Origin: Alphaproteobacteria bacterium
GTDB taxonomy: Bacteria > Pseudomonadota > Alphaproteobacteria > Micavibrionales > Micavibrionaceae
DNA length: 64,000 nt
Assembly: GCA_017999645.1 (NCBI GenBank)
Contig: JAGNLJ010000006.1
Location: 1-64,000 of the forward strand
Direction of reading: 5' to 3'
Part shown: in pieces, positions 1 to 64,000 of the stretch
Position numbering within the stretch: position 1 is the first letter of the stretch
How the letters are laid out: every line of letters starts with the position of its first letter
Program-made: the position numbers and the translations under genes
Notes under the pieces: model-generated
What the model was told of the DNA's origin: nothing
What the model saw: only the letters and a program-made list of their open reading frames with translations
Databases searched by the model: none

Positions 1-1
1 C

Positions 2-49
2 CTGGCCGAGCGCGACCGGATCGGGCATGGCGGCACCATTATTAACTGA
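2..49 (+). CDS. C-terminal fragment of an upstream protein (possible)
   Basis: Frame 2 reads about fifteen residues (LAERDRIGHGGTIIN) and stops with TGA at 47-49. Its third codon positions are mostly G or C, as in neighbouring genes, which favours it over the other frames. In alphaproteobacteria a PLP-dependent aminotransferase often precedes hom, but the fragment is too short to recognise. Frame 3 stays open to a TAA at 78-80 and is an alternative. Confidence 0.25.
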   Translation: MAERDRIGHGGTIIN

Positions 50-272
50 GGCGTTGGGAGATGCTTTGGTCATGAGTTAAACGTGTTTCTCGCCCGTGGG
101 CTGTAAACGCAGGAAGGCAAACAGGAATTTGACTTAGATAAGGTAGAAAATCAAGTCCGGCGCCCGGATAATCACGGGGGGATAACATGGGGCTAAAGGC
201 TTGAAAGTCCATTATGATGTCGCCTATCATTTTCAGGCGTTTGTCCCTGAGTCTCTTTGAAAAGCCCCGCCC

Positions 273-1136
273 ATGAAAAAAATTGCAAATCTGCTCGTTA
301 TTCTCGGTTCCGCCAGTGTGTTGATGGCCTGTTCCTATTTCGATACCGGAGAGAAGGTCGATGTCAGCACGGAGAAGCCTGCTGAAAGCGTCGATCTGAC
401 GAATGGCCAGGTTCAGTCGCAAGTACTGGACCCGGTTGAATACCGCGATGTAGCCGATGTCATTCACCGCTCCTCGGACGGGCGCGTCGAAGTTTTCCCG
501 CTGGACGGCGAGGACTGGAGAGCGGGGGAAGATGATGGAAATGACGTACCCGGGCCGCAATCCTCGGCAGGGCCGCTGGATATCCAGCCTGTGAGTGCCG
601 TTCCCATTTATAACGAGACATATTTAAACGCCTATCCGGGCGTCGAGGTTTTTCCGCTGGATGACGAGATGGCCGCAATGGTCAATCCCCGCGTTGTGCA
701 ATATGCGCCGCCCGTGTCCGAACTGACGCCATTTCCGGGACAGGAACGCGGGGCTCCCGATCATGGCTACGTTTCGCTGCATGCGGGCGGCAACCCGCTG
801 ACGATTTATTTCGACCATGACTCGGTTTCACTCAAGCAGGAGGATCTGGCTACGTTGTCGGTGGTCGGGCGTGGTTATACCGGGCAGGATATTTCGGTGA
901 TGGGCCATGCGAGTGTCATGTCCTCGATACAGGACCCGGTCCAGCGCAAGATCATCAATCTGAAGATTTCCATGGACCGCGCCTTTGCCGTGGCGCGGGC
1001 GTTGATCGAGAGCGGAATTCCGCCCGAGCGCATAGAAACCAAGGGTTACGGTGAAACCAGACCGCCTGTTCCCGGCCATAAACCCGTCGAAGTTGCCGCG
1101 AGGCGGGTTGAGGTTCTTGGCGTTTCCGTGCAGTAA
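273..1136 (+). CDS. OmpA-family outer-membrane lipoprotein
   Basis: This 287-residue protein starts with a lipoprotein signal peptide: a KK-containing N-region, a hydrophobic stretch and the lipobox LMAC, so Cys20 should be lipidated. Residues 25-170 are acidic, proline-rich and low in complexity, typical of a linker, and carry the heptapeptide VEVFPLD twice. Residues from about 173 form an OmpA-like peptidoglycan-binding domain, with an IYFDHDS start, a GHAS segment and the late motif IETKGYGETRP. The likely role is to tether the outer membrane to the cell wall. It lies just 8 nt before hom, but the functions are unrelated. It is not a classical Pal, because the linker is much longer. Confidence 0.85.
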   Translation: MKKIANLLVILGSASVLMACSYFDTGEKVDVSTEKPAESVDLTNGQVQSQVLDPVEYRDVADVIHRSSDGRVEVFPLDGEDWRAGEDDGNDVPGPQSSAGPLDIQPVSAVPIYNETYLNAYPGVEVFPLDDEMAAMVNPRVVQYAPPVSELTPFPGQERGAPDHGYVSLHAGGNPLTIYFDHDSVSLKQEDLATLSVVGRGYTGQDISVMGHASVMSSIQDPVQRKIINLKISMDRAFAVARALIESGIPPERIETKGYGETRPPVPGHKPVEVAARRVEVLGVSVQ

Positions 1137-1144
1137 TAGGGCCT

Positions 1145-2431
1145 ATGTCTGAAGCTTTCCGCATTGGTATTGCCGGTCTTGGGACCGTTGGGACAGGGGT
1201 TGTCAAAATCCTGCAACAGAACGGCGCAATGATCGCCGAGCGGGCGGGAAAACCGATTGAGATCGTCACTGTATCGGCGCGGGGAAAAAAAGACCGCGGC
1301 GTCGATCTTTCCAAATATAAATGGGCCGACAAGCCGGAGAGCCTGGCTGATGAAAAGCTGGATGTGGTTGTTGAGCTTATGGGCGGCGCGGAAGGCTCGG
1401 CGCGAACGCTGGTAACCAAATCTTTAGAGAATAAAAAACATGTCGTGACGGCGAACAAGGCGCTGCTGGCGAACCATGGTTTCGAGCTGGCGAGCATCGC
1501 CGAGAAAAACGGCGTCAATTTGATGTATGAAGCATCGGTGGCGGGTTGCGTGCCGATTATCCGTTCGCTGCGCGCGGGATTTACGTCGAACAGGATTACG
1601 GGCGTCTATGGCATTCTGAACGGCACGTGCAATTATATCCTGACGCAGATGCGTGTTTCGGGTCGGAATTTCGATGATGTTCTGAAAGAGGCGCAGGCCA
1701 AGGGTTACGCGGAGGCGGACCCTGCGGCTGATGTAGAAGGTACGGATGCGGGGCATAAGACCGCAATTCTGGCGGCGATTGCCTATGGCGTGAAGCCGAA
1801 TTTCAAAGGTGTAAAACTCAAGGGCATCACGAAGCTGACAGATGTCGATATCAAGTTCGCCGGGAAGCTCGGCTATAAAATCAAGTTGCTCGGCATTAGC
1901 AGGGATCATGGCGGCAAGATCGTGCAGAGTGTTGAGCCGTGCCTGGTTCCGGCGGACGATCCGCTGGGTTCCATCGAAGATGTTTACAACGCCGTGTTCG
2001 TCGAGGGCGATTTCTTTGAAACACCACTGTTGACCGGGCGCGGGGCGGGCGAGGGGCCGACGGCATCTGCCGTGGTCGCCGATATTGTCGATCTCGCGCG
2101 CGGGGTTCATACGCCCACATTTGGTATCCCGGCGTCGAAGCTGAACGACATGAAGGTCATGGATCTCGGCGAGACACAGAGTAAGTTTTATATGCGCATC
2201 ACTGTGCTGGATAAGCCCGGCGTGATTGCCGATATTTCAGCGATTTTGCGCGACCAGAATATTTCCATCGAGAGCGTGCTGCAGGAAGGGCGCGACCCGG
2301 GCCAGCCGGTGAATGTTGTGATGACAACGCATGAAGCGGGGCGCTCGAATATCGCCGAAAGCTGCCGCCAGATCGCGAAACTGGATAGCACAATTGGCGA
2401 GCCATGCCTGTTGCGGGTGGTTGTATTATAA
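1145..2431 (+). CDS. hom: Homoserine dehydrogenase
   Basis: Catalyses NAD(P)H-dependent reduction of aspartate semialdehyde to homoserine, the branch to threonine, isoleucine and methionine. The 428-residue protein begins with a Rossmann fold (GLGTVGTGVVKIL, residues 10-22). The central domain has the family signature around NGTCNYILT and DVEGTDAGHKTA, which includes the catalytic lysine. From about residue 352 (FYMRITVLDKPGVIADIS) there is a C-terminal ACT domain that normally binds threonine for feedback inhibition. Length is normal for the monofunctional enzyme. hom-glpX-recJ is a conserved alphaproteobacterial order and the three genes probably share a transcript. Confidence 0.97.
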   Translation: MSEAFRIGIAGLGTVGTGVVKILQQNGAMIAERAGKPIEIVTVSARGKKDRGVDLSKYKWADKPESLADEKLDVVVELMGGAEGSARTLVTKSLENKKHVVTANKALLANHGFELASIAEKNGVNLMYEASVAGCVPIIRSLRAGFTSNRITGVYGILNGTCNYILTQMRVSGRNFDDVLKEAQAKGYAEADPAADVEGTDAGHKTAILAAIAYGVKPNFKGVKLKGITKLTDVDIKFAGKLGYKIKLLGISRDHGGKIVQSVEPCLVPADDPLGSIEDVYNAVFVEGDFFETPLLTGRGAGEGPTASAVVADIVDLARGVHTPTFGIPASKLNDMKVMDLGETQSKFYMRITVLDKPGVIADISAILRDQNISIESVLQEGRDPGQPVNVVMTTHEAGRSNIAESCRQIAKLDSTIGEPCLLRVVVL

Positions 2432-2455
2432 GGAGCGGGAGCATAAGATACGCCC

Positions 2456-3463
2456 ATGATCCCCAAGGAAAAGACAGAAGCCATGCCTGATAATCAAATG
2501 GACCGCAATTTTGCGCTCGAAGCTATCCGCGTGACGGAGGCTGCGGCGCTGGCCGCTTCGCGCCTGATAGGTCGGGGCGACAAGGACGGTGCCGACCAGG
2601 CGGCGGTGGATGCGATGCGCGAGGCGCTGAACACGCTTCATATTTCAGGCCGCGTCGTGATCGGCGAAGGCGAGCGCGATGAGGCCCCGATGCTTTATAT
2701 CGGTGAGGAAGTCGGGCAGGGCGGGCCGCGCATCGATATCGCGTTAGACCCGCTGGAAGGCACGGACATTACGGCACGCGGCGGCAACAACGCGCTGGCG
2801 GTTCTGGCGATGGCGGATGAGGGCGGGTTCCTGAATGCGCCGGATGTTTACATGGACAAGCTGGCGGTTGGGCCGAGCGTGAATCCGAAGGTTCTGGATT
2901 TAGATGCGCCGATGTCGGACCTGCTCAAAAAGATCGCCAAGGAAAAAGGTACGAAGATTGAAGATTTAATGGTCTGTATTTTAGACCGCCCGCGCCACGA
3001 AAAACTGATTAATGATGTGCGCGCGGCGGGTGCGCGGATTACACTGATTCAGGATGGCGATGTCAGCGCGGTGATCGCGACGACGGACCCGGAGACGGGC
3101 ATCGATGTTTATGTCGGCAATGGCGGCGCGCCGGAAGGCGTGTTGGCTGCGGCGGCGCTGCAATGTATCGGCGGGTCGATGCTGGGGCGTTTGATTTTCA
3201 GGAATGATGATGAGCGGGCGAGAGCCGAGCGCTGGGGTATTAAAGATTTGAAGAAGATTTATACGACGGACGATCTCGCGAAACCGGGCAATGTCATGTT
3301 CGCAGCGACGGGCGTGACGGATGGCACCATGCTGCGTGGTGTGCGGCGTTTTCCGGGCGGGGCTTCGACCTCGTCCATTATCATGCGGTCGCGTTCAGGC
3401 ACGGTACGCCGGGTTGAGGCGACGCATAATTTCGAGCGGAAAAACTGGCTTAAATCCGTCTGA
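2456..3463 (+). CDS. glpX: Class II fructose-1,6-bisphosphatase
   Basis: GlpX-type phosphatase that hydrolyses fructose-1,6-bisphosphate (in many alphaproteobacteria also sedoheptulose-1,7-bisphosphate) in gluconeogenesis and sugar-phosphate cycles. Metal- and substrate-binding motifs are intact: VIGEGERDEAPMLYIGEEVG and the DPLEGTD loop, followed by FPGGASTSSIIMRS near the C-terminus. The frame has two possible starts. The ATG at 2456 gives 335 residues. A second ATG at 2483 (MPDNQMDRN) gives 326, is preceded by an AAGGA about 14 nt upstream, and fits the usual family N-terminus better. The gene follows hom by 24 nt. Confidence 0.95.
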   Translation: MIPKEKTEAMPDNQMDRNFALEAIRVTEAAALAASRLIGRGDKDGADQAAVDAMREALNTLHISGRVVIGEGERDEAPMLYIGEEVGQGGPRIDIALDPLEGTDITARGGNNALAVLAMADEGGFLNAPDVYMDKLAVGPSVNPKVLDLDAPMSDLLKKIAKEKGTKIEDLMVCILDRPRHEKLINDVRAAGARITLIQDGDVSAVIATTDPETGIDVYVGNGGAPEGVLAAAALQCIGGSMLGRLIFRNDDERARAERWGIKDLKKIYTTDDLAKPGNVMFAATGVTDGTMLRGVRRFPGGASTSSIIMRSRSGTVRRVEATHNFERKNWLKSV

Positions 3464-3484
3464 TTAAGTCGTTATAATCGGGTT

Positions 3485-5290
3485 ATGCCCGATTCATTGT
3501 TCAATATTCAGCAGTCTTTAATGCGTGCCCGTTGGGTTATGCCCGATGTGGAGCTGAGCCTGATCGAGCAGGTGGCTCGGAAGCATGGATTGCCTGAGCC
3601 TGTGGCGCGGATGCTTTGTGCGCGGGAAATTGCCGACAGTGATATTCCGAAATTTTTATCCCCCACGCTTAAAAATGATTTTCCCGACCCGTTTTCGCTG
3701 ACGGGGATGCGCGAGCTGGCCGAGCATGTCAGTGACGCGGTTCTAGCAAAGAGAAAAATCAGTATCTTTGGTGATTTTGACGTGGATGGCGCGACATCAT
3801 CGGCGATCCTGCATCGTTTTCTCAAAGCCTATGGAGTGGATGCACCGATTTATATTCCGGACAGACTCACGGAAGGATATGGCCCGAATACCGAGGCGCT
3901 GCAGAAATTAAAAACGGACGGTGCAGAAATTGTTTTCCTGCTCGATTGCGGGACGACGGCGTTCGATATCGTGGCTGAAGGCAAGGCCATGGGGCTGGAG
4001 ATCATTATTCTCGACCACCATGAAGCGGAAGATAAACTGCCGGATGCGAAATATATCATTAATCCGAAGCGGAAGGATGATGTGTCTGGCCTAAATATGT
4101 TGGCGGCGTGCGGCGTGACGTTTCTCACCTGCGTTGCAATCAATAACCGCATGAAGGAAAAAACCGGGCAGGCCGGGCCGGATCTGAAAAATTTCCTGGA
4201 TTTAGTGGCCCTTGGCACAGTGTGTGACATGGTGCCGCTCAAGGGCGCGAACAGGTTGTTTGTTAAAACGGGGTTTGAAGTTCTGGCCACCCGCAAGAAC
4301 CCCGGCATCAAAGCTTTGTTGGAAACCGCCAAGGTTAATTCCGCGCCGGATGTATTCACAGCTGGGTTTGTGCTGGGCCCACGGATCAACGCGGGAAGCC
4401 GTGTGCACAAGGCGGATCTAGGCGCGCAGCTACTCAGCACCGACGATTCAGAAGAGGCGAAGAACATCGCGTGGACATTGCATGACTGCAACGAGAAGCG
4501 CAAAGAGATACAAACGCAAATGGAATTCGAGGCCATTCAGAAAGTGGAAGCGGGCGGACTCGACCAGTTTCCGGCGATTGTCGTTGATGATGAGAGCTGG
4601 CACCCGGGCTTAGCGGGATTAGTGGCCGGGCGGCTGAAGGAAAAATACGGCAAGCCTTCTTGCGTGATTACATACACGGATAACGGCAAAAAAGAGGGCA
4701 AGGGATCGGGCCGCAGTGTGCCGGGAATTAATATCGCGAAAATATTTATCGATGCGCGGAATAAGGGATTGCTCGAAAAAGGCGGCGGGCACGCGATGGC
4801 GGGTGGTTTTACGGTTTTGCCTGAGAATATCGCGGCGTTGCGTGAATTTGTTTATGAGCAGGTGAAAAATCAGGCGGCTTCGCTCAGCGCGAATAGTGAA
4901 TCCCTGATTGACGGCGTATTGTCGGTGCGCGGCTTGCGGGCGGATTTTGTAAAATTAATACGGGATTCCGTGGGTCCGTTCGGGCAGGAACATCCTGAGC
5001 CTTTGTTTGTTATAAATAATGTGCGGATTCATTCCGCTGATGTCGTTGGCAGCAGCCATGTGCGGGTCTTGGCGGGTGACTGGGAAGGCGGCACCAGGCT
5101 CAAGGCGGTGGCTTTCCGCGCTGTGGATACGCCGCTGGGCGATGCATTACTAAAGCAGGGGAGACGACCGTTTCATTTGTGTGGTACGCTCAAAATCAAT
5201 GAATGGCAGGGGCGTGAGAGCGTCGAGATGCATATTAAAGACGCTGCGTTTGCAATGGACATTCAGGAAGAAGAAAAGAAAACAGCATGA
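3485..5290 (+). CDS. recJ: Single-stranded-DNA exonuclease RecJ
   Basis: RecJ is a 5'-3' ssDNA exonuclease used in recombination and repair. The 601-residue protein has the ordered DHH-phosphoesterase motifs: IFGDFDVDGATSSAIL (residues about 94-109), the FLLDCG segment, and the diagnostic DHH in ILDHHEAED. The DHHA1 part contains GSGRSVPGINI and KGGGHAMAGGF, and a C-terminal OB-like domain follows. Length is typical. The start follows glpX by 21 nt. Its stop overlaps the next start by 4 nt (ATGA), implying translational coupling. Confidence 0.96.
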   Translation: MPDSLFNIQQSLMRARWVMPDVELSLIEQVARKHGLPEPVARMLCAREIADSDIPKFLSPTLKNDFPDPFSLTGMRELAEHVSDAVLAKRKISIFGDFDVDGATSSAILHRFLKAYGVDAPIYIPDRLTEGYGPNTEALQKLKTDGAEIVFLLDCGTTAFDIVAEGKAMGLEIIILDHHEAEDKLPDAKYIINPKRKDDVSGLNMLAACGVTFLTCVAINNRMKEKTGQAGPDLKNFLDLVALGTVCDMVPLKGANRLFVKTGFEVLATRKNPGIKALLETAKVNSAPDVFTAGFVLGPRINAGSRVHKADLGAQLLSTDDSEEAKNIAWTLHDCNEKRKEIQTQMEFEAIQKVEAGGLDQFPAIVVDDESWHPGLAGLVAGRLKEKYGKPSCVITYTDNGKKEGKGSGRSVPGINIAKIFIDARNKGLLEKGGGHAMAGGFTVLPENIAALREFVYEQVKNQAASLSANSESLIDGVLSVRGLRADFVKLIRDSVGPFGQEHPEPLFVINNVRIHSADVVGSSHVRVLAGDWEGGTRLKAVAFRAVDTPLGDALLKQGRRPFHLCGTLKINEWQGRESVEMHIKDAAFAMDIQEEEKKTA

Positions 5291-6519
5291 AAGCGTTCGA
5301 TCCGCAGGAAGTCAGGAAACTTTTTCCGGCGTTGGCCAGAAAAATAAGCGGCAATATGCCGGTGTTTTTCGACGGGCCGGGCGGCACGCAGGTGCCTGAA
5401 AGCGTGGCCAAGGCGATGTCCGATTATTTCCTGCAGGGTACGAGCAATGTAATTTCCAGCCAGTTTTATACTGTAAAGCGCACGCATGAGGTTGTGCGGA
5501 TGGCGCGCGAGAGAGGCGCGGCGTTTTTCAATGCGTCGCCGGGCGAAATTATTTTCGGCGCGAATATGAGCACCATCACGGCACATTTAAGCCGTTCGAT
5601 CAGCCGTGAATGGAATGAAGGTGATGAAATTATCTTGACCAATCTCGACCACTACGCGAACATTTCGTACTGGAAGCAGGCGGCGGAAGACAGGGGCGTG
5701 AAATGGCACATGGTGTCCATACGTCCGGAAGATTGCACGCTCGACTATGATCATTTTGAAAAACTGATTTCAGCTAAAACGAAGTTCATTGCTTTTACGC
5801 TGGCGTCGAATGCGTGCGGATCACTGACGGATGCGGCGCGGATTGTAAAGGCGGCGAAATCCGTGGGCGCGATGACATATGCGGATGCCACGCACTATGC
5901 GCCGCATTATCTGCCGGATGTTAAAAAGCTGGATTGCGATTTCATGGCGTGCTCGCCGTATAAATTTTACGGGCCGCACATGGGCATGGTGTACGGCAAG
6001 CGGGAACATCTCGAACGATTAAAGCCTTACAGGGTTGAGCCATCTATCAATACGCCGCCGGAATGCTGGGAGACGGGCACGCAGAATTTCGAGGCGCAGG
6101 CAGGTTTTTCAGCCGCTATCGATTACATCGCCTCGGTCGGTTTGTTCGGCAAGACTCTGCGCGAGCAACTGGAAACTAGTTATGAACGCGTCGGTGCGTA
6201 TGAGCGTGAATGGAGCAGGCGATTCCTGAAGCGGGCCAAGGAGGCCGGGAATGTTACCGTGTGGGGCGTTACCGACCCAGAGCGCGTGCGCGAGCGAACA
6301 GCGACGTTTGCGATTACGGTCGATGGTTTTAAGTCGCCGGCTATTTCCGATCACCTTGCGAAAGATCTTATCACGACGGGTGCGGGTAGTTTTTATAATC
6401 ACGGCGTAACGGATGCGCTTGGCCTGACGTCCAAGGGCGGGGTCGTGCGCGTTGGATGCGTGCATTACAACACGTTCGCCGAAATGGATATGCTGTTCGA
6501 AAGCCTTGAGAAGCTTTAA
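5287..6519 (+). CDS. Cysteine-desulfurase-like class V aminotransferase
   Basis: A 410-residue PLP enzyme of the fold-type I class V group, closest to the cysteine desulfurase-like VC1184 family rather than IscS or SufS. Evidence is the N-terminal DGPGGTQVPESV, the NMSTITAHLSRS cofactor region, the TYADATHYAPH aspartate segment, and the PLP-lysine region CSPYKFYGPHMG near residue 225. The mobile Cys loop typical of IscS is not obvious, so desulfurase activity is uncertain. It overlaps recJ by 4 nt and so probably ends the hom operon. Its stop overlaps by 4 nt the stop of the convergent gene downstream. Confidence 0.85.
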   Translation: MKAFDPQEVRKLFPALARKISGNMPVFFDGPGGTQVPESVAKAMSDYFLQGTSNVISSQFYTVKRTHEVVRMARERGAAFFNASPGEIIFGANMSTITAHLSRSISREWNEGDEIILTNLDHYANISYWKQAAEDRGVKWHMVSIRPEDCTLDYDHFEKLISAKTKFIAFTLASNACGSLTDAARIVKAAKSVGAMTYADATHYAPHYLPDVKKLDCDFMACSPYKFYGPHMGMVYGKREHLERLKPYRVEPSINTPPECWETGTQNFEAQAGFSAAIDYIASVGLFGKTLREQLETSYERVGAYEREWSRRFLKRAKEAGNVTVWGVTDPERVRERTATFAITVDGFKSPAISDHLAKDLITTGAGSFYNHGVTDALGLTSKGGVVRVGCVHYNTFAEMDMLFESLEKL

Positions 6520-7175
6520 TTCGTGGCGGCGTTAAGCGCTTCGTTTGCCGTCAGAATAATCAAATCCCAATACCCTTCATCCTTGTTCGGGCGCGGTACC
6601 AGCGGTGCGGCGTAATGGAAGAGGCGCTTGTCGTTCAGGATCATGAATTCGCCGGGTTCGAGTTGCTTGACCAAGAGCGGCGCTTCATCGGGCGAGGGGT
6701 AGATCATGAGCTCGCCGCCGTCGATATTGTGCGAATTCACCATGAACATGCCGATATAATCAAAGCCGTCCTGGTGGACGCCCTCAGGCGCAGGGATTTT
6801 GACGCGCTTGGCGCAATGCCAGCGGATCTGGTGGACTTCGATGGCGCTGCCGGGGCTTAAATTAGTGCGCTCCTGGAATTCCTCGAACATTTTAAGGAAA
6901 ACAGGGTTGGTTTCGAGTGTAGGGTCCAACGCATCGTATTTACGTTCAATGTCGCCGACATGCTTGTTGATATTGCTGCTCTGCATGAAATCTTTTTGCG
7001 AAAGTTTTGTGACCGAGCCGTCGGGATTATAGCGGTAGCAGGAGTAACGCCTCGAGCGCAGGCGTTTTTCAGCGTATTTATCCTCGGGCAGGTTGTTGAA
7101 GCTGGGCTGCAGGCTGGATAAATCCGTTATTGGAAGCCAGCCGAGTTCGTAGAGTTGTTCGCCTTTGATTGTCAT
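6516..7175 (-). CDS. 2OG-Fe(II) dioxygenase family protein (DUF2257-like)
   Basis: A 219-residue protein resembling the small 2-oxoglutarate/Fe(II) dioxygenase family that includes amino-acid hydroxylases. The likely metal triad is the HxD of VHQDGFDYIG plus the distal histidine in LFHYAAPLVP. The intervening GGELMIYP and LEPGEFMILND segments match the double-stranded beta-helix core. Substrate cannot be deduced; free amino acids are known substrates of relatives. A strong ribosome binding site (GGAGGG) precedes the ATG. It lies downstream of zur on the same strand with a 35-nt gap and could be co-transcribed with it. Confidence 0.8.
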   Translation of the reverse strand: MTIKGEQLYELGWLPITDLSSLQPSFNNLPEDKYAEKRLRSRRYSCYRYNPDGSVTKLSQKDFMQSSNINKHVGDIERKYDALDPTLETNPVFLKMFEEFQERTNLSPGSAIEVHQIRWHCAKRVKIPAPEGVHQDGFDYIGMFMVNSHNIDGGELMIYPSPDEAPLLVKQLEPGEFMILNDKRLFHYAAPLVPRPNKDEGYWDLIILTANEALNAATN

Positions 7176-7210
7176 GGAAGACCCTCCATGATTCTAGTAT
7201 AGCACAAATT

Positions 7211-7642
7211 TTAATTCGTGCATTTCGCGCAGGTGCCGTGGAGTTCCATGGTTTTGTGGGAGACGCGGAATCCTTCATCGGCAACTTTTTTTGCGATGTA
7301 ATCATCGATTGCGTGGTTGTGGAGTTCCTCGACGTTGCCGCAATCATCGCAGATAAGATATTGCGAATCCGTGTGGACGCAATGCGCCTCGACGCAAGGC
7401 ACGTAGGCATTCAGACTTTCGATGCGGTGCACAAGACCCTGCGCCACAAGAAAATCCAGCGCGCGATAAATGGTCATGGGCTTGGCGCCCTTCATTTTTT
7501 CGACGACGTCGTAGGCCTTGAGCGGTGGTTTGCCCTGGATGAGGGTTTTGAGTACGTCGCGGCGGGGCGCGGTGAAGCGTTCACCCTTTTGCAGAAGCGA
7601 TTTTTCCACCCTTTCAAGTGTGCGTATTGTTTTTTCTTGCAT
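7211..7642 (-). CDS. zur: Fur-family regulator, probably Zur
   Basis: A metal-responsive repressor of the Fur superfamily. The N-terminal winged helix contains FTAPRRDVLKTL and the recognition-helix segment KPMTIYRALDFLVAQGLVHRI. The C-terminal dimerisation domain carries two CxxC pairs (CDDC and CAKC), the structural zinc site. The recognition region, and the short His-containing stretch before CDDC, look more like Zur than Fur. The start chosen is the ATG at 7642 (MQEKTIR); an upstream in-frame ATG at 7651 would add three residues (MHF) and would almost touch the operator. The palindrome at 7654-7667 suggests autorepression and control of the divergent membrane-protein gene. Confidence 0.85.
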   Translation of the reverse strand: MQEKTIRTLERVEKSLLQKGERFTAPRRDVLKTLIQGKPPLKAYDVVEKMKGAKPMTIYRALDFLVAQGLVHRIESLNAYVPCVEAHCVHTDSQYLICDDCGNVEELHNHAIDDYIAKKVADEGFRVSHKTMELHGTCAKCTN

Positions 7643-7653
7643 GAAGTGCATTA

Positions 7654-7667
7654 TGTTATATTGTAAC
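7654..7667. promoter_or_regulatory. Putative Zur operator
   Basis: The sequence TGTTATATTGTAAC contains an imperfect palindrome (GTTA-N5-TAAC at 7655-7667) that resembles Zur boxes described in alphaproteobacteria (GTTATA-type half sites). It lies in the short gap between the divergent zur and membrane-protein genes, where one bound dimer could block both promoters. The match is by eye only. Confidence 0.65.
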
Positions 7668-7688
7668 GAACGTTTTCAAGAGAAATAG

Positions 7689-8174
7689 ATGGAAAAATAC
7701 AGAAAGACAGTTTTGGCCGCGCTGCTGGTCTCCGAGACCAGCCATATTTTCTGCTGCGTGCTGCCGACGGTGTTCAGCATCGTCAGTGTTCTGTCGGGCA
7801 TCGGTATCATCAGCACGTTGCCGACGGGGTGGGTACACGTGCATGAAATCCTGCATCACTGGGAAGTGCCAATGATTACGATCTCGGGCATTATTCTGGT
7901 TATGGGGTGGGGGCTGCATTATTACACCGAGCATATGGGGCCGCACGAGCAGCACAAGCATTGCTGCGACGGTCATTGCGGGCCAAAAGCCCAGAAGAAA
8001 AATAAAATTCATATGGTTTTGAAAATCGCGACGGTGTTATTTGTGATCAACGTGGCGGTTTATGTGCTGTTTCACCGCAACCATAATACGATCCGGTTGC
8101 CGGACGCCGTGCATTACGGGTCACTCTTTGAAAGAGAGCTTTCCGTTTTTGCCGACGATGCGGTAGAAGCATGA
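7689..8174 (+). CDS. His/Cys-rich small membrane protein next to zur
   Basis: A 161-residue protein with about three hydrophobic helices (roughly residues 18-42, 59-79 and 107-127). A CC-P motif (FCCVLP) lies in the first helix. A loop of His and Cys residues ([17 protein letters not shown]) follows the second helix. MerC-type metal transporters share the CC-P-in-a-helix idea, but I cannot assign it to a family. Divergence from zur across a Zur-like operator suggests zinc uptake, zinc storage or metallochaperone work at the inner membrane. A short purine-rich AAGAGA precedes the ATG. Its last 54 nt overlap the 3' end of hisI on the other strand. Confidence 0.75.
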
Positions 8175-8495
8175 GTGGCGGCCTGTGTGGCAGGCGGCCT
8201 GTTTAGCGCCCTGCATTTCGACGGTGATCCACAGGCAGTCCTGGTCGCAATCGACCTTCATTTCGATGAGTTTCTGGGTTTCGCCGGAGGTGGCACCCTT
8301 GTGCCAGAGCTCCTGACGGGAGCGGGACCAGAAATGGGCCTCGCCGGTTTTTAGGGTTAGATCGAGGGCTTCCCGGTTCATCCACGCGACCATCAATACC
8401 TCGCCTGCGACCGAGCTCACAACGCAGGGGATTAGCCCTTTTTCATCGAAAAGGGGGGTAAAGTCTGTGGTTTCTTCGTTTCCGGTGGTGCCCAT
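8121..8495 (-). CDS. hisI: Phosphoribosyl-AMP cyclohydrolase
   Basis: Opens the adenine ring of phosphoribosyl-AMP in the third step of histidine synthesis. The 124-residue protein is the monofunctional form without HisE. It shows the family motifs [37 protein letters not shown] and the metal-binding VDCDQDCLW, followed by [12 protein letters not shown]. It stands apart from other his genes in this window. Its 3' end overlaps the convergent membrane-protein gene by 54 nt. Confidence 0.95.
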
Positions 8496-8572
8496 GAATC
8501 ACGCGTTTTAGTTGCTTTTCCCAAGGTTTTATAATAATAAGTCGAGCTTATTGAAAGTGATATAAACAATCC

Positions 8573-9907
8573 ATGCATTTTACAGACCTCGGTTTAAGCG
8601 AAAACATCCTCAAGGCTGTCGCCGAATGCGGCTATGACACCCCGACGCCTATCCAGGCGCAGGCCATTCCGATCATCCTGATGGGCCGGGATATTGTCGG
8701 CCTGGCGCAGACGGGAACGGGCAAGACGGCGGGCTTTACGCTGCCGATGATTGAGATCATGCAGGGGGGACGTGCGAAGGCACGTATGCCGCGTTCGCTC
8801 ATTCTTTCGCCGACACGCGAACTGGCTGCACAGATCGCCGAAAATTTTGACACATATGGCAAATACGCTAAGCTGACGAAGGCGCTGTTGGTTGGTGGGA
8901 CGTCAATGGATGAGCAGATCAAGAAGCTTGATCGCGGTGTTGATGTTTTGATTGCGACGCCCGGCAGGCTGCTGGATTTGTTCGAGCGCGGGAAAATTCT
9001 GCTCAGCGATATTAAAATTCTTGTGATCGACGAGGCCGACCGGATGCTGGATATGGGTTTCATTCCCGATATCGAGAAAATCGTTTCGCGTCTGTCGCCG
9101 ATCCGCCAGACGCTGCTGTTTTCAGCGACGATGCCGCCGGAGATCAAAAAGCTGACGCAAAAATTCCTAAGCAACCCTAAGGAAGTCTCAGTGGCGCCGA
9201 CATCATCGACATCCGAGCGGGTGACGCAATTTTTAGTGAGCGTTCATCCGAAAGACAAGCTGGATGCGCTTGATAAATTAATGAGGAAAGAGGAAGTGAA
9301 GAACGCGTTCATTTTCTGCAACCGCAAGCGCGATATGGGCGGAGTTGTGCAATATCTTCAGCGCAAGGGTTACGCGGCCAAGGGTATCAATGGCGATATG
9401 GAGCAGAGTGCGCGGACGAAGACTCTGGCGGAATTCAAGGAAGGCAAAGTTACGATGCTGGTGTGCAGCGACGTGGCGGCGCGCGGGCTGGACGTGGATG
9501 ATGTTTCGCATGTGTTCAATTATGATGTGCCTTTCAACGCAGAAGATTACGTTCACCGCATCGGTCGGACGGGCCGCGCAGGCAAAGAAGGCCGTGCGTG
9601 GATGCTCGCCACGAAAGACGAGCAGAAATATGTCGATGCGATTGAAAAGCTCATAAAACAGAAAATCACGGTTGAAAATGCGGGAAGAGGTTCCGAACGT
9701 GCGCCCCGCGAAGAACGTCTGCGCGAGGAAAAGCCTCGTTCGGAAAGGCAGGACTCTAAACAGGAGGCCCGCGCCCCACGCGAAGAGCGTCAGCCTGAGC
9801 GCCAACAGAAAAAGCCCGTCCCACGGGAGAATCACCAGCCTGAACGCAACGTGCAGGGATTCGGCGATGAAATGCCCGGGTTCTTCGGCGGTCAGGGCAA
9901 AAGGTAG
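8573..9907 (+). CDS. rhlE: DEAD-box ATP-dependent RNA helicase (RhlE-like)
   Basis: A 444-residue RNA helicase. Motifs in order: Q-motif region TPTPIQAQAIP, Walker A AQTGTGKT, PTRELA, the DEAD box in VIDEADRMLDMGF, SAT, the ARGLDVDDV segment and HRIGRTGRAGKEG. After about residue 372 there is a low-complexity tail rich in Arg, Glu, Gln and Pro, ending with a short glycine/phenylalanine stretch. Such tails commonly bind RNA. The tail and the MHFTDLGLSENILKA start fit the RhlE subgroup, with roles in ribosome assembly or RNA turnover. The ribosome binding site is weak. Confidence 0.9.
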   Translation: MHFTDLGLSENILKAVAECGYDTPTPIQAQAIPIILMGRDIVGLAQTGTGKTAGFTLPMIEIMQGGRAKARMPRSLILSPTRELAAQIAENFDTYGKYAKLTKALLVGGTSMDEQIKKLDRGVDVLIATPGRLLDLFERGKILLSDIKILVIDEADRMLDMGFIPDIEKIVSRLSPIRQTLLFSATMPPEIKKLTQKFLSNPKEVSVAPTSSTSERVTQFLVSVHPKDKLDALDKLMRKEEVKNAFIFCNRKRDMGGVVQYLQRKGYAAKGINGDMEQSARTKTLAEFKEGKVTMLVCSDVAARGLDVDDVSHVFNYDVPFNAEDYVHRIGRTGRAGKEGRAWMLATKDEQKYVDAIEKLIKQKITVENAGRGSERAPREERLREEKPRSERQDSKQEARAPREERQPERQQKKPVPRENHQPERNVQGFGDEMPGFFGGQGKR

Positions 9908-9941
9908 CTCTTAAAAAGCTCCATAATACGGGCAAATCCCC

Positions 9942-9971
9942 TTGACCCGGCCAGTCCCGCAAGGGCAAAAT
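9942..9971 (+). promoter_or_regulatory. Candidate sigma-70 promoter for lptD
   Basis: A TTGACC (9942-9947) and a CAAAAT (9966-9971) are separated by 18 nt, in the 100-nt gap between the helicase gene and lptD. The -35 box is good and the -10 box is moderate. Confidence 0.4.
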
Positions 9972-10007
9972 TCACGAATAATTTCACTTATTTAAAAGCG
10001 TTTTCCG

Positions 10008-12416
10008 ATGCGCCGTTTCGTCTGTATTTTCTCCCTGGCCGGTGCCGTGTTTTTTGCGGCTGTTTTTCCGTCTTCGGCCCAGATGCTGACCGCGCCTTCC
10101 GATTCATCCGCTCCCGTTGAAGAACCTGTGCAGCTTGCGGATTCGGCGCGGCTGATGACCGGGCCGGAGCCTTATATGCAGGGGCCTTATGAAGGTGATT
10201 TGTCGGAGATGCCTGCCCAGATGCCGGTGGGCGAGACTGCAGCTGCAGAATCCATCGAGGACAAACCGGTTTCAAATGCGCCGGTCGATCTGCAAGCCGA
10301 CACGATGGAGCATGACGAGGCCAGCCAGACTGTTACGGCGTCAGGAAATGTAATGCTGGTTCAATCGGGAAGAATTTTCCGTGCGGATCAGATTGTCTAT
10401 TACCTGAAGGAAGATCGTGTAATCGCCAGCGGGCACGTGGTGCTGAACGAAGAGAGCGGCGATATTCATTATTCGGAAGAGGTCGAGCTTCATAACGAAT
10501 TCAAAGATGGTTTCGTGCGCGGCCTCAAAACTTACCTGGCTGACGGGTCGCGTTTCACGGCGGCGGATGGCACGCGCACAGGCGGCGTTAAAACGGTTAT
10601 GAATGATGCGACCTATACGCCTTGCGAGCCGTGTAAGGCTGAGCCGGAAAAGCCGCCGGTCTGGCAGATCCGCGCTTCTGAAGTCGAGCATGACAGCGAA
10701 GCGCATATGATCAGCTATACGAGCGCGCGGTTCGAGGCTTGGGGTTTCCCGATCGCTTATATCCCGTATTTCTCGCATCCTGACGGCACTATCAAGCGCA
10801 AGAGCGGTTTGCTTGCGCCTTCGGGCGGATTCAAAAGTAATTTAGGTGCATTCGTGCGTGAGGATTATTACTGGAACATTGCACCGGACAAAGATGCAAC
10901 GGTTGGCATGATGGTCATGACCGAGGAAGCGCCGCTGATGGTGACGCAATACCGCCAGCGCTGGGATGCGGCTTCGCTTGAGCTGAACGGGGGTATTACC
11001 TATTCCAGCCGCACGGAGAAGGTCGGCAACCGCGATGTCGATCTGGATGAAGAGGTGAGGGGGCACGTGCTGGGCGAAGCGCGCTGGGACATGAATGACA
11101 AATGGCGCTCGGGCGTCAATGTGAACTGGGCGTCGGACGACCAGTATATGCGCCAGTATGATTTCACCAATGAAGACGTGCTTGAGAATGAAATTTATGC
11201 CGAAAGATTTTCCGGACGTGATTACGCCGTAGGCCGCATGCTGACGTTCCAGGATGTGCGTGTGCGCAGCGCCCAGGAAGAACAGCCGGAAGTGCTGCCT
11301 GAGATCATTACCAGCTTTATGGGCGAGCCGGGCAGCGTGCCGGTGATCGGCGGGCGATGGGATGCAGGTGCGTCGTTCCTCGGGCTTGTGCGCGGCGGCA
11401 GCGGGCAGGATATGAACCGGCTCAATCTTGAGGGCGGGTGGCAGCGGCGGCTGGTTTCCGATTACGGGTTCCTGACGACGGTGGATGCGGGTTTGCGCGG
11501 GGATTTCTATTCCGTTACGGACCGTGATATTGCGGTGGCGGGTTCAAACCGGAGCGGCGATTCCTTCGCGGCGCAGTTCTTCCCGCAGGTTCATATGCAG
11601 ACAAGCTATCCGATGGCGAGTCAGTATGAGAATTACCAGGTGACATTAGAGCCAATCGTTGCGTTGACCATGGCGCCGAATGTCGATGTGAACACTAAAA
11701 TTCCGAATGAAGACAGCCGGGATGTGCAGATTGATGCCAGTAACATTTTCGAGCCGAACCGTTTTCCGGGGATTGACCGGATCGAGGACCGTTCGCGCCT
11801 GACCTACGGATTGCGCACGGGTATTTACGATTACGAGGGCAATCACGGCGATATTTTCCTCGGGCAAAGTTACCGTCTGAGCGAGAAGGATAATCCGTTC
11901 CCTGAAGGATCGGGGCTGGATGAGCAGAATTCCGATTATGTCGGACAGATTTCATCGACTTTTGACAACCGCTATACGCTGAATTACCGGTTCCAGCTCA
12001 ACAGCGAGGATCTTTCATCCGAACGGCATGAGGTCGATTTCGGCACGTGGCTTGGTCCGTTTTCGCTCAGCACGCGTTACCTGTATGCGTCGTCGCTTGA
12101 GGATACCGATATCGATGAAAGCCGCGAGCAGCTGCATAACGATATCGGTTATTACCTGACCCCTGAATGGCGCGTGCGGGCCGGGGCCACGAATGATTTC
12201 GGCGAAAACCCGGGTCTGCGGCAGGCTTATGGCGGGCTGGACTATTTCCATCAATGCTGGTCGTGGTCGCTGCTGGGCGTGCGGAATTACACGGATGATT
12301 CCAGCGGCGACAGCGAAATGGAAATATTGTTTACGCTCGGCCTTAAAAATATCGGCGGGTTTATCGAGTCCGGATACCGCGACCCTGATTTTGTCCGCAA
12401 GGAAACGGGGCGATGA
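10008..12416 (+). CDS. lptD: LPS-assembly outer-membrane protein LptD
   Basis: LptD forms the outer-membrane translocon that inserts lipopolysaccharide, together with LptE. The 802-residue protein starts with a signal peptide ending near FPSSAQ. The N-terminal OstA/jellyroll domain begins around residue 92 (DLQADTMEHDEASQTVTASG) and includes the ADQIVYYLKEDRVIASG repeat. The rest is a large beta-barrel with alternating aromatic strands to the C-terminus. Cysteines near residues 204-207 (PCEPC) and 749 could form the usual disulfides. Alphaproteobacterial lptD usually sits with lptF/lptG and surA-pdxA; here none of these flank it. It overlaps the next gene by 4 nt. Confidence 0.93.
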   Translation: MRRFVCIFSLAGAVFFAAVFPSSAQMLTAPSDSSAPVEEPVQLADSARLMTGPEPYMQGPYEGDLSEMPAQMPVGETAAAESIEDKPVSNAPVDLQADTMEHDEASQTVTASGNVMLVQSGRIFRADQIVYYLKEDRVIASGHVVLNEESGDIHYSEEVELHNEFKDGFVRGLKTYLADGSRFTAADGTRTGGVKTVMNDATYTPCEPCKAEPEKPPVWQIRASEVEHDSEAHMISYTSARFEAWGFPIAYIPYFSHPDGTIKRKSGLLAPSGGFKSNLGAFVREDYYWNIAPDKDATVGMMVMTEEAPLMVTQYRQRWDAASLELNGGITYSSRTEKVGNRDVDLDEEVRGHVLGEARWDMNDKWRSGVNVNWASDDQYMRQYDFTNEDVLENEIYAERFSGRDYAVGRMLTFQDVRVRSAQEEQPEVLPEIITSFMGEPGSVPVIGGRWDAGASFLGLVRGGSGQDMNRLNLEGGWQRRLVSDYGFLTTVDAGLRGDFYSVTDRDIAVAGSNRSGDSFAAQFFPQVHMQTSYPMASQYENYQVTLEPIVALTMAPNVDVNTKIPNEDSRDVQIDASNIFEPNRFPGIDRIEDRSRLTYGLRTGIYDYEGNHGDIFLGQSYRLSEKDNPFPEGSGLDEQNSDYVGQISSTFDNRYTLNYRFQLNSEDLSSERHEVDFGTWLGPFSLSTRYLYASSLEDTDIDESREQLHNDIGYYLTPEWRVRAGATNDFGENPGLRQAYGGLDYFHQCWSWSLLGVRNYTDDSSGDSEMEILFTLGLKNIGGFIESGYRDPDFVRKETGR

Positions 12417-13138
12417 GCATTTATACGTACGATCCTTATAACCGTTACCGCAGGCGCAACGTGCAACGCTTTGCGGGGTTTGCTGTTGTGCTGGTCTGCA
12501 TGGTGGCGGGAGGGGCGCTGGGATTTTTCCTGGGACGGCAGCATGTTTTTCGCGATGAAATCGTGATGAGTTCGCAGGTCGATGCGCTGACGCTGGAAAA
12601 GCAGGAACTTGAAAATACAATGACAGAGTTGAAAGCGGAAGCGCTGACGGCGACGACGCGTTACGAAGAGCTGCAGAAAACGGTTGCCGAAACCATGCCG
12701 GAGGGGCCTGTGCAGGATCTGATTATGCTTGTGCACAGGCAGATTGCGGATGGTATGGACCCGGAGCGGCTGGCTTTTCTGATCCGCTCGGCGCGGCCGC
12801 CGAGGAATTGTACAGAACCTGAAACGCAGCGTTTTGTCGTTTCCACGCCTGCCTATAAAGGCCCGGAGAGTAAGGCGAGCATCGCGGAAGGCGGGATCGC
12901 GATTAAAGGGCACGGCATTTCAGCGCGGAATACGAAAGGCGATCCCGAAGCCTGGTATGACCCCAGCAAGGCCGTGACGATTGATTTCATCCTCAAAGAC
13001 GGTCGGGCCGAGAGCAAGAAGGGCGTCATGCCCATTCACCAGTCGTTGGTTATAGGCGATAAGGAATACCGTTTCACGGTGACGGAAGGCGCGCGGTCTT
13101 TCGCAAAAGTGACGTTCGACAGGTGCGATTACCCGTAG
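12413..13138 (+). CDS. Membrane-anchored coiled-coil protein coupled to lptD
   Basis: A 241-residue protein of no family I recognise. A short Tyr/Arg-rich cytoplasmic N-terminus (residues 1-19) is followed by one transmembrane helix with small-residue packing (about 20-42, GGALGFFLG). Then comes a predicted coiled coil of about 45 residues (SQVDALTLEKQELENTM onward), and a C-terminal periplasmic domain of beta character with a Cys at both ends (residues 137 and 239). The 4-nt ATGA overlap with lptD means translational coupling. A role in envelope assembly is an inference from position only. Its stop abuts that of the convergent gene. Confidence 0.7.
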   Translation: MSIYTYDPYNRYRRRNVQRFAGFAVVLVCMVAGGALGFFLGRQHVFRDEIVMSSQVDALTLEKQELENTMTELKAEALTATTRYEELQKTVAETMPEGPVQDLIMLVHRQIADGMDPERLAFLIRSARPPRNCTEPETQRFVVSTPAYKGPESKASIAEGGIAIKGHGISARNTKGDPEAWYDPSKAVTIDFILKDGRAESKKGVMPIHQSLVIGDKEYRFTVTEGARSFAKVTFDRCDYP

Positions 13139-14238
13139 CTATTTAATGGTGACTTCTTTTACCGGCGCGTTTTGCATCGTATTGAGGCGGTATTTTATTT
13201 TTCCAGGTTCATAGGCAAAGTCGGCCTTGAGATCCTGTGTGTTGCGTATGATCGTCATGTCCGCTGCGGGCAGGGTGATTTTAGATTGTTCGCCGAGGAA
13301 ATCTGAAAGAGCCGCGCCGTTGTCTGTATGCAGGCTTCCATAGATCATTCCTGCGGCCTCTGCGTCTCTTTGGTAGTTGAGGCCCAGTTCAATTCCTTCA
13401 ACCCCAATGGATTTTGCTTCGGAGAAGGTTTTAATATTTCCATCCTTGATTTCAAGGGTTGCGGAGGCATTCTGCCACGGCATTTCGAGCACAGTGAGGC
13501 CGCCTGCGCGAAGTTCAGCCATGATTTTCGAGGAGCCGGATTTGTCGCGGGTGTAATTGAACCAGCCGTGACCGCGGCTGGCGCGGATGTGGGCTTCGGG
13601 CATCTCGAATTTTCCCTCGTCGATTTCGACGTCGATGTTCGAAAAATCATGGGCCAGAATTCCTGTAGCACCTGCTGTGAAGCTAATGTATTTCTGCGCG
13701 CTATTTAGGTGCGACTGAAATTCCAGCTTTTTGTTATTTAGCGTCCCGTTAAAATCAAAATCGAGCGACAGGCCGCCCAGACCCGGTGTGAGAATCGAAA
13801 TTTTTGATTTCTCCATGCGTATGTATTGTGCAGGGATGGCGGCGATGCGCTGAAAATTTTCAGGAATTGTCCAGCCGGAGAAACTTACAGAGATTTGCGC
13901 TTGTGGATTCCATTCGCCGATCAGGTTAAGATTTACAAATTTTAAGGTGTTTAAGCGGCCTGTGAAAAGAATTGAAAACGGGTTATAGCTGATGTCGATC
14001 GCCTTGATCGTGCTGATCTCATCTTTGTCGAGCTTGATGTCGTTGTAAAAAACGTGGGCCCATTTCGATTGCGGCTCCGGAAGAAATGCGGCATCAAGGC
14101 CAAGGATATCAAGGCTGAGGCGTGCTTTTTCTTTTGCAACTTTGGGCGCGAAGATGGTGGTGCCGCCGCAGTAAAGTGCGGCAAGAAAAGTTATCAGGAG
14201 AATGAAGGCGAGGGATATTTTTTTTGCGCTTTGAAAAT

Positions 14239-14242
<4 letters not shown>
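13139..14242 (-). CDS. AsmA/YdbH-like envelope protein
   Basis: A 367-residue protein with one N-terminal membrane anchor (about residues 9-27). The remainder is repetitive amphipathic beta-strand sequence (for example IKAIDISYNPFSILFTGRLN and LKFVNLNLIG). This pattern resembles DUF2125, AsmA or YdbH bridge-like proteins proposed to move lipids across the periplasm; I cannot choose between them. Its ATG overlaps the parE stop by 4 nt, so the two are coupled although unrelated in function. Confidence 0.6.
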
Positions 14243-16251
<2,009 letters not shown>

Positions 16252-16296
16252 GCTCCTGAATTATCGTTATCAGGCCCGGAAATCAAATAATTTCAT

Positions 16297-16334
16297 AAAA
16301 AAGCCCCCGTTTTAGAAAAACTCCAAACAGGGGC
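16297..16334 (-). terminator. Terminator-like hairpin upstream of parE
   Basis: GCCCCCGTTT (16303-16312) and AAACAGGGGC (16325-16334) form a 10-bp stem with one mismatch and a 12-nt loop. Six A residues lie at 16297-16302. Read on the minus strand this is a GC-rich hairpin followed by U6. It points towards parE, 46 nt before its start codon, so it may be an attenuator in the parE leader or a block to antisense transcription. Confidence 0.55.
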
Positions 16335-16402
16335 GAATATCCGCTACAATAAAAGGGAAGGGAATGTCTTCCCGCATCGTAATACATAATATAGGGGTTT
16401 CG

Positions 16403-17593
16403 ATGAAGCGCTTTTCCAGGCGGTATAGTCTTAAAATTCTGGTCGCAGGGATGGTTATGGCAGGTCTTGTCCTGCCTTCCAATATCGCCCCGGCACAGCA
16501 GTTGCTTAAAAGCTATGCGCAGGCACTGCCGGATATTGCACCGATGCCGGACAAGGAATTCAACGACAAAACCATGCTTTATGAAGATGTCCCGGCGGGA
16601 GACGAGGCGTTGTCGTACAGATTCAGGCTGCCTGCGGACTGGAAGCGGCCCGAGGATTCGGCCCTCACCAGTTACCAGATCAGTAACAAGATCCTCGGCG
16701 AGATCGTTCGTTATTATGGACCGCCGGTTATCGACAAGCGCAGCTATTTCACCCTGCAGGCCATTAACCTGGAATACCAGCTTTCGGCCCAGCAATGGCT
16801 TTTGCAATATCTGCTGTCAAACGGGTTTACCATCCAGGGCATCAGGGAACATAATTTTAAACGGGCCGAAGCACTTTACGTGAAGGTCATAGAGAGCACG
16901 ACCTATGTCATCCGAGCGGTTGCGCAGATGAACGGCAGGCGTGTCGTCATGGCCCAGTATTTCATGCCCGCCGATAGCTGGGAGGGTGAAAAGCAGATGC
17001 AGGCCCAGGTCATGAAGACATTCGAGCTGACATATCCGATTACGGAGTCAGTCGAGGAAATGACCAAGTATCACTTCCTTGATATTGCCGAATTCCAGTA
17101 CCCGGTTTCATGGGAGTTCAGGGCGACTCCGATGAAGGGCGCGGAGCGGATGAATTTCGAATTGCTGAATATTCAATCGGAGCAGAAGATTGACTGGAAA
17201 AATTACAAGACGCTGGATGGGCGTATCCAGGTGGATATTGTTGCCTATGATGCTGCCGATTCCGTGCCGGGTGAAATCGACAATCTCAAGCGCGGTTTGG
17301 CCAAAATCAATCTGGCGGTAGGCGATAAATTCGAAACGTTTGAAGATTTCAAATTCAGTAATGAACTGAATGCTGGTGCCGTTGATGTTTATAAAGCCGT
17401 CGATAACCAGAACAGTTTGCTGAATTACGAATACTGGATCGTGCCGCTTGAGGCAGGCGATTACTATTACTTCGTCAGCCTGATTACGCCTTCGCGCGAT
17501 GATGATTTCTTTATCTGGGCGAGAAACACTCAGGCCTATGCGCTTATTCTCAGCCTGATCAGGCCGCTGGATGAAGGCCTGATTTACAGGTAA
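16403..17593 (+). CDS. Exported protein of unknown function with Tat-like signal
   Basis: The frame is open from 16364, but the ATG at 16403 has a good ribosome binding site (AGGGG, 7 nt away) and immediately starts a signal peptide, so I prefer it (396 residues). The N-terminus has SRRYSLK, a near-consensus twin-arginine motif. A hydrophobic stretch and an APAQ cleavage site follow. The mature protein has no motif I recognise. It is acidic and rich in aromatic residues, with no further membrane segments. A possible -10 (TACAAT) lies at 16345-16350. Its stop abuts that of glnA, which is convergent. Confidence 0.7.
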   Translation: MKRFSRRYSLKILVAGMVMAGLVLPSNIAPAQQLLKSYAQALPDIAPMPDKEFNDKTMLYEDVPAGDEALSYRFRLPADWKRPEDSALTSYQISNKILGEIVRYYGPPVIDKRSYFTLQAINLEYQLSAQQWLLQYLLSNGFTIQGIREHNFKRAEALYVKVIESTTYVIRAVAQMNGRRVVMAQYFMPADSWEGEKQMQAQVMKTFELTYPITESVEEMTKYHFLDIAEFQYPVSWEFRATPMKGAERMNFELLNIQSEQKIDWKNYKTLDGRIQVDIVAYDAADSVPGEIDNLKRGLAKINLAVGDKFETFEDFKFSNELNAGAVDVYKAVDNQNSLLNYEYWIVPLEAGDYYYFVSLITPSRDDDFFIWARNTQAYALILSLIRPLDEGLIYR

Positions 17594-19024
17594 TCAGGAC
17601 GAATAATACATCTGGTATTCGACCGGATGGACCATCGTTTCGTATGTTTCCACCTCTTCCATTTTCATTTTGATATAAGAATCGATGAAGTCGGCGGTGA
17701 AGACGTCGTCTTTCAGCAGGAATTTATTATTTGCATGCAGTGCCTCGAGCGCCTCGCGCAGTGAGCCGCACACGGTCGGAATTCTTTTCAGTTCATGTTC
17801 GGGCAGAGCGTAGAGATTTTTATCGATTGCCTCGCCGGGGTGGATTTTGTTTTCGATGCCGTCGAGACCGGCCATCAGCATCGCGGCAAAAGCGAGGTAG
17901 GGATTGGCGAGCGGGTCGGGGAAGCGGACCTCGACGCGGCGGGCGTTGGGTGAATTCACCTGCGGGATGCGGCATGAGGCTGAGCGGTTGCGCGCGGAAT
18001 AGGCGAGCAGCACGGGGGCTTCGTAACCCGGCACAAGACGTTTATAGCTGTTGGTCGTCGGGTTGGTGAAGGCGTTGAGTGCGCGGGCGTGGCGGATGAT
18101 GCCGCCGATGTAATAAAGCGCCGTGTCGGAAAGGCCTGCGTAGCCTTCGCCAGCGAAGAGTGCTTTGCCGGTTTTCCAGAGCGATTGATGGCAGTGCATG
18201 CCGGAGCCGTTGTCGCCAAAAATGGGTTTAGGCATGAAGGTGGCGGTTTTGCCGTAGCTGTTCGCCACGTTGTGCACGACATGTTTGTAAATCTGCATGT
18301 TGTCGGCACAATCTAGCAGGGTGGAATACAAGATGCCGATTTCACATTGGCTGGGCGCGACTTCGTGGTGATGTTTTTCCACGGCCAGGCCCATGCTCTG
18401 CATGACCGTGACCATTTCGCCGCGAATGTCAGAGAGGCTGTCAACCGGCGCTTCGGGGAAGTAGCCGCCCTTGATGCGCGGGCGGTGGCCGGAATTCCCA
18501 GTCTCGTAATTTTTCGCGGAGTTGTAGGGGCCTTCGCTGCTGTCGATTTCGAAACCGACACGATTCATTGAGACGTCGAATTTTACATCTTCGAAAATGA
18601 AAAACTCTGCTTCGGGGCCGAAATAGGCGGTGTCAGCATGACCGGAATTTCTTAAGTGGTCTTCGGCGGCGCGGGCGATAGAGCGGGGGTCGCGGTTATA
18701 GGGTTTGCCCGTGGCGGGGTCGTAGACGTCGCAGAAGATCTTGATGGTCTTCTGGGCGGCGAAAGGATCAATGCAGACCTTGTTGATATCCGGCCTGACG
18801 ATCATGTCGGATTCATGGATTTCCTTCCAGCCGGCGATGGAGGAGCCATCAAAAAACAGGCCGTTTTTGATAGTGTCTGCGCTGAAGACGCTGTGATGTT
18901 CGGCGGAGTGGTGCCATTTACCGCGCATATCAGTGAAATTGAGCTCGATAAACACGATTTCATTGTCCGCGATGAACTTTATGAGGTCGCTATCTTTCTT
19001 GAATTTCAGGACGTTGGCTGGCAC
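17594..19024 (-). CDS. glnA: Type I glutamine synthetase
   Basis: Makes glutamine from glutamate, ammonia and ATP. The 476-residue protein has the beta-grasp domain with FDGSSIAGW, the catalytic FGPEAEFF glutamates, the HHHEVAPSQCEIG segment, the ATP-binding KPIFGDNGSGMHCHQS and the GYEAPVLLAYSARNRS signature. The adenylylation site typical of GSI-beta is present (NLYALP, Tyr405), so regulation by GlnE is expected. The start codon is GTG at 19022-19024, with ACGGAG upstream. The PII gene glnB, which commonly precedes glnA in alphaproteobacteria, is absent here; tRNA-His lies upstream instead. Confidence 0.96.
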   Translation of the reverse strand: MPANVLKFKKDSDLIKFIADNEIVFIELNFTDMRGKWHHSAEHHSVFSADTIKNGLFFDGSSIAGWKEIHESDMIVRPDINKVCIDPFAAQKTIKIFCDVYDPATGKPYNRDPRSIARAAEDHLRNSGHADTAYFGPEAEFFIFEDVKFDVSMNRVGFEIDSSEGPYNSAKNYETGNSGHRPRIKGGYFPEAPVDSLSDIRGEMVTVMQSMGLAVEKHHHEVAPSQCEIGILYSTLLDCADNMQIYKHVVHNVANSYGKTATFMPKPIFGDNGSGMHCHQSLWKTGKALFAGEGYAGLSDTALYYIGGIIRHARALNAFTNPTTNSYKRLVPGYEAPVLLAYSARNRSASCRIPQVNSPNARRVEVRFPDPLANPYLAFAAMLMAGLDGIENKIHPGEAIDKNLYALPEHELKRIPTVCGSLREALEALHANNKFLLKDDVFTADFIDSYIKMKMEEVETYETMVHPVEYQMYYSS

Positions 19025-19121
19025 GTTTGGCGCTCCGTGGGGGTAATAAATACTTGACCAGAGCTATCATAAACCTATAGACAAAGTCCATTCTGAATAT
19101 GCGCCGTTCCTACGGCGCTGT

Positions 19122-19198
19122 GGCGGCCGTAGCTCAGTTGGTAGAGCACTTGGTTGTGGTCCGAGTTGTCGCGGGTTCAAGCCCCGTCGGTCGCCCCA
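19122..19198 (+). tRNA. tRNA-His (GTG)
   Basis: A full cloverleaf can be drawn. It has an extra 5' G (position -1), as in all tRNA-His, a 7-bp acceptor stem GGCGGCCG/CGGTCGCC, and the D-arm AGCTCAGTTGG. The anticodon stem CTTGG/CCGAG holds the loop TTGTGGT (anticodon GTG), and the T-arm is CGGGTTCAAGCCCCG. CCA is encoded. Confidence 0.95.
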
Positions 19199-19261
19199 TT
19201 TTCATCCTATTAAACCTTGCACTTCCCTCATTACTCGGCTAACACATTGCCTTGCCGGAAC

Positions 19262-19346
19262 GCGGGTATGGCGGAACTGGCAGACGCACTGGATTTAGGT
19301 TCCAGCGAGGTAACTCGTGTGGGTTCGACTCCCTCTACCCGCACCA
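19262..19346 (+). tRNA. tRNA-Leu (TAG)
   Basis: An 85-nt class II tRNA. The acceptor stem is GCGGGTA/TACCCGC, and the anticodon stem CTGGA/TCCAG holds the loop TTTAGGT (anticodon TAG, reading CUA and other CUN codons). It has a variable arm, the T-loop GGTTCGACTCC and an encoded CCA. It lies 63 nt after tRNA-His and 33 nt before tig. Confidence 0.95.
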
Positions 19347-19379
19347 ACTTGTCAGATTATAGAAAAGAAGAGAATGACA

Positions 19380-20780
19380 ATGCAGGTTAAAGAACTGAAG
19401 AAAAGTGGCCTCAATCACGAGCTGGAAGTCACCGTGACAGCCCAGGATATCGACAAGCGGGTGGATCAGCGCCTGAAGGAAGTCGGCAAGACGATCCGTA
19501 TGCCCGGTTTCAGACCCGGCAAGGTGCCGCTAAAGCTGCTGAAGCAGAAATACGGCAAGGCCATTATGGGTGAAGTGCTGGAAATTGCTGTTAATGAGAC
19601 ATCGACAAAAGCCTTGCAAGAGAAAGACCTAAAGCCCGCTCTTCAGCCAAAAATTGAAGTTAAATCGTTCGATGAAGGTAAGGATCTGACCTACACGATG
19701 TCAATCGAGGTGCTGCCGAAATTCGATGTTAAGGAATATAAAGGCCTCAAGCTGCAGAAGCTGGTTTCGAAGCCTGATGACAAAGCCGTAACGGAGGCGC
19801 TTGAGAAAATCGCTGCCAACAACCACACGACGGTAAAAGTTGAAGGCAAACGCGCTGCGAAAGATGGCGATACGACCGTCATTCATTTCAAAGGCCGCAC
19901 GGCGGATGACAATTTCGAGCATCCCGGCATGGAAGGTGACGACCACCACCTGAAACTCGGCAGCGGTATGTTCATTCCCGGCTTCGAGGAGCAGCTGATC
20001 GGCAAAAAAGCTGGCGACAAGGCCGAAGTGAAAGTCACGTTCCCGAAAAACTATTCCAAGGAGCTTGCAGGTCGCGACGCGATTTTCGATGTCGAGATCA
20101 AGGAACTGCGCGAGCCGGGCGAAGCGAAGATCGATGATGATTTCGCCAAGTCACTGGGGCTCGACAACCTGGATGCGCTGAAAACAGCGGTGCAGGACCA
20201 GATGCAGCAGGAATATGACCGTCAGAGCAAGATGCACCTGAAAAAGACGCTGATGGACCGTCTCGATGAATTGCATGACTTTGAAATTCCTGTCGGCATG
20301 CACGACATGGAGTTCAACAACATCCTTGGCCAGATCGAGCATGAGCGCGCGCACCATGTGCACGGCGAAAATTGCGATCATGGCGATGATTACAGCGACA
20401 AGGTCACCGATAAGGAAAAGGATGAGTTGAAAGATATCGCCGGTCGCCGCGTGCGTCTTGGCCTGGTTCTTTCGGAAATCGGTACGAAGAACAATATCAA
20501 GGTTTCGGATATCGAGCTTCAGAAGGCCGTTATCGCCGAGGCTCAGCGTTATCCCGGTCAGGAACGCGATGTTTTCGATTATTTCTCGAAGAACCGCGGT
20601 GCGCTGGAGACCCTGCGCGCCCCCCTGTTCGAGCAGAAGGTCGTAGACTATATTCTTGAACTGGCGGATGTCTCTGAAAAGACCGTAAGCGGCGAAGAAC
20701 TGCTTAAGGCGCTTGATGAAGACGAGGGCGAGGGCAAGGAAAAGTCCAAAAAACCCGCCGCCAAGAAGAAAAAGGCCTGA
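19380..20780 (+). CDS. tig: Trigger factor
   Basis: Ribosome-associated chaperone and peptidyl-prolyl isomerase. The frame is open upstream into tRNA-Leu, but the start is the ATG at 19380 (MQVKELKKSGLNHELEV) or the one two codons earlier, both behind an AGAAGAGA ribosome binding site. This gives 466 residues. The ribosome-binding domain carries GFRPGKVPLKLLKQKYG. The FKBP-type PPIase domain (about 155-245) includes MEGDDHHLKLGSGMFIPGFEEQ. A long helical C-terminal domain and a Lys-rich tail follow. tig-clpP adjacency is common in bacteria. Confidence 0.96.
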   Translation: MQVKELKKSGLNHELEVTVTAQDIDKRVDQRLKEVGKTIRMPGFRPGKVPLKLLKQKYGKAIMGEVLEIAVNETSTKALQEKDLKPALQPKIEVKSFDEGKDLTYTMSIEVLPKFDVKEYKGLKLQKLVSKPDDKAVTEALEKIAANNHTTVKVEGKRAAKDGDTTVIHFKGRTADDNFEHPGMEGDDHHLKLGSGMFIPGFEEQLIGKKAGDKAEVKVTFPKNYSKELAGRDAIFDVEIKELREPGEAKIDDDFAKSLGLDNLDALKTAVQDQMQQEYDRQSKMHLKKTLMDRLDELHDFEIPVGMHDMEFNNILGQIEHERAHHVHGENCDHGDDYSDKVTDKEKDELKDIAGRRVRLGLVLSEIGTKNNIKVSDIELQKAVIAEAQRYPGQERDVFDYFSKNRGALETLRAPLFEQKVVDYILELADVSEKTVSGEELLKALDEDEGEGKEKSKKPAAKKKKA

Positions 20781-20808
20781 TAGTTTAGTAATCCCGGCTT
20801 TCGCAGGG

Positions 20809-20851
20809 AGGTTAAATTTGTTAGGTTTTGATTCTGGACGTTAACCTTTTT
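20809..20851 (+). terminator. Possible terminator between tig and clpP
   Basis: AGGTTAA (20809-20815) pairs with TTAACCT (20841-20847) and the second arm runs into a row of six T residues. The loop is long (25 nt), so this is a weak or partial terminator at best. Confidence 0.35.
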
Positions 20852-20862
20852 GGGAAAGACCT

Positions 20863-21507
20863 ATGGCCGAGCGCGATCCGTTAGAAGTTTACAACAATTA
20901 TCTTGTTCCGACAGTTATCGAACAGACGAACAGAGGTGAGCGCGCGTTCGACATTTACTCGCGCCTCCTGAAAGAGCGGATCATTTTCCTGACCGGCGAA
21001 GTGAACGACCATGTATCGTCGCTGATCTGTGCGCAGTTGCTCTTTCTGGAATCAGAAAATCCGAAAAAGGATATTTCGTTCTACATCAATTCACCGGGCG
21101 GCGTAGTGACGTCAGGTTTGGCCATGTATGACACGATGCAATACATACGCCCGGATGTTTCGACGGTCTGTATCGGCCAGGCGGCATCCATGGGTTCGCT
21201 TTTGCTGGCGGCGGGAGCCAAGGGCAAGCGCTATGCGGTTCCGAATGCCCGGATCATGGTTCACCAGCCTTCGGGTGGTGCGCGCGGTCAGGCGACGGAT
21301 ATCGAGATTCAGGCCAGGGAAATCCTGCGTTTGCGGGAGCGCCTCAATAAGCTCTATGTTCATCACACCGGTCAGAAACTGGCAGTGATCGAAAAAGCCA
21401 TGGATCGTGATAATTTCATGGGTTCCGAGGAAGCCAGGGAGTTCGGCCTTATCGACACTGTCGTGGAATCCAGGCCTGAGCCAGTGGGCGAAGACGCCAA
21501 AAAATAA
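20863..21507 (+). CDS. clpP: ATP-dependent Clp protease proteolytic subunit
   Basis: Serine protease subunit that forms the tetradecameric barrel fed by ClpX or ClpA. The 214-residue protein has the catalytic triad Ser109 (GQAASMGS), His134 (MVHQPSGGA) and Asp183 (MDRDNFM). It also has the processing-site region ([10 protein letters not shown]) and the handle helix ([18 protein letters not shown]). clpX, the partner usually found directly downstream in alphaproteobacteria, is missing; lon follows after 176 nt. Confidence 0.97.
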
Positions 21508-21612
21508 ACGTTTTCTAAAGATTTGAGCGTTTAAGCTGTTAAAGGGCCTTGATTTTCGTCCAGAACAGGCCAAATTCAACTAATTGGACGTCATAAACGC
21601 AGTTTTTTTTAT

Positions 21613-21620
21613 GCTAAAAT
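21613..21620 (+). promoter_or_regulatory. Candidate extended -10 promoter element for lon
   Basis: TGCTAAAAT contains an extended -10 (TG-N-TAAAAT) 64 nt before the lon start, just after a run of T residues. No convincing -35 box is at the right distance, and I see no clear heat-shock promoter. The rest of the 176-nt gap has no gene. Confidence 0.35.
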
Positions 21621-21683
21621 CGCCAGAAAGCTGCTCTTTTGTGACATTTTTCATTTAAAAACAGAAAATTCGAGGGTTCACGC

Positions 21684-24110
21684 ATGCTCGGTGGTTCTTT
21701 AGGCGGTCCAAAAGCCAATATTTACGCAGTTTTGCCATTACGCGACATTGTCGTTTTCCCCCACATGATCGTTCCCTTGTTTGTAGGTCGTGAAAAATCG
21801 GTCCAGGCGCTCGAGCATGTCATGCATGAGGACAAGCAGATCCTGCTCGTCACCCAGAAATCGCCGGGCGATGACGATCCGGGTCCGGATGCTCTTTATA
21901 CGGTCGGCACCATTGGCACGATTCTCCAGCTTCTTAAATTGCCTGATGGCACTGTTAAGGTGCTTGTCGAAGGCGGTGCGCGTGCGCGCATCAACAAATT
22001 CGTTGAAGCGAAGCCGTACCTTGAAGCGGAAACGGTTCAGATCACCGATGACACTCTTGTGAATGACGAGATGGAAGCGTTGTCGCGCGCCGTCATGACG
22101 CAGTTCGAGCAGTATGTGAAGCTCAACAAGAAAATTCCGCCGGAAGTGATCGTCTCGGTCAACCAGATCGAGGAGCCGTCGAAGATGGCGGACACGATTG
22201 CCTCGCATCTTTCACTTAAAATCGATCAGAAGCAGGAATTGCTCGAAGTTGCGAGTACGTCGGAGCGTCTTGAGCGCATTTACGGCTTCATGGAAGGCGA
22301 GATCGGCGTTCTGCAGGTTGAAAAGCGCATTCGCAGCCGCGTCAAGCGCCAGATGGAGAAGACGCAGCGCGAATATTACCTGAACGAGCAGATGAAGGCG
22401 ATCCAGAAGGAGCTCGGCGAGTCTGAGGACGGGCTGGATGAACTTGGCGAGTTAGAGAAGAAAATCAACGAGACAAAACTTTCGAAAGAAGCGAAGGAAA
22501 AAGCGCTTCATGAAATGAAAAAGCTGCGCCAGATGTCACCTATGTCGGCAGAGGCGACTGTTGTGCGCAATTATCTCGACTGGGTCATCAATGTGCCGTG
22601 GAACAAGCGCACGCGGGTGAAAAAAGACATCGCGCAGGCCGAGAAAGTCCTGAGCAAAGATCATTACGGGCTGGAGAAGGTCAAGGAACGTATTCTTGAG
22701 TATCTCGCGGTCCAGCAGCGCATGAATAAAGTCAAAGGCCCGATTCTCTGCCTCGTCGGCCCGCCCGGTGTCGGTAAGACATCGCTCGGCCAATCAATCG
22801 CCAAGGCGACCAACCGCAATTTCGTGCGGATGAGCCTCGGCGGCGTGCGCGATGAAAGCGAAATCCGCGGTCACCGCCGTACCTATATTGGTGCGCTTCC
22901 CGGCAAGATCATCCAGGGCATGAAAAAGGCGAAGGTTACGAACCCTCTTTTCCTGTTAGACGAAGTCGACAAGCTGAGCCATGACTGGCGGGGCGATCCG
23001 TCTTCGGCCTTGCTAGAGGTTCTCGATCCTGAACAGAACGGGACGTTCCAGGATCATTACCTGGAGATCGATTATGATTTGTCCGATGTCATGTTCGTCT
23101 GCACGGCGAACAGCACGGCAGGTATGCCGCGCCCGCTGCTGGACCGCATGGAGATTATCCGTGTTTCCGGTTACACCGAGGATGAGAAGCTTGAGATCGT
23201 CAAACGTCACCTGCTGAAAAAGCAGATGGCGGCGGCGGGTCTGAAATCCGGCGAATTTACGCTTAACGATAACGCGCTGCGCGACCTGGTCCGTTATTAT
23301 ACTCGTGAATCCGGCGTGCGAAGCCTGGAGCGCGAGATTGCGAATTTGTGCCGCAAAGCAATCAAAGAAATCCTGATGAAGGGCAAGAAAGAGATTTCCG
23401 TTACGCCGAAAAATCTCGGCAAGTATGCGGGTATTCCAAAATTCCGCTTCGGCGAGATCGAGGAAGAAAACCGCATTGGTGTCGTGAACGGTCTGGCTTA
23501 TACCGAGAGCGGTGGCGATCTACTGTCTATCGAGGCTGTCACCATGCCCGGCAAAGACGGAAAAGTTACCATGACAGGCAATTTGAAAGATGTGATGAAG
23601 GAATCCATCCGCGTTGCCGAGATGCTGATCAAGTCACGCGCGGCAACATATGGTCTTGATTACGAACAGTTGAAGGAAAAACAAATTCACGTGCACGTGC
23701 CGGAAGGCGCGACGCCGAAAGATGGTCCTTCGGCCGGTGCGGCGATGGTCACGGCGATTATGTCGGCGCTCACGGGTATTGAAGTACGCAAGGATATCGC
23801 GATGACCGGCGAAGTGAATTTGCGCGGCAAGGTTACCGAGATTGGTGGCTTAAAAGAAAAATTGCTTGCGGCGTTACGCGCCGGGATCAAGAAAGCGCTT
23901 ATCCCACAGGACAATGAAAAAGATCTGCCGGAGATTCCCGCAAACGTCAAAAAAGCCATTGAGATCGTTCCTGTGCGGACGATCGATGAAGTTCTTGCGC
24001 ATGCGCTTATTGAAATGCCGCGGGGCAAAGCCGCTGAATCCAAAGAAAAAATCGGCACTATTCCCTCGGACGCCGCGGACAGTAAGGGCGACGACGTCAT
24101 TCGTCATTGA
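21684..24110 (+). CDS. lon: ATP-dependent Lon protease
   Basis: Cytoplasmic AAA+ protease for misfolded and regulatory proteins. The 808-residue protein has the N-terminal LON substrate domain, a long helical region, and an AAA+ module with Walker A GPPGVGKTS (near residue 360) and Walker B FLLDEVDKLS. The C-terminal protease domain has the catalytic serine in PKDGPSAGAAM (about 681) and a downstream lysine in GEVNLRGKVTEIGGLKEK. Length is normal. It is followed by hup, as in most alphaproteobacteria. Confidence 0.97.
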   Translation: MLGGSLGGPKANIYAVLPLRDIVVFPHMIVPLFVGREKSVQALEHVMHEDKQILLVTQKSPGDDDPGPDALYTVGTIGTILQLLKLPDGTVKVLVEGGARARINKFVEAKPYLEAETVQITDDTLVNDEMEALSRAVMTQFEQYVKLNKKIPPEVIVSVNQIEEPSKMADTIASHLSLKIDQKQELLEVASTSERLERIYGFMEGEIGVLQVEKRIRSRVKRQMEKTQREYYLNEQMKAIQKELGESEDGLDELGELEKKINETKLSKEAKEKALHEMKKLRQMSPMSAEATVVRNYLDWVINVPWNKRTRVKKDIAQAEKVLSKDHYGLEKVKERILEYLAVQQRMNKVKGPILCLVGPPGVGKTSLGQSIAKATNRNFVRMSLGGVRDESEIRGHRRTYIGALPGKIIQGMKKAKVTNPLFLLDEVDKLSHDWRGDPSSALLEVLDPEQNGTFQDHYLEIDYDLSDVMFVCTANSTAGMPRPLLDRMEIIRVSGYTEDEKLEIVKRHLLKKQMAAAGLKSGEFTLNDNALRDLVRYYTRESGVRSLEREIANLCRKAIKEILMKGKKEISVTPKNLGKYAGIPKFRFGEIEEENRIGVVNGLAYTESGGDLLSIEAVTMPGKDGKVTMTGNLKDVMKESIRVAEMLIKSRAATYGLDYEQLKEKQIHVHVPEGATPKDGPSAGAAMVTAIMSALTGIEVRKDIAMTGEVNLRGKVTEIGGLKEKLLAALRAGIKKALIPQDNEKDLPEIPANVKKAIEIVPVRTIDEVLAHALIEMPRGKAAESKEKIGTIPSDAADSKGDDVIRH

Positions 24111-24250
24111 AGAATTTCCTAAAAAGGCGTACAACGATTCGTATCCGGCAGAGAGAATCACTGGCCCAGAGCGGAATTTTTTCCGCCGGTTGGTCTGTAC
24201 AAATCGTTTGAGCAGATCAAGCGTTCAACTTTTCACAAAGGGGGTTTCCC

Positions 24251-24526
24251 GTGAACAAGCAAGACCTTATTGCCAAAGTGGCCCAAAATGCTGACATCTC
24301 TAAAACCAAAGCAGCGGAAGCAGTCGACGCCGTTATCGACGCTATCAAGGCGAGCCTGAAAAAGGGCGATGCTGTTCGCCTGGTTGGTTTTGGCACCTTT
24401 ACCGTCGCACGCCGTTCGGCGACGACGGGCCGCAATCCACGCACCGGCGAGCCAATCAAAATCCCGGCCTCCAAGCAGCCTAAATTCAAGGCCGGCAAGG
24501 AGCTGAAAAAAGCCGTAAATAAATAA
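24251..24526 (+). CDS. hup: DNA-binding protein HU
   Basis: Small nucleoid protein, 91 residues, that bends DNA as a dimer. It begins MNKQDLIAKVA, has the dimerisation core VDAVIDAIKASLKKGDAVRL, then GFGTFTVARRSATTGRNPRTGEPI with the DNA-binding beta-arm, and ends in the usual Lys-rich tail. The start codon is GTG behind a strong AAAGGGGG ribosome binding site. The order lon-hup-tRNA-Val matches other alphaproteobacteria. Confidence 0.97.
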   Translation: MNKQDLIAKVAQNADISKTKAAEAVDAVIDAIKASLKKGDAVRLVGFGTFTVARRSATTGRNPRTGEPIKIPASKQPKFKAGKELKKAVNK

Positions 24527-24535
24527 CTATTATGC

Positions 24536-24601
24536 TGTCATCCTCCGCGAAAGCGGAGTATCCATGGATTGTGGATCCCCCGGTCAAGCCGGGGGATGAC
24601 A
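24536..24601. repeat. Dispersed double-hairpin element, copy 1
   Basis: A 66-nt element bounded by the perfect inverted termini TGTCATCC and GGATGACA. It contains a left hairpin (CTCCGC-GAAA-GCGGAG) and a right hairpin (ATCCCCCGG-TCAAG-CCGGGGGAT). A related 65-nt copy lies at 63137-63201. REP/RPE-like palindromes of the GTCATCC...GGATGAC type are known in alphaproteobacterial genomes. Here it may also end hup transcription. Confidence 0.75.
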
Positions 24602-24657
24602 TTTTGGGGGTATTTGCTTGATTTTTCCCGGGTTTCTCATTAACACATAGCCGGAAA

Positions 24658-24732
24658 GCGCGATTAGCTCAGCGGTAGAGCAACTCGTTTACACCGAGTG
24701 GGTCGGCGGTTCAATCCCGTCATCGCGCACCA
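24658..24732 (+). tRNA. tRNA-Val (TAC)
   Basis: A 75-nt cloverleaf with acceptor GCGCGAT/ATCGCGC and D-arm AGCTCAGCGGTAGAGC. The anticodon stem ACTCG/CGAGT holds the loop TTTACAC (anticodon TAC). The T-loop is GGTTCAATCC, and CCA is encoded. A run of six T residues follows directly. Confidence 0.95.
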
Positions 24733-24776
24733 TTTTTTCCTTATTTCATGAAACTCTTCATTCATTCTCTCTAATA

Positions 24777-24804
24777 TTGCTTCTCTTTTAATATAGCTTA
24801 TGGT
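24777..24804 (+). promoter_or_regulatory. Candidate promoter for the orphan gene
   Basis: TTGCTT (24777-24782) and TATGGT (24799-24804) are spaced 16 nt apart, in the AT-rich gap after tRNA-Val and 38 nt before the start codon of the next gene. Confidence 0.35.
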
Positions 24805-24842
24805 AAATACAGCCATGCGAAGAATGAAGAAAGGGGAAGCCC

Positions 24843-25352
24843 ATGGAGGGTGAAGATAAATCAAAGCTGATTTCCAATGAAGTGCCGCATATGTGCGGTG
24901 CAGCGTTCGGTTATAAGGGGATGCTGCGTATGTATTTCGTGCGCGCGATTGAAGATCCCAAGCAGGAAAATCAAACACATATAATTTTTGATGAGATAAG
25001 CGGTGGTGAAGCAGAGCTTAAAAGCGGAGAGGGTGCTATTTTCATCACGTTCAATGATATGCGCGTTAATAATTTTTTCAAACCCGAACCAGTCGATTCC
25101 TCGGATTCTCTTACTTTTTCTGAAAGAGAAGAGATGGCCAATGTCGTCAGAGACAATAGCCGTTCTTCACGCCAGTGGTCTCAAAGATGTTATCTCGCTG
25201 AAGATTTTATGTTGAGATCGGCGGCTGCAATTGCCACTTATTACATGGAAGTATATGAAGATGACATCCCGAACTTCACTATTGAAACAAAAACAAAGAG
25301 TGTTGTAATTCGCGGCAAGCCTGATACCGACAGGCATATTTGGGTTATATAG
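24843..25352 (+). CDS. Hypothetical protein, AT-rich orphan beside tRNA-Val
   Basis: A 169-residue acidic, soluble protein that I do not recognise. It has no signal peptide or membrane helix. It contains a C-terminal region of alternating hydrophobic residues (NFTIETKTKSVVIRG) that is probably beta-sheet. A good ribosome binding site (AGGGGAA) precedes the ATG. The gene is visibly more AT-rich than its neighbours: 25021-25080 is about 37% GC by hand count. Composition plus position directly after a tRNA gene suggests acquisition, but no integrase or repeat of the tRNA 3' end was seen. Confidence 0.7.
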   Translation: MEGEDKSKLISNEVPHMCGAAFGYKGMLRMYFVRAIEDPKQENQTHIIFDEISGGEAELKSGEGAIFITFNDMRVNNFFKPEPVDSSDSLTFSEREEMANVVRDNSRSSRQWSQRCYLAEDFMLRSAAAIATYYMEVYEDDIPNFTIETKTKSVVIRGKPDTDRHIWVI

Positions 25353-25410
25353 CGGCGGAAATTGTGCCTGGGCTATTTCCTTTCGCCTGACGTTGACATA
25401 AGTTACACAC

Positions 25411-26649
25411 ATGGTTGCACTGACTGAAATCAAGCGGCACAGGACGTTGCCGGTTCGTATCCGCAATATCGTGATCGGCGGCGGATTTCCCGTGGCCGTG
25501 CAGTCGATGACGAATACCGATACCGCCGATGTTCAAAAAACATTCGAGCAAGTGCGGCAGTTGCATGAGGCTGGTTCCGAGATTGTGCGCGTGACGGTTA
25601 ATACCACCGAAGCCGCGAAGGGCGTGCCGAAGCTGCACGAGCTGTTAGACAAAAACAATCTCGATGTGCCGCTGGCGGGTTGCTTTCATTATAACGGGCA
25701 TAAATTGCTCAGCGATTTTCCTGAGCTGGCGCAGGCGCTGGATAAATACCGTATCAATCCCGGTAATGTCGGGTTCGGGCAGAAGCGCGACCGGCAATTC
25801 GAAATCATGATCGAAAAAGCTATAGAATTTAAAAAGGCGGTGCGCATCGGTGTGAACTGGGGCTCGCTTGATGGCGATCTTTCGGCGCGGCTGATGGATG
25901 AGAATGCCGCACGGGCAGAGCCATGGGGTGCGGACGCGGTGACAAGGGAGGCGCTGGTACAATCGGCGCTGATGAATGCGGAGAAGGCGATTAAAATCGG
26001 CTTGCCTGCGGAGAAAATTATTTTGTCCGCGAAGGTGAGCCGTGTGCAGGACCTGATCGCTGTTTACCGCGAGCTGGCGAAACGTTCGAATTATGCGCTG
26101 CATCTCGGCTTGACCGAAGCCGGGATGGGAACCAAAGGAATTATTGCCACAGCGCTGGCGGAAGGAATGCTGTTGCAGGAAGGGATCGGCGATACGATCC
26201 GTGCATCATTAACGCCGGAACCGGGCGGCGACCGGACGATTGAAGTGAAAGTCTGCCAGGAAATTTTGCAGGCGCTTGGTCTGCGTTCGTTCGCGCCGGA
26301 AGTTTCGGCGTGTCCGGGATGCGGCCGTACAACCAGCACGGTTTTCCAGGAGCTGGCGCAGGACATCCAGCATTATCTAGATAAGCAGATGCCGCTCTGG
26401 GCGGCGGACTACCCGGGCGTGGAGACGATGAAGGTGGCCGTGATGGGTTGTATCGTCAACGGGCCGGGCGAGAGCAAGCACGCTGATATCGGGATTTCAT
26501 TACCGGGAACCGGTGAGCAACCGGTAGCACCGGTCTTTATCGATGGGAAAAAAGCGCATACGCTGCGAGGTGATAACATCGCGAAAGATTTTGAAAATAT
26601 CGTCGAGCGTTATGTCGCGGAACGGTTTGGCAAGAGCAAGGCCGCATGA
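25411..26649 (+). CDS. ispG: 4-hydroxy-3-methylbut-2-en-1-yl diphosphate synthase
   Basis: IspG (GcpE) catalyses the penultimate step of the MEP isoprenoid pathway with a [4Fe-4S] cluster. The 412-residue protein has the N-terminal TIM-barrel ([26 protein letters not shown]). The cluster cysteines are Cys301 and Cys304 (CPGCGRTT) and Cys347 (GCIVNGPGE). It is the bacterial form without the plant insertion. The gene overlaps gabD by 4 nt (ATGA). Confidence 0.97.
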
Positions 26650-28100
26650 AATTGAAAAACACATCACTACTGAAAGACAAGGCCTTTGTCGCCGGTGAGT
26701 GGGTGAAAGGCGCGAAGTCTTTTGATGTCACGAACCCGGCGAATGGAAGTGTAGTCGGTAGCGTGCCGGATTTAACGCCTGTTGATGTAAAAAAGGCGAT
26801 TGAAGCAGCGCACAAGGCGCAGCCAGCCTGGGCGGCAAAATCGGCTAAAGAGCGCGCAAAAGTCTTGCGCGCATGGTCGGATTTGATGATCCAGAATGCC
26901 GACGATCTGGCGGCAATCATGACGGCGGAGCAAGGCAAGCCGCTGGCCGAGGCGAAAACCGAGATTTTATCGGCGGCAAGTTTTTATGAATGGTTCGGCG
27001 AGGAAGCCAAGCGCGTTTACGGCGATACGATCCCCAGCACATTTTCGAATTCACGGATTAGTGTGATCAAGCAGCCTGTAGGTGTGTGCGCGGCGATTAC
27101 GCCGTGGAATTTCCCGACATCGATGATCGCGCGGAAGGCGGCGCCTGCGCTGGCAGTTGGCTGCGCCATGATTATAAAGCCTGCAGGTGAAACGCCGCTG
27201 TCGGCGCTGGCGCAGGTGGCGCTGGCTGAGGAGGCCGGTGTACCCAAGGGAATATTGAGCGTGATTACATCGCGCGATTCAAAAGGCGTTGGCCTCGAGA
27301 TGTGCGAGAGCGAACTGGTGCGGAAGCTTTCGTTCACGGGTTCGACGGAAGTTGGGCGTATTTTGATGAAGCAATGTTCCGGTACGATTAAAAGGATTTC
27401 GCTGGAGCTTGGAGGTAATGCGCCGTTCATCGTTTTTGATGACGCGGATCTGGATGCCGCAGTGGATGGAGTGATTGCTTCGAAGTACCGGAATGCGGGT
27501 CAGACCTGTGTTTGTGCGAACCGCATTTATGTGCAGGATAAAATTTATGACGTCTTCGCGGAAAAGCTAGCGACGAAAGTGAAGGCGCTGAAAGTCGGCG
27601 ATGGATCGGAGCAGGGTGTGCAGATCGGGCCACTGATTAATGAAGACGCCGTCGTAAAAGTTAAAGATCACATCAAGAATGCGACAGAAAACGGCGCGAA
27701 AATCGTGACGGGCGGGCAGTCGCACAAACTCGGCGGACTGTTTTTTGAGCCGACGGTTCTGACCGGCGTCACGCAGAAAATGAAAGTGGCGAAAGAGGAA
27801 ACATTCGGGCCTGTTGCGCCGCTGTTCAAATTCAAAGATGAACAGGAAGTCATCGAAATGGCGAATGATACGATTTTTGGTTTAGCCGCTTATTTCTACG
27901 CGCGGGATATAGGCCGTATCACGCGGGTGTCGGAAGCGCTGGAATACGGCATGGTTGGGGTCAATGCGGGAATCGTTTCAACCGAGGTCGCGCCGTTCGG
28001 CGGTGTAAAGCAATCAGGCATTGGCCGTGAAGGTTCGAAATACGGGCTGGATGAATATCTCGAGATTAAGTATGTGCTGACGGCGGGACTGAACAGCTAA
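26646..28100 (+). CDS. gabD: NAD(P)+-dependent succinate-semialdehyde dehydrogenase
   Basis: An aldehyde dehydrogenase of 484 residues, best matched to the GabD group that oxidises succinate semialdehyde to succinate. Landmarks are the [12 protein letters not shown] cofactor motif with the catalytic Asn, FTGSTEVGR, the general base Glu in [12 protein letters not shown], and the catalytic Cys in [14 protein letters not shown]. The substrate is inferred from similarity only; other semialdehydes are possible. It is translationally coupled to ispG, an unusual partner. Confidence 0.88.
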
Positions 28101-28186
28101 ACCACCATATTTGCTCGATTTTCGCGGGCTTGCCTAAAAAGGCCCAATACTATAAAAAAGTCACCAAAATCTGGGAGGTACTGCTT

Positions 28187-29308
28187 ATGCTCATCGGCGT
28201 TCCAAAAGAAATCAAGACACAGGAATACCGCGTCGGACTCGTGCCGTCGTCGGTCAAGGAATTTGTCACGCAGGGGCACCAGGTGCTGGTCGAGACGGGC
28301 GCGGGTGCGCAGATCGGTTTTACCGATGATATTTATAAAGAAGCGGGCGCGAAGATCGCCGCTTCTGCCAAAGAAGTTTTTGAAAAAGCCGAAATGATCG
28401 TGAAGGTAAAGGAGCCCCAGCCGCAGGAAATCAAGATGCTGCGCGAAGGACAAATATTGTTCACCTATCTGCATCTCGCGGCGGACCCGGAGCAGGCGAA
28501 AGGCCTGATGGATTCTAAATCGGTTTGCATCGCGTATGAAACGGTGACATGCAAGGACGGTCGCACGCTGCCGCTGCTGCAGCCGATGAGTGAAATCGCG
28601 GGACGTCTTTCTATTCAGGTTGGCGCGCATTATTTGATGAAGCATAAAGGCGGTACGGGCCGTTTAATCGGCGGCGTGCCGGGCGTTAAACCTGCCGAAG
28701 TCCTGATTATCGGCGGCGGCGTTTCGGGTTTCCACGCGGCGCAAATGGCAACCGGCATGGGTGCGAACGTAACGATTCTTGAGCGTGACAACGAGCGCAT
28801 GCGTTTCCTCGATGAATATTTCCATGGCCGCGCGAATATCATTTATTCCAATACCGATGTGGTCGAGCGATACTTACGCAAGTCGGACCTGATTATCGGG
28901 GCTGTTCTGATCCCGGGTGCTGCTGCGCCCCGCCTGCTTAAAAAGGCGACGCTGAAGGAAATGATTCCCGGTTCCGTGTTCGTCGATATCGCGATCGATC
29001 AGGGCGGTTGCGCGGAGACGAGCAAGGCCACCACGCACGACAAGCCGACCTTCGTTGTCGATAACGTGGTCCATTACTGCGTGGCGAATATGCCCGGTGC
29101 GGTGCCTTTGACTTCGGCTCTGGCCCTGAATCACTCGGTTCTGCCTTATGCCCTGCAACTGGCGAACAAGGGGTGGAAAAAAGCCCTTGGCGACAACCCG
29201 AATTTCCGCAATGGCCTGAATGTCTGCTACGGCGAAATTACGCATCAGAATGTAGCGGAATCGCTCAATCTGGCCTTTAACCCGGCCCCGAAAGCGCTGG
29301 CTGCCTAG
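28187..29308 (+). CDS. ald: Alanine dehydrogenase
   Basis: Reversible NAD+-dependent deamination of L-alanine to pyruvate. The start is the ATG at 28187 (MLIGVPKEIKTQEYRVGL), which has a strong GGGAGGT ribosome binding site. An upstream in-frame TTG at 28130 lacks one. The 373-residue protein has the substrate-side Arg/Lys signature at the N-terminus, KVKEPQPQE, the Rossmann motif GGGVSGFHAAQMATGMGA and the C-terminal DIAIDQGGCAET. It sits 86 nt after gabD and just before tRNA-Asp. Confidence 0.95.
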   Translation: MLIGVPKEIKTQEYRVGLVPSSVKEFVTQGHQVLVETGAGAQIGFTDDIYKEAGAKIAASAKEVFEKAEMIVKVKEPQPQEIKMLREGQILFTYLHLAADPEQAKGLMDSKSVCIAYETVTCKDGRTLPLLQPMSEIAGRLSIQVGAHYLMKHKGGTGRLIGGVPGVKPAEVLIIGGGVSGFHAAQMATGMGANVTILERDNERMRFLDEYFHGRANIIYSNTDVVERYLRKSDLIIGAVLIPGAAAPRLLKKATLKEMIPGSVFVDIAIDQGGCAETSKATTHDKPTFVVDNVVHYCVANMPGAVPLTSALALNHSVLPYALQLANKGWKKALGDNPNFRNGLNVCYGEITHQNVAESLNLAFNPAPKALAA

Positions 29309-29393
29309 GAAAAAAGGCCGAAAAAGAGACAAGGTCCTAGTTTTGCTTGCTTTTTGAAAAGGCCCGGACTAAATAAGACGCAGTTTAACCAAT

Positions 29394-29470
29394 GCGGGAG
29401 TAGTTCAGTTGGTTAGAACGCCGCCCTGTCACGGCGGAGGTCGCGGGTTCAAGTCCCGTCTCTCGCGCCA
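29394..29470 (+). tRNA. tRNA-Asp (GTC)
   Basis: A 77-nt cloverleaf with acceptor GCGGGAG/CTCTCGC (one G-T pair) and anticodon stem CCGCC/GGCGG around the loop CTGTCAC (anticodon GTC). The T-loop is GGTTCAAGTCC, and CCA is encoded. In many alphaproteobacteria this tRNA follows tRNA-Val directly; here 4.7 kb separate them. Confidence 0.95.
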
Positions 29471-29500
29471 TTTCCTTTCCAAAACCCCTGAATCATTAGT

Positions 29501-29529
29501 GAAAACAACAGGAAATGCTGTTTTCTTTT
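29501..29529 (+). terminator. Possible terminator after tRNA-Asp
   Basis: GAAAACA (29501-29507) pairs perfectly with TGTTTTC (29519-29525) across an 11-nt loop and is followed by four T residues. The stem is AT-rich and therefore weak. It separates tRNA-Asp from nuoA. Confidence 0.4.
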
Positions 29530-29581
29530 ATGCCCTGTAATGGTAAAACGGACAGGCACTTTCAAAGGGTGATTTGGCCTC

Positions 29582-29953
29582 ATGGCACCGCAAGATTTCC
29601 TCATCGAATACCTGCCTATTCTGATCTTCATGATTATTGCGCTTGGCATTTCCGGGGCCATGGTTCTCGGCTCGCTCCTGGTCGCGAAGCAGAAGCCTGA
29701 CGCTGAGAAAAATTCGGCCTACGAATGCGGTTTCGATGCGTTCGGTGATGCGCGGAACAAGTTCGATGTGCGGTTTTATCTCGTGACGCTGCTCTTCATC
29801 ATTTTCGACCTCGAAATTGCCTTCCTGTTTCCATGGGCTATCTCGCTTAAGGGGATAGGGGAGTTCGGTTTCTGGTCGATGGTCGTATTTCTCGGCGTGC
29901 TGACCGTTGGGTTTATCTATGAATGGAAAAAGGGCGCGCTGGAGTGGGAATAA
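29582..29953 (+). CDS. nuoA: NADH-quinone oxidoreductase subunit A
   Basis: Membrane subunit of complex I, 123 residues with three transmembrane helices. It has the conserved loop with the cysteine that becomes exposed in the inactive form ([15 protein letters not shown]), followed by [23 protein letters not shown]. It is first in a tightly packed operon; its TAA is followed directly by the nuoB ATG. Confidence 0.96.
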
Positions 29954-30529
29954 ATGGGTCACGATAGAAAAGTCATACAGGCGCCAGACTATAGCTTCCG
30001 CACCGGCGTGCCTCTGCCGCCGGCGTCGGAGCAGGATGTCGTTCCCGCTGCGATCTCCCGCACGCTCGAGGAAAAGGGTTTCCTGCTGACGCATGCCGAT
30101 AAATTGTTCGACTGGGCGCGGACGGGTTCGATGTGGCCGATGACTTTTGGCCTGGCGTGCTGCGCGGTTGAAATGATTCACGCCTATATGTCGCGTTACG
30201 ACCTTGATCGTTTCGGCATGATCCCGCGTCCGAGTCCGCGTCAGTCCGACGTGATGATTGTCGCGGGCACGCTCTGCAATAAAATGGCGCCTGCGCTCCG
30301 TAAAGTTTACGACCAGATGCCCGAGCCGCGCTGGGTGGTATCGATGGGAAGTTGCGCCAATGGCGGCGGGTACTATCATTATTCCTATTCCGTTGTACGT
30401 GGATGCGACCGTATTGTGCCGGTCGATATTTACGTGCCCGGCTGCCCGCCGACGGCAGAGGCGTTGATTTACGGCCTGCTGCAGCTTCAGAAGAAAATCC
30501 AGCGGGAGGATACGCGCATTGCCCGCTGA
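29954..30529 (+). CDS. nuoB: NADH-quinone oxidoreductase subunit B
   Basis: Peripheral-arm subunit of complex I that holds cluster N2, the last iron-sulfur centre before quinone. The four ligands are visible: the adjacent Cys69-Cys70 (LACCAVEM), Cys134 (GSCANGGG) and Cys164 (VPGCPPTAE). The 191-residue length is normal. The end overlaps nuoC by 11 nt. Confidence 0.97.
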
Positions 30530-31169
30530 CCTGAAAACGCTTGGTGAAAATATTGTCGACAGGCTGGGCGGCGGCGTCGAGTCTTTCGAATTCGCGCAGG
30601 ATGAACTTGTTCTGAAGGCGAAGCGCGATGAGATCGTCAATGTGCTGACGCATCTGCGTGATGACGGTGCCTGCCGCTTTACGCAGCTTGTGGATGTTAC
30701 GGCTGCCGATTATCCCTCGCGGCCTGAGCGTTTCGAAGTTGTCTATAATATGCTTTCTATCAGCAACAATACCCGCGTGCGGGTGAAATTATCGGCTTCT
30801 GAAGAGACGCTGGTGCCGAGCGCGACGGCTGTGTTCCGTTCCGCAAACTGGTTCGAGCGCGAAGTGTGGGACATGTACGGCATTTTGTTTAGTGGTCACC
30901 CTGACCTGCGCCGCATCCTGACGGATTACGGTTTTGAGGGACATCCGCAGCGGAAAGATTTCCCGCTGACCGGTTATGTCGAGCTTCGTTACGACGAAGA
31001 ACAAAAACGCGTGGTGTATGAGCCCGTGAAACTGACGCAGGATTTCAGGAATTTCGATTATTTAAGCCCGTGGGAAGGGATGACGGACATCCAGCTTCCG
31101 GGCGATGAAAAAGCCGTGAAGCCGCCGCATGGCTGGCGTCCCGCGCAGAAGACAAAAGGTATGCGATGA
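30519..31169 (+). CDS. nuoC: NADH-quinone oxidoreductase subunit C
   Basis: The 30-kDa peripheral-arm subunit, 216 residues. It has the signature region [26 protein letters not shown] and the [15 protein letters not shown] motif. The start is a TTG at 30519, inside nuoB, chosen because GGGAGGA lies 9 nt upstream and the protein reads [13 protein letters not shown]. NuoC and NuoD are separate here, not fused. The stop overlaps nuoD by 4 nt. Confidence 0.95.
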
Positions 31170-32386
31170 TTTCTGCTGCGCGCAAAGACGAAACGCTGGA
31201 TATCGGTACCGAGACGCAGATCAAGCCGTACACAATGAATTTCGGGCCGCAGCACCCGGCTGCGCACGGCGTTCTTCGTCTTGTTCTTGAGATGGAAGGC
31301 GAGATTGTCGAGCGGGCCGACCCGCATATCGGATTGCTCCATCGCGGCACCGAAAAACTGATCGAGCATAAAACCTATATGCAGGCTGTGCCGTATTTCG
31401 ACCGGCTGGATTACGTTGCGCCGATGAACCAGGAGCATGCGTTTGCGCTGGCGACGGAAAAGCTGCTCAAGATTACGGCACCGCGACGCGCGCAGTATAT
31501 TCGCGTCCTGTACGCCGAGATGGGGCGCGTTCTGAATCACATTCTGAATATCACGACCTTCGCGCTTGATGTCGGCGCGATTACGCCCGCGCTCTGGGGT
31601 TTCGAGGAACGTGAAAAAGGCATGGAATTTTACGAGCGGGTTTGCGGTGCGCGCCTGCACGCGAATTATTTCCGTCCGGGCGGCGTGGCGCAGGATATGC
31701 CTGCAGGTTTGGCTGCCGATATCATGGAATGGTGCGACGGTAGTCTGCCGAAGGTGATTGACGATCTCGACAGTCTTCTCTCGGGCAACAGGATTTTCAA
31801 GCAGCGGACGGTTGATATCGGTGTGGCGACGCGCGAAGAAGCGCTGGACTGGGGATTTACCGGGCCGATGCTGCGCGGTTCCGGCGTGGCGTGGGATCTA
31901 CGTAAGTCGCAGCCTTATGATGTTTACAGCGAACTGGATTTCGACATCCCGGTCGGCAAGACGGGCGATTGCTACGCGCGTTATCTCGTGCGCATGGCTG
32001 AGATGAAGGAATCCATCAAGATCATGAAGCAGTGCCTTGAAAAGCTGCCGCAGGGGCCGGTGAAGGTTGATGACTACAAGATCGCGGTTCCGCCGCGCGC
32101 CGAGATGAAATCGTCCATGGAAGCAATGATTCACCATTTCAAACTCTTCACCGAAGGGTATCACGTGCCGGCGGGTGAAACTTATACGGCGGTTGAAGCG
32201 CCGAAAGGTGAATTCGCGGTGTACCTGGTTTCCGATGGCACGAATAAACCTTACCGCTGCCGCATCCGCGCGCCGGGATTCCCACACCTGGCGGCGCTTG
32301 ATTTCCTGTCGAAGGGTCACCAGCTTGCCGATGCGGTTTCAATCATTGGTTCGCTTGATATTGTGTTCGGAGAAATTGACCGATGA
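31166..32386 (+). CDS. nuoD: NADH-quinone oxidoreductase subunit D
   Basis: The 49-kDa subunit that forms the quinone-binding cavity with NuoB, 406 residues. Diagnostic parts are [19 protein letters not shown] (quinone-site His) and [15 protein letters not shown]. Further along are the DVGAITP segment and the C-terminal [10 protein letters not shown]. The start overlaps nuoC by 4 nt. Confidence 0.97.
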
Positions 32387-32396
32387 GAGCTACTAA

Positions 32397-33056
32397 ATGA
32401 AGAAGCCGTTTGATTTACACGCTGATTACCAGCCCGGGAGCTTTGAGTTCACGAAAGCGAACCATAAACGCATCGAGGAAATTATTGCGCTGTATCCCAA
32501 GGGTCGTCAGCAGAGCGCGGTGATGCCGATGTTAGACCTTGCACAGAGACAGGTCGGTGAAGAGGGCGAGAAGGCCAATCCTCCATACGGTGGCTGGATC
32601 CCGCGCGCAGCGATGGACAAGATTGCTGAAATTCTCGGCATGGCGCCGGTGAAGGTTTACGAGGTCTGCAGTTTCTATTCGATGTACAACATGGCGCCGG
32701 TTGGCCAGAATTTAGTGCAAATCTGCACGACGACACCGTGCTGGCTGTGCGGCTCGGACGAGCTTGTGAAAACGTCCAAGAAAAAACTCGGCATCGGTAT
32801 GGGCGAAACAACTCAAGACGGAAAATTCACGCTCGTTGAAGTCGAATGCCTTGGCGCGTGCGTTAATGCGCCGATGGTGCAGGTGAACGACGATTATTAC
32901 GAAGACCTCACGGGTGAAAGCATGGGCGAATTGATCGATGCCCTGGCCGAAGGTGAAAAACCTAAGGTCGGCTCGCAGACAGGCCGCCGCGGATCTATGG
33001 CGCAATCCGGTCCGACGAGCCTTGAAAAACTTGCCAAGAAAACGGGTGTTTCCTGA
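32397..33056 (+). CDS. nuoE: NADH-quinone oxidoreductase subunit E
   Basis: The 24-kDa subunit with the [2Fe-2S] cluster N1a. Ligands appear as [10 protein letters not shown] and [14 protein letters not shown]. The 219-residue length includes a C-terminal extension of about 40 residues after the thioredoxin-like fold ([20 protein letters not shown]), as seen in many alphaproteobacteria. Its TGA shares one base with the ATG of nuoF. Confidence 0.95.
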
Positions 33057-34333
33057 TGCTTAAAGACGAAGACAGGATTTTTACGAATTTATACGGCTGG
33101 GAATCTCATAAACTCAGCGACGCGAAGAAGCGCGGTGACTGGGACGGAACTAAAGATATTTTAGCCAAGGGCCGCGACTGGGTCATCGAGGAGATGAAAA
33201 AATCCGGTTTGCGCGGGCGCGGCGGCGCGGGCTTTCCAACGGGTATGAAATGGTCGTTCATGCCGAAAGAATCCGGCAAGCCGCATTACCTCGTCATCAA
33301 CGCGGATGAATCCGAGCCCGGTACTTGCAAGGACCGGGATATTCTCCGTTACGAACCGCACAAATTGCTGGAAGGTGCATTAATCGCCGGTTTCGCGATG
33401 GGCGCGCACAAGGCTTATATTTATATTCGCGGCGAGTTTTATAACGAAGGCTCGACGCTCTGGCAGGCCGTGCATGAAGCCTATGACAAGGGTCTGCTAG
33501 GCAAGAACGCCGCCGGGTCAGGATGGGATTTCGATGTCGTCGTGCACCGCGGCGCGGGCGCTTACATCTGCGGCGAGGAAACGGCGTTGCTGGAATCGCT
33601 CGAGGGCAATAAGGGCCAGCCGCGTAACAAGCCGCCGTTCCCGGCGATGGCGGGTCTGTATTCCTGCCCGACGACGGTGAACAATGTTGAGACCATCGCT
33701 GTCGTGCCGACGATTTTACGGCGCGGGGGTGAGTGGTTCTCGAAGATTGGGTTAAATGAAAAGAACGCGGGCACGAAGTTGTTTTGCATTTCGGGGCATG
33801 TGAACCAACCCTGCAACATTGAAGAGGCGATGGGCATTCCTTTGAGGGAATTGCTGGATAAACATTGCGGCGGCGTGCGCGGCGGATGGGATAATCTGTT
33901 GGCCGTCATCCCTGGCGGGTCGTCGACGCCGTTGCTGCCGAAATCAGTTTGTGAAAATTTGCCAATGGATTTTGATTCATTGCGTGCTGCGGGATCGGGC
34001 CTCGGTACGGCTGGCGTCATCGTCATGGATAAATCGACCGATATTATTTACGCCATCGCGCGGCTTTCCTATTTCTACAAGCATGAGAGCTGCGGCCAGT
34101 GCACGCCGTGCCGCGAGGGTGCGGGCTGGATGTGGCGCGTCATGATGCGCATGGTGCAGGGCAATGCTACGGTCGAGGAGATCGATATGCTCTGGGATGT
34201 GACAAAAGAAATCGAGGGTCATACGATCTGCGCGCTTGGCGATGCGGCGGCGTGGCCGGTGCAGGGTTTGATCCGTCATTTCCGCCCGCTGATGGAAGAG
34301 CGGATCGCGTATTACCGGAAACAGGCGGCTTAA
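33056..34333 (+). CDS. nuoF: NADH-quinone oxidoreductase subunit F
   Basis: The 51-kDa subunit that binds NADH, FMN and cluster N3; 425 residues. The NADH/FMN glycine-rich loop is [16 protein letters not shown], the second FMN motif is [19 protein letters not shown], and the [4Fe-4S] ligands are in [12 protein letters not shown] with a later Cys in [13 protein letters not shown]. Its stop overlaps that of purQ on the other strand by 4 nt (shared TTAA), where the complex I operon is broken. Confidence 0.97.
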
Positions 34334-35151
34334 GCAGTTTTCTTTTTTGATATCTCGAAATAGGCGGCGGCGTTGCGGAACAGGGCCATGCCGTCCGATT
34401 CCAGCGGCAGTTTTCTGCCTTCGCGCTGGGCTTTGTCTTTCAATCGGTCGTAATCGTCGCGCTGCCAGGTGAACATACCGCGTTCCGGGTGGGGCATGAG
34501 GGCGAGCACGCGGCCTGTGGGATCGGTGATGCCCGCGATGTCGACAGTGGAGCCGTTGGGGTTGAAAGGGAACTCGCCGTTGGCGGGCTGGCCGTCCGGT
34601 TTGACGTAGGTGAGAGCGACCTGATTGTTTTTCTGAAGCGTCTTTAATGTGCCGGGTTCCATCATGAATCGGCCTTCGCCGTGGGCGACAGGAACGTGCA
34701 GCGAGCGGACACCGGTCAGCCACGGCGAATTGTTCGGCTCAACTTTCAGGTCGATCCAGCGGCACTGGTAACGCGCAGTGAGGTTATAGGTAACGGCCAC
34801 GAGGCGTTCGCCGTAATCATGCCCGGCCGGCGGGGCGAGGCCGAGATTGGTCAGGATCTGGCAGCCGTTGCAGATGCCGATGGTGAGCGTGTCACGCTCC
34901 ACGAAGCGCTTCAGATGATCCCATAGAGCCAGTTTCATCTTTTGGGCAAAGGCGTTACCGGATCCGGTGTCGTCGCCATATGAGAAACCGCCGGGAACAG
35001 CCAGAATCTGAACGTTATTCAGCTCCTGTGGATTTTCGATCAGGTCGTTGATGTGGCGGATGACGCCCGTCAAACCTGCATGTTCGAAGGCGTGGAGGGT
35101 TTCCTCCTCGCAGTTCAAGCCGTATCCAGCAAGGACCATGACTTTTGACAT
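34330..35151 (-). CDS. purQ: Phosphoribosylformylglycinamidine synthase, glutaminase subunit
   Basis: Supplies ammonia from glutamine to PurL in purine synthesis. The 273-residue class I glutamine amidotransferase has the nucleophile Cys94 in GICNGCQ and the His-Glu dyad in LMPHPERG. It is longer than the usual 220-230 residue PurQ of alphaproteobacteria. The ATG shares one base with the purL stop, so the two are coupled. It lies reversed within the nuo cluster. Confidence 0.93.
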
Positions 35152-38060
35152 CAGTAATTCCTCAGAGGCGCCTTATAGGCCTCTTCCAATGCTTTAATAT
35201 CTTCTTTGAGCACATTCCTAATATTGAGTTTTTCGCCGTAAGCGACTGAACCGATATAGTGGGCCAGTGAACCGAAGCATTTTTCGAAGGCCTTCTTGTT
35301 TTGTGGGGCGACGGTGACAACGATGCGGCCCGCGCTTTCGGAATAGAGGGCTTTGTCGGCTCTTAGATTGATATGGCTCAGGTCAATGTCGAGGCCCACT
35401 TGGCCTGCGATGGCGGTTTTGGCGAGCGCGACGCCCAGGCCGCCATGGTTTACCGCGATGGCGGAGGCGATGAGGCGGTCGCGTACGGCGCGGCCATAGA
35501 AGGAATAGAGTTTTCGGTTGGCTTCGCCATCGACCTTGGGGACGTTCTGACCGAGCTGTTTATGCTGGTCGTAATATTCGCTACCGCCGAGTTCGTCCTT
35601 CGTTTCGCCGAGGAGGTAAACGAGGTCGCCGATTTCCTTGGGCACGATGGAGATCGAGCCTTCGACATCGGGTATGACGCCAATGGAGGAGACGAGCAGG
35701 GTAGGCGGCGCGGAGATTTTGACCGGCTTGCCGCTGGCATCGAAACCTTTGAAGTCGTTGAACATGGAGTCTTTGCCCGAGATGAAGGGCGTGCCGTAAA
35801 GGACGGCGAGGTCGTAGATGGCCTGAACAGCGCGTTTCAACTGACCGAGGCGTTCCGGTTCATCGGAGGAGCACCAGCAGAAATTGTCGAGCAGCGCGAG
35901 GTGGTTAAAATCGACGCCTGCAGCGACGGCGTTTCGCACCGCCATGTCGAGCGAGTTGGTCGCCATGTGATAGGTGTCGATGTCGCTGTAGCGCGGGAAG
36001 AGACCCTGCGAGAGGACGACGCCGCGCGGCGAGGTGAGAACAGGTTTGGTGATCGTTGCCTCGGCATAGACGCGGCCGGGGCCCTGCATGGGACCTAGGA
36101 CAGCGGTGCCCTGGACGTTGTGGTCGTATTGCGTGGCGATGAATTCCTTGGAGCAGATATTGAGGCGGCCAAGCATTTCTTTGAGTGACGAGCCGTAATT
36201 AGGTTCCTTAAGGTCTGGTTCTTTTGAACCGCCGGGCGTGAATGTGGTTTTGAGCGGCGTTTCCGGCAAGCCGTCATGCAGGAAATCCATGGAAAGATCC
36301 ATGATGGCCTCATTGTGCCATGTGACTTTCGCGCGGCCATCATTGGTATAAGTGCCGATGACATGGGCTTCGACGCCGCGCCGGGCGAGGAAGTCGATGA
36401 GTTTTTTCGTATTTTTTTCCGGAACGGCCATGGTGATGCGTTCCTGCGATTCTGAAATCCAGATTTCCCATGGTGCCATGCCGGGATATTTCAGCGGTAC
36501 GCGTTCAAGTTCGACGTGGAAGCCACCGGACTGGCCCGCCATTTCACCGATGCTCGATGACATGCCGCCTGCGCCGTTGTCGGTGATGGAATTATAAAGG
36601 CCCATGTCACGGACTTCTTTAATGAGTGCGTCGGACATTTTTTTCTGGGTGATGGGGTCGCCGATCTGGACGGCGGTGGCGGGAGAGCCTTCATCGAGCG
36701 CGACGGAAGAGAATGTCGCGCCGTGAATGCCGTCGCGCCCGACACGTCCGCCCGCGACAACGATTTTATCGCCGGGCAGGGCTTTTTTCTCATGTGAGGG
36801 TTTACCGTTGATGGTGCGCGGGATGAGGCCGATGGTGCCGACGAATACTAAAGGTTTGCCGACGAAGCGGTCGTCGAAATAAGCGAAGCCCTGCGGCGTC
36901 GGGATGCCGGAGCAGTTACCGCCGGATTCAACGCCGCGCACGACGCCGTTCATAATGTTGGCGGGTGGCAGAATTTTTTCGGTCTTTGATGCGTTTCTAT
37001 AGAGTTCCGGCGAGGTGCGCGGGTCGGCGAAGCAAAAACCGTAACGGTTGATGACGGGTTTTGCGCCCTGGCCGAAGCCCATGCAGTCGCGGTTGACGCC
37101 GACGATGCCGGTGATCGCGCCGCCGAACGGGTCAAGCGCAGAAGGGCTGTTATGTGTTTCGACTTTGTCGGTGATGAGATGGTTGTCATCGAAAATGATG
37201 CCGCCGGCGTTGTCGGAGAAAACGGAAACACAGAAATCGCGCTCGCCGCGCTTCTCGCGAATTTCCTTCGTGGCGCGTTTGATGTAGTGGCGGTAGAGGC
37301 CGTCCTTCACTTCATCAATGGGCGAGGCAAAAATGGTGTGTTTGCAGTGTTCTGACCATGTCTGTGCCAGCGTTTCAAGTTCGATGTCTTTCGGTGCGCG
37401 GCCTTCAGATTTGAAATAGTCCTGAATGGCTTTCAGGTAGAGCAGGGAAAGACCGAGCGGGCCGCGGCGTGATCCGTCGGGGTTCTTGATACCATCCTTG
37501 CCGATTTTTTCGAGTTCGGAATCAGCGACGTTTAAATTGACGTCGTCTGCAACCGTGCCTTTGTTATCCAGAACAACTTTAGGCAACACGGTTTCCATCC
37601 CGCCGTCTTTTTTGAACGACTTCCGGTCCTTGATGCTGATGCGCTGGATGAGTTTGTTCGAGATTTCACCTGCGAGCGCCTCAACGTCCTCTTTTTTGAC
37701 ATTGCCTTTAATCAAGTAGAGGCGCGAGGAGTAGCATTCGTTGTCATTATCTGCGCCGATGAGCTTCAGCAATTCGGACGCGGTGTGTCCTATATTATCC
37801 GTGACGCCGGGAAGGAAACCGATCTCCAGCGCCCAGTCGAAATCGACGTCCAGAGTTGTGGGCGGGGCGATTCCGGCTTTTTGCACGACAGGATTCGCAA
37901 GCGAGCCGATGAATTCGGGGCTTTTGGCCTTCGGATTCGCGGAGGTATAGACATCAACAACGCGGACGGTTGTTTTCTTGCCCATGGTTTGCAGGGCTTT
38001 TTGTATTTGTAAGCCTCTGCCATCCTCATTATGGGCTAGAACTTCAATCCGATAGGGCAT
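35151..38060 (-). CDS. purL: Phosphoribosylformylglycinamidine synthase, long PurL
   Basis: Converts FGAR to FGAM in de novo purine synthesis. At 969 residues it is much longer than the usual alphaproteobacterial PurL (about 735-745) but lacks the C-terminal glutaminase domain of the 1,300-residue type. The first 200 residues look like PurS-type alpha/beta repeats (IEVLAHNEDGRGLQIQKAL; FDWALEIGFLPGVTDN). Catalytic motifs follow: LAQTWSEHCKHTIF, VETHNSPSALDPFGGA, GGRVGRDGIHGATFSS and ITDNGAGGMSSSIGEM. A separate PurS is therefore probably not needed. The gene diverges from nuoG. Confidence 0.93.
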   Translation of the reverse strand: MPYRIEVLAHNEDGRGLQIQKALQTMGKKTTVRVVDVYTSANPKAKSPEFIGSLANPVVQKAGIAPPTTLDVDFDWALEIGFLPGVTDNIGHTASELLKLIGADNDNECYSSRLYLIKGNVKKEDVEALAGEISNKLIQRISIKDRKSFKKDGGMETVLPKVVLDNKGTVADDVNLNVADSELEKIGKDGIKNPDGSRRGPLGLSLLYLKAIQDYFKSEGRAPKDIELETLAQTWSEHCKHTIFASPIDEVKDGLYRHYIKRATKEIREKRGERDFCVSVFSDNAGGIIFDDNHLITDKVETHNSPSALDPFGGAITGIVGVNRDCMGFGQGAKPVINRYGFCFADPRTSPELYRNASKTEKILPPANIMNGVVRGVESGGNCSGIPTPQGFAYFDDRFVGKPLVFVGTIGLIPRTINGKPSHEKKALPGDKIVVAGGRVGRDGIHGATFSSVALDEGSPATAVQIGDPITQKKMSDALIKEVRDMGLYNSITDNGAGGMSSSIGEMAGQSGGFHVELERVPLKYPGMAPWEIWISESQERITMAVPEKNTKKLIDFLARRGVEAHVIGTYTNDGRAKVTWHNEAIMDLSMDFLHDGLPETPLKTTFTPGGSKEPDLKEPNYGSSLKEMLGRLNICSKEFIATQYDHNVQGTAVLGPMQGPGRVYAEATITKPVLTSPRGVVLSQGLFPRYSDIDTYHMATNSLDMAVRNAVAAGVDFNHLALLDNFCWCSSDEPERLGQLKRAVQAIYDLAVLYGTPFISGKDSMFNDFKGFDASGKPVKISAPPTLLVSSIGVIPDVEGSISIVPKEIGDLVYLLGETKDELGGSEYYDQHKQLGQNVPKVDGEANRKLYSFYGRAVRDRLIASAIAVNHGGLGVALAKTAIAGQVGLDIDLSHINLRADKALYSESAGRIVVTVAPQNKKAFEKCFGSLAHYIGSVAYGEKLNIRNVLKEDIKALEEAYKAPLRNY

Positions 38061-38148
38061 ATATTCTATTTCCGGTGTTGATATTCCACGTGGCCCGGAT
38101 TAAACAGTAAAGCGGGTTCCACTTCAATAACATAATGTAAACGGCAGC

Positions 38149-40203
38149 ATGCCCAAACTCACGATCAACGGCATAGAGATTGAAGTCGAAAAAGGAACCA
38201 GTATCCTTCAGGCTGCCGAGCAATTGGGCGTCGAGATCCCCCGTTTTTGCTACCATGACAAGCTTTCCGTCCCGGCGAATTGCCGGATGTGCCTTGTGCA
38301 GGTCGAGGGCGGTCCGCCCAAGCCCGTAGCAAGCTGCGCCATGGCGTGCGGCGACGGGATGATCGTCCACACCGAATCCGACATGGTCAAAAAGGCCCGC
38401 AAGGGCGTGATGGAGATGTTACTCATCAACCACCCGCTGGATTGCCCGATCTGCGACCAGGGCGGCGAGTGTGATCTGCAGGACCAGGCGATGGCCTATG
38501 GTTTCGACCGCTCGCGTTTTTATGAGAACAAACGCGCGGTTCCGGACAAGGAACTCGGGCCTCTGATCAAGACATCGATGAACCGCTGCATTAATTGCAC
38601 GCGTTGTGTCCGTTTCGCGGAAGAGGTGGCAGGAACGCCGGTTCTGGGGCAGTTTCACCGCGGCGAGGAAGCCGAGATCGGCACGTTTATCGATCAGCTG
38701 GTGAAAACCGAGCTTTCAGGGAATTTGATTGATGTCTGCCCGGTTGGCGCGCTGACCTCCAAGCCTTATGCCTTCAAGGCGCGGGCGTGGGAATTGCGCA
38801 AGACCGAGACAATCGACGTTCATGACGCGCTTGGCTCGAATATTCGTGTCGATGTGCGCGGGCGCGAAGTGATGCGCGTGTTGCCGCGCCTGCATGAAGA
38901 TATCAACGAAGAATGGATCGATGATCGTACCCGTTTTGCCTATGACGGGCTTCAGCGTGGACGTATCGACCGTCCTTATATAAGAGACGAGAAAAGCGGT
39001 AAGCTGATCGAGGCGACGTGGGATGAAGCCTTCGCCACGATAGCGGCGCGCATGAAGGGCGTGCGCGGTGTCGAAAGCGCCGGGCTGGTCGGCGATATGG
39101 CGGACCTGGAATCCATCGTCGCGCTGAAGGATTTCCTCACCTATCTCGGCTCACCTAACATGGATTGCCGGACGGATGGATCATCGTTCGATGTGAATGA
39201 ACGTTCCGGTTATTTGTTCAATTCTACGATTGCAGGGATCGAGCAGGCGGATGCGATTTTGCTTGTGGGGACCAACCCGCGCTGGGAAGCGACGCTAGTC
39301 AATGCCCGCATCCGCAAGATGTATTTAGAGAAGCGCATTAAAGTTGCCGTTGTGGGTGAAGCTGCCGATCTGACTTATCCTTATGAGCATCTGGGCAATG
39401 GGCCGGACGCGGTGGAAAAAGCGCGGATGTTCTTCGGCAAGGCCGAGAAGCCGATGATAATTGTCGGCAGCGGCGCGTTCGCGCGCGAAGACGGTGTGGC
39501 TGTTCATCATGCCCTTCGCGAGATTGCGGCGAAATCCGGCGTCGTGAAAGACGGCTGGAACGGATTCAATATCCTGCACCGGGCGGCGAGCCGCGTCGGC
39601 GCGCTGGAAGCCGGGTTTGTACCGCAGAAAAAGGGCAAAAACTTCCACGAAATACTCGAGGGCACGAAGAACGGCACGATCAAGATGCTTTTTCTTCTCG
39701 GCGCCGATGAATTCGATGCGCGCTCGCAGATTGGCTGGCAGACATTTGTAATTTACCAGGGGCACCATGGCGACCACGGTGCGGCGCGGGCTGATATTGT
39801 GCTGCCGGGCGCGGCTTACACCGAGAAGGACGCTATCTACGTGAACACCGAGGGGCGTCCTCAACTGGCGAAACGTGCCGCATCGCCGCCGGGTGAGGCA
39901 CGCGAGGACTGGAAAATTATCCGGGCTTTGTCGGCGCATCTGGGTGTCAAACTTGCGTATGATACAAGCGTGCAACTCCGCCAGCGCATCGCGCATGAAT
40001 GGCCGCATCTGGTGGATATTAACGTCATCAAGCCGGCGAAATGGGCTGAGTTTGGAGAGAAGGGCAAGCTTCAGAAAGAGTCTTTCCGCTCGCCGATCAG
40101 GAATTTCTATCTCGCAAATGCGATCTGCCGTGCGTCCGAGACAATGCGCAAATGTTCGGCGTCGTTTCTTGAAAAAGAACAGTTCGCGGAGGCGGCGGAA
40201 TGA
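38149..40203 (+). CDS. nuoG: NADH-quinone oxidoreductase subunit G
   Basis: The 75-kDa subunit, 684 residues. The N-terminal [2Fe-2S] ferredoxin domain has CYHDKLSVPANCRMC. The [4Fe-4S] clusters follow: HPLDCPICDQGGECDLQ and CINCTRCVRFAEEVAG. A molybdopterin-oxidoreductase-like domain without cofactor forms the rest. The 88-nt gap to the divergent purL must hold the promoter of this second half of the complex I genes. It overlaps the next gene by 4 nt. Confidence 0.97.
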   Translation: MPKLTINGIEIEVEKGTSILQAAEQLGVEIPRFCYHDKLSVPANCRMCLVQVEGGPPKPVASCAMACGDGMIVHTESDMVKKARKGVMEMLLINHPLDCPICDQGGECDLQDQAMAYGFDRSRFYENKRAVPDKELGPLIKTSMNRCINCTRCVRFAEEVAGTPVLGQFHRGEEAEIGTFIDQLVKTELSGNLIDVCPVGALTSKPYAFKARAWELRKTETIDVHDALGSNIRVDVRGREVMRVLPRLHEDINEEWIDDRTRFAYDGLQRGRIDRPYIRDEKSGKLIEATWDEAFATIAARMKGVRGVESAGLVGDMADLESIVALKDFLTYLGSPNMDCRTDGSSFDVNERSGYLFNSTIAGIEQADAILLVGTNPRWEATLVNARIRKMYLEKRIKVAVVGEAADLTYPYEHLGNGPDAVEKARMFFGKAEKPMIIVGSGAFAREDGVAVHHALREIAAKSGVVKDGWNGFNILHRAASRVGALEAGFVPQKKGKNFHEILEGTKNGTIKMLFLLGADEFDARSQIGWQTFVIYQGHHGDHGAARADIVLPGAAYTEKDAIYVNTEGRPQLAKRAASPPGEAREDWKIIRALSAHLGVKLAYDTSVQLRQRIAHEWPHLVDINVIKPAKWAEFGEKGKLQKESFRSPIRNFYLANAICRASETMRKCSASFLEKEQFAEAAE

Positions 40204-40580
40204 ACGGGCTCGATGTCATCGCCATTTTGAAAGGTTTTGGCGCCGATATAGTATTCAGCCTGCTGCTGGGTCTGGTTGCGAGTTTCATCGTTGGTTATAT
40301 CGGTGTGATCAGCAAGGAGCCGGTTACTTCTCTTCCCCTGGTGGTCTCGCTTGTGATTGGGTTGCTGGGCGCTTTCGGGGGTGGTTATATGACGGCGCGT
40401 AGCGCGCAACAGGAGCCTATGTTTAACGTCATCGCGCTGGGTGTTGTCATTATAGTTATTGGCGCCGTTCTCGCTTTCTTTTCTCAGTTCCCGATCTGGT
40501 ACAACATCGCGTCGTTTGCGCTGGTGGTGCCGTTCACGTATGCGGGTGGTTATATTTTCATGAATAGAAAGGCGCAGTGA
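40200..40580 (+). CDS. Small four-helix membrane protein inserted in the nuo operon
   Basis: A 126-residue hydrophobic protein with four likely transmembrane helices (about 14-35, 45-66, 75-94 and 99-119) and a glycine-rich segment GLLGAFGGGYMTARS between helices two and three. It resembles small TIGR04086-like membrane proteins in layout only; no family is certain. The ATGA overlap with nuoG and the overlap with the next gene show it is translated as part of the nuo transcript. It is not a known complex I subunit. Confidence 0.7.
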   Translation: MNGLDVIAILKGFGADIVFSLLLGLVASFIVGYIGVISKEPVTSLPLVVSLVIGLLGAFGGGYMTARSAQQEPMFNVIALGVVIIVIGAVLAFFSQFPIWYNIASFALVVPFTYAGGYIFMNRKAQ

Positions 40581-40981
40581 TGAAAAGATCGACATTGGAG
40601 CAGGTCAGGGAATTTCATGAGACTTACGGTCTGCCCGTAGAAAGCGCGCCGAATATTTCCGATCAAAAGACGAACGATCTTCGTATAAACCTGATTGCCG
40701 AGGAACTGGAAGAGTTACAGGAAGCGCTGAAGAATAACGATATTGTTGAGACGCTGGATGCGTTGATTGACCTTCAATATGTGCTGGACGGCGCGTTTTT
40801 GTCGTTCGGTTTGCATGATGTGAAAGAGATCGCGTTTGCGGAAGTGCACCGCTCGAACATGAGTAAGCTCGGTGAGGACGGCAAACCGATCCGCCGCGAG
40901 AGCGATGGCAAGGTTATGAAGGGGCCGAATTATTTCGTGCCCGACATGTCACAATTTATAAAGAGCAAGAAGGCGGCGTAA
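40580..40981 (+). CDS. MazG/PRA-PH-like NTP pyrophosphohydrolase
   Basis: A 133-residue all-alpha protein with the metal-binding pattern of the MazG/HisE superfamily: EELEELQEAL followed by ETLDALIDLQY (EExxE...ExxD). It most resembles the Cof-like/PRA-PH phosphohydrolase subgroup. The C-terminal part (RRESDGKVMKGPNYFVPDM) may cover the active site. The likely role is cleavage of a non-canonical or excess nucleotide; the substrate is unknown. The ATG at 40580 is preferred, giving a 1-nt overlap with the stop before it and an AAAGG 7 nt upstream; a GTG three bases earlier is possible. TAA is followed at once by nuoH. Confidence 0.8.
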   Translation: MKRSTLEQVREFHETYGLPVESAPNISDQKTNDLRINLIAEELEELQEALKNNDIVETLDALIDLQYVLDGAFLSFGLHDVKEIAFAEVHRSNMSKLGEDGKPIRRESDGKVMKGPNYFVPDMSQFIKSKKAA

Positions 40982-41992
40982 GTGCTGGAACTCTGGAACA
41001 CATACGGGATCTGGACGGCGTGGACGCTGCTATACATCGTCCTGATCATCGTCGGCGTGTTACTCAGCGTTGCGTACCTGACTTATGCCGAGAGAAAAGT
41101 TCTCGGTGCGATGCAGCGGCGGCAGGGGCCGATAACGGTCGGGCCGTTCGGGTTACTCCAGCCGATTGCCGATGGCTTGAAATTATTTTCCAAAGAAACA
41201 GTCATACCGTCACAGGCCAGCCGCGTGGTGTTCCTGTTAGCGCCGATAATTTTGTTCGCGCTGTCGCTGATGGCGTGGGCAGTTATTCCTTTTGACCGCG
41301 ACTGGGTGCTGGCAAATATCAATGTCGGCATTCTTTACCTGTTCGCCGTTTCATCGATGGGTGTTTACGGCGTGATCATGGCAGGCTGGGCATCGAATTC
41401 GCGTTACGCGTTTCTGGGCGGCCTTCGTTCCGCCTCGCAGATGGTTTCCTATGAAGTGTCGATGGGTTTGATCATCGTTTGTGTTCTGATTTGCACGGGC
41501 TCGCTCAACCTGCAAGAAATCGTGCTGGCCGAGCGTCCGCTCTGGATGCAGGCGCTGCTGTTCCCGATGCTGATCGTGTTCCTGATTTCCATTCTAGCCG
41601 AAACAAATCGCGCGCCGTTCGACCTGCCGGAAGGCGAATCCGAAATCACGGGCGGGTTCATGGTTGAATATTCGGCGATGGCGTTCGCATTGTTCTTCCT
41701 CGGTGAATACGCGAACATGATTTTGATGTCTGCCATGACGACTGTGCTGTTCCTTGGCGGATGGTTGCCGCCGTTCGGTATGGATTTCCTGGGCTTCGTT
41801 CCCGGCATTGTCTGGTTTGCACTGAAAACCGCCGCCGTCCTGTTCTTTTTTATCTGGTCGCGGGCGACGCTGCCGCGCTTCCGTTATGATCAATTGATGA
41901 GACTGGGTTGGAAAGTATTCCTGCCGTTCACGCTCATGTGGGTAGTGCTTACGGCCGGAATTCTTTTGGCCTTTGACGCATTGCCGGGGTGA
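40982..41992 (+). CDS. nuoH: NADH-quinone oxidoreductase subunit H
   Basis: Membrane subunit that forms the quinone entry channel, 336 residues, about eight helices. Conserved segments are [27 protein letters not shown] and the acidic loop [20 protein letters not shown]. The start is GTG directly after the TAA of the preceding gene. Confidence 0.96.
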
Positions 41993-42000
41993 TCTAGATT

Positions 42001-42489
42001 ATGGCCATGGATAATTTTGCACGCGCGTTTTTGCTGACCGAGATTGTGAAGGGGTTTTTGCTGACCCTGAAATACATGTTCTTTGTCCCGCGCGTGACGA
42101 TTAACTACCCCTATGAAAAAGGTCCTATCTCGCCGCGCTTCCGGGGTGAGCATGCCCTGCGGCGGTACCCGAACGGGGAGGAGCGTTGCATTGCCTGCAA
42201 GCTTTGCGAAGCGATCTGCCCGGCGCTGGCGATCACGATTGAGGCTGAGGCGCGTGAAGACGGCTCCCGCCGGACGACGCGTTATGACATCGATATGACA
42301 AAGTGCATTTATTGCGGTTTATGCGCGGAGGCCTGCCCGGTCGACGCCATCGTCGAGGGACCGAATTTCGAATTCGCCACGGAGACCCGCGAGGAGCTTT
42401 ATTATAACAAAGACCGTCTGCTGGCGAACGGCGACCGCTGGGAAGCGCAGCTTGCCGCCAATCTCGCCGCCGACGCACCTTACCGCTAA
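42001..42489 (+). CDS. nuoI: NADH-quinone oxidoreductase subunit I
   Basis: The 23-kDa subunit with clusters N6a and N6b, 162 residues. Two ferredoxin motifs are present: [16 protein letters not shown] and [16 protein letters not shown]. The N-terminal amphipathic part docks on NuoH. A 109-nt gap before nuoJ has no gene; I saw no clear promoter in it. Confidence 0.97.
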
Positions 42490-42598
42490 AAGTTGCGTTA
42501 ATAATTCAGGAATAATTCCTTGCCCGGCCTTGCAGGAAACCCCTGAAAGGACTAGAAAAAGAACAGTTCAAAAGCCTTTTTGGTAACAGAGAAAAACC

Positions 42599-43213
42599 AT
42601 GATCATCGAGGCGCTCGCCTTTTACGCCCTGGCCGGTATTTTGACCCTGAGCGCGCTGCTCGTTATCACCGTCAAGAATCCCGTTCATTCCGTTCTGTTT
42701 CTTATTCTCGGGTTTTTTAACGCGGCGGGTTTGTTCGTGCTATTGGGTGCTGAATTCATTGCGATGATTTTGGTGATTGTCTATGTCGGCGCGGTGGCGG
42801 TTTTGTTCCTGTTCGTTGTCATGATGCTGGATGTCAGTTTCGCTGACTTACGCAAGGGCGCGATGCAATATGTACCGATTGGTCTCGTGATCGGCGCGAT
42901 ATTGCTCAGCGAGCTTATTCTCGTTTATTCGGTCTGGGGGTTTGCGCCCGAGACTCTTGATAACCGCGCGGCACCTGTCGAGAAGTTTGAAGGCCTGACC
43001 AATACCGAGGCGCTGGGGCAGGTGCTTTACACGGATTATATTTTCCCGTTCCAGCTGGCGGGTCTGATTTTGTTCGTCGCTATGATCGGCGCGATTGTGC
43101 TGACTCACCGTTCGCGGCCCGGCGTGCGCAAGCAATCGGTTGCCGACCAGCAGGCGCGAAAAGTTTCCGACGTGCTTGAAATCCGGAAAGTTCAGACGGG
43201 GTCGGGCGCATGA
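42599..43213 (+). CDS. nuoJ: NADH-quinone oxidoreductase subunit J
   Basis: Membrane subunit of 204 residues with five helices. It includes the pi-bulge helix region [26 protein letters not shown] that is central to proton coupling. A charged C-terminal tail of about 35 residues extends into the cytoplasm. It overlaps nuoK by 4 nt. Confidence 0.95.
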
Positions 43214-43518
43214 CGATTGGTCTCGAACATTATCTGACTCTTGCTGCGCTGCTGTTCACCATCGGCGTGTTCGGCATTTTTCTGAACCGTAAAAACATGA
43301 TTATTATTCTGATGTCTATCGAGCTGATGCTGCTTGCGGTGAATATCAACTTTGTCGCATTTTCGTCGTTCCTCGGCGATCTCGCCGGGCAGGTGTTTAC
43401 GATGTTTATTCTTACGGTTGCCGCAGCCGAAGCTGCTATCGGCCTTGCTATTCTTGTTACGTTCTTCCGCATGAAAGGCTCAATCGCCGTGGAAGACATT
43501 TCGGATATGAAGGGCTAG
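43210..43518 (+). CDS. nuoK: NADH-quinone oxidoreductase subunit K
   Basis: Membrane subunit of 102 residues with three helices. The conserved glutamate lies in [19 protein letters not shown] and a second one in [14 protein letters not shown]. The start overlaps nuoJ by 4 nt. Confidence 0.97.
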
Positions 43519-43521
43519 CGC

Positions 43522-45579
43522 ATGGAATTTATCGCAGTTTTCGCCCCATTAATCGGCTTCATCATCACCGGCATCTTTGGCACGAAGATGGGCAAGTGGC
43601 CGTCTATCGTCATCACCTGCGGTGCGATGTTCGCCGCTGCCGCTGCGTCGATTTACCTGTTCTATGCTGTTAACTTACAGCATGCGCCGTATACGACGAT
43701 TCTTACGAACTGGCTGACATCCGGCGAATTGTCGGTAAACTGGGCGCTGCGCATCGACCAGCTGACGGTCGTGATGATGTGCGTCATCAATATCGTTTCG
43801 ACCTGCGTGCATGTCTATTCCGTCGGCTATATGAGCCATGACAATCATCAGATCCGCTTCATGTCCTATCTGAATTTGTTTACGTTCGCGATGTTGATGC
43901 TCGTGACGGCGGATAATCTCTTGCAACTCTTCTTCGGCTGGGAGGGCGTGGGTCTGGCGTCTTACCTGTTGATCGGGTTCTGGCATCACAAACACTCAGC
44001 GAATGCGGCGGCGCAGAAGGCATTCGTTGTTAACCGGGTCGGCGACCTGACGCTCGCGCTCGGCATGATGGGATGTTTCGCGGTGTTTGGCTCGATCAAT
44101 TTCGATGTGATTTTTGCCGAAGCGCCGAAATATGCGGATACTGATTTTGTTTTGTTCGGGCAGCATCTGCACGCGATGACGGCGATCTGTCTGCTGCTCT
44201 TCATCGGCTCGATGGGTAAATCGGCGCAGATTTTGCTCCATACATGGCTACCGGACGCGATGGAAGGCCCAACGCCTGTTTCGGCGCTTATCCACGCGGC
44301 GACAATGGTTACGGCGGGCGTGTTCCTGCTTGCGCGTTTGTCGCCGCTGTTTGAATATGCGCCGGAAATCCGCATCATGATTACGCTTGTCGGCACCGCC
44401 ACGGCGTTTATCGCTGCGACGATCGGGATCACGCAGTTCGACATCAAGCGCGTGATTGCATATTCAACGATGTCGCAGCTCGGCTACATGTTCTTTGCGC
44501 TCGGTGTTTCAGCCTACAGCGCGGCAATTTTCCATCTGATGACGCACGCGTTCTTTAAGGCGCTACTATTCCTAAGCGCGGGTTCCGTAATTCACGCCAT
44601 GTCGGATGAGCAGGATATGCGCAAGATGGGTGGGCTCTGGAAGAAAATTCCGTTCACTTACGTCATGATGTGGACAGGGTCGCTGGCTCTTGCCGGTATT
44701 CCGCCGTTCGCGGGATTCTATTCGAAAGACATCGTCATGGAAGCCGCGTATGCCGCGAATAACTGGAGCGGCCAGCTCGCATTCTGGATGTCGCTGGCTG
44801 CTGCGCTCATGACATCGTTCTATAGCTGGCGTCTTATTATCATGACGTTTCATGGAAAATCCCGCGCGTCGCAGGACGTACAGGATCATGTCCATGAATC
44901 GCCAAGCGTTATGCTGGTTCCTCTTTTCATTTTGGCGATGGGCGCTGTGTTCTCGGGTGCGTTTTTCTACGAACCGTTCGTCGGCGGTGAGAAGGCCGCT
45001 GCGCATGGTGAAGCCAGCGCAGGTCATGAAGAACAGGCCGCTCATCACGAGCCGGAACCTATTGCGCATGAAACTGCTTCGCATGAGGCTGGCGGAGAAG
45101 AAGGAGTCTGGGCGCGCCAGTCTTTCTGGGGCGACAGCATTCTTGTGCTTGATGAAAACGATTCACTGGAGGCCGCGCACCATGCGCCCAAGTGGGTTAA
45201 ATTCTCGCCGCTTGTGGCTGGTTTGCTCGGTATCTTTATGGCGTACATCATTTACATGACCGGGCCGGGCGTGCCGGAGAAAGTCCGCCGCGCCGTTCCA
45301 GCCCTGCATGCGCTCAGCTTCAACAAATGGTACTTCGACGAGATTTACGACTATCTGTTCGTACGCAGGGCGTTTGGTTTTGGCCGCATATTTACCAAGG
45401 CAGACCGGAAAATCATCGACCGTTTCGGTCCCGATGGCGGTGCCACCGCATCCGGTGCGACGGCCAGACTTTTCAGCCGTTTCCAGACCGGATTTATCTA
45501 TCAATATGCATTCGTGATGATGATCGCGGTAATTTCGCTGCTGTCGTGGTTTGTATTCCGCGCAGGGCAGGGGGGATAA
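43522..45579 (+). CDS. nuoL: NADH-quinone oxidoreductase subunit L
   Basis: Distal proton-pumping antiporter-like subunit, 685 residues. Signature segments are FFGWEGVGLASYLLIGFW, the LHTWLPDAMEGPTPVSALIHAATMV region with the helix-7 lysine nearby, and the C-terminal lateral helix that ends in a membrane anchor. A loop of about 40 residues (near 490-535) is unusually rich in His, Glu and Ala (AAHHEPEPIAHETASHEAG). Such loops vary in length among alphaproteobacteria. Confidence 0.96.
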   Translation: MEFIAVFAPLIGFIITGIFGTKMGKWPSIVITCGAMFAAAAASIYLFYAVNLQHAPYTTILTNWLTSGELSVNWALRIDQLTVVMMCVINIVSTCVHVYSVGYMSHDNHQIRFMSYLNLFTFAMLMLVTADNLLQLFFGWEGVGLASYLLIGFWHHKHSANAAAQKAFVVNRVGDLTLALGMMGCFAVFGSINFDVIFAEAPKYADTDFVLFGQHLHAMTAICLLLFIGSMGKSAQILLHTWLPDAMEGPTPVSALIHAATMVTAGVFLLARLSPLFEYAPEIRIMITLVGTATAFIAATIGITQFDIKRVIAYSTMSQLGYMFFALGVSAYSAAIFHLMTHAFFKALLFLSAGSVIHAMSDEQDMRKMGGLWKKIPFTYVMMWTGSLALAGIPPFAGFYSKDIVMEAAYAANNWSGQLAFWMSLAAALMTSFYSWRLIIMTFHGKSRASQDVQDHVHESPSVMLVPLFILAMGAVFSGAFFYEPFVGGEKAAAHGEASAGHEEQAAHHEPEPIAHETASHEAGGEEGVWARQSFWGDSILVLDENDSLEAAHHAPKWVKFSPLVAGLLGIFMAYIIYMTGPGVPEKVRRAVPALHALSFNKWYFDEIYDYLFVRRAFGFGRIFTKADRKIIDRFGPDGGATASGATARLFSRFQTGFIYQYAFVMMIAVISLLSWFVFRAGQGG

Positions 45580-47118
45580 ATGGCCGGTTTGCCCATTCTT
45601 TCAATCATGACGTTTCTGCCGCTGGTCGGCGTGCTGATTATTCTCATGATCCGCGGCGAGGAAAAGGCCGTTGCAAGGAATAGCCGGTACGCGGCGCTTT
45701 ACACGTCGCTGTTTACATTCGCGTTCGCGGTTTACATGTTCCTGAATTTCGATGGCTCTACGGCGGATTTCCAGTTCGTTGAAAAGGCTGAATGGTTGCG
45801 CCCGCTCGGGATCGGCTATCACATGGGCGTCGATGGTATTTCGATGTTTTTCGTTCTGCTTTCGGCTTTCCTGACGCCGGTCTGCATTATTTCGGCTTGG
45901 GACAGCATCGAAAAGCGCGTGCGGGAATATATGGTGGCGTTCCTGGTGCTGGAATGTTTCATGATCGGCACGTTCTGCGCGCTCAACAGTATTCTTTTCT
46001 ATGTGTTCTTCGAGGGCGTCCTGATCCCAATGTTCATTATCATTGGTGTATGGGGTGGACCCCGCCGGGTTTATGCGTCGTATAAATTTTTCCTTTATAC
46101 CTTACTTGGCTCTGTGTTGATGCTTATTGCCTTGCTCGTGCTGATGGTCAAAACGGGTTCGACTGATATCCCAACGCTGATGGCGAACCCGGTTGCGCCG
46201 TCGCTGCAGATATGGCTATGGCTGGCGTTCTTCGCGAGCTTCGCGGTCAAGCTGCCGATGTGGCCAGTGCATACATGGCTACCCGATGCGCACGTCGAAG
46301 CGCCAACGGCTGGTTCGGTCATTCTGGCGGGCGTGCTGCTGAAAATGGGCGGTTACGGGTTCCTGCGGTTTTCGCTGCCGATTATGCCGGACGCGAGCGC
46401 ATTCTTCGGGCCTTATATGTTGTGGCTAGGCGTCATCGCGATTATTTACACCTCGCTTGTTGCGCTGGTGCAGGAAGACATGAAAAAGTTAGTCGCGTAT
46501 TCATCAGTTGCGCATATGGGTTATGTGACGATCGGCGTGTTCACCGGCACGGTGCAGGGTATCGAGGGCGGCATCTTCCAGATGATCAGCCACGCCTTGA
46601 TTTCCGGCGCGTTGTTCCTTTGCGTCGGTGTGGTTTACGACCGCCTGCATACGCGGGAGATTTCGCGTTACGGCGGCATCGTCGGCAATATGCCGCTTTA
46701 CGCCTTCATTATGATGGTTTTTATGCTGGGGTCGGTGGGTCTGCCGGGAACCAGTGGTTTCATCGGCGAACTTCTCACATTAATGGGCGCGTTCCAGATT
46801 AATACGCTCGCCACATTATTTGGCTCTACCGGGCTGGTTCTCGGCGCGGCTTACATGCTGCTGATGTACCGCCGTGTTGTATTGGGCCCGCCGGTCAACC
46901 AGGATGCGATTGAAATGCCGGATATGAACAAGCGCGAAATCGGTCTGCTGTTTCCGATTGCCGCGATGGTGCTATGGCTTGGTATATTCCCGAACACGGT
47001 CATGGACCGTGTCGGCCCCTCGGTCGATAAGCTCGTCGCCGATTACCAGAAGCATGTGAAGATCGAACTTGAAATGACTGTCGATGTCGAAGGCAAGAAA
47101 GAGGAGGGCGCTGAATGA
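45580..47118 (+). CDS. nuoM: NADH-quinone oxidoreductase subunit M
   Basis: Antiporter-like proton-pumping subunit of 512 residues. It has GIGYHMGVDGISMFFVLLSA, the FFEGVLIPMFIIIGVWGG glutamate helix and the KLPMWPVHTWLPDAHVEAPT motif. It follows nuoL without a gap and overlaps nuoN by 4 nt. Confidence 0.97.
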   Translation: MAGLPILSIMTFLPLVGVLIILMIRGEEKAVARNSRYAALYTSLFTFAFAVYMFLNFDGSTADFQFVEKAEWLRPLGIGYHMGVDGISMFFVLLSAFLTPVCIISAWDSIEKRVREYMVAFLVLECFMIGTFCALNSILFYVFFEGVLIPMFIIIGVWGGPRRVYASYKFFLYTLLGSVLMLIALLVLMVKTGSTDIPTLMANPVAPSLQIWLWLAFFASFAVKLPMWPVHTWLPDAHVEAPTAGSVILAGVLLKMGGYGFLRFSLPIMPDASAFFGPYMLWLGVIAIIYTSLVALVQEDMKKLVAYSSVAHMGYVTIGVFTGTVQGIEGGIFQMISHALISGALFLCVGVVYDRLHTREISRYGGIVGNMPLYAFIMMVFMLGSVGLPGTSGFIGELLTLMGAFQINTLATLFGSTGLVLGAAYMLLMYRRVVLGPPVNQDAIEMPDMNKREIGLLFPIAAMVLWLGIFPNTVMDRVGPSVDKLVADYQKHVKIELEMTVDVEGKKEEGAE

Positions 47119-48557
47119 TCGGCTTTGATCTCGTCCCGCTGTTTCCTGAATTGTTCCTGGCCGTGACGGCTATGGCGCACCTGATCATCGGCGTGTCGCG
47201 CGGCAATCATTCGACCAATTTCGTTTTCTGGGCAAGCGCCGTGACTTATGTCGTGGCTGCGCTGATTTTGGTGGGCGTCAGCTGGGGTGATGCCACCGTT
47301 CTTAATGGTATGTTCAAGTTCGATAATTTTGCCGGGTTTATGAAGTTAATTATTCTTCTCGGCTTGCTTGTTTCGGCGGCGCTGTCGGTAAAATATCTGG
47401 ATGACGAGGGCATTAGCCGTTTTGAATATCCTGTGTTGATGACATGCGCGGGCATCGGCATGATGCTGATGGTTTCAGCGAATAACCTGTTGGCCTTATA
47501 TATGGCGCTGGAGCTGCAATCGCTTAGCCTTTATGTGCTGGCGGCTTTCCGGCGCGGTTCGCTGCAATCGGCGGAAGCGGGCGTGAAATATTTCTCGCTC
47601 GGGGCATTGTCGTCGGGGATGATCCTGTTCGGCATTTCTCTGATTTACGGTTATACGGGCACGCTTGATTACGGCACTTTATCGGCAACGCTGCTGCCGA
47701 TGCAGAGCATTCCGGTCGGCATTACGTTCGGGCTCGTGTTCCTGCTGGCTGGCCTCGCGTTTAAAATTTCCGCCGTGCCGTTTCATATGTGGACGCCGGA
47801 TGTTTACCAGGGCGCGCCGACATCGGTGACGGCGTTTTTTGCCATCGTGCCCAAGGTTGCGGCGATGGGTTTGATCATGCGCCTGTTGTTTGAGCCATTA
47901 GCGTCGGTTTCCGGGCAGTGGGACCAGATTATATGGTTCTTGTCGGCGGCATCGATGGTGGTTGGTGCGTTCGCGGCAATCGTGCAGGAAAATATCAAGC
48001 GCCTGCTGGCTTACAGCTCGATCGGCAATATGGGTTACGCGTTAGTCGGCATTGCGGCGGTAAGCAGTGCAGGCGCGGGCGCGGTTGTGCTTTATCTTAT
48101 TATTTATCTCATCATGACGTCGGGTGTTTTTGCGGTAGTGCTGAGCATGCGCCGTAACGGCAAGGCGGTCGAGAATATCAGCGACCTTGCGGGCCTGTCG
48201 CAGACGCAGCCGATGCTAGCGTACACCATGGCGATTTTGATGTTCTCGATGAGCGGCATTCCGCCGATGGCCGGGTTCTTCGGCAAGCTGATGATTTTCC
48301 AGGCGGCGGTTGAGGCGCAGATGTATGTGCTTGCTGTTCTCGGCGTCGTTACGTCCGTGGTAGCGGCTTATTATTATCTTCGCATCATTAAGGTGATGTT
48401 CTTCGATACGCCTGCGCCCGCGTTCGATGGCGCGTTGCCTTTTGCCCGCCGCGCGGTGCTGACGCTGTCGGTGATTTTCGTTCTCGGTTTTGTCCTGAAG
48501 CCCTCGCTGGCGATTATCATCGCGAAAAACGCGGCAGGCGCGTTGTTCCCCGGGTGA
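47115..48557 (+). CDS. nuoN: NADH-quinone oxidoreductase subunit N
   Basis: Antiporter-like subunit of 480 residues that contacts NuoK and NuoM. It has ALYMALELQSLSLYVLAAFRR, the broken-helix region FKISAVPFHMWTPDVYQGAPT and the KRLLAYSSIGNMGYALVG helix. It is the last complex I gene; birA begins 4 nt after its stop. Confidence 0.97.
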   Translation: MIGFDLVPLFPELFLAVTAMAHLIIGVSRGNHSTNFVFWASAVTYVVAALILVGVSWGDATVLNGMFKFDNFAGFMKLIILLGLLVSAALSVKYLDDEGISRFEYPVLMTCAGIGMMLMVSANNLLALYMALELQSLSLYVLAAFRRGSLQSAEAGVKYFSLGALSSGMILFGISLIYGYTGTLDYGTLSATLLPMQSIPVGITFGLVFLLAGLAFKISAVPFHMWTPDVYQGAPTSVTAFFAIVPKVAAMGLIMRLLFEPLASVSGQWDQIIWFLSAASMVVGAFAAIVQENIKRLLAYSSIGNMGYALVGIAAVSSAGAGAVVLYLIIYLIMTSGVFAVVLSMRRNGKAVENISDLAGLSQTQPMLAYTMAILMFSMSGIPPMAGFFGKLMIFQAAVEAQMYVLAVLGVVTSVVAAYYYLRIIKVMFFDTPAPAFDGALPFARRAVLTLSVIFVLGFVLKPSLAIIIAKNAAGALFPG

Positions 48558-48561
48558 TGTT

Positions 48562-49293
48562 TTGGCGCTCGTCTGGGCCATAGAAACATATGACAGTGTC
48601 CACAGCACGCAGGACATCGTTAAAGGTCTTGCGGAACTCGGCCAGTCGGAAGGCAAAGTCGTGCAGGCCCTGGAGCAGACTGGCGGCCGCGGGCGTCACG
48701 GGCGCCAGTGGATATCCGAGAAGGGCAATCTCTATCTTTCGGTGTTGTTAAGGCCGACCTGCCAGGCGCGGCATATTGGCCAGCTCTCAATTCTGATTGC
48801 AGTTGCGCTCGCTGATACGATCCGCGCGCACCTGAAAGACCCGGACGTTCTGATGCTGAAATGGCCGAACGATGTCCTGATCGGCGACCAGAAATGTGCG
48901 GGTATTTTGATTGAAACAGCACTCTCAGACGGCGGGTCGATTGAATATGCCGCCGTGGGCGTGGGCGTTAACCTCGCCAGCGCGCCGCCGCAGATCGGTG
49001 CGGCGCTGAACGGGTACGCGAAGAAGCCGCTTAAAACGGATAAATTCCGCGATGAATTCCTGAAAAACCTCAATAAAACCTATGCTTTGTGGAGCCAGGA
49101 AGGTTTTGAGGATATCAAGGAGAGGTGGCTGCAAATGGCTCATAAAAAGGGCACTAATTTGCGCATCCGCATCGGCGTTCAGGTGGAAACCGGCCTGTTT
49201 TACGGGATCGATGATGACGGCAACCTGTTGCTGCATGACCGCGACCTCCGGCAGAAAAAGGTGACGGCGGGCGAGGTTTACCTTATAAACTGA
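48562..49293 (+). CDS. birA: Biotin--[acetyl-CoA-carboxylase] ligase
   Basis: Attaches biotin to the carboxyl carrier protein. The 243-residue protein is the short form without an N-terminal DNA-binding domain, so it is not a repressor. It has the biotinyl-AMP loop GGRGRHGRQW, then NLYLSVLLRP and KWPNDVLIGDQKCAGILIE. The start is TTG at 48562 (MALVWAIETYDSVHSTQD). The nearby ATG at 48557 is in another frame and soon ends. birA-coaX-rnj after nuoN is a conserved alphaproteobacterial arrangement. Confidence 0.93.
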   Translation: MALVWAIETYDSVHSTQDIVKGLAELGQSEGKVVQALEQTGGRGRHGRQWISEKGNLYLSVLLRPTCQARHIGQLSILIAVALADTIRAHLKDPDVLMLKWPNDVLIGDQKCAGILIETALSDGGSIEYAAVGVGVNLASAPPQIGAALNGYAKKPLKTDKFRDEFLKNLNKTYALWSQEGFEDIKERWLQMAHKKGTNLRIRIGVQVETGLFYGIDDDGNLLLHDRDLRQKKVTAGEVYLIN

Positions 49294-49298
49294 GCGTC

Positions 49299-50075
49299 AT
49301 GATGTTACTGGCGATAGATATAGGCAATACAAACACGGTTTTCGCGGTTTACAGCGGCGAGAAGCTGCTGGCGCACTGGCGTTGCCAAACGGTTTCAACG
49401 CGCAGTTCCGATGAATATGCAGCGTTCCTGCAGAGCGTGTTTTCGCTGGAGGGGCTGGACTGGAAAAAACTGGAAGATGTCATTATCAGTTCGGTCGTGC
49501 CTGAGGCGGATTTCCACATCAAAAAATTCTGTGAAAAATATCTGAGGAAAAAACCCATATTGGTCGGGCTTGAGCAGGTTCCGATCAAGGTCGATCTCGA
49601 CAGGCCGGAAGAGGTGGGTGCAGACAGGCTCGTGAACGCGCTTGCGATCAAGGAATTTTATAAAATGCCGGCCATCGTCATTGATTTCGGCACGGCGACG
49701 ACATTCGATGTGATTGACGCCAGGGGCCGCTATGCGGGCGGGGCGATTGCGCCGGGAATTAATCTTTCGGTTGAGGCACTCCACCGCGCGGCGGCGAAAC
49801 TGCCGAAGGTGAATGTTAAAAAGCCAAAGTCGGTAATCGGTAAAAACACCGTCTCCGCGATTCAGTCTGGTATTTTCTTCGGCTATCTCGGCTTGATTGA
49901 GGGCATTGTCGCGAATATTTCAAAAGAAATGGGTGCGAAGCCGTTTGTGATTGCCACTGGCGGGTTAGCTTCTTTATTCGAGCCGCACACGAAAACAATC
50001 CAGGCTGTGGATGATGAATTAACGCTTAAAGGGCTGCTGCGCATCTATCAGCATCATAACAAACGGAAAAAGTAA
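49299..50075 (+). CDS. coaX: Type III pantothenate kinase
   Basis: First step of coenzyme A synthesis, ASKHA fold, 258 residues. It begins LLAIDIGNTNTVFAVY with the phosphate-1 loop, has the pantothenate-site GADRLVNALA, the VIDFGTATTFDVID loop and the GGAIAPGINLS segment. Two adjacent ATG codons (49299 and 49302) are possible starts. The stop is followed immediately by the rnj TTG start. Confidence 0.96.
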   Translation: MMLLAIDIGNTNTVFAVYSGEKLLAHWRCQTVSTRSSDEYAAFLQSVFSLEGLDWKKLEDVIISSVVPEADFHIKKFCEKYLRKKPILVGLEQVPIKVDLDRPEEVGADRLVNALAIKEFYKMPAIVIDFGTATTFDVIDARGRYAGGAIAPGINLSVEALHRAAAKLPKVNVKKPKSVIGKNTVSAIQSGIFFGYLGLIEGIVANISKEMGAKPFVIATGGLASLFEPHTKTIQAVDDELTLKGLLRIYQHHNKRKK

Positions 50076-51776
50076 TTGAAAAACCAGCCTCAGAAAAAAC
50101 TGCTTCATAAACCGCAATTCGAAAAAGACTCTTTGTATTTCGTTCCGCTTGGCGGCAGCGAGCAATTCGGCGTGAATATGAATGTCTATATCTCCGGCGG
50201 GAAGTTTCTTGTCGTCGATTGCGGTATGGGATTTGCGGATGAGCGGTTTCCAGGCATTGACCTCGTCCTGCCGGACCCGGAATTTCTGGAGCAGAACCGC
50301 GAGAAAATTGCCGGTCTGGTTATCACCCATGCGCACGAGGATCATATCGGCGCGGTGGCGTATCTGTGGAAGCGCCTGCAATGCCCGGTTTATACCACGC
50401 GCTTCACCGCCGCCGTCCTGCGCGTCAAACTGAATGACCACGGCGTTCACAAGGTTCCGGTCAATGTCGTGAAGCCGAATGAAGGAGTTGATCTCGGCCC
50501 TTTCGGCCTGACATTTATCCCCGTTTCGCATTCGGTGCCCGATACGTGTTCGCTTCTGATTGAGACGCCGGAGGGTAATGTCCTGCATAGCGGTGACTGG
50601 AATCTTGATCCCAAACCGGTGGTTGGTCAGAAAATCAATGAAGATGATTTCAAAAAGGCCGGGCAGAAAAACATTATCGCCTATGTCGGCGATTCAACGA
50701 ATGCCGAGGTGCCGGGCCGCGCGGGTTCCGAGAGCGAAGTCGAGAAGGGCCTTGAGACCGAATTCAGGAAATGCAAAGGCCGGGTCGCGGTTACGATTTT
50801 CTCCTCCAATGTCGGACGCATCATCAGCATCGTCCGCGCCGCGCAGAAATGCGGCCGCCGTGTGGCGGTGGTGGGGCGCTCGCTCCATAAGATGATCGAT
50901 GCAGCGATGGAATGCGGATACTTACGTGATGTGCCGCATTTTCTTGATGAGGATGAAGTCGAGGATGTGCCGCCGTCGGAACTCGTAATGATTGTCACGG
51001 GATCGCAGGGCGAATTCCGCTCGGCCTTGGCAAGGCTTGCGCGGGGCGAGCACCAGTCCTTCGCGCTGAAGCGCGGCGACACCGTTATTTTTTCCGCGCG
51101 TTCGATTCCGGGGAATGAGCGTGCCGTCAATGACGTGAAAAATAACCTGAGCGGCGCGGGCGTTCATATCATTACGCCATCCGACACCGACAGCATCATC
51201 CATGTTTCCGGCCACCCGTGCCGGGATGAAATCGCGGAGATGTATCAATGGGTGCGGCCGCAGACGGTTATTCCGGTTCATGGAGAGCGCGTTCAGCTTG
51301 AAGCGCATGCGGCGTTTGCGCGTCAGTGCCAGATTCCCAATGTGATCGTGCCTTCGAACGGCACCATCATTAAACTCGCGCCCGGACGGCCCGTGATTGT
51401 CGATCATATTGCGACCGGGCTTCTGGCCGTCGATCAGAAGCGCATCATTTCCATCGATCACGGTTCGATCAGCGACCGGCGGAAATTACAATTTACTGGG
51501 GCGGTGCATCTCAGCCTAGTCCTGGATGCCAAGGGTATGCTTAAGGGTGAGCCGAAGCTGGATACTGTCGGTTTAATTGACCAGCAACTCAGCGGCGAGA
51601 GAAAACTCGAAGACAGTCTTTATAACGAGATCATGGATATTCTTGAGGACATGAACGACGAAGACCTCACGAACAATCATTTCGTCGAGGAGGAGCTTCG
51701 TATCGGGATCAGGCGCTTTTTCGTCCATACGCTGGGCTTCAAGCCCAAAACCACCGTCCATGTGTTAAGGATTTAA
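50076..51776 (+). CDS. rnj: Ribonuclease J
   Basis: Metallo-beta-lactamase and beta-CASP nuclease used by alphaproteobacteria in mRNA decay and rRNA maturation. The 566-residue protein has the zinc motif THAHEDHIGA, further motifs SHSVPDTCSLL and LHSGDWNLDPKP, the beta-CASP region with VTGSQGEFRSALARLARGEH, and HVSGHPCRDEI. It starts with TTG right after the coaX TAA, so it probably depends on coupling to coaX. The mce gene sometimes found after it is absent. Confidence 0.93.
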   Translation: MKNQPQKKLLHKPQFEKDSLYFVPLGGSEQFGVNMNVYISGGKFLVVDCGMGFADERFPGIDLVLPDPEFLEQNREKIAGLVITHAHEDHIGAVAYLWKRLQCPVYTTRFTAAVLRVKLNDHGVHKVPVNVVKPNEGVDLGPFGLTFIPVSHSVPDTCSLLIETPEGNVLHSGDWNLDPKPVVGQKINEDDFKKAGQKNIIAYVGDSTNAEVPGRAGSESEVEKGLETEFRKCKGRVAVTIFSSNVGRIISIVRAAQKCGRRVAVVGRSLHKMIDAAMECGYLRDVPHFLDEDEVEDVPPSELVMIVTGSQGEFRSALARLARGEHQSFALKRGDTVIFSARSIPGNERAVNDVKNNLSGAGVHIITPSDTDSIIHVSGHPCRDEIAEMYQWVRPQTVIPVHGERVQLEAHAAFARQCQIPNVIVPSNGTIIKLAPGRPVIVDHIATGLLAVDQKRIISIDHGSISDRRKLQFTGAVHLSLVLDAKGMLKGEPKLDTVGLIDQQLSGERKLEDSLYNEIMDILEDMNDEDLTNNHFVEEELRIGIRRFFVHTLGFKPKTTVHVLRI

Positions 51777-51779
51777 CCA

Positions 51780-52034
51780 ATGGACTGGCTGACCGGACTG
51801 GCGATGTTTTTCCTGATCTGGTGGCTTGTCATATTTTGTGTCTTGCCTTGGGGCATAAGAACTGATATGGAAACTGGATCAGGGGCGCCAGTTAATCCCC
51901 GTATCAGGAAGAAATTTTTGATAACTACGGGAATTTCTTTACTGGTCTGGCTATTAGTCTACGGGTTAATAAATGCCAACCTGATTGATTATCGGGCTAT
52001 TTCGAAGCAAATGGTTGAAGAGGATACACGATGA
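51780..52034 (+). CDS. DUF1467 family membrane protein
   Basis: An 84-residue protein with two transmembrane helices (about 5-26 and 47-68) and the FFLIWWLVIFCVLPWGI signature of DUF1467. The family is found mainly in alphaproteobacteria, typically between rnj and proS, as here. The function is not known. It overlaps the next gene by 4 nt. Confidence 0.85.
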   Translation: MDWLTGLAMFFLIWWLVIFCVLPWGIRTDMETGSGAPVNPRIRKKFLITTGISLLVWLLVYGLINANLIDYRAISKQMVEEDTR

Positions 52035-52705
52035 AACGCTTTATTTTTGCAGTTCTTATGCTGGTTGCCGTCCCGGCCCACGCCGAAGATGTCTCCACCC
52101 GCACACTCTGTCAGATGCTGCCACAGTACGTGCCGGATGCATCAGTGAACTTCCAGCCGGGGGTTAGCACCACCGGTAAATATGTCGCTCCGGCAGATGT
52201 GAACAAAGTTCTTAGAAATAACTTTGATGCCGTTGAAATTCCTGTGGAAATGAATCTTCTGCAGAATTTGAATGTGACGGCGCCGGCAGGGACGGAAATC
52301 AAGCCGACCGTCGCTGTTCTCAAGGTTTATGGCGATGGCCGGGTCAAGTATAACGAGCAGGACGTGACCCAGCAGGCTCAAAATCTCTGCGCCCTGCGTC
52401 AGCCGGCGACACCGCAGAACAATGCCTATGTTCCGCCTTCCGAGGCGACCCAGCCGGTTCGTCAGCAGGTTGATGCTCAATTGCGTCATCCTTCGTCTTA
52501 TCCGCCCGGTTCGCCAGAGCGTCAGGCCGCTTTGCAAAATCAACAGCAACAACCTGCTGCGCAGCCAGCTAGTACTGCTGCACGCCTGAACGCAGTAGCC
52601 CCGGCCGCCGGTGGCCAGGCACAGCCGCAGCAGGAGCCTCTTGGCAATCTGCCGCCGCCGCCGCCTTTCGAGCCTATCAACGCGAAAAACCGCGTCGTTC
52701 AATAA
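52031..52705 (+). CDS. Secreted Gln/Pro-rich hypothetical protein
   Basis: A 224-residue protein with a clear signal peptide (MKRFIFAVLMLVAVPAHAED; cleavage after AHA). A globular part of about 95 residues follows, with two cysteines (residues 27 and 121) that could pair and a beta-rich segment (IKPTVAVLKVYGDGRVKYN). From about residue 125 the sequence is a low-complexity Gln, Pro and Ala tail with a PPPPP run. It is periplasmic by prediction and of no known family. The ATGA overlap couples it to the DUF1467 gene, and a strong terminator follows. Confidence 0.75.
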   Translation: MKRFIFAVLMLVAVPAHAEDVSTRTLCQMLPQYVPDASVNFQPGVSTTGKYVAPADVNKVLRNNFDAVEIPVEMNLLQNLNVTAPAGTEIKPTVAVLKVYGDGRVKYNEQDVTQQAQNLCALRQPATPQNNAYVPPSEATQPVRQQVDAQLRHPSSYPPGSPERQAALQNQQQQPAAQPASTAARLNAVAPAAGGQAQPQQEPLGNLPPPPPFEPINAKNRVVQ

Positions 52706-52727
52706 GCTCACAAGCATTAAATCTTCC

Positions 52728-52766
52728 AATCGGCTAAGCCAGAAATGGTTTAGCCGATTGATTTTT
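52728..52766 (+). terminator. Rho-independent terminator
   Basis: AATCGGCTAAGCC (52728-52740) pairs with GGTTTAGCCGATT (52747-52759), a 13-bp stem with one G-T pair and a 6-nt loop. Five T residues follow at 52762-52766. It should end the birA-coaX-rnj transcript before proS. Confidence 0.85.
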
Positions 52767-52816
52767 CTGGCAAACCCCCATGGACAGGCTTTGGCCAATC
52801 CCTTAAAAACATTGAC

Positions 52817-54271
52817 ATGAGTAAGCCCAAAACCGCCATCACGCCGACGCGCGCCGACGATTTCCCCGAATGGTACCAGCAGGTCATCAAGGCCGCTGAC
52901 TTTGCCGAGAATTCGCCCGTGCGCGGTTGCATGATCATCAAACCGTACGGCTATGCCGTGTGGGAGAATATGCAGCGCGTGTTCGATGGCATGATCAAGG
53001 AGCTGGGCGTTCAGAACGCTTATTTCCCGCTTTTGATCCCGCTGGAATTCATAAGCCGCGAGGCGCAACACGTTGAGGGCTTTGCCAAGGAATGCGCGGT
53101 CGTAACGCATCACAGGCTGGAAAAGGGACCGGATGGAAAACTTCAGCCTGCGCCTGCGGCGAAGCTTGAGGAGCCGTTTGTTATTCGCCCGACGTCGGAG
53201 ACAATTATCGGCGATGCCATGTCGCGCTGGATTCAATCTTACCGTGATTTGCCGCTTAAATTAAATCAATGGTGCAACGTCATGCGCTGGGAAATGCGCA
53301 CGCGGATGTTCCTGCGCACGTCGGAATTCCTGTGGCAGGAAGGCCATAACGCTTTTGAAACGGCAGAAGGCGCGCGTGAAGATGCATTGAAGATGCTGGA
53401 TGCGTATGCGGATTTTGCCGAGAACACGCTGGCGCTGCCGGTCATCAAGGGCGAGAAGACGGCGGATGAACGTTTCCCCGGCGCGATCATGACTTACACC
53501 ATCGAGGCGATGATGCAGGATGGTAAGGCATTGCAGGCGGGAACGTCGCATGATCTCGGCCAGAATTTCTCTAAGTCTATCGGCATAAAATTCCAGGGGC
53601 GCGATGGCAGCGAGCAATATGCGCACACCACATCATGGGGCATTTCGACGCGTTTGATCGGTGCGATGATCATGGCGCATGGAGATGATGACGGCATGAT
53701 CATGCCGCCGCGCATCGCGCCGCATCATGTGGTTGTGATCCCGATTGTCCGCGATGACAGCAATTCAGCGGCGCTCATTGAATATGCTCATAAGTTGAGG
53801 ACTCGCCTGAAGGAAAAAGGTGTGCGCGTGCATGTTGATGACACCGATGAGAGGACGCCGAACAAGATGTGGTCGGCGATCAAGCGCGGTGTGCCGCTTC
53901 GCGTCGAGATTGGTGGGCGTGAGATGGATGACGGTACGCTGACCTATATCCGCCGCGACATCGGCAAGGATTCGAAGAAAACGGTTTCCGTCGATGAATT
54001 CATAAATTCGGTTCAGGGCGTTCTGGACGATATGCATAAAAATATATTCGAGAAGGCCAAGGCGACGCGTGATGGGAATATTACGGATGTAGCCAGCCTG
54101 AAAGAAGTTGAGGAATTTTACAAGGCTAACAAGTTTGGTTTTGTACGTTTCGATGCGAAACTTCTTCAGGATCCTTCATTTGAAAAAATGAAGGGCGATT
54201 ATTCTTTGACCACCCGCTGCATGCCTTTGGCGGATGGCGGCAAAACCGTGATTGTAGGTAAGGCGTATTAA
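52817..54271 (+). CDS. proS: Prolyl-tRNA synthetase, archaeal/eukaryotic type
   Basis: Class II aminoacyl-tRNA synthetase, 484 residues. The N-terminus (ITPTRADDFPEWYQQVIKAAD) and the HVEGFAKECAVVTHHRLE block are those of the archaeal/eukaryotic ProRS family. So are motif 2 RTSEFLWQEGHNAF and the TTSWGISTRLIGAMIM block with APHHVVVIPI. The RPTSE proline/ATP motif is intact. The bacterial editing insertion (INS) is absent. Most alphaproteobacteria carry a short bacterial-type ProS (about 440 residues) at this same locus before lolC, so the type is unexpected. Its TAA shares one base with the lolC ATG. Confidence 0.93.
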   Translation: MSKPKTAITPTRADDFPEWYQQVIKAADFAENSPVRGCMIIKPYGYAVWENMQRVFDGMIKELGVQNAYFPLLIPLEFISREAQHVEGFAKECAVVTHHRLEKGPDGKLQPAPAAKLEEPFVIRPTSETIIGDAMSRWIQSYRDLPLKLNQWCNVMRWEMRTRMFLRTSEFLWQEGHNAFETAEGAREDALKMLDAYADFAENTLALPVIKGEKTADERFPGAIMTYTIEAMMQDGKALQAGTSHDLGQNFSKSIGIKFQGRDGSEQYAHTTSWGISTRLIGAMIMAHGDDDGMIMPPRIAPHHVVVIPIVRDDSNSAALIEYAHKLRTRLKEKGVRVHVDDTDERTPNKMWSAIKRGVPLRVEIGGREMDDGTLTYIRRDIGKDSKKTVSVDEFINSVQGVLDDMHKNIFEKAKATRDGNITDVASLKEVEEFYKANKFGFVRFDAKLLQDPSFEKMKGDYSLTTRCMPLADGGKTVIVGKAY

Positions 54272-55512
54272 TGTTTTCACCGTTCGAGCGCATGGTGGCC
54301 TGGCGTTATCTCCGCTCCAAGAAAGCGGAAGGGTTCGTTTCCGTCATCGCCGGATTTTCCTTCACCGGCATTATGCTCGGCGTTGCGACGCTGATTATCG
54401 TTATGTCGGTAATGAACGGTTTCCGACAGGAATTGTTCGGGCGCATTCTCGGTCTTAACGGCCACATGAATGTTTATTCTCTGCAGGGGCCGCTTGATGA
54501 CTACGATTACCTCAAGTCGAAAATTGTCCCCCTGAACGGCATTCAGGATGTCACGCCGATTGTCGAGAGCCAGGGACTGGTGTCGAAAGGTGGCAATTCG
54601 ACCGGTGTCATGGTGCGCGGTATTTCGTGGGAAGATTTCACAAACCGCCCGATTTTACGCGATTCCATTACGGCGGGCGATCTCGAGAATTTTACCGAGA
54701 ACCGCATCGCCGTCGGCAGCGTGCTTGCGAAGAAGTTCAATCTCAAGCCCGGCGACAGCGTGACGCTTACCTCGCCGCAGGTGAAATCGACGCCGTTCGG
54801 CTCGATGCCGCGGCAGCGTGCTTATGAAATCGCCGTTATTTTCGACGTTGAAATGTATGAATATAACAGCGGCTTTATTTTTATGCCGCTGGAGGCTGCG
54901 CAGACTTTCTTCCAGTTGCCCAATGCCGTGACGGGACTTGAGATTTTCCTCAAAAATCCTGACAGGCTGGATGAGGCGCGTAATGCGGTTTCGGTCGCAA
55001 TCGAGGGTGCGGCGGGCGTTTATGACTGGCGTGATATGAACAAGAATTTCTATGACGCGCTGCAGACCGAGCGTAATGTTATGTTCCTGATTTTGACCAT
55101 GATAATCATCGTGGCGGCGTTTAATATCATTTCATCGATGATCATGCTCGTGAAAGACAAGGGGCAGGATATCGCTATTATGCGCACGATGGGCGCGACG
55201 CGCGGCAATATGATGCGGATTTTTATGCTGACGGGCGCGAGCATCGGTATTGCGGGCACGTTGTTCGGCTCGATGCTCGGTATTGCTTTTGCGCTGAACA
55301 TCGATTCAATCCGCCGCGGGCTTGAAGGCCTAACGGGTTGGCATTTGTGGGAGGCCGAAATCCGTTTTCTCTCTGAAATTCCTGCCGAGATCGACTGGAC
55401 CGAGGTGCTGAGTATTATCATCATGGCATTCGGCCTCTCCATACTGGCGACGATTTACCCAGCATGGCGCGCCGCACGTCTGGATCCTGTTGAGGCGCTG
55501 CGCTATGAGTAA
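54271..55512 (+). CDS. lolC: Lipoprotein-releasing system permease
   Basis: Inner-membrane permease of the LolCDE ABC transporter that releases lipoproteins to LolA; 413 residues. One helix near residue 30, a large periplasmic domain, and three C-terminal helices form the usual layout. Conserved parts are MNGFRQELFGRILGLNGH and MIIIVAAFNIISSMIMLVKDK, followed by IMRTMGATRG. Alphaproteobacteria have a single LolC/E-type subunit that probably acts as a homodimer (LolF-like). It overlaps lolD by 8 nt. Confidence 0.93.
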   Translation: MFSPFERMVAWRYLRSKKAEGFVSVIAGFSFTGIMLGVATLIIVMSVMNGFRQELFGRILGLNGHMNVYSLQGPLDDYDYLKSKIVPLNGIQDVTPIVESQGLVSKGGNSTGVMVRGISWEDFTNRPILRDSITAGDLENFTENRIAVGSVLAKKFNLKPGDSVTLTSPQVKSTPFGSMPRQRAYEIAVIFDVEMYEYNSGFIFMPLEAAQTFFQLPNAVTGLEIFLKNPDRLDEARNAVSVAIEGAAGVYDWRDMNKNFYDALQTERNVMFLILTMIIIVAAFNIISSMIMLVKDKGQDIAIMRTMGATRGNMMRIFMLTGASIGIAGTLFGSMLGIAFALNIDSIRRGLEGLTGWHLWEAEIRFLSEIPAEIDWTEVLSIIIMAFGLSILATIYPAWRAARLDPVEALRYE

Positions 55513-56230
55513 GGTCAAGGCATTCAACGCGCCGTCCAACGATCCGCTTGAGGCAAATACTTTGCTGAAGGTTGAGGGCCTGGAGAAAACCTTCGTTCAG
55601 GGCGGTCGCCAGCTGACAATTTTCAAAGGTTTGAATTTGAAACTCGAAGGCGGCGAGATTGTCGCACTCGTCGGCCAGAGCGGCGCGGGTAAATCGACGT
55701 TGCTGCAATTGATTGGTTTGCTCGACAAGCCGACAGCGGGAAGTATCCGCATCAACGGCCAGCCGGCGCAGAAACTTTCGGACACGGAACGCACGCGCCT
55801 GCGCCGTGATTTCATCGGCTTCGTTTACCAGTTTCACTATCTCCTGCCGGAATTTTCGGCGCTTGAGAATGTCGCGCTGCCGCAGATTATCGCGGGCAAG
55901 AATGAAACCGAGGCACGGGACAGGGCGGAGGATATTCTGATCGGTCTGAAACTCGGCGACCGGTTATCGCACCGCCCGGGCCTTCTTTCCGGTGGCGAGC
56001 AGCAGCGCGTTGCCATCGCGCGGGCGCTGGCGAACGACCCGAAGCTTCTTTTTGCCGACGAGCCGACCGGGAATCTTGATCCTGAAACGTCGGCGGAAGT
56101 ATTCGATATGCTGCTGCAGCAGGTGCGTCAGCGCAAAATAGGTGCCCTGGTGGCTACGCACAACCTCGCGCTGGCCGACCAGATGGACCGCGTTCTGCAG
56201 CTTAAATCCGGCAAAATCGTGCCTTTTTAG
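55505..56230 (+). CDS. lolD: Lipoprotein-releasing system ATPase
   Basis: ATPase of LolCD, 241 residues from the ATG at 55505 ([11 protein letters not shown]); an in-frame TTG at 55490 is less likely. Walker A is [12 protein letters not shown], the Q-loop is in [12 protein letters not shown], the ABC signature is [15 protein letters not shown], and Walker B is [15 protein letters not shown], with the H-loop His in VATHNLAL. Confidence 0.96.
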
Positions 56231-56269
56231 GCCGTTCCGTTTTCGCCGATCCCCCTCTATAATTCCACT

Positions 56270-59200
56270 ATGCCTGAGTCTTTTATCCATCTTCATACGC
56301 ATTCTGCCTATTCGCTGGCGGAAGGGGCGATTCAGACCAAAGACCTTGTGAAACTCTGTGCGAAGGAGGGCATGCCCGCCCTAGCTGTGACCGACACAAA
56401 TAATATGTTCGGTGCGCTTGAGTTCGCCATGGAGGCACAGAAGGGTGGCATCCAGCCGATTATCGGCACGCAGATGACTGTCGGCAGCGAGGGGCATCAG
56501 TTGGTTTTGTTGGCCCAGACGGAAGAAGGATACCGCAATCTTTGCTTGCTGATCAGCGATGCTTATTTGCAGGGTGATCCGCAGGTGAATGTTCATCTTG
56601 ATCGTGAGAAGCTCCGTGCTCACTGCAAAGGGTTGATTTGTCTGACCGGCGGCGCGAAGGGTGCGGCGGCGCAATTTCTTGTGCATGGACAGAAGGAACA
56701 GGCGGACGCTGAAATTTCTGAGCTCAAGAAAATTTTCAAGGACAGGCTTTATATAGAATTGCAGCGCCATGGATTGCCTGAAGAAGATTTGAGCGAGGGC
56801 GGGCTGATCGAGCTTGCCTATAAGCATGACATTCCGCTCGTCGCGACGAATGATTGCTATTTCAGCGAGCCGGATATCTACGAGGCGCATGACGCGCTGC
56901 TGTGCATTGCCGATGGCCGTTACGTCACTGAGGAAAACCGCCGCAAGGTCACGCCCGAGCATTATTTCAAATCCGCCGACGAGATGATTGAGCTTTTCAA
57001 GGATGTGCCGGAGGCGATTGATAATACGGTTGTGATTGCGCAACGTTGTTCGTACCTGTTGCAGGCGATCAGTCCCATTCTTCCGGCGTTTGAGACCGAG
57101 GGCGGGCGAAGCGAATTCGAAGAGCTCGCCGCGCAGGCGGAAGAGGGGCTTGAATGGCGCCTGAAAAACTTCGTCACGAGTGAAGCCGAGCCATACCGCG
57201 AGCGGTTAAAATTTGAGCTCGACGTCATCAAGGGCATGGGGTATCCCGGATATTTCCTGATCGTTTCGGATTTTATCCGCTGGGCGAAGGACAATAAAAT
57301 TCCTGTGGGGCCGGGGCGCGGATCGGGCGCGGGTTCCGTCGTGGCGTGGTCGCTCCGTATTACCGACCTTGATCCATTGGCATTAGGATTGCTGTTCGAG
57401 CGTTTCCTGAACCCGGAACGTGTATCCATGCCGGACTTCGATATCGACTTCTGTCAGGAGCGGCGGGACGAGGTAATCCGTTATGTGCAGGAAAAATATG
57501 GGTACGATCAGGTCGCGCAGATTATTACATTCGGAAAATTGCAGGCACGAGCCGTGGTGCGCGATGTCGGACGTGTATTGCAGATTCCGTACGGTCAGGT
57601 CGACAGGATTGCGAAATTAATTCCTAACAACCCGGCGCAACCGGTGACGCTGGCCGAGGCGCTTGCGGCTGATGAGGAGCTCCGCAAGGTCCGCAACAGT
57701 GACGATACGCAGAAAAAATTGATCGATATTGCGCTGCAGTTAGAGGGTTTATACCGCCACGCTTCGACGCACGCGGCTGGTGTCGTGATCGGCGAGCGAC
57801 CGTTGCATGAATTGCTGCCGATGTACCGCGATCCGCGCTCGACCATGCCGGTGACGCAGTTCAACATGAAATATGTCGAGCAGGCAGGATTGATCAAGTT
57901 CGACTTCCTCGGCCTCAAGACCATGACGGTGATCCAGAAGACGCTGGACATGATCGCGGCGAAAGAAAAAACCATCGATCCGCTGCAAATTCCGCTGGAT
58001 GATGAAAAGGCCTACAAGCTTATGGCGAGCGGCAATACGGTCGGCGTGTTCCAGCTTGAAAGCTCGGGCATGCGCGACATGCTGCGCAAAGTCAGGCCAA
58101 GCCGTTTTGAAGACATCATCGCGCTCGTCTCGCTCTACCGTCCCGGCCCGATGGACAACATCCCGAAATATGTCTCGGTGAAGGAAGGGCGCGAGCAGCC
58201 GGATTATTTGCATCCGAAGCTGCAGCCTTACCTGGAAGAAACTTACGGCATCATGATTTACCAGGAGCAGGTGATGCAGGCCGCGCAGGTTCTGGCGGGG
58301 TATACACTCGGCGGCGCCGATTTGCTTCGCCGTGCGATGGGTAAGAAGATCAAGAAGGAGATGGATGCGCAGCGCGATCAGTTCATCAAGGGCGCGCAGG
58401 AGCATAATAATGTCTCCGCCGAGCGCGCGGATTATATTTTCGACCAGATCGATAAGTTCGCCGGATACGGTTTCAACAAATCGCACGCGGCGGCGTATGC
58501 GCTGATCGCCTACTGGACGGCGTGGCTGAAGAGTAATTACACGCTGGAATTCATGGCGGCGTCGATGACACTCGATATGGGCAATACGGACAAGCTTAGC
58601 GTTTTCAAGCAGGATCTCGACCGCATGGGGATCAAGACGCTGCAGCCGGATATCAATACGTCGAGCGTGGAATTCAAGGTGGAAGGCGATTCCATCCGGT
58701 ACGCGCTGGCGGCGCTGAAGAATGTCGGCGCGGGCGCGATGGACGGGATTGTGCAGGAGCGAGCTGCGAACGGTGCGTTCAAATCGGTCGAGGATTTTAT
58801 TTCGCGCATCGATCCGAAACTTCTGAACAAGCGGCAGTTCGAGCAGCTTTCGGCAGCGGGGGGTTTTGAAAGTTTAAATCCGAACCGGGCGCAGATGGCG
58901 GCGTCGGCGGAATTGTTGCTGCGGCACGCGCAGTCACTGGCGGAGGAAAGAAATTCCGGACAGGTGAGTTTGTTCGGAGAAGGCGGCGGCAACGGGCTCG
59001 GGATGCCGGAGCTGCCGAAGACTAAGGACTGGAGTCCGCTCGAGAAGCTCGAGAAGGAATTCGGCGCGGTCGGGTTTTACCTGTCGGCGCACCCACTCGA
59101 CAGCCGGCAGAAGCAGTTTGAAAATTTAAAGATCGTTACGTTCGCCAAGGTGGAACATGACCTGGCGCATAAAAGCGCGGGCAGTTACCAGATGGCAGGG

Positions 59201-59662
59201 GTGATCCTGAAGAAGCAGGAGAAGGTTTCGCAGAAGGGAAGCAAATATGCATTCCTGCAGCTCTCGGACCCGACCGGGATTTTCGAGGTGACATTGTTTT
59301 CGGAATTGCTGGCTGTCAGCCGTGAATTCCTGGAGCCGGGGCGGGCGGTGCTGCTGCGGCTCAGCGCCGAGCAACGTGAGGACCAGACGCGGTTTACGGC
59401 GGAGCGGATCGAGCCATTAGACGCGGCGCTCGAGGGCAAGATCCGCGAGATCCGCATTTTCCTGAAAAACCCGCAGGCGGCGAAGAAGATCCGGGAGTTC
59501 CTGGATATCGAGGGGAAGGGGAATTCGGAAGTTACGCTTTATCTCGATATCGAGAACGGACGGCGGGCGGCGATCAGGCTGCCGGGACGGTGGAGCTTAA
59601 GCCAGCAGGCGCGGAATATCATTCGCGGCGAGCCGGGCGTGGCGGAGATACTGGAAGCATAG
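56270..59662 (+). CDS. dnaE: DNA polymerase III subunit alpha
   Basis: Replicative polymerase, 1,130 residues, DnaE1 type. The N-terminal PHP domain starts FIHLHTHSAYSLAEGAI with intact histidines. The palm has GPGRGSGAGSVVAWSL and the catalytic PDFDIDFCQERRDEVIRYV. Finger and helix-hairpin-helix regions follow (GYGFNKSHAAAYALIAYWTAWLK), then an OB domain (YQMAGVILKKQEKVSQKGSKYAF). proS-lolC-lolD-dnaE is a conserved order. The start lies 39 nt after lolD. Confidence 0.97.
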   Translation: MPESFIHLHTHSAYSLAEGAIQTKDLVKLCAKEGMPALAVTDTNNMFGALEFAMEAQKGGIQPIIGTQMTVGSEGHQLVLLAQTEEGYRNLCLLISDAYLQGDPQVNVHLDREKLRAHCKGLICLTGGAKGAAAQFLVHGQKEQADAEISELKKIFKDRLYIELQRHGLPEEDLSEGGLIELAYKHDIPLVATNDCYFSEPDIYEAHDALLCIADGRYVTEENRRKVTPEHYFKSADEMIELFKDVPEAIDNTVVIAQRCSYLLQAISPILPAFETEGGRSEFEELAAQAEEGLEWRLKNFVTSEAEPYRERLKFELDVIKGMGYPGYFLIVSDFIRWAKDNKIPVGPGRGSGAGSVVAWSLRITDLDPLALGLLFERFLNPERVSMPDFDIDFCQERRDEVIRYVQEKYGYDQVAQIITFGKLQARAVVRDVGRVLQIPYGQVDRIAKLIPNNPAQPVTLAEALAADEELRKVRNSDDTQKKLIDIALQLEGLYRHASTHAAGVVIGERPLHELLPMYRDPRSTMPVTQFNMKYVEQAGLIKFDFLGLKTMTVIQKTLDMIAAKEKTIDPLQIPLDDEKAYKLMASGNTVGVFQLESSGMRDMLRKVRPSRFEDIIALVSLYRPGPMDNIPKYVSVKEGREQPDYLHPKLQPYLEETYGIMIYQEQVMQAAQVLAGYTLGGADLLRRAMGKKIKKEMDAQRDQFIKGAQEHNNVSAERADYIFDQIDKFAGYGFNKSHAAAYALIAYWTAWLKSNYTLEFMAASMTLDMGNTDKLSVFKQDLDRMGIKTLQPDINTSSVEFKVEGDSIRYALAALKNVGAGAMDGIVQERAANGAFKSVEDFISRIDPKLLNKRQFEQLSAAGGFESLNPNRAQMAASAELLLRHAQSLAEERNSGQVSLFGEGGGNGLGMPELPKTKDWSPLEKLEKEFGAVGFYLSAHPLDSRQKQFENLKIVTFAKVEHDLAHKSAGSYQMAGVILKKQEKVSQKGSKYAFLQLSDPTGIFEVTLFSELLAVSREFLEPGRAVLLRLSAEQREDQTRFTAERIEPLDAALEGKIREIRIFLKNPQAAKKIREFLDIEGKGNSEVTLYLDIENGRRAAIRLPGRWSLSQQARNIIRGEPGVAEILEA

Positions 59663-59689
59663 GTTTAATAGTGTTTTAGCTAATAAAGC

Positions 59690-59717
59690 TTGCCCGTTTT
59701 CCTAAAAACTATATAAA
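59690..59717 (+). promoter_or_regulatory. Candidate sigma-70 promoter of the que operon
   Basis: TTGCCC (59690-59695) and TATAAA (59712-59717) are spaced 16 nt apart. The predicted transcript would start about 59724, some 13 nt before the riboswitch. Confidence 0.55.
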
Positions 59718-59736
59718 AGCAGCGTGTATTAAGCAC

Positions 59737-59773
59737 AACCGGTCGCAGCCTACCCGGTTCGAACAAAACAAGG
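59737..59773 (+). promoter_or_regulatory. preQ1-I riboswitch
   Basis: A P1 stem AACCGG/CCGGTT (59737-59742 and 59754-59759) encloses the loop TCGCAGCCTAC. It is followed by the A-rich tail GAACAAAACAAGG, which supplies the pseudoknot. The loop start GGTCGCAG and the tail AACAAAACAAGG are nearly identical to the well-studied Thermoanaerobacter tengcongensis aptamer. The terminal AAGG is the ribosome binding site of queC (8 nt before its ATG), so ligand binding should block translation. This fits the biosynthetic operon downstream. Confidence 0.93.
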
Positions 59774-59781
59774 ATGATTTG

Positions 59782-60492
59782 ATGAAGGCATTGGTTATTT
59801 GCTCAGGCGGTCTCGATTCCGTCACGCTCGCGTACAAGATTGCGCGTGAAAAGCAGCTTACAGGATTAATCTCTTTCGATTACGGCCAGCGGCACAAGCG
59901 CGAACTGCTTTGCGCTGCCGAGTGCGCAAGTGCTCTTGGCGTTCCGCATTCCGTTATCGATATCTCGCAGGTCGGCGCGCATTTGTCCGGCTCGGCTTTG
60001 ACGGATGATATTGCCGTGCCGGACGGGCACTATGCAGAACAGACAATGAGAATAACTGTCGTGCCTAACCGTAACGCGATCATGCTCTCCATCGCTTACG
60101 GTATTGCGTCCGCGCGGAAGGCCGATGTTGTCGCGGCGGCATTTCATGGCGGCGATCATTATATATATCCGGATTGCCGTCCGCCTTTTGTGAAGGCATT
60201 CGAGGCAATGCAAAGACACGCGCTTGAGGAGATTTCCGATATCAGCCTCTATACACCTTTCATCAAAAACACCAAGGCCGAGATCGTGGTTGAAGGCGCG
60301 CGTCTGGGTGTCGATTTTGCGAAGACCTGGTCATGCTATAAGGGCAACGACATTCATTGCGGGCGTTGCGGCACATGCGTGGAGCGGCGCGAGGCTTTCG
60401 CCATCGCAGGTGTTGTTGACCCAACTCCGTACGAAGATCAAAATTTCTGGAGCCAGGCGGTTGAAGAAAAACGAACAGGGAGCAGGCAGTAA
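59782..60492 (+). CDS. queC: 7-cyano-7-deazaguanine synthase
   Basis: Converts 7-carboxy-7-deazaguanine to preQ0 with ATP and ammonia. The start is the ATG at 59782, 8 nt after the AAGG in the riboswitch; a TTG just before it is less likely. The 236-residue protein has the PP-loop VICSGGLDSVTLAYK. The zinc site follows near the C-terminus (CYKGNDIHCGRCGTCVERR). Its stop shares bases with the queD start. Confidence 0.96.
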   Translation: MKALVICSGGLDSVTLAYKIAREKQLTGLISFDYGQRHKRELLCAAECASALGVPHSVIDISQVGAHLSGSALTDDIAVPDGHYAEQTMRITVVPNRNAIMLSIAYGIASARKADVVAAAFHGGDHYIYPDCRPPFVKAFEAMQRHALEEISDISLYTPFIKNTKAEIVVEGARLGVDFAKTWSCYKGNDIHCGRCGTCVERREAFAIAGVVDPTPYEDQNFWSQAVEEKRTGSRQ

Positions 60493-60848
60493 TGTTCAGG
60501 ATCGCAAAACAATATCATTTTTCCGCTTCGCATATATTGCCGCAATTACCGGCGGATCACCCCTGCGCGCGGATGCACGGCCATAATTATGTTGTCGAGG
60601 TGGAACTACAGTCCAGGACGCTGAATTACGCAGGGTTCGTCAGGGATTACCGCGAGCTGGACGATCTTAAAAAATATATCGATGAAACGCTCGATCATCG
60701 TCACCTGAACGATGTGCTCGGCGATGACGGGACATCGGCGGAATCTCTTGCCAAACATTTTTATGACTGGTGCAAGCAGCGCTGGCCGGAAGTCGCAGCA
60801 GTACGCGTCAGCGAGACGCCGCGCAGCTGGGCAGAATACAGGCCATGA
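60492..60848 (+). CDS. queD: 6-carboxy-5,6,7,8-tetrahydropterin synthase
   Basis: Second step of queuosine precursor synthesis, acting on dihydroneopterin triphosphate. The 118-residue protein has the zinc ligands His14 (FSASH), His29 and His31 and the catalytic Cys25 (CARMHGHNY). The DHRHLND segment is also typical. The start ATG overlaps the queC stop by one base, and its stop overlaps queE by 4 nt. Confidence 0.96.
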
Positions 60849-61558
60849 TCCGGGTCAGCGAAATTTTCGGGCCGACCATACAGGGTGAGGGGGCGTTGAT
60901 AGGCAAGCCTACGGTCTTCGTGCGCACGGGTGGGTGCGATTACCGTTGTTCATGGTGTGACACGCTGCATGCGGTGGAGAGCGAGTACCGCGATGAATGG
61001 AAGCTGATGAGTCCTGAAGATGTCTGGGCAAAAGTGGAAGAGCTTTCCGGGGGGGAGCCACTGACCGTTTCGCTTTCCGGCGGCAACCCGGCGATACAGC
61101 CGCTCGGGCCGCTCATCGCTCTCGGGAAATCGAAGGGATATGAGTTTGCGCTGGAGACGCAGGGCAGCATTGCACAGCAATGGTTTGCCGATCTGGATAT
61201 TTTGATATTGAGTCCGAAGCCGCCTTCGAGCCAGATGAAGACGGATCTGAAGGTGCTGGATGATTGTGTTGGGAGTGCCGGAAGCAAGGCGCGGGTTATT
61301 TTGAAATTCGTTGTCTTCGACGATGCCGACTATCTGTATGCGAAAGAGATTGCCGCGCGCTATCCGGAATTGCTGGTTTATCTCCAGCCTGGCAATCATA
61401 CGCCGCCGAACGGTCAGAAAGAGCAATCGGTTGATATGGATGGAATTATGAATCGTATGCGCTGGCTGGTTGAAAAGGTCAGCGTTGATCGATGGTTTTC
61501 TGTCACAGTGTTGCCGCAACTGCATGTGTTGCTCTGGGGCAATATGCGCGGCGTTTAG
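60845..61558 (+). CDS. queE: 7-carboxy-7-deazaguanine synthase (radical SAM)
   Basis: Radical SAM enzyme that forms the 7-deazapurine ring. The frame is open further upstream inside queD, but the ATG at 60845 ([20 protein letters not shown]) overlaps the queD stop as ATGA and gives the normal N-terminus, 237 residues. The [4Fe-4S] motif is CDYRCSWC (Cys31, Cys35, Cys38). The [11 protein letters not shown] motif binds SAM. Confidence 0.95.
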
Positions 61559-61571
61559 GAAAGGGATAAAA

Positions 61572-62036
61572 ATGGAAAAAGATAATTACAAAAATCTCAC
61601 GCAGCTTGGCGAAAAAACCGCTCTGCCTGAATCGCCGGACAAGGCGGTTCTGGAGCGCGTGCCAAACCCGCAAAAGGGCTCTGCCTATAATGTGCGTTTC
61701 ACCGCGCCGGAGTTTACGTCTTTATGCCCGATTACGGGGGCGCCAGATTTCGCGCATATTGTCATCGATTATGTGCCGGGTGACTGGCTGATTGAAAGCA
61801 AGTCGCTGAAGCTGTTTTTAGGGTCGTTCCGCAATCACGGCGCGTTTCATGAAGATTGCACGGTCTCGATTGCGAAAAGAATTGTGGAGGCCATTCAGCC
61901 GCAATGGCTGCGGATCGGTGGGTACTGGTATCCACGCGGGGGGATGCCGATCGATGTGTTTTACCAGACGGGTGCGATGCCTAAAGATGTCTGGGTTCCC
62001 GACCAGGGTGTGCCGACTTACCGGGGGCGCGGTTAG
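61572..62036 (+). CDS. queF: NADPH-dependent preQ0 reductase
   Basis: Reduces preQ0 to preQ1, the base inserted into tRNA by Tgt and also the riboswitch ligand. The start is the ATG at 61572 behind AAAGGG; the longer frame inside queE is discarded. The 154-residue protein is the short type I form, with the nucleophile Cys52 ([12 protein letters not shown]), Asp59, the [16 protein letters not shown] helix and FHE at residues 92-94. It completes the GTP-to-preQ1 set except for folE. Confidence 0.96.
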
Positions 62037-62168
62037 CGGGGCGTTCTTATCAGTTCGTTCGGCCGTTTTGAGGGGGTGGGGTGGCTGCCACTCTTTATAA
62101 AAGGCACACTTCGGGTGCAATTAGAGGACTATATTCCTAAATATTCGTCATTTTGTCAATCAAAATCC

Positions 62169-62197
62169 TTGCAAAAGTGCGGCTTTAACAGTAAAAA
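62169..62197 (+). promoter_or_regulatory. Candidate promoter for rpsB
   Basis: TTGCAA (62169-62174) and TAAAAA (62192-62197) are spaced 17 nt apart, upstream of the structured leader. TTGTCA at 62153 is an alternative -35 without a good -10. Confidence 0.35.
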
Positions 62198-62218
62198 CCC
62201 TTCAATTGTAAATTCACA

Positions 62219-62289
62219 TGCGGGAACGGGCCGATGATTTAATCGTCCCATCCGGTGTAAGGATTGGTCCTTATACTTAAATTCCCGCA
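62219..62289 (+). ncRNA. Structured 5' leader of rpsB (candidate)
   Basis: TGCGGGAA (62219-62226) pairs with TTCCCGCA (62282-62289), closing a three-way junction. Inside are a hairpin with GGG-CGAT/ATCG-CCC arms (62228-62249) and one with TAAGGA/TCCTTA arms (62258-62273). The segment ends 28 nt before the rpsB ATG. By analogy with other ribosomal-protein leaders it may bind S2 or S1 for feedback control. I could not match it to a named family. Confidence 0.55.
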
Positions 62290-62317
62290 GAGGCTTTAAC
62301 CGGAAAAGGACTGCAAC

Positions 62318-63127
62318 ATGGCAATGCCAGACGTAAACATGCGCCAGCTTCTCGAGGCAGGCGTTCACTTCGGACACCACACCCGCCGCTGGAACCCCAA
62401 GATGCGCCAATATATTTTCGGCGTTCGTAACGGCGTTCACATCATCGACCTGCAACAAACCGCACCGATGCTTCAGACTTCGCTGAAAGCGATCCGCGAT
62501 ATCGTCGCCAATGGCGGCCGTATCCTGTTCGTCGCGACGAAGCGCCAGGCGCAGGAAAAAGTTGCTGAATCCGCAAAGCGTTGCGGTCAGTACTACGTGA
62601 ACCAGCGCTGGCTTGGCGGCATGCTGACCAACTGGAAAACGATTTCAGGTTCGATCAACCGCCTGCGCGAAGTTGACCGTATCCTCGCCGGCGAAGGACA
62701 GGGTTATAAGAAAAAAGAACTGCTGATGATGGCGCGCGAGAAAGAGAAGCTCGAGTCGTCGATCGGCGGGATCAAGGAAATGGGCGGCCAGCCTGATGCG
62801 CTGTTCATCATCGACATCACGAAAGAAGATATCGCGGTGAAGGAAGCCAACAAGCTCGGCATTCCGGTTTTCGCAATTGCCGACACGAACGCCGACCCGG
62901 ATGGCATCGACTACGTCATTCCCGGCAACGACGACGCGCTCCGTGCGATTGAATTGTACTGCGACCTGGTTACGGAAGCGGTTCTCGACGGCCTGCAGGC
63001 TGAAGTGACGAAATCCGGCAAGGATATCGGCGCATCGGCTGATTTGAAGGTCGAGTTGCCTGCGGAGAAAGCGTCCGCACCGGCAAACGAAGAAAAAGCC
63101 AGCAAGAAAGCGGCTTCGGCGGCTTAA
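62318..63127 (+). CDS. rpsB: Small ribosomal subunit protein S2
   Basis: Ribosomal protein uS2, 269 residues. It has the start [31 protein letters not shown]-like pairing region ([13 protein letters not shown]), and [13 protein letters not shown], then the second signature [25 protein letters not shown]. The C-terminal 35 residues are a Lys/Ala/Glu-rich tail. rpsB-tsf order is normal. AAAAGGA precedes the ATG. Confidence 0.97.
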
Positions 63128-63136
63128 CATCAACAT

Positions 63137-63201
63137 TGTCACCCCCGCCTTGGTCGGGGGTCTGGCAAAAAAACCGGATCCCCGCCTTCGCGGGGATGAC
63201 A
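63137..63201. repeat. Dispersed double-hairpin element, copy 2
   Basis: A 65-nt element with termini TGTCACCC and GGATGACA. It carries a left hairpin (around CCCCCG...CGGGGG) and a right hairpin (ATCCCCGC-CTTC-GCGGGGAT). Its right half, reversed, matches the left half of the copy at 24536-24601. It lies between rpsB and tsf and could reduce read-through or shape mRNA ends. Confidence 0.7.
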
Positions 63202-63222
63202 ACTAAGAAAAAGGAATACACA

Positions 63223-64000
63223 ATGGCTGACATTACAGCATCAATGGTCAAGGAACTCCGCGAGTCGACCGGCGCAGGCATGATGGACGCGAAAAACGCG
63301 CTCGTCGAAACGAAGGGCGACATGGAAGCGGCGGTTGACTGGCTCCGTAAAAAGGGCCTGTCGAAAGCAGCGAAGAAATCGGGCCGTACGGCGGCTGAAG
63401 GTCTTATTGCCATCGCGAGCGACGGCAAGGTGGCATCGGTTGTTGAAGTGAACTCCGAGACGGATTTCGTTTCGCGTAACGAAGAGTTCCAGGCGTTCGT
63501 CAAGCAGGTCGCGCAAATCGCCCTGAAAGCGGACAATGCGGAACAGTTAGCTAAGATGGATTGCGGCGGCAAATCGGTTCAGGACACCTTGACCGATAAA
63601 ATTGCCACCATCGGCGAGAACATGAACCTTCGTCGTTCGGCGCGCCTGTCGGTCGACAAGGGCGTTGTTGCTGCTTACATGCACAGCGCGCTGGCCCCTA
63701 ACTTAGGGAAGATCGGCGTCCTGGTGGCCATGGAATCCGACGGCAAACCGGAAGTCCTGGAAGCCACCGGCAAGCAGATTGCGATGCATATCGCGGCTGT
63801 GAACCCGGCTTCGCTGGATGTTTCGGCACTGGACCCGAAAGCGGTCGAGCGCGAGCGCGACATTTTCCGTGAACAGGCGAAAGCCAGCGGCAAAGCACCC
63901 GAGATTATCGAAAAAATGATCGAAGGACGCCTGCGCAAGTTCTATGAAGAGGTTGTCCTGCTGGAGCAGGTATTCGTCGTCGACGGCGAGACCAAGATAT
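63223..64000 (+). CDS. tsf: Elongation factor Ts (truncated by window end)
   Basis: Nucleotide exchange factor for EF-Tu. The ATG at 63223 follows AAAAAGGA and starts [21 protein letters not shown]. About 259 residues are visible before the window ends. The UBA-like N-terminal domain with [10 protein letters not shown], the contact motif [17 protein letters not shown] and most of the two core subdomains are present. The stop codon lies outside the window. Confidence 0.96.

Follow-up and report, generated by a model that had tools for sequence, protein, structure and literature searches.

The leader immediately in front of rpsB in the window (the whole 64,000-nucleotide stretch of Micavibrionaceae DNA analysed here) is an ordinary copy of the already described rpsB motif (Rfam RF01815), and is neither lineage-specific nor unnamed. 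Across the Alphaproteobacteria it is kept in the same place, just ahead of rpsB, with compensatory changes, and it can be recognised in E. coli. Judged from sequence comparison and by analogy with E. coli, the window leader, as a member of this motif, very probably acts as an S2-binding autoregulatory mRNA leader.

The preliminary description of this DNA had reported an 8-bp closing stem around two hairpins directly upstream of the rpsB start, and minimum free energy (MFE) folding of 62219-62289 gave the same arrangement at -31.7 kcal/mol (z -4.56, a stability reached by 0 of 200 dinucleotide shuffles). In the wider context of 62200-62335 the same fold stays, but with a z of only -1.73 and 13 of 200 shuffles as stable. 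The closing stem P1 (UGCGGGAA paired with UUCCCGCA) encloses hairpins P2 and P3 (Table 1). The three-way junction as first drawn was therefore right in its stem and hairpins, whereas the CACA ahead of P1, the limits of P3 and a pseudoknot of six pairs between the P2-P3 junction and the 3′ tail had been missed. P3 has 10 bp in the MFE fold and its outer three pairs take the GGU (62254-62256) of the pseudoknot, hence in the knotted form P3 is confined to the limits given in Table 1. When the leader was dinucleotide-shuffled 2000 times, a perfect P1 of at least 8 bp together with a perfect pseudoknot of at least 6 bp in the same geometry turned up 8 times, and 620 other 120-nt stretches taken from the window gave 3 cases. 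The combination is rare, not unique, in one sequence and it is the comparative evidence that decides.

Table 1. Features of the rpsB leader and its flanks in the window.
Feature	Position	Strand	Basis or remark
Probable promoter TTGCAA - 17 nt - TAAAAA	62168..62196	+	Pattern match; predicted
Conserved CACA	62215..62218	+	Just 5′ of P1; invariant in the 28-sequence seed A1, whose sequences were chosen partly by this CACA anchor itself; also in E. coli
P1 5′ strand	62219..62226	+	Fold; changes on both sides at 8/8 pairs among relatives
P2 hairpin, variable arm	62228..62249	+	MFE fold and arm survey of relatives
Pseudoknot 5′ strand UCCGGU, P2-P3 junction	62251..62256	+	Conserved pairing; same J2-3/3′ extension pairing in the available text of PMC2704228
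P3 hairpin	62257..62274	+	MFE fold; at least 3 bp in 89/91 relatives
P1 3′ strand	62282..62289	+	Fold; covariation among relatives
Conserved GAGG after P1	62290..62293	+	Invariant in A1; GGAGG in E. coli
Pseudoknot 3′ strand ACCGGA	62299..62304	+	Conserved pairing among relatives
Shine-Dalgarno AAGGA	62306..62310	+	Read from sequence; 7 nt before ATG
rpsB, ribosomal protein S2, 269 aa	62318..63127	+	Homologues in 109/115 genomes
tsf, elongation factor Ts	63223..64000, runs off window	+	Second gene of presumed operon

For the comparison, rpsB upstream DNA was taken from the loci of about 100 of 115 genomes (RpsB was found in 109 of them). Two of the 102 loci (L001-L102) were left out of the covariance model search, L029, whose leader looks the same as that of L028, and L096, which lacks upstream DNA. 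A hand-written search for the best P1 and pseudoknot in each relative gave the expected site in most, was clearly wrong in many (e.g. L004, L011, L025 and L079) and served for seed choice only; a covariance model took its place. In the 28-sequence alignment P1 and the pseudoknot are 95.7% paired, with 49 double-change cells where shuffles give 14.3, a figure that is favoured by selection because the seeds were chosen partly for showing the P1 and CACA pattern. The covariance model R1 was built with P1, P2 and P3 and without the pseudoknot. It matches 91 of the 100 rpsB-upstream loci at E<=1 and 87 at E<=0.01; 28 loci are the R1 seed and match by construction, and among the other 72 the corresponding counts are 63 and 59.

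Covariation among the rpsB upstream regions of relatives was the check named in the preliminary description, and its claim survived, with compensatory changes at all 8 pairs of P1. In the R1 alignment 95.1% of P1 cells are paired and double-change cells number 190 against 49.6 in shuffles (0 of 500), with column-slide controls reaching at most 42.6% paired for one column and at most 55.8% over all slides, although these figures are favoured by an alignment that was itself fitted to P1. The pseudoknot is 92.3% paired in the same alignment and shows 14 double-change cells against 5.4 in shuffles (0 of 500), with slides of at most 53.2%. The number of pseudoknot pairs with a double change (298 of 500) and the number of pair types (404 of 500) were not above shuffles, two measures that fail because the strand hardly varies. 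At least five of the six pseudoknot pairs form in 81 of the 91 aligned relatives, and fewer than five in 10 of the 91 rows as aligned, several of these through alignment shifts or gaps. Three short partial R1 hits (L086:10-47, L041:600-628 and L026:2330-2367) were removed by hand from the pairing, promoter, arm/spacing and GGU counts and remained in the P1 and pseudoknot covariation counts.

P2 is the variable part of the structure. Where its arm is at least 14 nt long (68 relatives), a hairpin of at least 3 bp forms in 66 of 68 cases; the other 23 of the 91 relatives have an arm of 4-10 nt. Leaders without P2 (L004, L007, L010, L020, L022 and others) often have CCUU(A) or something similar following P1 and CCAAGG ahead of the P1 3′ strand, and these stretches are perhaps an extension of P1.

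Given that P3 in the MFE fold of the window gains three pairs at the expense of the pseudoknot strand, competition between P3 and the pseudoknot for GGU could be read as a two-state switch that works without protein. Full pairing of GGU into P3, however, was seen in 22 of 88 relatives (88 of the 91 rows) as against 29.9 with the last 9 nt shuffled, and as it is no commoner than in shuffles we rejected this switch, which we regard as very unlikely.

R1 gave no match in nine of the 100 loci. By eye, six of them (L023, L043, L056, L058, L064 and L087) retain all or most of P1 along with a re-paired pseudoknot, L097 has a possible re-paired pseudoknot, L039 is a doubtful case and nothing is seen in L100. 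The re-paired pseudoknots read in this way are UUUCAGU/ACUGAAA (L056), UAACAGU/ACUGUUA (L058) and CUUUGU/ACAAAG (L043). L049, which R1 does match, shows a UUUUGU/ACAAAG pairing by eye that is gapped in the R1 alignment.

No known motif name had seemed to fit this leader, yet it belongs to the rpsB motif described by Meyer et al. 2009 (PMC2704228), RF01815. The available text of that paper places the motif, pseudoknot included, before rpsB in most Alphaproteobacteria, most or many Gammaproteobacteria and some other groups, and the anatomy that it gives is the same as that of the window leader, with differences in sequence details only. In the window and in its relatives the leader lies immediately upstream of rpsB, and the pseudoknot between J2-3 and the 3′ extension, of five pairs in the motif, has six pairs in the window. 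RF01815 matches 62215-62315 over its full length (1-132) with 29.9 bits (E 0.00018 on 206 bases). The gathering score of 40 is not reached, so that the default scan at gathering thresholds returned four tRNAs only from the window and the RF01815 match surfaced with an E-value threshold; a stricter whole-genome RF01815 search did not list the window's genome. The cut-off is a limit of the database and not of the anatomy, and since close relatives of the same anatomy pass it we file the window leader as a member of RF01815. What the window contributes is thus one more copy of a known leader, one that goes undetected at default Rfam thresholds. RF01815 under-detects in this order generally, being at or over its cut-off in 18 of 115 relatives as against 91 of 100 rpsB-upstream loci with the tailored model. 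The L13 leader of Bacteroidia, the sole mention of rpsB in the available text of Eckert and Weinberg 2020 (PMC7247131), is not this motif.

Across the class, R1 matches 202 of 289 sampled genomes, the other 87 giving no match under the stricter filters of that search. The best-scoring 30 loci, the window's own included, all lie directly before rpsB, and the window's genome holds one significant R1 match. The earlier suggestion of a lineage-specific RNA is ruled out by this class-wide range, by the distribution given in the available text of PMC2704228 and by the R1 match to the homologous E. coli leader. The other part of that suggestion, a candidate ribosomal-protein autoregulatory RNA, has good support from covariation, from class-wide conservation before rpsB and from homology with E. 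coli.

The best named match of the window RpsB is Micavibrio sp. UBA7657 (99%), and by its named relatives the window falls within Micavibrio or close to it. The ORF that follows rpsB we take to be tsf, from its protein and the gene order, and ORFs at 59779-62036, between dnaE (56270-59662) and rpsB, presumably include queC, queD, queE and queF, which they resemble. Two palindromic repeats lie in the rpsB-tsf gap (63136-63203); the repeat sequence ATCCCCGC-N-GCGGGGATGAC has 6 copies in the genome and its backward control 0. Of 90 relatives, 48 have a promoter match similar to that in Table 1 within the 90 nt 5′ of the motif, where mononucleotide shuffles would give 9.1; for the window itself a consensus promoter scan instead proposed 62185-62214. 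Rfam types RF01815 and t44 as 'Gene; sRNA' and E. coli t44 carries the annotation of a putative small RNA, labels that would favour a separate small RNA. We nevertheless consider such an RNA extremely improbable here, given that the conserved pseudoknot reaches the rpsB Shine-Dalgarno sequence, that the motif stays attached to rpsB and that about half of the relatives have a promoter-like site 5′ of the motif.

The conserved CACA and GAGG and the nearness to the Shine-Dalgarno sequence would also fit a structured 5′ UTR with a role in mRNA protection or, as an S1-dependent enhancer, in ribosome recruitment, without S2 feedback, and S2 binding to the window leader is itself carried over from E. 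coli. Such a role appears unlikely in view of the homologous E. coli leader, an S2-repressed operator in the available text of PMC10931766, and of the location upstream of rpsB that is kept in relatives. In the S2 feedback that we favour, and by analogy with E. coli, free S2 in excess of 16S rRNA, probably helped by S1, would bind the knotted junction. Binding would stabilise the pseudoknot, whose 3′ strand stops 1-3 nt short of the Shine-Dalgarno sequence, and the 30S subunit could then not load. Translation of rpsB would fall, and that of the downstream tsf would fall too through lost coupling.

From the 3′ end of the pseudoknot to the ATG the distance in the 91 relatives, as aligned, has a median of 16 nt (minimum 12, maximum 46), which is close enough in most of them to clash with initiation. 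In L042, L088, L090 and L022 the pseudoknot lies 38-46 nt from the start codon as aligned, the first three being rows in which the pseudoknot columns are shifted or gapped, and in L023 it lies further away by eye; simple occlusion is therefore not the whole story, and in these relatives entrapment or competition seems more likely than plain Shine-Dalgarno pairing. In the L023 and L039 leaders the pseudoknot region is separated from the Shine-Dalgarno sequence by repeat-like inserts tens of bases long. In L043 and L049, of one genus in the same family, the pseudoknot 3′ strand has shifted so as to overlap the Shine-Dalgarno sequence, with the CUUUGU/ACAAAG pairing of L043 lying within ACAAAGGAG. 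That the pseudoknot is itself the gate on the ribosome-binding site is a tentative reading, which we find possible and rather doubtful. If it were true, the overlap in L043 and L049 would mean direct Shine-Dalgarno sequestration there, whereas in E. coli the ribosome-binding site lies outside the operator according to the available text of PMC10931766. In L003, from the same genus as the window, a palindromic repeat of the type found in the rpsB-tsf gap sits inside P3 (at about 1370-1480), with P1 and the pseudoknot intact. Natural variants of these kinds (knot in the Shine-Dalgarno sequence, repeat in P3, distant knot) could separate models of S2 repression.

In E. coli, uS2 represses translation of rpsB-tsf via the 5′ UTR and is effective only with bS1, and the available text of PMC10931766 calls the mechanism unclear because the ribosome-binding site lies outside the operator. 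The E. coli K-12 rpsB leader is annotated tff/T44 and matches Rfam t44 (RF00127). In Rfam, RF01815 (window 62215-62315) and RF00127 (L137, 261-347) are both typed as sRNA genes and are shown without a clan. No t44 match was found in the window region up to E 10 and no RF01815 match was detectable in the E. coli leader, of which the plain MFE fold is not significant (z -0.92). The connection between the window and t44 instead rests on R1, which matches the E. coli leader with 18.9 bits (E 2.1e-5 on 601 bases, filters off). By eye, the E. coli leader reads CACA, P1 (CACGUAUC/GAUACGUG) and GAGGCAUA, and it shares with the window the CACA ahead of P1 and the (G)GAGGCAUAACC behind it. Unlike the window leader it is without P2. 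Both leaders share the pseudoknot between junction and 3′ tail and the position before rpsB-tsf, with GGGGU/ACCCC in E. coli in place of CCGGU/ACCGG in the window (by eye). That the pairing has been swapped while the frame is otherwise shared speaks well for both the pseudoknot and homology, and RF01815 and RF00127 appear to belong to a single class of cis-acting S2 leaders.
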